DNA from: Clostridia bacterium | GTDB lineage: Bacteria; Bacillota; Clostridia; UMGS1883 | Direction: 5' to 3' | DNA: 32,537 bases | Assembly (NCBI GenBank): GCA_017414645.1 | Contig: JAFQLL010000063.1 | Location: forward strand, 1-32,537 | Shown here: in pieces, positions 1 through 32,537 of the stretch | How positions within the stretch are numbered: position 1 is the stretch's first letter | How the letters are laid out: each line of letters begins with the position of its first letter | Translations under genes and position numbers: made by a program | The notes under the pieces: model-generated | The model's input: the letters and a program-made list of their open reading frames with translations, nothing else | Database searches by the model: none | Told to the model about the DNA's origin: nothing

Positions 1-177
1 AACGATCTTTCCGCTGCGAAGGCAACGGCTGCATACATGGAGAGTCTTGGGAGTACCGTTTACAAGGGCCTTAACTGTTCTTACGTTAGCCTTCCATGTT
101 CTGTTAGAACGACGATGAGAGTGGCTCACCTGGATGCCGAATGTAACACCCTTACCGCATACATCACACTTTGCCAT
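1..177 (-). CDS. rpmB: 50S ribosomal protein L28 (partial, C-terminus cut by window edge)
   Basis: L28 is a small protein of the large ribosomal subunit. Reading leftwards from the ATG at 177-175, the first 59 codons begin MAKCDVCGKGVTFG and continue through SHSHRRSNRTWKAN, which are the hallmark N-terminal and central L28 segments. Cys pairs (CDVC near the start, CSRC near residue 53) suggest the zinc-binding, Cys-containing L28 form. The C-terminus lies beyond base 1. An AGGAGG ribosome binding site sits 8 bases before the start codon, and the gene has its own promoter (260-288). It is transcribed away from leuC, so it is not part of the leucine operon. The identification is firm; only the missing end is unknown. 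Confidence 0.95.
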   Translation of the reverse strand, partial: MAKCDVCGKGVTFGIQVSHSHRRSNRTWKANVRTVKALVNGTPKTLHVCSRCLRSGKIV

Positions 178-259
178 ACCAATAAACCTCCTTAGCCAAA
201 AGTCATAAATTAAGTCCTGTGCGGGGCACAAAGACCGATTATCAATTAATGCATTGCCT

Positions 260-288
260 ATTGTAGCAAAGAAAAACAGAAAATGCAA
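260..288 (-). promoter_or_regulatory. Predicted sigma-A promoter of rpmB
   Basis: On the minus strand the -35 box TTGCAT (288-283) and -10 box TACAAT (265-260) are separated by exactly 17 bases, giving a leader of about 75 bases before rpmB. Each box differs from consensus by one or two bases. Prediction from sequence only. Confidence 0.7.
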
Positions 289-349
289 GAGTTTTTTTAA
301 AAATTTTGAAAAAATATTTTATTTTAACCTTTTATGAGGGTAAAACTCC

Positions 350-378
350 TTGACGGATGGGGAAATTGGGTTTATAAT
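350..378 (+). promoter_or_regulatory. Predicted sigma-A promoter of the leuCDB operon
   Basis: TTGACG (350-355) and a perfect TATAAT (373-378) with a 17-base spacer lie about 55 bases before the leuC start. Transcription would begin near 385, leaving a leader of about 50 bases, too short for a T-box or a leucine leader-peptide attenuator. No obvious operator palindrome was recognised around it. Confidence 0.8.
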
Positions 379-434
379 GGCATAAATATACTATTATTTA
401 TAATAAGTAGAAAAATATTAGGAGGTCCACATAT

Positions 435-1694
435 ATGGCACAGACAATGACACAGAAAATATTGGCTCATAAAGCAGGGCTTGATTCTGTAAAAGCGGGC
501 GATTTGGTTTTAATTAACCTTGACCTCGCCATGGCAAACGACGTAACGGGTCCCGTTGCGGTAAATGTTTTCGAAAAGGGTAATCTCACAATTTCCGATC
601 CTGACAAGGTATGCTTTGTTCTCGACCACTTTACTCCCACAAAGGACATAAAGAGTGCTCAGAACTGTAAGCAGGTGAGAGAGTTCAGTGAAAAACACGG
701 TATCAAAAAGTTTTTTGAAGGCGGCTGTGCAGGCGTAGAGCATGCACTTTTACCTGAATTAGGCATTGTTAAAGCGGGCGATGCTGTCATCGGTGCCGAC
801 AGCCACACATGTACATATGGTGCTCTTAACGCATTTTCTACAGGTGTTGGTTCAACCGACATGGCTATCGGCATGAGCAAGGCAAAGGCATGGATGAAGG
901 TGCCCTCTGCTATTGGCTTTAACCTTAAGGGTAACTTTAAAAAGGGCGTTTCCGGTAAGGACCTTATCTTGTATATCATTGCGAAAATCGGCGTTGACGG
1001 TGCACTTTACAAATCTATGGAATTTTTCGGTGATGGTGTAGGTGCTCTTACAATGGACGATAGGTTTACAATTGCAAACATGGCAATTGAAGCAGGCGGC
1101 AAGAACGGCATTTTTGTTGCCGATGAAAAGACCATTGCATATATGGAAGAAGCAGGCGTTAAGGAATACACAACCTATGAACCCGATTCCGATGCCCCTT
1201 ACGAATATGTTATGGACATTGAGCTTAGCGAAGTGCCCTACATGGTAGCATTCCCTCATCTTCCTTCTAACGGTAAAACAGCAGAGGAAGCAGAAAGCCT
1301 TAAGGTAAAGCTTGACCAGGTTGTAATAGGCAGCTGTACAAACGGCAGAATTACTGACCTTCGAATTGCTGCTGAAGTATTAAAGGGTAAAAAGGTTAAG
1401 GAAAACCTCCGTGTTATCATTATCCCTGCAACTCCGAAGATTTATAAGGAAGCCTTGAATGAAGGTCTTCTTAACATTTTCATGGATGCAGGCTGTATTG
1501 TATCGCCTCCTACCTGTGGCCCCTGTCTTGGCGGTCATATGGGTATTTTAGCTGACGGCGAAAGAGCAATTGCAACAACAAACCGTAACTTTGTTGGCAG
1601 AATGGGTCATGTTGATTCCGAGGTTTATCTTGCTTCGCCCCGTGTTGCAGCAGAAAGTGCTCTCACAGGTTATATCACAGCGCCTAAGAACTGA
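435..1694 (+). CDS. leuC: 3-isopropylmalate dehydratase large subunit
   Basis: With LeuD this subunit isomerises 2-isopropylmalate to 3-isopropylmalate in cytoplasmic leucine biosynthesis, using a 4Fe-4S cluster. The 419-residue length is typical of the shorter archaeal/clostridial LeuC (HacA-like) type rather than the roughly 465-residue enterobacterial type. Cluster ligands are visible at C301 (GSCTNGR) and at C361 and C364 ([11 protein letters not shown]); the [11 protein letters not shown] segment at about 120-130 is also family-typical. The start is supported by AGGAGGT at 420-426. It is first in the operon and 15 bases from leuD. A homoaconitase-like activity belongs to the same family, but the adjacent leuD and leuB make leucine synthesis the best call. 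Confidence 0.95.
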
Positions 1695-1709
1695 TAGGAG
1701 GACTTAATA

Positions 1710-2198
1710 ATGAACGTAAAAGGTAATGTTTTTAAATATGGCGATAACGTTGATACAGACGTTATCATTCCTGCAAGATATCTGAACACAAGTGCACCTA
1801 AGGAGCTTGCAGCACACTGCATGGAGGATATCGACAAGAGCTTTGTAACAAAAGTAACAGCAGGCGATATCATGATAGGCGGTTGGAATTTTGGCTGCGG
1901 TTCATCCCGTGAGCACGCACCCATTGCAATTAAAGCAAGCGGTATTGACCTTATCATTGCAAAGAGCTTTGCCCGCATCTTCTATCGTAACTCCATTAAT
2001 ATCGGTCTTCCCATTCTTGAAAGCGAGGAATGTGTTAACGATGCTGAAGCCGGAGATGTAATTTCTGCCGATTTGTCCAAGGGCATTATCCGTAACGAAA
2101 CAAAGGGCAAGGAATACACAACAACACCCTTCCCCGAATTTATTCAGGAAATTATAAACTGTGGCGGTCTTGTTGGCTACGCACAGCAGAAGCTGTAA
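1710..2198 (+). CDS. leuD: 3-isopropylmalate dehydratase small subunit
   Basis: This is the swivelling-domain partner of LeuC, completing the isopropylmalate isomerase active site. At 162 residues it matches the short LeuD type that pairs with short LeuC. Diagnostic stretches are [15 protein letters not shown] near residue 10, [15 protein letters not shown] around residues 52-66, and [18 protein letters not shown] just after. An AGGAGG site (1696-1701) precedes the ATG. A hairpin array begins only 2 bases after the stop codon and separates leuD from leuB. Confidence 0.95.
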
Positions 2199-2200
2199 AA

Positions 2201-2414
2201 TGAATGAAATGCCTACGGCATGAAATGTGCTTTTGGCACATGAAATGGCGATGCCATGAAATGCACTGCGTGCATTATGGTGGATTTGCCTTGCAAATCT
2301 TTTAATAATATAAAATGAAAAACCTTTGGTTTTTCTACCTGAATGAACCGTGGGTTCATATCATGGAGCAAAGCTCCATATCATTCATCATGCACATTGT
2401 GCATTTCATTCAGG
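2201..2414. repeat. Array of nine consecutive small hairpins enclosed by a 12-bp inverted repeat
   Basis: The leuD-leuB gap holds nine short perfect palindromes in a row: stem arms of 5-8 bases and loops of three bases, except the second, which has five. Positions (arm-loop-arm): 2209-2221, 2225-2241, 2245-2257, 2261-2275, 2283-2299, 2317-2335, 2343-2359, 2363-2379 and 2390-2404. The first four are separated from each other by exactly GAA. Arm sequences differ between units (ATGCC, ATGTGC, ATGGC, ATGCAC, GATTTGC, GAAAAACC, ATGAACC, ATGGAGC, ATGCAC), so this is not a simple sequence repeat. The whole block is bounded by TGAATGAAATGC (2201-2212) and its exact reverse complement (2401-2412). CCTGAATGA (2338-2346) can pair alternatively with TCATTCAGG (2406-2414). 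It has no T-run and no coding potential, and its function is unknown. Confidence 0.85.
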
Positions 2415-2451
2415 CTAAAATTAAAATTGACATAAAGAGGATGATGTTAAC

Positions 2452-3510
2452 ATGATTAAGAATATAGCAGTTATTCCCGGTGACGGTATCGGTCCCGAGG
2501 TTGTACGTGAAACAATAAAGGTTCTTGACAAGGTTGCCGAAAAGTTCGGTCACGAGTTCAAGTATGAATATCTTCTTGCAGGTGGTTGCTCTATTGATGA
2601 ATACGGCAAGCCTCTTACAGAAGAAACTCTCGAAAAGGCAAAGGCGAGTGACAGCGTGCTTTTAGGTGCAGTAGGCGGTCCTAAGTGGGAAAATATCCCC
2701 GGTATTCGTCCCGAACAGGCACTTTTGGGTCTTCGCGGCGGTCTTAACCTTTATGCAAACCTCCGCCCTGCAGTAATGTATAAGGAATTAAGCGAAGCTT
2801 CTCCCTTAAAGAGCGAAATTATAGGCGACGGTATCGACATTATGATTGTTCGTGAACTTACAGGCGGTATTTATTTTGGTGAAAGCGGCAGAAACGAAGC
2901 TGGCGATTGGGCATACGACACAGAAAGCTACTCCAAGAATGAAGTTGAACGTCTTCTTATCCATGCCTTTGAAATTGCTATGAAGCGCAACAAGCACGTA
3001 ACAGTTGTTGACAAGGCTAATGTACTTGAATCCTCCCGTTTGTGGCGCGAGGTTACAAAGACTGTTGCTCCTCGTTATCCCGAGGTAATGGTTGACTATC
3101 TTTACGTTGACAACGCTTCCATGCAGCTTGTTCGTAACCCCCGTCAGTTTGACGTTATTGCAACAAGCAACATTTTTGGCGACATTTTATCCGACGAAGC
3201 AAGCCAGATTACAGGCTCCATCGGCATGCTTCCCTCTGCATCTTTAGGCGAGGGAACCTTTGGCATGTACGAGCCCGTGCATGGCTCCGCTCCCGACATT
3301 GCAGGCGAAAATAAGGCTAACCCTCTTGCAACAATTCTTTCCGGCGCTATGATGCTCCGCTATTCATTTGACATGCAGAAGGAAGCTGACTGCATTGAAA
3401 ACGCAGTTGCAAAGGTTCTCAGTGACGGTATCCGCACAGGTGATATTGCAGGCGGTATGGAATTTGTCGGCTGCAAGGAAATGGGCGATGCTGTAGTTGA
3501 AAGATTATGA
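2452..3510 (+). CDS. leuB: 3-isopropylmalate dehydrogenase
   Basis: This enzyme oxidatively decarboxylates 3-isopropylmalate to 2-oxoisocaproate using NAD+ and a divalent metal; it is the third enzyme of the leucine branch. The 352-residue protein shows the N-terminal [10 protein letters not shown] motif (about 8-17), NLYANLRP (about 103-110), and the signature [19 protein letters not shown] followed by [14 protein letters not shown]. The [14 protein letters not shown] stretch near residue 280 is the NAD-binding region of isopropylmalate dehydrogenases, and separates it from isocitrate and tartrate dehydrogenases. AGAGG lies 11 bases before the ATG. The gene is probably cotranscribed with leuCD through the hairpin array. 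Its TGA overlaps the yqeG start by 4 bases. Confidence 0.95.
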
Positions 3511-4016
3511 TGAAGAATTTTTATCCTGACCTTTATCTGGAAAATATAAGCTGTATCACTGCCTCCATGCTCAGTAAAATGGGTATGGAGGCTGTGGTGC
3601 TTGATGTGGACAATACCTTAGTGCCTCATAATGACCCCCATCCCACTAAAGAAGTTGAAGAATTTCTTGCGGATATGCGGAAAGGGAACATTAAAATATG
3701 CGTTGTTTCCAACAACACCTATGAGCGTGTAAAGCCCTTCTGCGACAAAATCGGCATTGAATATTTTGTGCATGATGCGTTGAAGCCCCGTGCCTATGGT
3801 TATCTGAAAGCAGCAGAAATTATGGGTGTTGAAGCAATTAAAACCGTAGGCATAGGTGACCAGATTTTTACCGACGTATGGGGCGGTAACAGAGCGGGCT
3901 GTTACACAATACTTTTAAAGCCCATCGACATTTCTACGGAAAACCCCTTCATAAAATTTAAAAGGCTCCTTGAAAAGCCTTTCTTAAAGAAAATCAAAAG
4001 AAGTGAAAACAAATGA
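3507..4016 (+). CDS. yqeG: YqeG family HAD-IIIA-type phosphatase
   Basis: This is a predicted cytoplasmic phosphatase of the HAD superfamily; the YqeG group has no firmly assigned substrate. HAD motif I is VLDVDNTL with D33 and D35, motif II is VVSNN near 67-70, the motif III lysine is in ALKPRAYG (K93), and motif IV is [12 protein letters not shown] (about 115-126). Length (169) fits the family. In Bacillus-type genomes yqeG lies directly upstream of yqeH and aroE; here it directly precedes aroE, with no yqeH between. Start and stop overlap leuB and aroE by 4 bases each (ATGA), implying tight translational coupling. A start three bases later at 3510 is equally possible. Confidence 0.88.
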
Positions 4017-5353
4017 ACATAACAGGAAAAACCATTCAGCTGGGGGTTATCGGTAACCCAATAAGTCACTCCATTTCTCCCCAGCTTCACAATACAATGG
4101 CAGAAAAAATGGGCCTTGATTACACATATTCTGCCTACAGAGTAAGGCGGGGTGAGGTGGCTAAAGCCCTTGATGGCATGCGCGCACTAAATATACGAGG
4201 TTTTAATGTGACAATACCTCATAAGGTAACGGCTCATGACCTTTGTGACGAGCTGGACCCCTTTGCAAAGAAGATGGGTGCATGTAACACCTTAGTGAAT
4301 AACGATGGCGTAATTAAGGGATATAATACCGATGGTCCGGGTTTTATACGCTCGCTTTTACATAAGGGTGTAAGCGTTAAAGACAAATTTGTGATTGTTC
4401 TGGGGGCAGGCGGTGCAGCGCAAGGCGTTTGCATGGCAATGGCTGATGCAGGCGCAAGAATGATAGGCATCATAAACCGCACCTATGAAAAGGCAGAAAA
4501 GCTGGCAGAGAGGATTAACAAATATTATCCCTCTGTGGCACACGCATGCAATGGCTTTGTAGATGCAGATATTGTTGTCAATACCACAAGCGTTGGCATG
4601 AATACCAATGAAATGCCTGCGGATGTGGATTTTGAAAGTCTCAAAAAGGAGACTGTAGTGTGTGATATTGTGTATTGCCCACGCGAGACGGCTTTTCTGA
4701 AAAAAGCCTCCGAGGCAGGTCTTAAAACCGTAGGCGGTATAGGCATGCTCATAAACCAGGCAGTTATCGCCTTTGAGCTTTTTACAAACACAAAGGTTGA
4801 CGAAACGGTGGTCGATTATTTATATCGCATGACGGAGCTTGAAAAATCCATTGTTTTAACAGGCTTTATGGGCACAGGCAAAACAAGCATAGGCAAAAGG
4901 CTGTGCTCTCTTACGGGTGCTCAGTTTATTGACACCGACAGCCTTATTGAAGAAAAAATGGGCATGAGCATTCCCGACATTTTTTCAAAATACGGTGAGA
5001 GCTGTTTCCGCGATGTGGAAAGCGAGGTTATAAAAAGCCTCGCAGGCTATAAGGGCGCTGTTATTTCTACGGGTGGCGGTGCGGTTTTAAGGCGTGAAAA
5101 TATTGATACCCTCAGAGAAAACGGTGCTGTGATTTTTTGCCTTAAGGCAGACATTGAGCGCGTTTTTAAAAACATTGGCACAAACACCGAGTCGCGCCCT
5201 CTTTTAAACGGAAAAACCATGGACGAGGCGCGTGCGCTTTTAGAGTCAAGATGCGAGGCCTATGCAAACTGTGACGAAGAAATTGACGTGACAGACTGCG
5301 AAAAGGAGCAGTCTGCCGATAAAATACTTGAGCTTTATATGGGCAGGGATTAA
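4013..5353 (+). CDS. aroE-aroK: Fused shikimate dehydrogenase / shikimate kinase (AroE-AroK)
   Basis: One 446-residue frame carries two consecutive shikimate pathway enzymes. Residues 1-275 are AroE: the substrate loop NPISHSISP (15-23), catalytic K71 in NVTIPHK, catalytic D107 in YNTDG, NADP motif GAGGAAQ (131-137) and NRT (155-157), ending with the family-typical GGIGMLINQA. Residues 278-446 are AroK: Walker A GFMGTGKTS (284-292), shikimate-binding DTDS (307-310), R333 in SCFRDVE and STGGG (352-356). The protein would reduce 3-dehydroshikimate and then phosphorylate shikimate. No stop or internal ribosome site is visible at the junction, and all key residues of both halves are present, so the fusion looks functional. 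It overlaps yqeG by 4 bases. Confidence 0.93.
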   Translation: MNITGKTIQLGVIGNPISHSISPQLHNTMAEKMGLDYTYSAYRVRRGEVAKALDGMRALNIRGFNVTIPHKVTAHDLCDELDPFAKKMGACNTLVNNDGVIKGYNTDGPGFIRSLLHKGVSVKDKFVIVLGAGGAAQGVCMAMADAGARMIGIINRTYEKAEKLAERINKYYPSVAHACNGFVDADIVVNTTSVGMNTNEMPADVDFESLKKETVVCDIVYCPRETAFLKKASEAGLKTVGGIGMLINQAVIAFELFTNTKVDETVVDYLYRMTELEKSIVLTGFMGTGKTSIGKRLCSLTGAQFIDTDSLIEEKMGMSIPDIFSKYGESCFRDVESEVIKSLAGYKGAVISTGGGAVLRRENIDTLRENGAVIFCLKADIERVFKNIGTNTESRPLLNGKTMDEARALLESRCEAYANCDEEIDVTDCEKEQSADKILELYMGRD

Positions 5354-5355
5354 TT

Positions 5356-6030
5356 ATGACTACCGTAAAAGAACGCATAGAATATGTGCGCGAGGAAATA
5401 GAAAAAGCAAAGAAAAGAAGCAACCGGAATGATAACGTGGAGCTCATTGCCGTAACAAAAACTTATGGCATTGATGTTATAGAAGAGGCATACTCTGCGA
5501 ACTGTCGCACTTTCGGCGAAAACCGTGTACAGGAAATGATGGAAAAGTTCGATTTTTTCCCCGATTGCGAGTGGCACCTTATAGGCCATTTACAGAAAAA
5601 TAAAGTTAAATATGTGGTGGGAAAAGCCGCTTTAATCCACTCGGTGGATTCTTTCGAGCTGGCACAGGAAATTGACCGTATTGCAAAAAAGAAGAACATT
5701 GTTCAGGATGTGCTTTTAGAGGTAAATATATCGGGGGAAATCACCAAATATGGTTTGACAACAGACGAAATAAAAGATATAATAATTAAGATAGGGGAGC
5801 TTGGGTCCGTAAGGGTTCGCGGTTTTATGACGATGGCACCGAAAACGGACAACCCCGATACTGTGCGTTGGGTCTTCAAAAGGGCAAAAGAGCTGTTTGA
5901 TTTTTACAGAAAAGACCATGAGGATATGAACATCCTTTCCATGGGAATGAGCTCTGATTTTACAGTTGCCGTTGAGGAAGGCGCAACAATGGTACGTGTA
6001 GGCTCTCTCATTTTCGGTAAACGATTATAA
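5356..6030 (+). CDS. yggS: YggS family pyridoxal phosphate homeostasis protein
   Basis: This family binds PLP in a TIM-barrel fold and helps regulate B6 and amino acid pools; no catalytic reaction is established. The PLP lysine is K35 in AVTKTYG. Other family marks are FGENRVQEMMEK, WHLIGHLQKNK, the HSVDS segment, VNISGEITKYGL and the C-terminal MGMSSDFTVAVEEGATMVRVGSLIFG. Length (224) is normal. It starts 2 bases after the aroE-aroK stop. In many Firmicutes this gene sits directly upstream of sepF, as here. Substrate cannot be inferred beyond PLP. Confidence 0.92.
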   Translation: MTTVKERIEYVREEIEKAKKRSNRNDNVELIAVTKTYGIDVIEEAYSANCRTFGENRVQEMMEKFDFFPDCEWHLIGHLQKNKVKYVVGKAALIHSVDSFELAQEIDRIAKKKNIVQDVLLEVNISGEITKYGLTTDEIKDIIIKIGELGSVRVRGFMTMAPKTDNPDTVRWVFKRAKELFDFYRKDHEDMNILSMGMSSDFTVAVEEGATMVRVGSLIFGKRL

Positions 6031-6097
6031 GGGTCGGTGCCCTCCACGACCATGACCCAATAATAATTTGGGCGGGCAGAAAGGTATGGCTTGTATT

Positions 6098-6538
6098 ATG
6101 GCAATTATTGATACTATTAAAAAGTTTATCGTTTTAGATGTTGACGAAGACGAAGAAATGGAAGTTGAGGAGAAAGCTCCTGTGAGGGCACCTAAAGAGG
6201 AAGCTCCTCTCGGCGGCTTTAAAAAGGCGAAGGTTGTAAACATAAACCACGGCAATGCAAGCAAAATTGTTATCGTTAAGCTTGACTCCTCGGCAGGGGT
6301 TAAGCCCATTATCAATAACCTTAAGGACAGAGTGCCTGTTGTTTTCTCAATTGCACGTCTTGACCGTAACGACGCGGCAAGAGTTGTTGATGTTATCTAC
6401 GGAGCAACCTATGCCGTTGACGGAAGCATGCAGAAGGTAAGTAACGACATTTTCCTTGTTACACCTTATGGCATTGAAATTACAGGCGACGTAGCGGCAG
6501 AGCTTCTTGACTCCGCTGACTTCTCTCTTGATATTTAA
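6098..6538 (+). CDS. sepF: Cell division protein SepF
   Basis: SepF tethers FtsZ to the membrane and aligns Z-ring filaments. The protein has a short amphipathic N-terminus (MAIIDTIKKFIVLD), an acidic and proline-containing linker (about residues 16-45), and a C-terminal SepF/DUF552 domain with DAARVVDVIYGATYAVDGSM and FLVTPYGIEI. The start at 6098 gives 146 residues and has AAAGG about 13 bases upstream; ATG at 6086 (four residues longer) or TTG at 6068 are alternatives and the ribosome site does not settle it. A short segment with weak 5-bp inverted repeats (6031-6072) lies between yggS and this gene. The stop overlaps the ylmH start by one base (TAATG). Confidence 0.9.
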   Translation: MAIIDTIKKFIVLDVDEDEEMEVEEKAPVRAPKEEAPLGGFKKAKVVNINHGNASKIVIVKLDSSAGVKPIINNLKDRVPVVFSIARLDRNDAARVVDVIYGATYAVDGSMQKVSNDIFLVTPYGIEITGDVAAELLDSADFSLDI

Positions 6539-7302
6539 TGAATAACCGCGAAAAATTCCTCGCAAATGCACTTGAGGAAAGAGATGTGCTGGCAAAGGTC
6601 TTTGACAAGGCTAACGCAGCAGAAAAAAAGGGAATTGCAATGTTTACCTCTTTTTTGTCAGAGCGCGAAGCCGCAATTGTGGCGGAAAGAAAAAAGCATA
6701 TCGATTCTGTTCCTTACAATGCCTTCGGCGGCTATGAGGAAGCAGGCCGGGTGATGCTGTGCTTTTCTGAATATGAAAATGAAGTGTTCCCCATAAAAGC
6801 AATAAAGGTTACGGGCAAGGGCATTGAAAATTTAAAGCACCCCGACCTTTTAGGAAGTGTAATGAGTCTCGGCATTGAAAGAAGCTGTGTTGGTGACATT
6901 GTAAAAGGTGACAAAGAATGGATAATCTTCTGTGAAGAGGATATATCGACATACATAGCAGAAAGCCTCAAAGAGGTGGGCGGTGTGTACACTGAGTGCA
7001 GTGTGTGTGAAATTTCCGACTTGAAGGTTGAATTGCAGTTTGAAGATATCACCGGCACTGTTAATTCCTTAAGAGCAGACAGCGTTGTGTCTGTCATGCT
7101 TAAAACCTCACGAAGTAAGGCGCAGGAATACATAGAATCCCAAAGGTTTTTCCTCAATCAGCTTTTATGCACAAAGTGTGATAAGGAAATTCACCAAGGT
7201 GACATTTTAACCGTACGACATCATGGAAAGGCAAAGCTTAGCGAAATAAGCGGTAAAAGCAAAAAAGGGCGAATTTTTATAACAATAAAAAAATATATGT
7301 AA
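6538..7302 (+). CDS. ylmH: YlmH family S4-domain RNA-binding protein
   Basis: YlmH proteins carry a C-terminal S4 RNA-binding domain and are encoded in Gram-positive division clusters; a ribosome quality-control role has been reported for the family. The 254-residue protein has the N-terminal YlmH region (for example AFGGYEEAGRVMLCF near 62-76), a central segment with LGIERSCVGDIVKGD, and an S4 domain at about 180-245 including SVMLKTSRSKAQEYIESQ and VLTVRHHGKAKL-like residues. Position between sepF and divIVA is the classic order. The start is set by the one-base TAATG overlap with sepF. Identification rests on domain order and context. Confidence 0.9.
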   Translation: MNNREKFLANALEERDVLAKVFDKANAAEKKGIAMFTSFLSEREAAIVAERKKHIDSVPYNAFGGYEEAGRVMLCFSEYENEVFPIKAIKVTGKGIENLKHPDLLGSVMSLGIERSCVGDIVKGDKEWIIFCEEDISTYIAESLKEVGGVYTECSVCEISDLKVELQFEDITGTVNSLRADSVVSVMLKTSRSKAQEYIESQRFFLNQLLCTKCDKEIHQGDILTVRHHGKAKLSEISGKSKKGRIFITIKKYM

Positions 7303-7315
7303 GGCAGGGATAAAA

Positions 7316-7810
7316 ATGCTTACACCACTTGAAATTCAGAAGATTGAATTTACAAAGAAAATGGGCAAGTATGTTACAGCTGATGTGGACGAGGCTTTTT
7401 CTGTCATATCGGCAGATTATGAAGCGTTATACAAGGAAAACATACGCCTCCGTGATCGTCTTGAGGTTTTAGAGGATCTTGTAAACAAATACAAAAGCAT
7501 GGAAGACACCATGCGCGATACTCTTATCGTAGCTCAGAAGGCCGCCGACGACCTTAACAAGGGCGCAACACAGAAAGCGGAGGGCATTATACAGAAGGCT
7601 GAAAACGAAGCCGAATTGATCCGTGAGGGTGCAAGGGTTATGGCTAACCAGACTCTTATGGAACGTGAAAAGCTTGCAAACGATTTGTACGCTTACAGTG
7701 CACAGATCGATTCAATACTTGATGCACAAAAACAGCTTGTTGCAGAAATTCTTAAAACAAGGAGTGGTAAAGATGGATTACAGTCAGACACTGAATCTTC
7801 CGAAAACTGA
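7316..7810 (+). CDS. divIVA: DivIVA domain-containing protein
   Basis: DivIVA recognises negatively curved membrane at poles and septa and recruits partners. The N-terminus MLTPLEIQKIEFTKKMGKY followed by DVDEAFSVISADYEALYKEN is a typical DivIVA lipid-binding domain. Residues from about 35 to 150 are predicted to be largely coiled coil, with long runs of E, K, Q and A. At 164 residues it is a short DivIVA. The last 38 bases overlap ileS, whose AAGGAG site and start lie inside the divIVA frame, so the tail (KTRSGKDGLQSDTESSEN) is encoded on DNA that also starts IleS. Confidence 0.88.
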   Translation: MLTPLEIQKIEFTKKMGKYVTADVDEAFSVISADYEALYKENIRLRDRLEVLEDLVNKYKSMEDTMRDTLIVAQKAADDLNKGATQKAEGIIQKAENEAELIREGARVMANQTLMEREKLANDLYAYSAQIDSILDAQKQLVAEILKTRSGKDGLQSDTESSEN

Positions 7811-10517
7811 GTTCCCCATGAGGGCATCTCTCCCTCAGCGCGAACCCGAAATTCTTAATAAATGGCTTACAGAGGACCTTTACGGTAAGCTGATGGATCA
7901 CAATGAGGGCAAGCCCTTATTCATTCTTCACGATGGTCCTCCTTATGCAAACGGCGACATGCACATGGGTCATGCCCTTAACAAAACTCTTAAGGACATA
8001 ATCACACGTTATAAGAATATGAGCGGCTTCAAGGCTCCTTATATTCACGGCTGGGACACACACGGTCTTCCCATTGAAAGGCAGGCTATAAAGAAGCTTG
8101 GCGTTAACCGCGACCAGGCAGGCCCTGTTAAGTTCCGCGAAATCTGCCGTGACTTCGCTCTGGGTTACGTAGAAAACCAGAAAAAGCAGATTCAGCGCCT
8201 CGGTGCTATCGGCGACTGGGACGATATTTACGTAACACTTGACCCCAAGTTCGAAGAAAAGCAGATACGCATCTTCGGCGAAATGGCTAAGAAGGGCTAC
8301 ATGTACCGTGCACTTAAGCCCATTTACTGGTGCCCCGAGTGCGAAACAGCGCTGGCTGAAGCAGAAATCGAATACGCTGAGGACAAGGCTAACTCCATCT
8401 ACGTTAAGTTCAACGTTAAGGAAGACAACGGCACACTTAGTAAGCTTGGTGTTGATCCTTCCAAGGTATACTTTGTTATCTGGACAACAACAACCTGGAC
8501 ACTTCCTGCAAACGTGGCAATTTCCTTAAACCCCGACTTTGAATATTCTCTTGTTAAGGCAGGGGAGGAAATTTACGTTGTTGCAACAGAGCTTGTAGAA
8601 AGCGCAATGGCTGCAGGCAGCGTTACAGAATACGAAACTGTAGCAACTGTAAAGGGTAGTGAGCTTGAATATGTTAAGTGCTACCATCCCTTCATCGACC
8701 GTGAAAGCCTTATCATTGTAGGCGACCACGTAACACTCGATGCAGGTACAGGCTGTGTTCATACAGCTCCCGGCCATGGTGTAGAAGACTATATCGTGTG
8801 CCAGAAGTATAAAGAAATTCCCATTATTGTTCCTGTTGATGCTAAGGGCTACTTAAACGAGCTCGCAGGCGAATTCAACGGTCTTTTCTACGAAAAGAGT
8901 AACGATAAGATTATTGAAAGATTAAAGAGCGATAACGCACTCTTTGCACTCACACCCATCATCCACCAGTATCCTCACTGCTGGAGATGCCATGAGCCCA
9001 TCGTATTCCGTGCTACAGAGCAGTGGTTTGCTTCCGTTGAAGACATTAAGGAAGAAGCTGTAAAGGCAATTGAAGGTGTTAAGTGGATTCCCGGCTGGGG
9101 CGAAGATAGAATTAAGTCAATGGTTATGGACCGTAACGACTGGTGTATTTCCCGTCAGAGAACATGGGGCGTTCCCATTCCGATTTTCTACTGCGAAGAT
9201 TGTAAGAAGCCTCTTATTACAGACGAGTCCATCGATGCTGTTGCTCGTCTATTCGGCGAAAAGGGCTCCGTTGCATGGGTTACAGACGACCCTGCCGACA
9301 TTCTTCCTGCAGGAACCAAGTGTGAATGCGGCTGCAGCAAGTTTACAAAAGAAAAAGACATTATGGACGTTTGGTTTGACTCTGGCTCAAGCCACAGCGG
9401 TGTTCTCGATGTTAAAAAGTCTCTTACATTCCCTGCTGACGTTTACCTTGAAGGTAACGACCAGTACCGCGGCTGGTTCCAGTCTTCTCTTTTAACAAGT
9501 GTTGCAGCACGCGGCTGTGCACCCTACAAGACTGTTATCACACACGGTATGATTGTTGACCAGACAGGCGAAAAGATGAGTAAGAGCAAGGGCAACGGTA
9601 TTGCTCCCTCCGACATTATAGGAGAGTTTGGCGCTGATATCCTCAGACTCTGGGTTGTTTCTGCTGACTATAAGACGGATATGAGAATATCTAAAGACAT
9701 TTTAAGACAGATCAGCGAAGCTTACAGAAAGATCAGAAACACCGCACGTTACATTTTAGGTAATATATCTGACTTCAATCCCGACTGTGATATGGTTCCC
9801 TACAGTGAGATGGAAGAGATTGATAAGTGGGCGCTCAACTCACTCAATAAGCTTGTTGAAAAGGTTAGCAGTGCTTACGAAAGCTACGAATTCCATATGA
9901 TTTACCACAATATCCACAACTTCTGCGTTGTTGATATGAGTAATGTTTATCTTGATATTATTAAAGATCGTCTTTACACACATAAGGCAGACAGCAAGTC
10001 AAGAAGAAGTGCGCAGAGTGCTATGTACATTGTGCTCGATAGCTTGGTAAAGCTCATTGCACCCTTCCTTTGCTATACTTCAGAAGAAATCTGGAGCTAT
10101 ATGCCTCATGTAAAGAGCGCTGAAGAATTCTCCGTTCTTATGAACGACATGCCCAAGGTTAACGCTGAATATGCAAATAGTGCTATCGAAGAAAAGTGGG
10201 CAAAGATTCTTGAAGTGCGTGAAAGAGTATTAAAGGCTCTTGAAGAAGCAAGAGCAGAAAAGAAGATCGGTAAGAGCCTCGAAGCAAGTGTTGCTATCAC
10301 AGCAAAGGCAGACTTTGAATTCCTCAAGAGCATTGAAGAATCTCTTGCTGAAATCTTTATAGTATCTTCTGTAAGTGTCTCTGAGGGCGAAGATAATATT
10401 ACTATTGCTGCAGCAGAGGGTGAAAAGTGCGAAAGATGCTGGACAGTATCCAAGTCTGTCGGCACAGTTGCCGCTCATCCCACAATCTGTGCAAGATGTG
10501 CTGCTAATTTAGAATAA
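7773..10517 (+). CDS. ileS: Isoleucyl-tRNA synthetase
   Basis: This class I synthetase charges tRNA-Ile and edits valine. The start at 7773 (MDYSQTLNLPKTEFPMRAS) is chosen because bacterial IleS begins in this way and AAGGAG (7759-7764) lies 8 bases upstream; the open frame reaching back to 7623 is divIVA read in another frame. The 914 residues show DGPPYANGDMHMGHALNK (HIGH motif as HMGH), the CP1 editing region with TTTTWTLPAN and GTGCVHTAPGHG, the WFDSGSSHSGV core, GEKMSKSKGNG (KMSKS) and a C-terminal zinc finger (CERCW and CARC). This zinc-containing form is the common bacterial type. No T-box leader is possible, given the overlap with divIVA. Confidence 0.96.
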   Translation: MDYSQTLNLPKTEFPMRASLPQREPEILNKWLTEDLYGKLMDHNEGKPLFILHDGPPYANGDMHMGHALNKTLKDIITRYKNMSGFKAPYIHGWDTHGLPIERQAIKKLGVNRDQAGPVKFREICRDFALGYVENQKKQIQRLGAIGDWDDIYVTLDPKFEEKQIRIFGEMAKKGYMYRALKPIYWCPECETALAEAEIEYAEDKANSIYVKFNVKEDNGTLSKLGVDPSKVYFVIWTTTTWTLPANVAISLNPDFEYSLVKAGEEIYVVATELVESAMAAGSVTEYETVATVKGSELEYVKCYHPFIDRESLIIVGDHVTLDAGTGCVHTAPGHGVEDYIVCQKYKEIPIIVPVDAKGYLNELAGEFNGLFYEKSNDKIIERLKSDNALFALTPIIHQYPHCWRCHEPIVFRATEQWFASVEDIKEEAVKAIEGVKWIPGWGEDRIKSMVMDRNDWCISRQRTWGVPIPIFYCEDCKKPLITDESIDAVARLFGEKGSVAWVTDDPADILPAGTKCECGCSKFTKEKDIMDVWFDSGSSHSGVLDVKKSLTFPADVYLEGNDQYRGWFQSSLLTSVAARGCAPYKTVITHGMIVDQTGEKMSKSKGNGIAPSDIIGEFGADILRLWVVSADYKTDMRISKDILRQISEAYRKIRNTARYILGNISDFNPDCDMVPYSEMEEIDKWALNSLNKLVEKVSSAYESYEFHMIYHNIHNFCVVDMSNVYLDIIKDRLYTHKADSKSRRSAQSAMYIVLDSLVKLIAPFLCYTSEEIWSYMPHVKSAEEFSVLMNDMPKVNAEYANSAIEEKWAKILEVRERVLKALEEARAEKKIGKSLEASVAITAKADFEFLKSIEESLAEIFIVSSVSVSEGEDNITIAAAEGEKCERCWTVSKSVGTVAAHPTICARCAANLE

Positions 10518-10524
10518 AAACTTG

Positions 10525-10555
10525 TCGTCACAGAGGAGGTATTCTTCTGTGACGA
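10525..10555 (+). promoter_or_regulatory. Hairpin carrying the lspA ribosome binding site and start codon
   Basis: TCGTCACAGA (10525-10534) and its exact reverse complement TCTGTGACGA (10546-10555) form a 10-bp stem with an 11-base loop. The loop holds most of the AGGAGG ribosome site (10534-10539), while the GTG start (10549) is in the right arm and the alternative ATG begins at its last base (10555). There is no T-run, so it is not a terminator. Folded, it would sequester the start codon while exposing the Shine-Dalgarno bases, which suggests translational control of lspA. The structure is seen directly; the role is inferred. Confidence 0.7.
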
Positions 10556-11052
10556 TGTATTATGGAGAGATTGCTTTGAAATTGAAAATCTGGGCGAAAT
10601 ACTTAATTTTCGGAATACTTGCGGTTATTCTTACTGCAGTTGACCAGTTGAGTAAAGAGTGGATTGTAAAAGTAACAAAAGGTGTGGAGGGCAGAGGCTT
10701 TCCTGTAATAAAGGGTCTTGTTAATTTTACCTACGTTAAAAACGACGGCGCAAGTATGGGGCTTTTCGGCGGTCAGAGAATATTTCTCATTATTGTAACG
10801 CTGGTTGTTTTTGCGCTGGGAATCTGGTACTACGTTAAAAACCGCCCCGAAAACACCCTCTTTATTGCTGCCACAAGCCTTATTGCATCGGGTGCTGTGG
10901 GCAACCTTATTGACCGTATAGCTTTCAGCTATGTACGTGACTTTATTGATCTGGATTTTGTTGAATTTTACATTTTTAACTTTGCCGACTGCGCTATATG
11001 CGTGGGTGCAGGGTTACTTATTCTGTATGCCTTTATAAACATAAAGGATTAA
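10549..11052 (+). CDS. lspA: Lipoprotein signal peptidase (signal peptidase II)
   Basis: LspA is a membrane aspartyl protease that removes signal peptides from prolipoproteins; the window encodes two such substrates (29914-30780 and 30782-32020). Four hydrophobic segments are visible, near residues 17-32, 77-93, 104-120 and 144-162. The two catalytic aspartates are D122 in GAVGNLIDRI and D147 in FNFADCAI, with the conserved FTYVKNDGASMGLF loop before them. The GTG at 10549 is preferred because AGGAGG lies 9 bases upstream; ATG at 10555 would be 15 bases away. The gene sits between ileS and rluD, a very common order (ileS-lspA-rluD). Confidence 0.93.
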   Translation: MTMYYGEIALKLKIWAKYLIFGILAVILTAVDQLSKEWIVKVTKGVEGRGFPVIKGLVNFTYVKNDGASMGLFGGQRIFLIIVTLVVFALGIWYYVKNRPENTLFIAATSLIASGAVGNLIDRIAFSYVRDFIDLDFVEFYIFNFADCAICVGAGLLILYAFINIKD

Positions 11053-11069
11053 AAAAGGTGGTTGCGGAA

Positions 11070-11990
11070 ATGGAAGAAATGATTACGCTGACCGCAACCG
11101 AAAGTGCGCGGTGCGACAAATATATAGCCGAATGTGTGGAGGGCGTTTCACGCTCCTACATTAAAAAGCTTTTTGAAGAAGGCAAAATTCTTGTAAACAA
11201 TGCACCGAAAAGTGCATCCTATAAGCTCAAGGCAGGGGACGTAATTGAATTTTCCCTGCCCGAGGCTGAGGAAATTGACGCTATTCCCGAGGATATTCCC
11301 CTCGACATTGTTTATGAGGACGATGAACTTTTGGTTATAAATAAGCCTCGGGGAATGGTAGTTCACCCGGCACCGGGAAACAGCTCAGGCACATTGGTGA
11401 ACGCAGTGCTTTTCCACTGTGAGGGTAAGCTTTCGGGCATAAACGGTAAAATGCGCCCGGGCATAGTGCATCGCATCGATAAGGACACAACAGGGCTTCT
11501 GGTTGTTGCAAAAACTAACGATGCACATCAGTTTTTATCGGACCAGTTAGGAGACAGAAGCTTATCCCGTGAATATTACGCATTAGTTCACGGAAACATA
11601 AAGGAAGATAGCGGCACAGTTGATGCTCCTATTGCCAGAAGTGAAAACGACCGTAAAAAAATGACGGTTACCTATAAAAACAGCCGCGAGGCTGTGACGG
11701 ACTTTTTTGTGGAGGAACGCTTTGGAATCTACACACTTGTCCGCTGTAAATTAAGAACAGGCCGCACTCATCAGATAAGAGTGCATATGAAGCACATAGG
11801 TCACCCCATTGTAGGGGACAAGACCTATGGTGTTAAAAAGGAGGAGTTCAACCTTATAGGTCAGCTCCTTCACGCAGGGAAAATTGGTTTTATCCATCCC
11901 ATTACAAATGAAAAAGTATATTACACTGCTCCGCTTCCTGAGGACTTTGAAAAGGTGCTTAGCCTTTTGAGAGCAAGAAGTGGAAAGTAA
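11070..11990 (+). CDS. rluD: RluA/RluD family pseudouridine synthase
   Basis: This enzyme isomerises uridines to pseudouridine, probably in 23S rRNA; the exact target cannot be told from sequence. The 306-residue protein has an N-terminal S4 domain (about 10-70, including SRSYIKKLFEEGKILVN) followed by the catalytic domain with INKPRGMVVHPAPG, the signature HRIDKDTTGLLVVAK (catalytic D137) and RTGRTHQIRVHMKHIGHPIVGD. The ATG at 11070 follows GGTGG at 11057-11061; upstream in-frame codons overlap lspA and lack family similarity. An ATG at 11079 is a possible alternative. Confidence 0.92.
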   Translation: MEEMITLTATESARCDKYIAECVEGVSRSYIKKLFEEGKILVNNAPKSASYKLKAGDVIEFSLPEAEEIDAIPEDIPLDIVYEDDELLVINKPRGMVVHPAPGNSSGTLVNAVLFHCEGKLSGINGKMRPGIVHRIDKDTTGLLVVAKTNDAHQFLSDQLGDRSLSREYYALVHGNIKEDSGTVDAPIARSENDRKKMTVTYKNSREAVTDFFVEERFGIYTLVRCKLRTGRTHQIRVHMKHIGHPIVGDKTYGVKKEEFNLIGQLLHAGKIGFIHPITNEKVYYTAPLPEDFEKVLSLLRARSGK

Positions 11991-12007
11991 GAAAGTGAGG
12001 AATAAAT

Positions 12008-12928
12008 ATGCTGTCAGGCAGAAAAGACCTTTTAGGTATTCAGGAGCTTTCCAGGGAGGACATTCTCTATATCCTCGATAAGGCTGTTGAAATGAAGAAA
12101 GTTGTTTTATCAGACAACAAGAAAATTCCCAACATGCAGGGCAAGAGCCTTATAACCCTTTTCTACGAAAACTCTACAAGAACACGCACATCCTTTGAGC
12201 TTGCAAGCAAGTACATGGGTGCATCAAGTGCCAACATTGCCGCTTCCGGCTCATCCATACAGAAGGGCGAAAGCCTTATTGACACAGGTAAAACACTTGA
12301 CAGCATGGGTACGGATGTTATTGTAATCCGTCACAGCGCATCCGGTGCACCTCATCTTCTGGCAAAGAATGTTAAGGCAAGCGTTGTGAATGCAGGTGAC
12401 GGAATGAACGAACACCCCACACAGGCGCTTCTGGACATGTTCACAATCCGTGAAAAGAAGGGCAAGTTTGAAGGCTTGAAGGTTGCAATCATTGGCGACG
12501 TGGCACATTCACGTGTTGCCAGAAGTGACACCTACGCTTTAACAAAGCTCGGCGCAGAGGTGTTTGTGGCAGGGCCTCCCACACTTATGCCTATTGAATT
12601 TGAGAAAATGGGCAATGTAACAATGTGCGAAAGCGTTGAAGAAGCAATTTGTGATGCAGACGTTATCATAAACCTTCGTATTCAGTTAGAGAGAATGAAG
12701 TCTGCGCTTTTCCCCACAGTAAGAGAATACAGCGAATTTTTCGGTATGACTCCCGACAAGTTGAAATTTGCAAAGCCCGATGCACTCATTATGCATCCCG
12801 GCCCCGTAAACCGCGGTATTGAAATTTCTTCTTATGTTGCAGACGGTGACCAGAGCGTTATTAACGAGCAGGTAACAAACGGTGTATCTGTAAGAATGGC
12901 TGTATTGGACATTCTGTGCAATGAGTAA
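12008..12928 (+). CDS. pyrB: Aspartate carbamoyltransferase catalytic subunit
   Basis: PyrB condenses carbamoyl phosphate and aspartate, the committed step of pyrimidine synthesis. The 306 residues contain the carbamoyl-phosphate loop STRTRTSFE (56-64), the second-subunit loop around GSSIQKGES (81-89), [11 protein letters not shown] (136-146), and HPGPVNRG near the end. Length matches the catalytic chain. No PyrI regulatory subunit gene follows, so the enzyme is probably an unregulated trimer or is regulated otherwise. GAGG lies 7 bases before the ATG, and the gene starts 17 bases after rluD. It begins the pyrBCFKD block. Confidence 0.95.
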
Positions 12929-13118
12929 GATAAGTAGGTTTTAGACTGCTTTGATTGGGTAATTGCAACATTTTTATAAGGAACAGGGACACGCCTGTTT
13001 CGCTAAGATTAAAATGTGCAAAAAGTGTGGTCTAAATGTGGGTCAGGCATGTCCCATGTTGTGGGGTTCAGTGAGTTTTGTGCTCGCCGACACCCACCTT
13101 ATGAAAGGAGCTATTAAT
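12929..13118 (+). promoter_or_regulatory. Structured pyrB-pyrC leader with alternative hairpins
   Basis: This 190-base gap is long compared with the other joints in the pyr block. GGAACAGG (12980-12987) can pair with CCTGTTTC (12994-13001, one G-U). Alternatively GGGACACGCCTG (12986-12997) pairs with CAGGCATGTCCC (13044-13055) with one mismatch. GTGGGT (13038-13043) pairs with ACCCAC (13092-13097) just before the pyrC ribosome site. The overlapping arms are mutually exclusive, as in an attenuator. No T-run terminator and no PyrR anti-terminator consensus were recognised. An in-frame extension of pyrC through this gap is judged non-coding, though it contains a CKKC motif. Confidence 0.4.
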
Positions 13119-14393
13119 ATGAAATTACTTGTAAAAAACGGTCATATTATTGATCTTAAAAACGATATAGATATGTATGGCGACATCCTCGTTTTAGATG
13201 GTGTTATTGTACAGATTGCAGAAAAAATTGAAGATAACGAAGCCGAGGTTATCGATGCAGAGGGTATGGTAGTTTCCGCAGGTTTAATTGATATGCACGT
13301 GCATCTCAGAGAGCCCGGCTACGAATACAAGGAAGATATTAAAACAGGTACAGAAGCAGCTGTTGCAGGCGGCTTTACATCTGTTTGCTGCATGCCCAAC
13401 ACAAACCCCGTTTGTGACAACCAGGCTGTTGTAAGCTTTATAAAGAGTCGTGCCGAAAAGGTAGGCAGTTGCCGTGTTTTCCCTGTTGGCGCAATTACAA
13501 AGGGTCTTAAGGGTGAAGAGCTCAGCGAAATGGGCGAAATGAAAAAGGAAGGTATTGTTGCAGTTTCAGATGACGGCAGACCCGTATCCAACGGCTCCGT
13601 TATGAGAAGAGCTCTTCTTTACGCTTCTCACTTTGACCTTCCCGTAATAAGCCATTGTGAAGAATTAAGCCTTCTTGACTCTGGCAGCATGAACGACTCT
13701 GAAACCTGCACACGTCTTGGCCTTCGCCCCATTGTGCCCGCTGTTGAAGAGGCGATGGTTGCACGTGACATTTTGATTGCAGAGCACGAAAAGAAAAGGG
13801 TGCACATTGCTCACGTAAGTACAAAGGGCTCTGTGGCACTTATAAGAGATGCAAAGAAGAGAGGTGTGCAGGTTACATGTGAAACTGCACCTCATTACTT
13901 CTCTCTTACAGACGAAGCTGTAATGGGCTTCGATACAAATGCAAAGATGAACCCTCCGCTCCGCAGCCAGGAGGACGTAGACGCTATTATCGAAGGTCTC
14001 GTTGATGGTACAATCGATGCTATCATTACAGACCATGCACCTCACCACATTGACGAAAAGAATCTGGAATTTGACTATGCATTAAACGGCATTGTAGGCT
14101 TGGAAACAAGCCTGGCACTTTCCGTAACATACCTTGTAAAGACAGGTAAAATGACCCTGGGCGAAATGCTTCAGAAGATGACATATAATCCTTCAAACAT
14201 TCTTAACCTTGGTCTTGGTGAAATTGCTCTCGGTGCAATTGCCGACCTCACGATTTTTGACCCCGACGAAATCTGGACAGTTAAGGTGAATGAATTCAAG
14301 TCCAAGAGCAAAAACTCTCCCTATGACGGCTTCACACTTTCAGGTAAGACACATGCCACAATTGTTGAAGGCAGAGTAATGTACGAAAACTGA
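13119..14393 (+). CDS. pyrC: Dihydroorotase
   Basis: This amidohydrolase cyclises carbamoyl aspartate to dihydroorotate. The 424-residue length is that of the type I (PyrC/AllB-like) dihydroorotase of Gram-positives. Metal ligands appear in DMHVHLREPG (H60, H62), D151 in VSDDGRPVS, H179 in ISHCEE, HIAHVST, and the catalytic aspartate in ITDHAPHH. The ATG at 13119 is set by AAAGGAG 8 bases upstream and by the conserved N-terminal MKLLVKNGHIID; the open frame continues upstream to 12963 without family similarity. Allantoinase and hydantoinase are related, but the operon context settles the role. Confidence 0.95.
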   Translation: MKLLVKNGHIIDLKNDIDMYGDILVLDGVIVQIAEKIEDNEAEVIDAEGMVVSAGLIDMHVHLREPGYEYKEDIKTGTEAAVAGGFTSVCCMPNTNPVCDNQAVVSFIKSRAEKVGSCRVFPVGAITKGLKGEELSEMGEMKKEGIVAVSDDGRPVSNGSVMRRALLYASHFDLPVISHCEELSLLDSGSMNDSETCTRLGLRPIVPAVEEAMVARDILIAEHEKKRVHIAHVSTKGSVALIRDAKKRGVQVTCETAPHYFSLTDEAVMGFDTNAKMNPPLRSQEDVDAIIEGLVDGTIDAIITDHAPHHIDEKNLEFDYALNGIVGLETSLALSVTYLVKTGKMTLGEMLQKMTYNPSNILNLGLGEIALGAIADLTIFDPDEIWTVKVNEFKSKSKNSPYDGFTLSGKTHATIVEGRVMYEN

Positions 14394-14413
14394 TAAAAGA
14401 AAGGCGGAGAATT

Positions 14414-15334
14414 ATGGATAAGCTTATTAAAAAGATTATTGAAAAAGACATGAACCCCACAGTTGCAGGCTTGGACCCCAAGCTTGACTACGTTCCGGAT
14501 TTTATCAAAATCCCTTGTATGGAAAAGGCAGGCGACAACCTTATGAAGGGCGCTGCAGATGCGCTCTTTGAATTCAACAAGGTGTTAATCGACAATCTTT
14601 GCGACATTGTACCTGCAGTTAAGCCCCAGAGCGCATACTATGAAATGTACGGCGTAGAGGGCATTATCTGCCTTAACAAAACAATGCAGTATGCAGAAGA
14701 AAAGGGCATGTATGTTCTTTTAGACGTTAAGCGTGGCGATATCGGCGCAACAGCAGAAGCTTACAGCGCAGCATATATTGGTCAGACAGATTATATGGGT
14801 AAAAAAGCCCGCAGCTTTACACCCGACTGTATTACAGTTAACCCCTACCTTGGCACAGACGGCTTAAAGCCCTTTGTTAAGGATTGTAATGATCATGATA
14901 AAGATATTTTCATTCTTGTAAAAACCTCTAACCCCTCCTCGGGCGAGTTGCAGGACTTAGTAATTGACGGCACACCCATCTATGAAAAAACAGCGGCTAT
15001 TGTTCGCGAGTTAGGTGCAGATTCTATCGGTGAATACGGCTACAACCGTGTTGGTGCCGTAACAGGTGCAACATACCCCGAACAGATAAGTAGACTTCGC
15101 GAAGTAATGCCCAACACATTTTTCCTTATTCCCGGCTACGGCGCACAGGGCGGTAAGGCTGAAGACTGTGCTCTTGCATTTGACAAGAACGGTCTTGGCG
15201 GTATTGTTAACTCTTCCCGTGGCATTATGTGTGCCTATAAGAAGGGTGACTGGAAGGATGAACAGTTTGGTCTTGCAGCACGTGAAGAAGCTCTCAACAT
15301 GAAGGAGGCTCTCAAAAAATGTATACTCAAGTAA
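14414..15334 (+). CDS. pyrF: Orotidine 5'-phosphate decarboxylase (type 2)
   Basis: PyrF decarboxylates OMP to UMP. The 306-residue length and the layout mark the longer type 2 group. The catalytic charged network is LLDVKRGDIG with D104, K106 and D109. The conserved N-terminal VAGLDPKLDYVP and C-terminal FLIPGYGAQGG phosphate-binding segment are visible. AAGGCGGAG precedes the ATG. The last 16 bases overlap pyrK, whose AAGGAGG site (15302-15308) lies inside pyrF, so the two are probably translationally coupled. Confidence 0.94.
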   Translation: MDKLIKKIIEKDMNPTVAGLDPKLDYVPDFIKIPCMEKAGDNLMKGAADALFEFNKVLIDNLCDIVPAVKPQSAYYEMYGVEGIICLNKTMQYAEEKGMYVLLDVKRGDIGATAEAYSAAYIGQTDYMGKKARSFTPDCITVNPYLGTDGLKPFVKDCNDHDKDIFILVKTSNPSSGELQDLVIDGTPIYEKTAAIVRELGADSIGEYGYNRVGAVTGATYPEQISRLREVMPNTFFLIPGYGAQGGKAEDCALAFDKNGLGGIVNSSRGIMCAYKKGDWKDEQFGLAAREEALNMKEALKKCILK

Positions 15335-16065
15335 AATTCTGTAAAATAGTAGGCAAAAGAGAAATTGCCAAAAATCAGGTTGAGCTTCTTTTGGAAAACG
15401 AAACCTTAGCAAAGGAGGCACAGCCCGGTCAGTTTGTGCACATAAATATCGGCAGCGATAAGCACATTTTAAGAAGACCTATTTCTATCTGCGATGCATA
15501 CGACAACATTACACGTATTGTGTTTGAAATTAAGGGCGATGGCACAGAAATTCTGTCAAAGAAGAGTGTTGGCGAAATAATTGACCTTCTCGGGCCCTTA
15601 GGCACAGGCTTTACTGTTAAAAAGGATGCTAAGGCTGTTGTTTTAGGTGGCGGCTTAGGCTCCTTCCCCCTCTTGTATTTAGCAAAGAACCTTACAAATC
15701 CTAAGGTGTTCCTTGGTTTCCGTGATAAGGAAATGGTTTGCATGGAGGAAGATTTCGCTTCCTGCGGACCTACAGTTATCGCAACAGATAACGGCACCTA
15801 CGGCTACAATGGCTTTGCAATAAATGCAGCAAAGGAAGCAATGGAGGATTGCGACATTATCTATGCCTGCGGTCCCACACCCATGCTTAAGGCTGTAAAG
15901 ATGATTGCCCAGGAAAAGGGCATTAAGGCTGAAATAAGCATGGAACAGAGAATGGGCTGCGGTATCGGTGCGTGTCTTGTATGTGTATGCAAGACAAAGT
16001 CCGGCTACGACAAGGTTTGCCAGAAGGGCCCCGTATTCGATGCAAGTGAGGTGGAATTCGAATGA
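15319..16065 (+). CDS. pyrK: Dihydroorotate dehydrogenase electron transfer subunit
   Basis: PyrK carries FAD and a 2Fe-2S cluster and passes electrons from PyrD to NAD+. The 248-residue protein shows the FAD-binding RRPISI motif (52-57), the NAD/FAD domain with VLGGGLGSFPLLYLA (108-122) and CGPTPML (184-190), and a C-terminal cluster motif with C214, C219, C222 and C234. C224 is an additional nearby cysteine. The partner PyrD follows with a 4-base overlap, as expected for a heterotetramer. The complex would be cytoplasmic and NAD-linked, fitting an anaerobe. Confidence 0.94.
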   Translation: MYTQVKFCKIVGKREIAKNQVELLLENETLAKEAQPGQFVHINIGSDKHILRRPISICDAYDNITRIVFEIKGDGTEILSKKSVGEIIDLLGPLGTGFTVKKDAKAVVLGGGLGSFPLLYLAKNLTNPKVFLGFRDKEMVCMEEDFASCGPTVIATDNGTYGYNGFAINAAKEAMEDCDIIYACGPTPMLKAVKMIAQEKGIKAEISMEQRMGCGIGACLVCVCKTKSGYDKVCQKGPVFDASEVEFE

Positions 16066-16976
16066 ACACAAAAGTAAATTTTTGCGGCGTTGAATTTGAA
16101 AATCCCGTTGTAACAGGCAGTGGCACATTCGGCTTCGGCTATGAATATTCTCAGTATTATAATCTGGACGCCATCGGTGGCATAAGCGTTAAGGGCTTAA
16201 CCTTAAAGCCCCGTGAAGGCAACAAGCCTCCCAGAATTGCAGAGGTTTACGGTGGCATTTTAAACAGCGTAGGGCTGCAGAATCCCGGATTGGAAAACTT
16301 CCTTACAAACGATTTGCCCTTTTTAAAGAAAAAGTTTTCAAAGTGTAAGATTATTGCAAACATTGCAGGTAACACCATTGAAGACTATATCGAAATGGGT
16401 AAGCTTGTAGGTCAGAGCAATGTTGACATTGTTGAAATGAACATTTCCTGCCCCAATGTAAAGCACGGTGGTGTTGCTTTCGGTACTGACTGCAACATGG
16501 TAAGTGAAATTACAAGTAAGGTAAAAGAGCAGTGCGACAGACCTTTGGTTGTTAAGCTCAGCCCCAATGTAACTGACATTGTAGCCATCGCAAAGGCTGC
16601 TGAAGGCGCAGGTGCGGATGGGCTCAGCCTTATTAACACTCTTCTTGGCATGAAGATTGACATTAACTCAAGAAGACCTATTTTAAACAACAATGTAGGC
16701 GGCATGAGCGGTCCTGCGGTTAAGCCTGTTGCAGTAAGAATGGTGTGGCAGGTTGCAAACGCTGTCAACATTCCCATAATCGGTATGGGTGGTATTTGTG
16801 ATGGCAACGATGCTGTTGAATTTATGCTGGCAGGCGCATCTCTGGTAAGCGTTGGCACACAGAATTTTGTTGACCCCTATGCAGCTATAAAGACAGCAAA
16901 CGGCATTGAAGAATATATGACAAAGCACGGTATCGAAGACGTTAACGAATTAATCGGTGCTGTTAAACCTTGGTAA
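16062..16976 (+). CDS. pyrD: Dihydroorotate dehydrogenase, class 1B catalytic subunit
   Basis: PyrD oxidises dihydroorotate to orotate with FMN. The catalytic cysteine of class 1 enzymes is C130 in EMNISCPNVKHGG; a class 2 (quinone-linked) enzyme would have serine. Other marks are VTGSGTFGFG at the N-terminus, the LKPREGNKPPR loop, KLSPNVTDI, and IPIIGMGGI for FMN phosphate binding. The 304-residue length and the upstream overlap with pyrK support class 1B. PyrE is not in the window. Confidence 0.95.
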   Translation: MNTKVNFCGVEFENPVVTGSGTFGFGYEYSQYYNLDAIGGISVKGLTLKPREGNKPPRIAEVYGGILNSVGLQNPGLENFLTNDLPFLKKKFSKCKIIANIAGNTIEDYIEMGKLVGQSNVDIVEMNISCPNVKHGGVAFGTDCNMVSEITSKVKEQCDRPLVVKLSPNVTDIVAIAKAAEGAGADGLSLINTLLGMKIDINSRRPILNNNVGGMSGPAVKPVAVRMVWQVANAVNIPIIGMGGICDGNDAVEFMLAGASLVSVGTQNFVDPYAAIKTANGIEEYMTKHGIEDVNELIGAVKPW

Positions 16977-16994
16977 AAGAAAGAGTTGATACTA

Positions 16995-18944
16995 ATGAGT
17001 AAAGGTAAATATTATATTACAACTGCCATAGCGTACACTTCGGGCAAGCCTCATATCGGCAACAGCTACGAAATTATGTTGGCAGACTCTATCGCAAGAT
17101 TTAAGAGAAAAGACGGCTATGACGTGTTCTTCCAGACAGGAACAGACGAGCATGGTCAGAAAATTGAGCTTAAAGCGGCAGAGGCAAATGTAACCTGCAA
17201 GGACTTTGTTGACAATGTTGCAGGTGTTATCAAAGAGCTCTGGGATATGGTTGACACATCCTACGACAAGTTCATCCGTACAACAGACAAGGACCATGAA
17301 AGACAGGTCCAGAAAATTTTCAAAAAGCTTTATGACCAGGGCGACATTTACAAGGGCGCTTATGAAGGATTGTATTGCACACCCTGCGAATCCTTCTGGA
17401 CAGAAAGCCAGCTTAAGGACGGAAAGTGTCCCGACTGCGGCAGAGCGGTAAAGCCTGCAAAGGAAGAAGCTTACTTCTTCAAAATGAGCAAGTATGCTGA
17501 CCGCCTTATTGAGCACATCAACACACACCCTGAATTTATTCAGCCTGTGAGCAGAAAGAACGAAATGATGAATAACTTCCTCATTCCCGGTCTTCAGGAT
17601 TTGTGTGTTTCAAGAACCTCCTTCAAGTGGGGCATCCCTGTTGATTTTGACGACAGACACGTTGTATACGTATGGCTCGACGCCCTTACAAACTACATTA
17701 CAGGTATAGGCTATGATGCAGAAGGTAACTCTTCTGAACAGTATAAAAAGCTCTGGCCTGCAGATTTGCACCTTATCGGTAAGGACATTATCCGTTTCCA
17801 TACTATTTACTGGCCCATTTTCCTTATGGCTTTGGGCGAAGAATTGCCCAAGCAGGTGTTTGGCCATCCCTGGCTTTTACAGGGCGACGGCAAAATGAGC
17901 AAGAGTAAAGGTAATGTAATTTATGTTGACGATTTGGTTAAGCTCTTTGGCGTTGATGCAGTAAGATACTTTGTTCTCCACGAAATGCCCTTTGAAAACG
18001 ATGGTGTTATCAGCTGGGAGCTTATGGTTGAAAGATTCAATTCGGACCTTGTTAATACACTTGGTAACCTTGTTTACAGAACAATTTCCATGACAAACAA
18101 GTACTTCGGCGGCACTGTAAAGAAAACAGGCGTTGAAGGCGACATGGATAACGACCTTAAGGAAACAGTGGCAGCTACAGTGGGCAAGGTAAGATCAAAG
18201 ATGGACACTCTCAGAGTGGCAGATGCTATTACCGAAATCTTTACAGCTATAAAGCGTTGCAACAAGTACGTTGACGAAACAGAGCCCTGGGTTCTTGCAA
18301 AGGACGAAGCAAATAATGGCAGACTCAGTGAAGTAATGTACAATCTTTGTGACTCCATTATCACAATCGCAAGTCTTATTGAGCCCTTCATGCCCCGTAC
18401 AGCAAAGGCTATCAGCGAGCAGCTTAACTGCGCTCTCCGTAGCTTTGAAGACTGTGAAAAGACAGGCCTCTATCCCACCATGGGCAAGGTAACAGATGCA
18501 CCCCAGATGCTTTTTGCAAGAATTAAGCTTGAAGACATAATGGTAGAAGTTGAAAAGATTATGGGTGAGCAGAAGCCTAAGGAAGAAGAAAAGAAGGCTG
18601 TAGAAAAGCCCGAAGCTAAGGAAGAAATTTCTATTGATGACTTCTGTAAGATGGATTTAAGAGTTGGTACAGTTATCGCTTGTGAAAAGGTTAAAAAGTC
18701 CAATAAGCTTCTTAAGTTCCAGCTTGATTTTGGCTATGAGCAGCGCCAGATTGTGTCGGGTATTGCAAAGTATTATAACCCCGACGAATTAATAGGCAAG
18801 CAGGTTGTGGCAGTTGTAAACTTAGCACCTGTAAAGCTTTGCGGTGAACTCAGCCAGGGCATGATTTTATCTGCAGCAAACGATGAAGAATTGAGCCTTG
18901 TTTCTCCCATTGCACCCATTGCGCCGGGCAGCGAGGTAAGATAA
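16995..18944 (+). CDS. metG: Methionyl-tRNA synthetase with C-terminal tRNA-binding domain
   Basis: This class I synthetase charges tRNA-Met. The start at the ATG 16995 (MSKGKYYITTAIAYTSG) is preferred over an upstream TTG, with an AGAAAGAG site about 9 bases upstream. The 649 residues include KPHIGNSYE (HIGH-type motif, 19-27), a single zinc knuckle with CTPC and CPDC around residues 125-147, GDGKMSKSKGN (KMSKS) near 300, the helical anticodon-binding domain, a charged K/E-rich linker at about 515-540, and a C-terminal Trbp111/EMAP-like domain (DDFCKMDLRVGTV to the end) involved in dimerisation and tRNA binding. The stop overlaps tatD by one base. Confidence 0.96.
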   Translation: MSKGKYYITTAIAYTSGKPHIGNSYEIMLADSIARFKRKDGYDVFFQTGTDEHGQKIELKAAEANVTCKDFVDNVAGVIKELWDMVDTSYDKFIRTTDKDHERQVQKIFKKLYDQGDIYKGAYEGLYCTPCESFWTESQLKDGKCPDCGRAVKPAKEEAYFFKMSKYADRLIEHINTHPEFIQPVSRKNEMMNNFLIPGLQDLCVSRTSFKWGIPVDFDDRHVVYVWLDALTNYITGIGYDAEGNSSEQYKKLWPADLHLIGKDIIRFHTIYWPIFLMALGEELPKQVFGHPWLLQGDGKMSKSKGNVIYVDDLVKLFGVDAVRYFVLHEMPFENDGVISWELMVERFNSDLVNTLGNLVYRTISMTNKYFGGTVKKTGVEGDMDNDLKETVAATVGKVRSKMDTLRVADAITEIFTAIKRCNKYVDETEPWVLAKDEANNGRLSEVMYNLCDSIITIASLIEPFMPRTAKAISEQLNCALRSFEDCEKTGLYPTMGKVTDAPQMLFARIKLEDIMVEVEKIMGEQKPKEEEKKAVEKPEAKEEISIDDFCKMDLRVGTVIACEKVKKSNKLLKFQLDFGYEQRQIVSGIAKYYNPDELIGKQVVAVVNLAPVKLCGELSQGMILSAANDEELSLVSPIAPIAPGSEVR

Positions 18945-19714
18945 TGTTATTTGACGTTCATGCACATTACGATGACGAACGTTTCAACGAGGACAGGGAC
19001 ATACTCCTGTCCTCGATGCATACACATAACGTTGGTCACATTATAAATATAGGCTGCGATATTCCCTCAAGTGAGGCAAGCATTGCATTGGCTGAAAAGT
19101 ATCCCTTTATGTATGCTGCGGTGGGCTTTCATCCCCACGAAGCGACAGTTATTAAAGAAGGGGACTACGACATTATTAAAAAAATGGCACAACACGAAAA
19201 AGTGGTTGCCATAGGTGAAATAGGACTTGATTACTACTACGGCAAGGACACCATGGAAATTCAGCGGAAGGTTTTTCGTGAGCAGATAGAGCTTGCAAAA
19301 GAAGTAAACCTGCCTTTCCAGGTGCATAACCGCGATTCTACCCGTGACTGCTTAATGATTTTAAGGGAAGCAAAAATGGGAGACAGATGCGGCATGATGC
19401 ATTGCTTCAGCGAAAGTAAAGAAACTGCCCGCGAAATGCTTAACTTAGGCATGAAAATTTCAATAGGCGGCGTTGTAACCTTCAAAAACAACGTAAAAAC
19501 CGTAGAAGTGGTGAAATATGTGCCCATTGAACATATTATGATTGAAACCGACTGCCCATACCTTGCGCCGGTTCCTTACCGCGGAAAGCGAAACAGCTCT
19601 GTATACGTTCAGGCTGTTGCTGAAAAAATAGCAGAATTAAAGGGTATGGACACTCAGGAGGTTATTGAAATAACCGAAAGAAACGCCATGGAATTTTATG
19701 GAATAAACGATTGA
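18944..19714 (+). CDS. tatD: TatD family metal-dependent hydrolase
   Basis: TatD proteins are TIM-barrel metallo-hydrolases with DNase or related activity. The metal ligands are all visible: H6 and H8 (DVHAHYDD), E92 (GEIGLDYYYG), H128 (QVHNRDS), H153 (MMHCFSES) and D203 (IETDCPYLAP). Length (256) is typical. The gene is joined to metG by a TAATG overlap, the usual metG-tatD arrangement of Firmicutes. It is followed, after a repeat element, by the radical SAM protein that is known to associate with TatD. Confidence 0.94.
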   Translation: MLFDVHAHYDDERFNEDRDILLSSMHTHNVGHIINIGCDIPSSEASIALAEKYPFMYAAVGFHPHEATVIKEGDYDIIKKMAQHEKVVAIGEIGLDYYYGKDTMEIQRKVFREQIELAKEVNLPFQVHNRDSTRDCLMILREAKMGDRCGMMHCFSESKETAREMLNLGMKISIGGVVTFKNNVKTVEVVKYVPIEHIMIETDCPYLAPVPYRGKRNSSVYVQAVAEKIAELKGMDTQEVIEITERNAMEFYGIND

Positions 19715-19726
19715 TTAAAATATTTT

Positions 19727-19825
19727 GAATGCAGAATGCAGAACGCTAGAGAGCAGAACGATGGAAAGAATTCCGCATACGGAATTCTACCTTAACTCTG
19801 CACTTTGCACTCTGAACTCTGCACT
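19727..19825. repeat. Intergenic GCAGAATGC-type repeat element with central hairpin (copy 1)
   Basis: The 154-base gap between tatD and the radical SAM gene contains a left arm of tandem GAATGCAGAATGCAGAACG-type repeats (19727-19760), a central hairpin of 9-bp stem (AGAATTCCG, 19767-19775, with CGGAATTCT, 19780-19788; loop CATA), and a right arm with the repeats in the opposite orientation (CTCTGCACTTTGCACTCTG and on, to about 19825). Related copies lie at 22173-22235 and 29883-29913. A further small hairpin, TCCAC-ATTGC-GTGGA, is at 19834-19848. Non-coding; function unknown. Confidence 0.75.
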
Positions 19826-19868
19826 TTATCTGTTCCACATTGCGTGGATAAGAAAAGAGTGGTAAATT

Positions 19869-20474
19869 ATGAATAATATTATAGCATACCCTATTGGGGA
19901 TAGTTTATATCTGAACCTGACAAACCGCTGTACAAATGCCTGTACTTTTTGTGTGCGCACAACAACAGACGGCGGAATGGGCTACGATTTGTGGATTGAC
20001 AAGGAGCCAACCGTGGAAGAAATGGTTGACGACATTAAGGCGAAGGGCGTTGAAGGCTATAAGGAGCTTGTTCTTTGCGGCTACGGCGAGCCTACCGAGC
20101 GTTACGACGATATGCTTTCTGTTGTAAAGCAAATTAAAGAATATTGCCCCGTAAAGGTGCGCCTTAACACAAATGGCCATGCAAACCTTATTGCAGGAAA
20201 AGATGTAACCGCGAAAATGGAAGGTCTTATCGACATTGTGTCAATAAGCTTAAATGCCCCCGATGCAAGGCGTTATAACGAAATATGTCAGTGTCAGTAC
20301 GGGGAAGAGGGCTTCTATGCCATGCTCGACTTTGCAAAGAAAGCAAAAAGTTTTGTACCCCGTGTCATTTTCAGTGTAGTTGACGTTATGGATAAAGACG
20401 ATATTGAAAAATGCAGACAAATTGCCGAGGATATCGGCGTTGAGTTCAGAGTGAGAGAATTTATAACAGACTGA
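19869..20474 (+). CDS. Radical SAM protein, TatD-associated family
   Basis: A compact radical SAM enzyme of 201 residues. The cluster motif CTNACTFC gives C21, C25 and C28 in the CX3CX2C pattern, followed by a [11 protein letters not shown] stretch (SAM-binding GGE-type region, about 75-85) and LNTNGHANL. There is no C-terminal auxiliary-cluster (SPASM-like) extension. A family of small radical SAM proteins encoded next to tatD is recognised (tatD-linked rSAM), and this protein matches it in length and position. Its substrate is unknown; neither the sequence nor the neighbours allow a reaction to be assigned. The ribosome site is weak (GAGTGG). Confidence 0.85.
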
Positions 20475-20494
20475 TAATTAAAGGAGGAATTAAC

Positions 20495-21334
20495 GTGAAA
20501 AATACCACGGCTACATTTGCCCGGATGAAGAAAAACGGCGAAAAAATATCAATGCTTACCGCTTACGATTACTCAACCGCAAAATTAGTTGATGCGGCAG
20601 GAGTTAATTCCATCCTTGTGGGCGACTCCTTAGGCATGGTGATGCTTGGCTACCCCGATTCAACACGTGTTACAATGGAAGACATGCTCCACCATGTAAA
20701 GGCGGTTGTGCGAGGTGCCGAAAATGCATTGGTTGTGGCAGACATGCCATTTATGAGCTATCAGGCAAGCGTGTACGATGCTGTTAAAAATGCAGGCAGG
20801 TTCATCCAGGAGGGCGGTGCAGGCTGCGTTAAGCTGGAAGGTGGCGTGGCTGTACAGGAGCAGATAAAGGCTATTGTGAACGCAGGTATTCCTGTTTGCG
20901 GTCATGTAGGGCTTACACCTCAATCCATAAATGCTTTCGGTGGCTTTAAGGTGCAGGGAAAAACCGTGGAGACCGCAAAAAAAATTATTGAAGATGCTAA
21001 AGCCGTAGAAGAGGCTGGTGCTTTTGCAATTGTTCTTGAAGGCATTCCGGCACCCTTGGCTGACATTATCACAAAAATGCTCACAATTCCCACAATAGGC
21101 ATCGGGGCAAGCGCTAATTGCGACGGACAGGTGCTTGTTTATCAGGACATGGTGGGAATGTATTCTGACTTTACTCCCAAGTTTGTGAAAAGGTATGAAT
21201 CGGTGGGCGAAATAATGACCGCCGCATTTAAAAAGTACGACGAAGAAGTGAAAAGCGGCGTATTCCCTACAGCGGAATACACCTATACAATAGACGAAGA
21301 TGTTTTAAAAGAAATCGAGGCGTATTTAAAATGA
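20495..21334 (+). CDS. panB: 3-methyl-2-oxobutanoate hydroxymethyltransferase
   Basis: PanB transfers a hydroxymethyl group from methylene-tetrahydrofolate to 2-oxoisovalerate, the first committed step to pantothenate. The 279 residues show [17 protein letters not shown] (20-36), metal ligands D44 ([13 protein letters not shown]) and D83 ([11 protein letters not shown]), KLEGG (113-117) and GHVGLTPQ. Translation starts at a GTG behind a strong AAGGAGG. The gene overlaps panC by 4 bases and is 20 bases after the radical SAM gene, so the pan genes may be cotranscribed from further upstream. Confidence 0.95.
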
Positions 21335-22170
21335 AAATATTAACTACCGTTAAAGAGGTTCGCGAATATGTGAAAAACGCCAGAATGGCAGGAAAAACAG
21401 TAGGGCTGGTGCCTACAATGGGGTACCTTCACGAGGGGCACGCATCTTTGGTAAAAAAGAGCGTTGCAGAATGTGATGTAACAGTTGTAAGCATTTTTGT
21501 AAACCCCACTCAGTTTGCTCCCAATGAGGACTTCGACGCATACCCCAGAGATCTTGAGAGAGACGTGAAGCTTTTAACAGAGTGCGGTGCAGATTGTGTT
21601 TTCCATCCCGAAGCTGACGAAATGTACTTCCCCGATGCTACAACAACAATTGTCCCCGACGTTTTGTCGAAAAACCTTTGTGGTAAAACACGCCCAATCC
21701 ACTTTGGCGGTGTATGTACAGTTGTGGGCAAGCTCTTTAACATTGTCACACCTGATAAGGCATTTTTTGGCCAGAAGGATGCTCAGCAGCTTGCCATTAT
21801 AAAGCGCATGGTGAGAGACTTGAACTTCGGTGTTGAAATCGTAGGCTGCCCCATAATTCGTGAAGAAGACGGTTTGGCTAAGAGCAGCCGTAACACGTAC
21901 CTTAATCCTGACGAAAGAAAAGCTGCACTTTGCCTTTCTCAGGCGGTAAAGCTTGGTCGGGAAATGGTTTTAGCGGGTGAAAAGAGCACAAAGGTTATTC
22001 TTGATAAAATGATTAAACACATTGAAAAGGAGCCTCTTGCAAAAATTGACTATGTACAAGCTGTTGATATGAGCATGCAGGATGTTGATACTATTTGTGG
22101 CGAAACACTTTTTGCAATGGCAGTTTATATTGGCAAAACTCGATTAATCGATAATTTCATTATCGATTAA
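21331..22170 (+). CDS. panC: Pantothenate synthetase
   Basis: PanC joins pantoate and beta-alanine using ATP. The 279 residues contain [18 protein letters not shown] (HIGH-like motif HEGH), [40 protein letters not shown] and GLAKSSRN (KMSKS-like). The C-terminus is unusual: after the expected GKTRLIDN, the last residues FIID and the stop are encoded by the right arm of a perfect 14-bp palindrome (22142-22172), so the DNA there is a mirror of the preceding codons. The enzyme core is unaffected. Confidence 0.95.
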
Positions 22171-22172
22171 TC
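22142..22172. repeat. Perfect 14-bp palindrome with TTC loop spanning the panC stop codon
   Basis: GATTAATCGATAAT (22142-22155), loop TTC, and its exact reverse complement ATTATCGATTAATC (22159-22172) overlap the last nine sense codons and the stop of panC. The stem is A/T-rich and is not followed by a T-run, so it is unlikely to be an efficient terminator. A repeat element begins immediately after it. Confidence 0.85.
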
Positions 22173-22235
22173 AATGCAGAATGCAAAGTGCAGAGTGCAG
22201 AACTAAGGAAAGAATTTTGCAGAGCAAAATTCAAT
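22173..22235. repeat. Intergenic GCAGAATGC-type repeat element with hairpin (copy 2)
   Basis: Directly after the panC palindrome are tandem units related to copy 1 (AATGCAGAATGCAAAGTGC, then AGAGTGCAGAAC, 22173-22203). They are followed by GGAAA and a hairpin GAATTTTGC (22212-22220), loop AGA, GCAAAATTC (22224-22232). Copy 1 has the same order (repeats, GGAAAGAATT, hairpin), but the stem sequence differs, so the layout is conserved more than the bases. The panD ribosome site follows within 10-20 bases. Confidence 0.75.
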
Positions 22236-22255
22236 TTGATAGGTAGGTGGTCGTT

Positions 22256-22648
22256 ATGACAATTACTATGCTTAAGGGCAAAATTCACCGTGCAAAGGTG
22301 ACACAGGCTGAAATTAATTACATAGGCAGCATCACCGTGGACAGCGAGCTGCTGGAGGCTGCGGGCATTCTTGAGTACGAAAAGGTTCAGGTTGTTGACA
22401 TTACAAACGGCAACCGATTGGAAACCTATACAATTGCAGGCGAAAAGGGAAGCGGTGTAATTTGCCTTAACGGTGCCGCGGCAAAGCTTGTTGACGTTGG
22501 CGACAGAATAATTATAATGGCCTATGCTCAGATGGATTACGAGGAAGCCGATGGCTTTAAACCAAGAGTTGTGTTTGTAAATAAAGAAAATAAAATAGTG
22601 AAAAAGGCTCATTATGAAAAAGCGGGAGAGCTTTTTGAGGAGCTCTGA
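22256..22648 (+). CDS. panD: Aspartate 1-decarboxylase
   Basis: PanD makes beta-alanine for PanC, using a pyruvoyl group formed by self-cleavage. The ATG at 22256 gives a protein starting [17 protein letters not shown], aligned residue for residue with the well-known PanD N-terminus, and places the self-cleavage pair at G24-S25 (YIGSITVD), the canonical position. Y58-equivalent and the [12 protein letters not shown] segment are present. Length (130) is normal. Ribosome site: AGGTAGGTGG just upstream; an in-frame GTG at 22247 is less likely. A strong terminator begins at the stop codon. Confidence 0.95.
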
Positions 22649-22690
22649 AAAATGCGGTAAATATGTCTCATATTTACCGCATTTTTGTCT
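22648..22690 (+). terminator. Rho-independent terminator after panD
   Basis: AAAAATGCGGTAAATATG (22648-22665), loop TCT, and its exact reverse complement (22669-22686) form an 18-bp stem ending in a T-run. The A-run on the left arm would also allow termination from the other strand. It closes the pan operon. Confidence 0.92.
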
Positions 22691-22721
22691 TAAAAAACAC
22701 ATAAAATTAACAATTAAATTG

Positions 22722-22750
22722 TTGCACAATAAATAAATATATGGTAGTAT
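22722..22750 (+). promoter_or_regulatory. Predicted promoter of the secreted GH88/GH105 gene
   Basis: TTGCAC (22722-22727) and TAGTAT (22745-22750) with a 17-base spacer lie in an A/T-rich stretch after the panD terminator, about 54 bases before the start codon. No operator was recognised. Confidence 0.6.
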
Positions 22751-22803
22751 AAAATAAGGTAAATATCCGGATGGATTATATACAAGGAAAGGATGATAAA
22801 ATC

Positions 22804-25800
22804 ATGAGAATGAAAAAAGTTTTAAGCTTTGTTCTCGCGGTAGTTATGATGCTCAGCATTGTTCCGTCAGTTTACGCCGACGAGATGGTGCTCACGGGCT
22901 ATCAGGTTAATTCTGTCACAACCACCTTGGGGCAGGAGCCTTTGCTTCCCGACAGAGCAATACTTACCTTTGAGAATGGTGATGTACTTATTGAATACAT
23001 TACCTGGAATGAGTTTGACACAAGCCTTTACGCTCAAGAAGGCACCTTTGAGGTGACCGGCGCTACAGAATCAGGCTATGAGGTCAAAACAACTGTCACA
23101 GTTGAAAAGGACTCAGATACAGACATTGCAACAGGTCTTATTGCATATTATAACTTTGACAATATCGGCACACAGCCCTCCGTAATTTCTGACGTTTCCG
23201 GTAACGGCAACGATGCGACAGTTTTAAACACTATTGTTGAAGGTGACGGTGGTTGGAACCCCGGTGCTACCAATGTGCTTACTGTTACAGAAGACGGTGT
23301 GGCAAACTTCCCCGGCAACACCTCATCCTGGTGGACAAGCTATCTTGGTGCGGCTTTAAAGCTTCCCAATAACATCAATTCCGGCGTGGATTCATTCTCC
23401 TTCTCTGCATGGATTAAGGCAGACGGCGAATATGCATCCGCAAATAAAATGACCAGATTTTTCGACTTTGGTAATATCGGTAGTGGTTCAAACAACCCCC
23501 GTAACAGTATTTTTGCCAGATACACATCCTCTTCGGGACTTTTGCGTATCCAGGACAGAGACCTGAACGTATATCAGGAAACAACAGTTTCCTCTCGTCC
23601 CTTTACAGACGTTTGGGGTCTGTTCACTTTTGTTTATGAAAAGAACGAAGAGACAGGCTATTACGAATCCACTGTTTACATTAACGGTGAAAAAATCCCC
23701 CAGTTATCTTCAACAGATGTTTACACCCGTGCTCTTTCCGACCTTGGCGAGCTTACAAATGCAAGCAACGGCTTCTTTATCGGTCGTACAGTATGGGGTG
23801 CAACAAACCAGGAAGTAGCCGACAACCCCGACTTCAAGGGTCAGATGGATGAAATCCGTCTTTACGACCGTGCCCTTACAGCAGGACAGGTAAAATACAT
23901 TTACGAGTCAACCTCTCCTGTAGGTATGATCGAAATGACAGAATATTACGTTGACGACGTAACAACTCTCGCAGGCGATTATCCTCTCCTTCCCGAAACT
24001 GTAACTGTTTACTACAACACAGGTGCTGAAAAACAGATGGCAGTTACATGGGACGTTCTTTCTTCCGATAAGTATGCTCATGAAGGCAGCTTCATGGCAG
24101 GTGGCTATACAGAAGAGGGTAATTACGTAGAAGTTAAGGTTATTGTTATAAAGAAAGACACTTCCACACTTAATGAAGGTCTTCTGGCATACTACACCTT
24201 TAACGAAGATGCAGAGAATCCCGATGAAATTATCGACTCCTCCGGCAATAGCAATAACGCAACAGTACATAACCTCTATGAGGAGGTTTCTTCCGGTGGT
24301 TGGGGTGGCGGCACTACAACCGTTGTTGAAAGAAAAATGAGTGTAACTGATGGCGTTCTTTACTTCCCTGGCGCATTAATCGGTGAAGATGCGGGCCTTA
24401 CAGGCAGAAACCAGAGAAGCCGCTTCTTCAATGGTCCTGCAATCCGTTTGCCTGACGGCATCAACGAAAATGCAGAAGAATTTACATATGCTGCATGGAT
24501 TTATGCAGACACAAACTATCGCTATTCTTCTTCCTTGCAGAGATTCTTTGACTTTGGTAACGATTTGAGAGACTCCTTCTACTTCCGCTATGTTCCTGCA
24601 ACAGGTGAAACCTGCTTCCAGGACAGAGGTATAGCTGCAAGTAGTAGTGACCCGAATTCGCTCATTAGTGCAACGCTTGAAGATAATCCCTTTGCAGATA
24701 AGTGGGCACACCTTGTTATAACCTACGAAAAGAGCGCAGAGGGCGAATATTACACACCTCACGTTTATATCGATGGTGTTGAAAGAGATGAGTACGACAA
24801 TTCTCTTACAACACTTACACGTGCCTTTAATTCTACAGTTTCTTCCTCAAGCTCTAACTACGGCTTCTGGATTGGTAAAACTCAGTGGGCGTTTGACTCT
24901 GCGCAGGCTGCAAGCAACCCCGAATTCAAGGGTAAGATGGACGAAATCCGTCTTTATGACAGAGCACTCAACCAGAGCGAAATTGCAGAGCTTTATAATG
25001 CAAAGAAGCCCTCCGACGTGCCTGTGGACTATGAGTCCATGCCTCAGACAAAGATAGCAATCACTGAGGACGTAGAAGTATCTACAGCCTATACTTCTAC
25101 AAACCGTGAAGGGCAGGCGCAGATTCTTGTTTCGTCCACTAACGGCGCAGCAAATACACGCTACGCATTCATGCGTACAGGCAAGCTTTCCTCAGGTCAG
25201 ATGACAACTGTAGCAAACTGCGAAAAGGCAGTTCTCAGTGTTTATGTAACCCTTATCGACAACTGGGGCACAAACGATGAATTCTATTGCTACGGTCTGA
25301 CAGGCGATGCAACCGACTGGGACGTTAACACAATTACAATGAATAACTACGCTGAACAGATTGGCGGTAGCATTACAAACGTAGGCGTTTCAGAGGTTGG
25401 CGAACTTCTCGACACACAGTATGCTTCCGGTCAGCAGAGAGATTTCTATATGCAGTGGGATGTAACAGACTTTGTAAAGGAACATGCGGCAGAAGACTTT
25501 TCCTTCCTTCTTACATGTGGCAGTAACGTTGCATATATTAATGCAAGTGAATCCGGTGTGGAAGGTAAAGTGCCTGAATTAATAATCTATCAGCAGGGCA
25601 CACCTATTACTGTTAACCGCATTGACACAGAAGAAAACCTGATTTCTTCTTCTATTGTTTATGGTGTTGCAGGTAGCAGCTACACCTATAATGTGGCAGA
25701 TGCTCTCGTAGGCTATAACAACGAAATTTACGTAGTAAACAAGGAAAAGTCCACTCTTACAATTGAAGAGGTAACAGGTGAGGACACAATCACAGTTGTT

Positions 25801-27840
25801 TACGAAAAGGCTACAGATGTAAGATGCGACAACGTAAGTGTAAGAACCTACGTTGGTAAAGCACCCAGCCTTCCAAGAGTTCTGAATGTTTACTCGGGTG
25901 ACTACAGTGCAGTTTTCGCAGTACAGTGGGAAGCCATTGATGCTTCGCTCTATGCCGAAATCGGAGAGTTTGCTGTTGCAGGTACAATCCTTGGCACAAA
26001 CGTTACTTTGGAAGCTAACGTTGTTGTATTCCCCGAATATAACGGCGCAGTAGGCGGCGATTTGGTGCTTTACATTTACAAGGATGGCGAGCTCAGTGAA
26101 GAAAAGAGAATAAATAAAGCTTATGGTGCGTCCTTTACGTTGGATGAAAGCTACGAAAGCTATCTGGGCAGCCTTTATGAACTCGAAAGTATTGATGGCG
26201 ACATTACCGAAATTGGTCAGAGCATTGCAATGACAAGCCTTAACCAGCACATTGAGCTTTACTTTGTAATGAAGGAAGAGGTTGATGCCACACTTACAGT
26301 AAAAATTAAGGCTGACAACTTTGAGCAGACAAGCTACACACTTACTGCTACAGCTAAGGTATTAAACACCGAAAAAGTTGACAAAACAGTTAAAATTATA
26401 ATTGCCGACTTTAATGATAATGATGAAATGACTTCTGCTACAACAGAAGGCAAGCTTATTGAAAGCCGTACAGGCGAAACTGTTACAATTACAAAGAGCA
26501 TCCCCTATGAAGCGGCAAAGCATAAGAACAGCGCAGTATACCTCTGGACAGAAGAAATGGAACCCGTTTGCGATATTGTATGGATTAAGGACGTTCCCGT
26601 TTCCGGCTATATGTCAGAAGAGGTTTATGCTATGATACCCACTTACGACAGTGCAGTAACAACCCTCAGAAGCGCAAATGATTACTGGCAGAGCAACTAT
26701 TCCTACAACACATGGACAAACGGTATTCACCCCTCCTTCTGGGCAAGAGCTGCATACCATACAGGTAACATGGAGGTTTACAAGCTTTTAGGCGACGAAG
26801 AATACCTTCAGCACTCTATAGATTGGGCAAATTCCAACAATTGGGTAGGTAACCCCTCTACAGCAGACCCCTCCACTTGGACATGGGGCTATAACCAGGA
26901 CTATAACTCCAACGCAGTGCTCTTCGGTGACTGGCAGATTTGCTTCCAGAGCTATCTTGATATGTACGAATTCGGTGTAGAAGATGCAAACATTGACAGA
27001 GTAATGGAAGTTATGGACTATCAGGTTTCCAGAGAAGATGTAGACGCCTTCTGGTGGTGGGCAGATGGTCTTTACATGGTAATGCCTGTTATGACAAAGC
27101 TCTATAAGCTTACAGAAGACGAAAAGTATCTTGATTCCCTTTACAAGTGGTTCAAGTACGCCAAGGAGCTTATGTATGACGGCCCCGGCGGTATTCCTAC
27201 AAGTGCAGAGGGCTATACAACAAGCGCATCTCTTAAGAGCGGTGCATATTATGCCGACCCCGACAACTATGCATACCTCTTCTATCGTGATGCAGGATAT
27301 GTATATCCCTTGAACCCCAATAGTGGTCATGCTAATGAAAAGAACTTCTGGGCACGCGGCGACGGTTGGGTATTTGCAGGTCTGGCTAAGGTTCTTTCCG
27401 ACATGCCGGAAACCTATGAGCATTACGACGAATTTTATAATACATACATGGAAATGGCACCTGCAATTATTGCTTGCCAGCAGACAGATGACAACGGCTA
27501 CGGCTTCTGGACACAGAGTATGCTTCAGGATTACCCCAAGGGCAACAACAATAACACAGAGGGTTACGAAACAAGTGGTACAGCATTCTTCACATACGGT
27601 CTCTTCTGGGGTATCAATAATGGTCTTCTTGACGAAGAAACCTTCCTTGAACCCACACTCCGTGCATGGGGATATCTTGAAAACGTTGCACTTCATTCAA
27701 ATGGTAAGGTTGGCTACGTTCAGCCCATCGGTTCCAATGCAACACAGGCAACACCCTACGACACAACTCAGGACTTTGGTGTAGGTGCTTACCTTCTTGC
27801 TTGCTGTGAAGCAGCGCGTTACGCACAAGGTCAGGAATAA
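22804..27840 (+). CDS. Secreted multimodular protein with C-terminal GH88/GH105 domain
   Basis: A 1678-residue exported protein. Residues 1-23 are a signal peptide (MRMKKVLSFVLAVVMMLSIV, cleavage after VYA). Modules in order: bacterial Ig-like (about 26-105); LamG-like (about 108-371, AYYNFDN and FSAWIKAD to DEIRLYDRAL); Ig-like (374-453); second LamG-like (454-735); a DNRLRE/CBM-like beta module (745-930); a MucBP-like segment (932-1002); third Ig-like (1003-1079); unassigned beta-rich segments (1080-1268); catalytic GH88/GH105 domain (1270-1678). The catalytic domain has YHTGNMEVYKLLGD, GDWQICFQSYLDMY, WWWADGLYM with the likely catalytic D1421, and NFWARGDGWVFAGL. The family hydrolyses unsaturated uronyl ends left by polysaccharide lyases. 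There is no LPXTG or SLH anchor. The start at 22804 has AAAGG 11 bases upstream. The substrate is unknown; rhamnogalacturonan or another uronate glycan is plausible. Confidence 0.88.
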   Translation: MRMKKVLSFVLAVVMMLSIVPSVYADEMVLTGYQVNSVTTTLGQEPLLPDRAILTFENGDVLIEYITWNEFDTSLYAQEGTFEVTGATESGYEVKTTVTVEKDSDTDIATGLIAYYNFDNIGTQPSVISDVSGNGNDATVLNTIVEGDGGWNPGATNVLTVTEDGVANFPGNTSSWWTSYLGAALKLPNNINSGVDSFSFSAWIKADGEYASANKMTRFFDFGNIGSGSNNPRNSIFARYTSSSGLLRIQDRDLNVYQETTVSSRPFTDVWGLFTFVYEKNEETGYYESTVYINGEKIPQLSSTDVYTRALSDLGELTNASNGFFIGRTVWGATNQEVADNPDFKGQMDEIRLYDRALTAGQVKYIYESTSPVGMIEMTEYYVDDVTTLAGDYPLLPETVTVYYNTGAEKQMAVTWDVLSSDKYAHEGSFMAGGYTEEGNYVEVKVIVIKKDTSTLNEGLLAYYTFNEDAENPDEIIDSSGNSNNATVHNLYEEVSSGGWGGGTTTVVERKMSVTDGVLYFPGALIGEDAGLTGRNQRSRFFNGPAIRLPDGINENAEEFTYAAWIYADTNYRYSSSLQRFFDFGNDLRDSFYFRYVPATGETCFQDRGIAASSSDPNSLISATLEDNPFADKWAHLVITYEKSAEGEYYTPHVYIDGVERDEYDNSLTTLTRAFNSTVSSSSSNYGFWIGKTQWAFDSAQAASNPEFKGKMDEIRLYDRALNQSEIAELYNAKKPSDVPVDYESMPQTKIAITEDVEVSTAYTSTNREGQAQILVSSTNGAANTRYAFMRTGKLSSGQMTTVANCEKAVLSVYVTLIDNWGTNDEFYCYGLTGDATDWDVNTITMNNYAEQIGGSITNVGVSEVGELLDTQYASGQQRDFYMQWDVTDFVKEHAAEDFSFLLTCGSNVAYINASESGVEGKVPELIIYQQGTPITVNRIDTEENLISSSIVYGVAGSSYTYNVADALVGYNNEIYVVNKEKSTLTIEEVTGEDTITVVYEKATDVRCDNVSVRTYVGKAPSLPRVLNVYSGDYSAVFAVQWEAIDASLYAEIGEFAVAGTILGTNVTLEANVVVFPEYNGAVGGDLVLYIYKDGELSEEKRINKAYGASFTLDESYESYLGSLYELESIDGDITEIGQSIAMTSLNQHIELYFVMKEEVDATLTVKIKADNFEQTSYTLTATAKVLNTEKVDKTVKIIIADFNDNDEMTSATTEGKLIESRTGETVTITKSIPYEAAKHKNSAVYLWTEEMEPVCDIVWIKDVPVSGYMSEEVYAMIPTYDSAVTTLRSANDYWQSNYSYNTWTNGIHPSFWARAAYHTGNMEVYKLLGDEEYLQHSIDWANSNNWVGNPSTADPSTWTWGYNQDYNSNAVLFGDWQICFQSYLDMYEFGVEDANIDRVMEVMDYQVSREDVDAFWWWADGLYMVMPVMTKLYKLTEDEKYLDSLYKWFKYAKELMYDGPGGIPTSAEGYTTSASLKSGAYYADPDNYAYLFYRDAGYVYPLNPNSGHANEKNFWARGDGWVFAGLAKVLSDMPETYEHYDEFYNTYMEMAPAIIACQQTDDNGYGFWTQSMLQDYPKGNNNNTEGYETSGTAFFTYGLFWGINNGLLDEETFLEPTLRAWGYLENVALHSNGKVGYVQPIGSNATQATPYDTTQDFGVGAYLLACCEAARYAQGQE

Positions 27841-27852
27841 AACTATAATTAA

Positions 27853-27890
27853 GCAAAAAGCAATCCTTTAAGGATTGCTTTTTTGCTTTT
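27853..27890 (+). terminator. Rho-independent terminator after the secreted GH88/GH105 gene
   Basis: AAAAAGCAATCCT (27855-27867), loop TTA, and AGGATTGCTTTTT (27871-27883) form a 13-bp stem with T-runs after it. It is 12 bases past the stop codon. The HAD gene begins 36 bases further on without a clear promoter, so some read-through is likely. Confidence 0.9.
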
Positions 27891-27926
27891 TGCATGATAA
27901 AATTAATCTATATGGATGGTGATTTT

Positions 27927-28628
27927 ATGAAAGCTATTTTATTCGATATGGACGGAACCCTTCTTCCCATGGACGAAGATGTGTTTACAAAGGGCTATTT
28001 TAAGCTTCTGGCAAAAAAGCTTTGCCCCTTTGGTATTGAGCCCGAGGCTCTTATTGATGCTGTGTGGGACGGCACAAAATGCATGTACAAAAACGACGGC
28101 ACAAAAACAAATGAGCAGGTTTTCTGGGACCGCTTCAGCGAAAAAACAGGTCTTGACTATAAGCCCTTTTACGATGCATCCAACGATTTTTACCCTAACG
28201 AATTTAATCAGGCAAAAATCTTTGCAGAGGAAAATCCTTTGGCAAGGGTGGCGGTGGAAATAGCACATGAAAAGGCCGAAAAGGTTGTTCTGGCGACAAA
28301 TCCGCTTTTCCCAATGATAGGTCAGGTTACCCGCATGAGCTGGATGAACCTTACGCCCTCTGACTTTGACCTGGTTACAAGCTATGAAAATTGCTCCTTC
28401 ACAAAACCAAATCCTAAGTATTTCGAAAAGGTTTGCGAAACAATTGGCGTTGAACCTAAGGACTGCCTTATGATAGGCAACAGCGAAGATGAAGACATGC
28501 ATGCAGCGGCAGCCCTTGGTATTGATACATTCCTTGTGGAAGGCTTTGTAAAACCCGGTAAGGATAAACCCTATGAGGGCAAGCGCGGCACATTTGAAGA
28601 TATGATTGAATATTTAAAAACATTATAA
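27927..28628 (+). CDS. HAD family hydrolase
   Basis: A predicted cytoplasmic phosphatase of 233 residues. HAD motif I is FDMDGTLL with D7 and D9, motif II is the ATNP segment near residue 128, the motif III lysine is in TKPNPKYF, and motif IV is IGNSEDEDMHAAAALGI with the metal-binding aspartates. A large helical cap lies between motifs I and II, as in subfamily I. The substrate is not evident. It lies between two GH88/GH105 genes and 13 bases before the second, so the two are probably cotranscribed and it might act on a sugar phosphate from the same pathway. ATG 27927 is chosen because motif I starts two residues later, as usual; an upstream in-frame ATG at 27894 is within the terminator. 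Confidence 0.85.
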   Translation: MKAILFDMDGTLLPMDEDVFTKGYFKLLAKKLCPFGIEPEALIDAVWDGTKCMYKNDGTKTNEQVFWDRFSEKTGLDYKPFYDASNDFYPNEFNQAKIFAEENPLARVAVEIAHEKAEKVVLATNPLFPMIGQVTRMSWMNLTPSDFDLVTSYENCSFTKPNPKYFEKVCETIGVEPKDCLMIGNSEDEDMHAAAALGIDTFLVEGFVKPGKDKPYEGKRGTFEDMIEYLKTL

Positions 28629-28641
28629 AGGAGAGATAATT

Positions 28642-29844
28642 ATGGCACTTACATATGAATCCGTAGTAGAAAAAATCAGACGAGCAGACACCTACTGGCA
28701 AAAAAACTTCGACTTTGTTGACTGGAACGGTGGCGCACATCCTGCATTCTGGGACAAAGCTGCGTACCACACAGGTAACATGGAGGTTTATAAGCTTTTA
28801 GGCGACAAGGACCTTTTGCAGTACACAATCGACTGGGCAAATTTCTGTAATTGGAAGGGCAACGACTCTGATGCCGACCCCTCTGAATGGTTCTGGGAAT
28901 ACAATCAGACACAGGGCTCTGCCGCAGTTATTTTCGGCGATTGGGAAATCTGCTTCCAGGTATATATTGACCTTTACAATGCAGGCATTGACGGCGCAAC
29001 AATTGACAGAGTAATGTATGTTGTTAACAATCAGATTGCAAAGGATGTTGACAACTATTGGTGGTGGGCAGACGCACTTTACATGGTAATGCCCGTATTT
29101 ACAAAAATATATAAGATGACAGGCGACGAAAAGTATCTTGACGCACTTTACAAGTACTTCCGCTACGCAAAAGAGCTTATGTACGATGGTAAAGGCGGCA
29201 TTCCTACAGATGCTTCCGGCTACACAACAACTGCATGCCTTAAAGAGGGCGCAGGCTATTCTAACCCCGATGATTATAAAAATCTTTTCTTCCGCGATGC
29301 AAACTTTGTTTACCCCTTAAAGCCCAATCCCGGTCATGAAAATGAAAAGAACTTCTGGGCACGCGGTAACGGCTGGGTATTTGCAGGGCTTTGTAAGGTT
29401 TTAGCCGATATGCCTGAAACTTACAAGCACTACGACGAATTTCTTACAACCTATAAGGAAATGGCGCCTGCAGTAGCGGCATGCCAGTTAAAGGATAAGG
29501 ACGGAAACGGCTTCTGGACACAGTCGATGCTTCAGAACTATCCTACAGGTAATAACAATAATGAATACGGTTATGAAACAAGCGGTACAGCATTCTTTAC
29601 ATACGGTTTCTTCTGGGGTATCAATAACGGTATCTTAGACAAAGACACATATCTTGACACAGCTCTTTCAGGCTGGAAGTATTTAAGTGAGGTTGCTCTT
29701 CACGATGATGGCAAGGTGGGCTATGTTCAGTACATCGGCTCCAATGCAACAGAAGCAATGAGCTATGACACAACACAGAACTTTGGTGTAGGTGCATTCC
29801 TCCTTGCAGGCTGTGAGGCTGCTCGTTACGCACAGAACAACTAA
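28642..29844 (+). CDS. Cytoplasmic GH88/GH105 family hydrolase (unsaturated uronyl hydrolase)
   Basis: A 400-residue single-domain enzyme without signal peptide, so probably cytoplasmic. It should remove the unsaturated uronic acid from lyase-generated oligosaccharides by hydration of the double bond, the mechanism known for GH88 and GH105. It is co-linear with the C-terminal domain of the secreted protein, with roughly two thirds of positions identical by eye. Shared stretches include AAYHTGNMEVYKLLGD, WWWAD with D144 (close to the catalytic position D143 of the B. subtilis enzyme YteR), NEKNFWARGNGWVFAGL, YETSGTAFFTYG and IGSNAT. AAAGGAGAG precedes the ATG. It is the last gene before a bidirectional terminator. 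GH88 versus GH105 assignment needs a profile search. Confidence 0.9.
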   Translation: MALTYESVVEKIRRADTYWQKNFDFVDWNGGAHPAFWDKAAYHTGNMEVYKLLGDKDLLQYTIDWANFCNWKGNDSDADPSEWFWEYNQTQGSAAVIFGDWEICFQVYIDLYNAGIDGATIDRVMYVVNNQIAKDVDNYWWWADALYMVMPVFTKIYKMTGDEKYLDALYKYFRYAKELMYDGKGGIPTDASGYTTTACLKEGAGYSNPDDYKNLFFRDANFVYPLKPNPGHENEKNFWARGNGWVFAGLCKVLADMPETYKHYDEFLTTYKEMAPAVAACQLKDKDGNGFWTQSMLQNYPTGNNNNEYGYETSGTAFFTYGFFWGINNGILDKDTYLDTALSGWKYLSEVALHDDGKVGYVQYIGSNATEAMSYDTTQNFGVGAFLLAGCEAARYAQNN

Positions 29845-29851
29845 AAACTAC

Positions 29852-29882
29852 AAAAAATCCCGAACATTGTTCGGGATTTTTT
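29852..29882. terminator. Bidirectional terminator between convergent genes
   Basis: AAAAAATCCCGAAC (29852-29865), loop ATT, GTTCGGGATTTTTT (29869-29882): a perfect 14-bp stem with A- and T-runs built into the arms, able to end transcription from both sides. It lies 7 bases past the stop of the cytoplasmic hydrolase and serves the opposing lipoprotein genes too. Confidence 0.92.
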
Positions 29883-29913
29883 CGTTCTGCATTCTGCGTT
29901 TTGCACTCTGCAC
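29883..29913 (-). repeat. GCAGAATGC-type repeat (copy 3, short)
   Basis: Read on the minus strand this segment is GTGCAGAGTGCAAAACGCAG followed by AATGCAGAACG, clearly the same units as at 19727 and 22173. It fills the entire gap between the minus-strand lipoprotein stop codon and the terminator stem. No extra hairpin is seen apart from the adjacent terminator. Confidence 0.7.
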
Positions 29914-30780
29914 TTAATTTACCGGCACATAGCCTGCTTCTTCAATTATGTTGCTGCCACGCTCTGACAAAACTGCTTCAACCCATTTTTTTGTATTTTC
30001 GTCTGCATCAGAGCGAATTACAATAAAGCCGTTTGTGTAGATTGGGTATTCGCCCGACTTTATTGTTTCGATGGAGGGCTTCACACCGTCGATTGCCAGC
30101 ATTTTAATGGTGTCGCGCTTATACATTGTGTTTACATAATAAAAGTAGGAATAGCCTATGGCATTTTCTGCGTTGTCATATTCGGCAACGGCATTAATCA
30201 ATTCGCCCATTTCACCTTGCACCTGTTCTGTAGGGGGAATGGCAATTTTTTTATCCTTCATAACGAGAGAAAGCATAGCCGTCTGGCTGCCGGAGCCTGT
30301 TGGACGCTGGTAGGCAATAATGGGCGAGTTTTTGCCGCCAACCTGAGACCAATCGGTTATTTCCCCTGTGTATATCTGCTGAACCTCTTTAATACTCAAA
30401 TCATTGACAGGGTTTTCGGAATTTACAATAAACACAAAAGCGGAGCTTGTTGCAGGAATAATATTTAACTCAACGCCTTGTTCTTTTGCATATTGTTCAT
30501 CCTCATCGGAAATTTCGGCAGCAAAAATTACATCTACTTTGCCGTCGATAAGATTGTGATAAACCTCGCTTGAGCGTGTTTGGGTATATTCGAAGGTTAA
30601 ATCTGTTTCGGGGATTGCCAGAAAATCCGCTGCAATTGCATCCACAAGCGGATGAATGGCAAGGGATGCATCAACCTTTGGGTAGTTTTCCAAGGTGAAG
30701 ATTGGCTCTTTAGAAATTTCTGCTTTGCTGCAACCTGTAATTAAAAGCAAAGATAGGAATAAAACTATAAATTTTTTCAT
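29914..30780 (-). CDS. PstS-like phosphate-binding lipoprotein
   Basis: A 288-residue extracytoplasmic solute-binding protein. It starts MKKFIVLFLSLLLITGCSKA, a lipoprotein signal with the lipobox LITGC. The rest matches the PBP-like/PstS fold: NPVNDLSIKEVQQIYTGEI near the middle, DWSQVGGKNSPIIAYQRP, and GSGSQTAML, where serine and threonine residues resemble the phosphate-binding loop. The start (ATG at 30780) is preferred over an upstream frame because of the signal peptide and the GGAGGG site 6 bases upstream. It lies one base after the stop of the DUF3298-like gene, so the two are coupled. No PstC, PstA or PstB is nearby, so phosphate transport is uncertain; a sensing role is possible. 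Confidence 0.8.
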   Translation of the reverse strand: MKKFIVLFLSLLLITGCSKAEISKEPIFTLENYPKVDASLAIHPLVDAIAADFLAIPETDLTFEYTQTRSSEVYHNLIDGKVDVIFAAEISDEDEQYAKEQGVELNIIPATSSAFVFIVNSENPVNDLSIKEVQQIYTGEITDWSQVGGKNSPIIAYQRPTGSGSQTAMLSLVMKDKKIAIPPTEQVQGEMGELINAVAEYDNAENAIGYSYFYYVNTMYKRDTIKMLAIDGVKPSIETIKSGEYPIYTNGFIVIRSDADENTKKWVEAVLSERGSNIIEEAGYVPVN

Positions 30781-30781
30781 G

Positions 30782-32020
30782 TCAGCCCTCCATGTAGTTA
30801 TAGGTTTGAGAATCATTTGTTTCGTGGAATGTTGCTCCGTCAAGGTTTTCTGTGTCAAGCCATGCGCCGCCACGCATTGCGAAGTATGCATATCGGTAAG
30901 TTTCTATAATTTTGTCTTTATAAACTGTTTCATAAATTTCCATGGGCATTTCAAAAAGCTGAATGTGACTATTTATTTCGGCTGTATCGTGGTAGGTATA
31001 ATTCCACTTTTCTCCATCGTATTCAGAATCGATGGTCATATTGAAAGACGGCTTTGAGAGCACAATGTAAAATTTGTCGGGATTGGCTTTTGCTTTTTCA
31101 AAAAAGGGCAATAGCTTTGCCCGCTCTTCTTCAATTGCCCGTTCAACAAATTCGTCAAACTTTTCTTTTCTTTCATCAGAGGGAGGATTGTCGTAGGGGA
31201 TATAGGTCTGCCCTACGGCAAAATCGTACCACAGGTTATCTTCCTTGTAGCCATACTCTATAACATCAAATATATCATATTGAGTGTCGGCACAGGTGAA
31301 AATATTTTTGTAGCCTTCATATTCACCTGTGAAAATGCTGTCATCTGTCATATATTTTGAGTAAATGGCAATGTCCTCAGGGTACTCAACCATCTTGATT
31401 TCGGCAAAGTTTTCTTTGTAATAAAGATAAATGCCTGAAGGAGAAAATGCAAACTGCTTATTCTCTTCTTCCATAAAGCCTTTTACAATTTTATAGACTT
31501 CATTTTCATTCGGCGAGTGAAGCTTTTTTGCATGGTCATATTCACCGTAGAACGCCAGCTCCTTGTAAAAGGCGCTACGCACCAGAGAAAGAATGTCTGT
31601 ATCGGGCATAAACAAGTCCTCAAGCTTTAATTCTTCACCGTTTACAAGGTTGTAGTTGAAGTGAATATGCTCCGCATAGGGAAACTCTTCAAAGCCTACT
31701 GAAAAGTCTATCGAAATAACGTTTGCAAAATTAGCACGGGTGTAGTAATTGGCATAATTTATATGAGTGTGCTTTTCAATAAGGGCATTGGCGCGGTCGT
31801 GAATCTCTCCATTTATTTTATCCTGCACTTTAGTGTCTTTAAGTCCTTTAATGACAGGGATTTTTATTTCTTCATGCTCGTTGAGGGGTGAAACTGTTTC
31901 GTCAATAAATAAATCATTTTCATCATAAGTTCCGTAAAGGTCAATGCCTTTCAAGCTTTGTGCGTTACAACCCGATAGCAAAAATGTAAAAATGAGAATA
32001 AACGGGATAATTTTTTTCAT
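30782..32020 (-). CDS. DUF3298-like lipoprotein of unknown function
   Basis: A 412-residue predicted lipoprotein. The N-terminus MKKIIPFILIFTFLLSGCNA has a hydrophobic core and the lipobox LLSGC. Around residues 65-165 the pattern of the DUF4163/DUF3298 pair seen in RsiV- and PdaC-type proteins is visible (KIPVIKGLKD, INGEIHDRANALIE, HIHFNYNLVNGEELKLEDLF). The C-terminal half (about 250-412) is charged, rich in aromatic residues and not recognised. The start at 32020 has AAAGGA upstream. The gene begins 61 bases after the stop of the ABC ATPase, behind a terminator, with no clear promoter. Function unknown; it is probably cotranscribed with the PstS-like gene. Confidence 0.7.
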   Translation of the reverse strand: MKKIIPFILIFTFLLSGCNAQSLKGIDLYGTYDENDLFIDETVSPLNEHEEIKIPVIKGLKDTKVQDKINGEIHDRANALIEKHTHINYANYYTRANFANVISIDFSVGFEEFPYAEHIHFNYNLVNGEELKLEDLFMPDTDILSLVRSAFYKELAFYGEYDHAKKLHSPNENEVYKIVKGFMEEENKQFAFSPSGIYLYYKENFAEIKMVEYPEDIAIYSKYMTDDSIFTGEYEGYKNIFTCADTQYDIFDVIEYGYKEDNLWYDFAVGQTYIPYDNPPSDERKEKFDEFVERAIEEERAKLLPFFEKAKANPDKFYIVLSKPSFNMTIDSEYDGEKWNYTYHDTAEINSHIQLFEMPMEIYETVYKDKIIETYRYAYFAMRGGAWLDTENLDGATFHETNDSQTYNYMEG

Positions 32021-32043
32021 GCAATTCAGTCCTTTAAAACAAA

Positions 32044-32070
32044 ACAGGTGTAGCCAAAGGCTACACCTGT
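32044..32070 (-). terminator. Terminator after the ABC ATPase gene
   Basis: On the minus strand ACAGGTGTAGCC (32070-32059), loop TTT, GGCTACACCTGT (32055-32044) forms a 12-bp stem followed by TTTGTTTT. It lies between the ATPase stop and the DUF3298-like gene. Confidence 0.9.
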
Positions 32071-32081
32071 AAAATTTGAAA

Positions 32082-32537
32082 TTAGTTTGTGATAACTCTT
32101 TCTGTTTCCTTGTCGAAAAGGTGAATCTTTTCGGGGTCGAAAGCAATCTTGATTGTGTCGCCAACCTTAGCCTTTGTTGTGGGCTTAACGCGAGCTGTCA
32201 TGTTGATTTCGTCGATTGTAAGGAACAAGAATGTTTCAGCACCCATCATTTCTGTTACGTCAACGTAAGCTTCAACAATGTTGCCTGCATACTTAGCAAG
32301 AGAGTCGTCATCATCGTAAAGGTCTTCGGGACGGATACCGAGAGTAACAACCTTACCTACATAACCATCTTCAATAACCTTAGCTGCTCTTTCCTTGGAA
32401 AGTGCAATCTTCTTGCCTGCGCCGAATTCAACAGCTACGCCGTCGCCTTCCTTAACAACCTTAGCATCACAGAAGTTCATCTGGGGAGATCCGATGAAGC
32501 CTGCTACGAATACGTTGCAAGGATCATCATAAAGTGT
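32082..32537 (-). CDS. UgpC/MsmK-type sugar ABC transporter ATPase (partial, N-terminus outside window)
   Basis: Only the C-terminal 151 residues are present. They begin TLYDDPCNVFVAGFIGSPQ, the segment that links the nucleotide-binding domain to the regulatory domain in MalK/UgpC/MsmK-like ATPases, and go on with VTLGIRPEDLYDDD, the typical OB-fold start, and a final DPEKIHLFDKETERVI. Such ATPases often energise several sugar ABC importers of one cell. The Walker motifs lie beyond the window. The frame is open to the edge, so the ATG at 32480 is internal. The gene may provide uptake for the oligosaccharides handled by the nearby hydrolases, which is an inference from proximity only. Confidence 0.9.
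   Translation of the reverse strand, partial: TLYDDPCNVFVAGFIGSPQMNFCDAKVVKEGDGVAVEFGAGKKIALSKERAAKVIEDGYVGKVVTLGIRPEDLYDDDDSLAKYAGNIVEAYVDVTEMMGAETFLFLTIDEINMTARVKPTTKAKVGDTIKIAFDPEKIHLFDKETERVITN

Follow-up and report, generated by a model that had tools for sequence, protein, structure and literature searches.

A hairpin array in a clostridial leucine operon most likely is a gene-less member of an apparently mobile, S23p-linked family

The S23p protein (PF05635), a four-helix bundle that assembles into a pentamer, is the intervening-sequence protein of 23S rRNA. Three other kinds of small element bear comparison: MITEs, which are short and gene-less, end in terminal inverted repeats and are related to a larger gene-bearing form; REP/BIME sequences, which are short palindromes dispersed in spacers; and group IIC introns, which insert behind intrinsic terminators in a fixed orientation. 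The intervening sequences (IVS) of 23S rRNA are described as small selfish elements in which complementary ends enclose an S23p gene; their origin and mobility were called unclear in 2016, and the Coxiella IVS is reported to have tandem heptamers before the S23p start (Warrier et al. 2016, PMC4990558), the place also taken by the repeats at loci L248, L260, L285 and L287 of this study. CPR rRNA genes contain gene-bearing and gene-less inserts interspersed with one another, a few having an S23p-type protein (PMC11270868), 18 S23p-type genes are reported in cas loci (PMC3936711), and Avd, the accessory protein of diversity-generating retroelements, is given as a homologue of S23p (PMC10053308). 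The Gut-1 RNA was presented as probably a noncoding RNA, its only known source being human-gut environmental sequences, and the available part of that report makes no mention of dispersal, terminators or S23p (Weinberg et al. 2010, PMC2864571).

The DNA analysed here (the window) is a stretch of 32,537 nt from a Clostridia bacterium, in which a block of hairpins separates leuD from leuB; the same window holds, at 4013-5353, one reading frame with shikimate dehydrogenase and shikimate kinase domains. Like a 23S rRNA IVS, the block has complementary ends closing a stem, of 12 bp in the window, but it contains no S23p open reading frame or other gene and lies in the leuD-leuB protein operon, not in an rRNA gene, and the IVS descriptions in the available portions of PMC4990558 and PMC11270868 make no mention of hairpin arrays with a clade-specific linker. 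The block shares terminal inverted repeats and gene-less dispersal with MITEs, whereas its gene-bearing relative codes for S23p and it has no clear short target duplication. It differs from REP/BIME in forming a long ordered array that inverts at its centre, and no tie to Y1 genes was found. With Gut-1 it shares hairpins joined by a GUGAAAU-like linker, although the window scores below the Gut-1 gathering threshold of 50, and Gut-1 lies mostly behind T-runs while the window family rarely does. Most Gut-1 copies resemble group IIC introns in their orientation behind terminators, and no intron family matched at gathering scores in the 40 loci scanned. A search of titles and abstracts, which covered few subscription journals and no bioRxiv preprints, found no literature tying S23p or Gut-1 to dispersed hairpin arrays.

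A hairpin scan of the window identified nine perfect, non-overlapping hairpins within the 214 nt of the block (at 2209-2404), with arms of 5 to 8 and a loop of 3 in eight of the nine (5 in the other), as the original prediction had described them. By comparison, 1,000 dinucleotide shuffles of the block averaged 1.15 hairpins, with 5 at most, and 636 stretches of equal length (214 nt) from elsewhere in the window averaged 0.76, with 4 at most. The predicted RNA fold of the block reached -79 kcal/mol (z -5.85 versus shuffles) and was closed by the 12-bp ends. The block is a real, structured element.

As summarized in Table 1, the hairpins are connected by a constant linker of 7 to 8 nt, ATGAWATG, which stands four times on the left as ATGAAATG, while the right half carries the inverse, CATWTCAT, three times. 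Thus, the block consists of two arrays facing each other, with the centre at about 2277-2335. The GAA spacer noted in the original prediction is present, but it is only the middle of this linker. The exact 12-bp inverted repeat claimed for the block ends is there, and 8 of its 12 closing base pairs are formed by the linker pairing with its own inverse, which is also the case in other copies. The element starts 5 nt past the leuD stop, where a T-run is absent. Reading of the block bore out the claim that it lacks a T-run and revealed no intrinsic terminator: the longest T stretch after a hairpin is TTTT at 2300-2303, behind hairpin 5, and further hairpins follow. The statement that no known motif is present held for riboswitches and T-boxes, neither of which matched in the Rfam scan, but not for Gut-1 (RF01706), which matches both block ends on opposite strands below its gathering score; the only further matches were two implausible weak ones (E up to 5). 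The first reading had missed this resemblance as well as the link to S23p described below.

Table 1. Positions of the element, its parts and its neighbours in the window
Feature	Position	Strand	Basis or remark
Whole element, first linker ATGAAATG to last linker CATTTCAT	2204..2409	+	Ends from comparison with other copies; no match there in four congeners
Terminal inverted repeat 12 bp, left arm	2201..2212	+	Exact reverse complement of 2401-2412
Terminal inverted repeat 12 bp, right arm	2401..2412	+	Exact reverse complement of 2201-2212
Left linker 1, ATGAAATG	2204..2211	+	Repeat family D1
Left linker 2, ATGAAATG	2220..2227	+	Repeat search
Left linker 3, ATGAAATG	2240..2247	+	Repeat search
Left linker 4, ATGAAATG	2256..2263	+	Repeat search
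Right linker 1, CATATCAT	2357..2364	+	Repeat family D8
Right linker 2, CATATCAT	2377..2384	+	Repeat family D8
Right linker 3, CATTTCAT	2402..2409	+	Repeat search
Hairpin 1, arm 5, loop 3	2209..2221	+	Hairpin scan
Hairpin 2, arm 6, loop 5	2225..2241	+	Hairpin scan
Hairpin 3, arm 5, loop 3	2245..2257	+	Hairpin scan
Hairpin 4, arm 7, loop 3	2260..2276	+	Hairpin scan
Hairpin 5 (central), arm 7, loop 3	2283..2299	+	Hairpin scan
Hairpin 6, arm 8, loop 3	2317..2335	+	Hairpin scan; covarying in 28 copies
Hairpin 7, arm 7, loop 3	2343..2359	+	Hairpin scan; covarying
Hairpin 8, arm 7, loop 3	2363..2379	+	Hairpin scan; covarying
Hairpin 9, arm 6, loop 3	2390..2404	+	Hairpin scan
Position of the S23p gene in copy L092 (G001)	2307..2309	+	BLASTN of window versus L092
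Gut-1 match below threshold, 38.9 bits (gathering 50)	2193..2251	+	Rfam
Gut-1 match below threshold, 28.9 bits	2353..2411	-	Rfam
leuD, host gene before insertion	1710..2198	+	PF00694
leuB, host gene after insertion	2452..3510	+	PF00180

A search of the window's own genome (G000, an assembly 89% complete) with the block returned 19 matches, which were merged into 14 places, and matches were also found in the four congeners examined (G001-G004); relatives with the same hairpin layout exist, and at E 0.001 there was none in 36 other genomes, the genomes being mostly incomplete metagenome bins. The leuD-leuB gap, measured between aligned ends, is 17, 79, 163 and 166 nt in the four congeners versus 248 nt in the window, and all four lack a match to the element there. 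On reading, the gap held no array in three congeners and in the goat-rectum MAG RGIG3131, in which it is the same as that of G003. A gain of the element in the window's lineage is the parsimonious reading, and the dispersed copies together with the absence from this gap in the congeners support the non-autonomous mobile element proposed in the original prediction. There is no clear target-site duplication at leuD-leuB, where the congener flanks are much diverged. The long matches of the window copy inside G000 are 74 to 80% identical and thus give no sign of recent movement of the window subfamily.

The 33 copies of the window family sit at many different places, and a leu-specific role of the block, such as the RNA processing element between leuCD and leuB that the original prediction had listed among its candidates, is therefore unlikely. 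Relative to the surrounding open reading frames, 17 copies lie between genes co-directional with the element, 9 between genes co-directional against it and 6 between convergent or divergent genes, while for 1 copy one neighbour is unknown. Twelve copies overlap a mechanically called ORF by >40 nt, one such ORF being an S23p gene; none lies near a tRNA gene and two lie behind a T-run. A hairpin (arm of at least 5) directly upstream was seen in 7 of 29 copies, the four with unsure ends (L025, L027, L028 and L041) being left out, versus 8.2% of random positions, and as this excess is only modest, an upstream hairpin was rejected as the target of the window family. Two copies (L022, ~1919-2264, and L023, ~4567-5028) share an extra insert of ~100 nt with CCCCC/GGGGG hairpins near the centre, and a TPP riboswitch (L050:1328-1428) lies close to a copy in G004.

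The original prediction held that pairing rather than arm sequence is kept. Hairpins 6 to 8 were aligned over 28 copies (27 distinct), obtained as 29 pattern-found sequences minus one from a left array, and 97.6% of the cells were paired versus 92.4% after shuffling, where the search pattern specified linker and flank letters that also make the outer pairs of hairpins 7 and 8. Double changes occurred in 8 of 22 pairs (3.2 expected), with 26 doubly changed cells versus 5.1, and pairing fell to 27 to 55% when the partners were displaced by one to three columns. These results indicated that the arms change while pairing stays, so that the claim is borne out for these three hairpins. None of the outcomes that the original prediction had named as refuting it was observed, given the relatives with the layout, the covariation and the excess of hairpins over shuffles.

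The family includes copies with a gene. In the copy L036/L097 of G002, an S23p open reading frame lies between the two halves of the element, and in L092 of G001 an S23p gene likewise lies between the halves, at a place orthologous to that of L097; both precede the same following gene. BLASTN aligned window 2255-2306 with L092:1424-1475 and window 2310-2385 with L092:1840-1914, the S23p gene match lying at 1501-1812, so that the gene occupies the place of 3 nt in the window; in L097 it occupies that of 25 window bases. As the two copies stand at one orthologous place, the gene link of the window family rests on one insertion in two species. The stretch ATGGTGGATTTG at 2277-2288, near hairpin 5, is similar to the beginning of the L097 S23p frame, ATGGTAGATTTG, a likeness that is suggestive only. 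No gene-bearing copy of the window family was found in G000, whose three S23p genes fall elsewhere in the S23p tree. PF05635 gave 35 matches in 14 of 28 genomes, and in a set of 196 genomes of the class it matched in 64; an Rfam scan of 20 S23p loci detected no rRNA.

We found that the Gut-1 resemblance extends to the linker, since the four linkers of the window at 2204-2263 fit the (G/A)UGAAAU that joins the Gut-1 hairpins. Over 61 genomes, among the matches listed, Gut-1 matched at E 0.001 in 21 and over the cut-off in 13; E. coli, one of 14 control genomes, gave a match below the cut-off. Among the 146 matches listed in scope, all 14 inverted pairs stood in + then - order, which indicated that such Gut-1 copies are two halves of a window-like element, and high-scoring copies are often the left half of a two-sided array. 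As to their sites, 22 of 25 over-cut-off Gut-1 loci (25 of 49 listed) had TTTT at most 8 nt before the start, against a background of 6.4 to 6.5%, and 18 of the 25 also had a perfect stem just before it, in the manner of an intrinsic terminator (background 2.1%). The window element, which begins without a T-run, departs from this typical start. Eleven of the 25 loci follow a tRNA or tmRNA gene at a distance of no more than 300 nt, always on its strand, compared with 1 of 1,580 random positions of other loci even at a 600-nt limit. As the tRNA terminators differ between congeners, the hairpin that precedes Gut-1 is possibly part of the element.

Linker repeats are found around S23p genes in general. 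In 21 of 33 S23p loci of the 28-genome set and in 28 of 66 of the class set, a 7-mer together with its inverse was found five or more times around the gene, the other 38 of the 66 staying below five; at the same threshold, shuffles gave 2.0% and 1.3%, and distant stretches of the loci 0/33 and 3/66. Loci with <200 nt upstream were left out (2 of 35 and 2 of 68), and the 68 class-level loci are a subset of the class PF05635 matches, taken mostly in rank order. A strict array detector (at least three chained hairpins, arm at least 5) was positive at 14 of 35 S23p loci versus 2 of 35 distant stretches, and in the class set at 12 of 68 versus 1 in distant stretches and 1.4 expected by shuffling; its background in 900-nt blocks was 13/517 in leu loci and 3/49 in Y1 loci. 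The linker count was made the main test because the strict detector misses many arrays visible by eye. In the loci read by eye, hairpins stand between the linkers and the right-array linker is inverted, and the linkers read include AGCTAAAT, GTGAAAT, ATGAAAT, AGTGAAGT, TCGATAT, ATGAATT and ATGATAT, among others. Weak PF05635 matches at L104, L110 and L205 lie at most 0.6 kb from reverse transcriptase genes, with direct repeats of 20 to 26 nt around them; L104 also matches bAvd, both matches being below the curated cut-offs. These three are likely diversity-generating retroelements and, unlike the S23p arrays, stay below five linkers.

The linkers were then placed on a tree of 99 S23p proteins (127 columns, with 22 of 96 inner branches drawn open). 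A first test comprised 37 rows in 10 groups and gave 11 changes; the label AAAATCG (L107 and L269), which is a doubled terminator, and ATTATTC, a loose group, were removed before the retest. With 32 rows and 8 linkers, 9 changes were counted (minimum 7), whereas 500 shuffles gave a mean of 21.7 and a minimum of 17, and the host genome used as label needed 27 changes. At the level of sequence comparison, this test shows that the linkers as a set track the S23p tree and that most appear to mark one S23p clade each, several of them across host families. Two or three linkers occur together in eight genomes, and the 21 S23p proteins of an outer clade have no linker in common. The window's own label, ATATCAT, does worst in this test: its 4 rows fall at 3 places of the tree, a count that shuffling equalled in 55 of 500 cases. 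Of these rows only L092 and L097 group in one clade (the ATGATATG clade), and as L086, another row of this label, reads GTGRTAT by eye, the label may lump two linkers. This linker/S23p pattern would be compatible with the protein-binding array that the original prediction had also considered.

The AGCTAAAT type was present in six sampled genomes within one S23p clade (which includes L085), and was also seen in a Ruminococcus MAG from sheep. One such unit, array plus gene, occurs at two places of one genome with 98% identity over 636 nt, no further similarity being found, and a genome of another family has a copy 93.6% identical to it over 652 nt. The genes after S23p units differ among units. 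At one tRNA-Leu site, G000 has no element, G001 a two-sided Gut-1-type array, and G003 and G004 each a left array; in G002 the site holds an S23p unit flanked on both sides by a 33-nt terminator stretch. At L231 and L096, the S23p unit and the small gene following it are similar over ~1.25 kb (80%) across two families; the small gene is possibly cargo.

The arrays might instead be dispersed binding sites through which S23p regulates itself and scattered host transcripts, without any mobility. Such a scheme agrees with the 12 of the 146 listed Gut-1 matches that have an S23p gene no more than 600 nt away (9 genes), every one of them upstream of it and 10 on the same strand, and with the position of 26 of the 32 gene-less copies with both neighbours called between co-directional genes. 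It does not agree with the reversed orientation of 9 of these 32 to both neighbours, with the missing leuD-leuB copy in four congeners, with the differing genes behind S23p units or with whole array-plus-gene units that recur near-identically at other sites and in another family. We consider a purely regulatory role unlikely.

A further alternative is that the block is a classical MITE, mobilised by a DDE or tyrosine transposase/recombinase, with S23p as a passenger. Terminal inverted repeats, dispersal and gene-less copies all fit, and so do the insertion sites, given that tRNA and tmRNA genes are a favoured place of site-specific integrases: 27 of 103 S23p genes have such a gene at most 600 nt upstream, always on the same strand, compared with 3 of 103 downstream, one being counted in both sets, and besides the 33-nt case doubled terminators of 46 and 55 nt surround two further S23p units. 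Direct repeats of at least 14 nt were found around 9 of 99 S23p genes versus 0 of 85 controls; three of the nine are terminators, three the retroelement-like loci L104, L110 and L205, one an array (L100), and L202 and L270 are unexplained. The units at L285 (S23p at ~1501-1806), L287 and, by reading, L280 begin close behind tRNA genes, and at L285 the tRNA 3' end and array start are repeated downstream of the S23p gene; at L083 and L218 S23p genes adjoin tmRNA genes, the L083 unit beginning exactly at the tmRNA 3' end. Against a passenger role, however, the linkers as a set track S23p itself, the two gene-bearing copies hold S23p alone between their halves, with no transposase there (the genome-wide transposase search was for Y1), and the outer flanking bases vary among copies, so that comparison yields no fixed terminal sequence beyond the linker. 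We therefore regard this explanation, too, as improbable.

That the hairpins arose by template switching in tandem linker repeats and have no function is very unlikely. Nearly hairpin-free repeats of 7 to 8 nt (GCAGAAT, ATTAAGA and AATGAATAGTG) do stand beside the S23p genes at L248, L260, L285 and L287, and some loci with at least five linkers (L248 and L260) are plain tandem heptamers rather than hairpin arrays, and hairpin arms differ between copies; yet the length of the arms, the 3-nt loops and the linker are preserved as the arms change in step, and the layout flips at the centre. Spread of REP/BIME-like hairpins by RAYT-type Y1 transposases is extremely improbable: Y1 frames of 250 to 305 aa do occur in six Gut-1-matching genomes (G000, G001, G008, G010, G014 and G023; shorter ones in G003), but G002 and G012, although rich in Gut-1 matches, gave no Y1 match, and the readable Y1 flanks carry other repeats, mostly GGGGAC...GTCCCC hairpins, with no linker hairpins in the parts read (L070, L071, L079, L080 and L081; the stretches at L072, L073 and L074 miss one or both gene ends), so that a RAYT/REP mover was rejected. 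RAYT-size Y1 transposases stand beside GGGGAC...GTCCCC hairpins at L070, L071, L079 and L081, in genomes of the same genus and family.

The block most likely is an apparently mobile, gene-less member of the S23p-linked family, and we assign a probability of roughly 0.7 to the reading that it is a MITE-like copy, lacking the gene, of a mobile element which in its full form bears S23p. Such an element could work as follows. The array would be transcribed with its host gene, and the short hairpins would hold the 7- to 8-nt linkers exposed in register; an S23p pentamer of the matching clade would recognise the linkers, as suggested by the association of linker and S23p clade, and form a complex that is copied to new sites, while a full copy may supply S23p in trans and so spread gene-less copies. 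The working form may be a transcript or single-stranded DNA, which is suggested by the strand-true sites behind terminators and tRNA genes, by S23p in rRNA genes and by pairing kept without sequence. The leu-operon copy would be tolerated because it lies between a stop codon and the next start, and read-through would continue across it as it has no terminator-like T-run. A reverse transcriptase acting in trans was rejected as a general candidate, PF00078 (RVT_1) being present in 7 of 14 carrier genomes and without a match in G003, G012, G014, G016, G018, G023 and G028, and no transposase was seen between the halves of the gene-bearing copies.

More tentatively, and at somewhat short of even odds, S23p elements may be a mobile-element class of their own, a selfish RNA or RNP in which a pentamer without a known catalytic fold reads a clade-specific linker of 7 to 8 nt, inserts into transcripts or downstream of them (terminators, tRNA, tmRNA and rRNA genes and operon spacers) and leaves gene-less arrays. 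The 23S rRNA IVS and Gut-1 would then be two faces of one class.

The sequences compared here tie Gut-1 and the S23p IVS to dispersed elements that occur both with and without a gene. Gut-1 had been listed without host or role, according to the part of the original description available (Weinberg et al. 2010, PMC2864571). The elements have a readable grammar, in which the linker inverts at the centre, the hairpins covary and mostly one linker goes with each S23p clade. As carriers, empty sites and intact S23p genes are named, the function of S23p and the movement of the inserts become a binding test with match and mismatch controls built in, and the spread of S23p-type inserts in rRNA genes gains a concrete handle.
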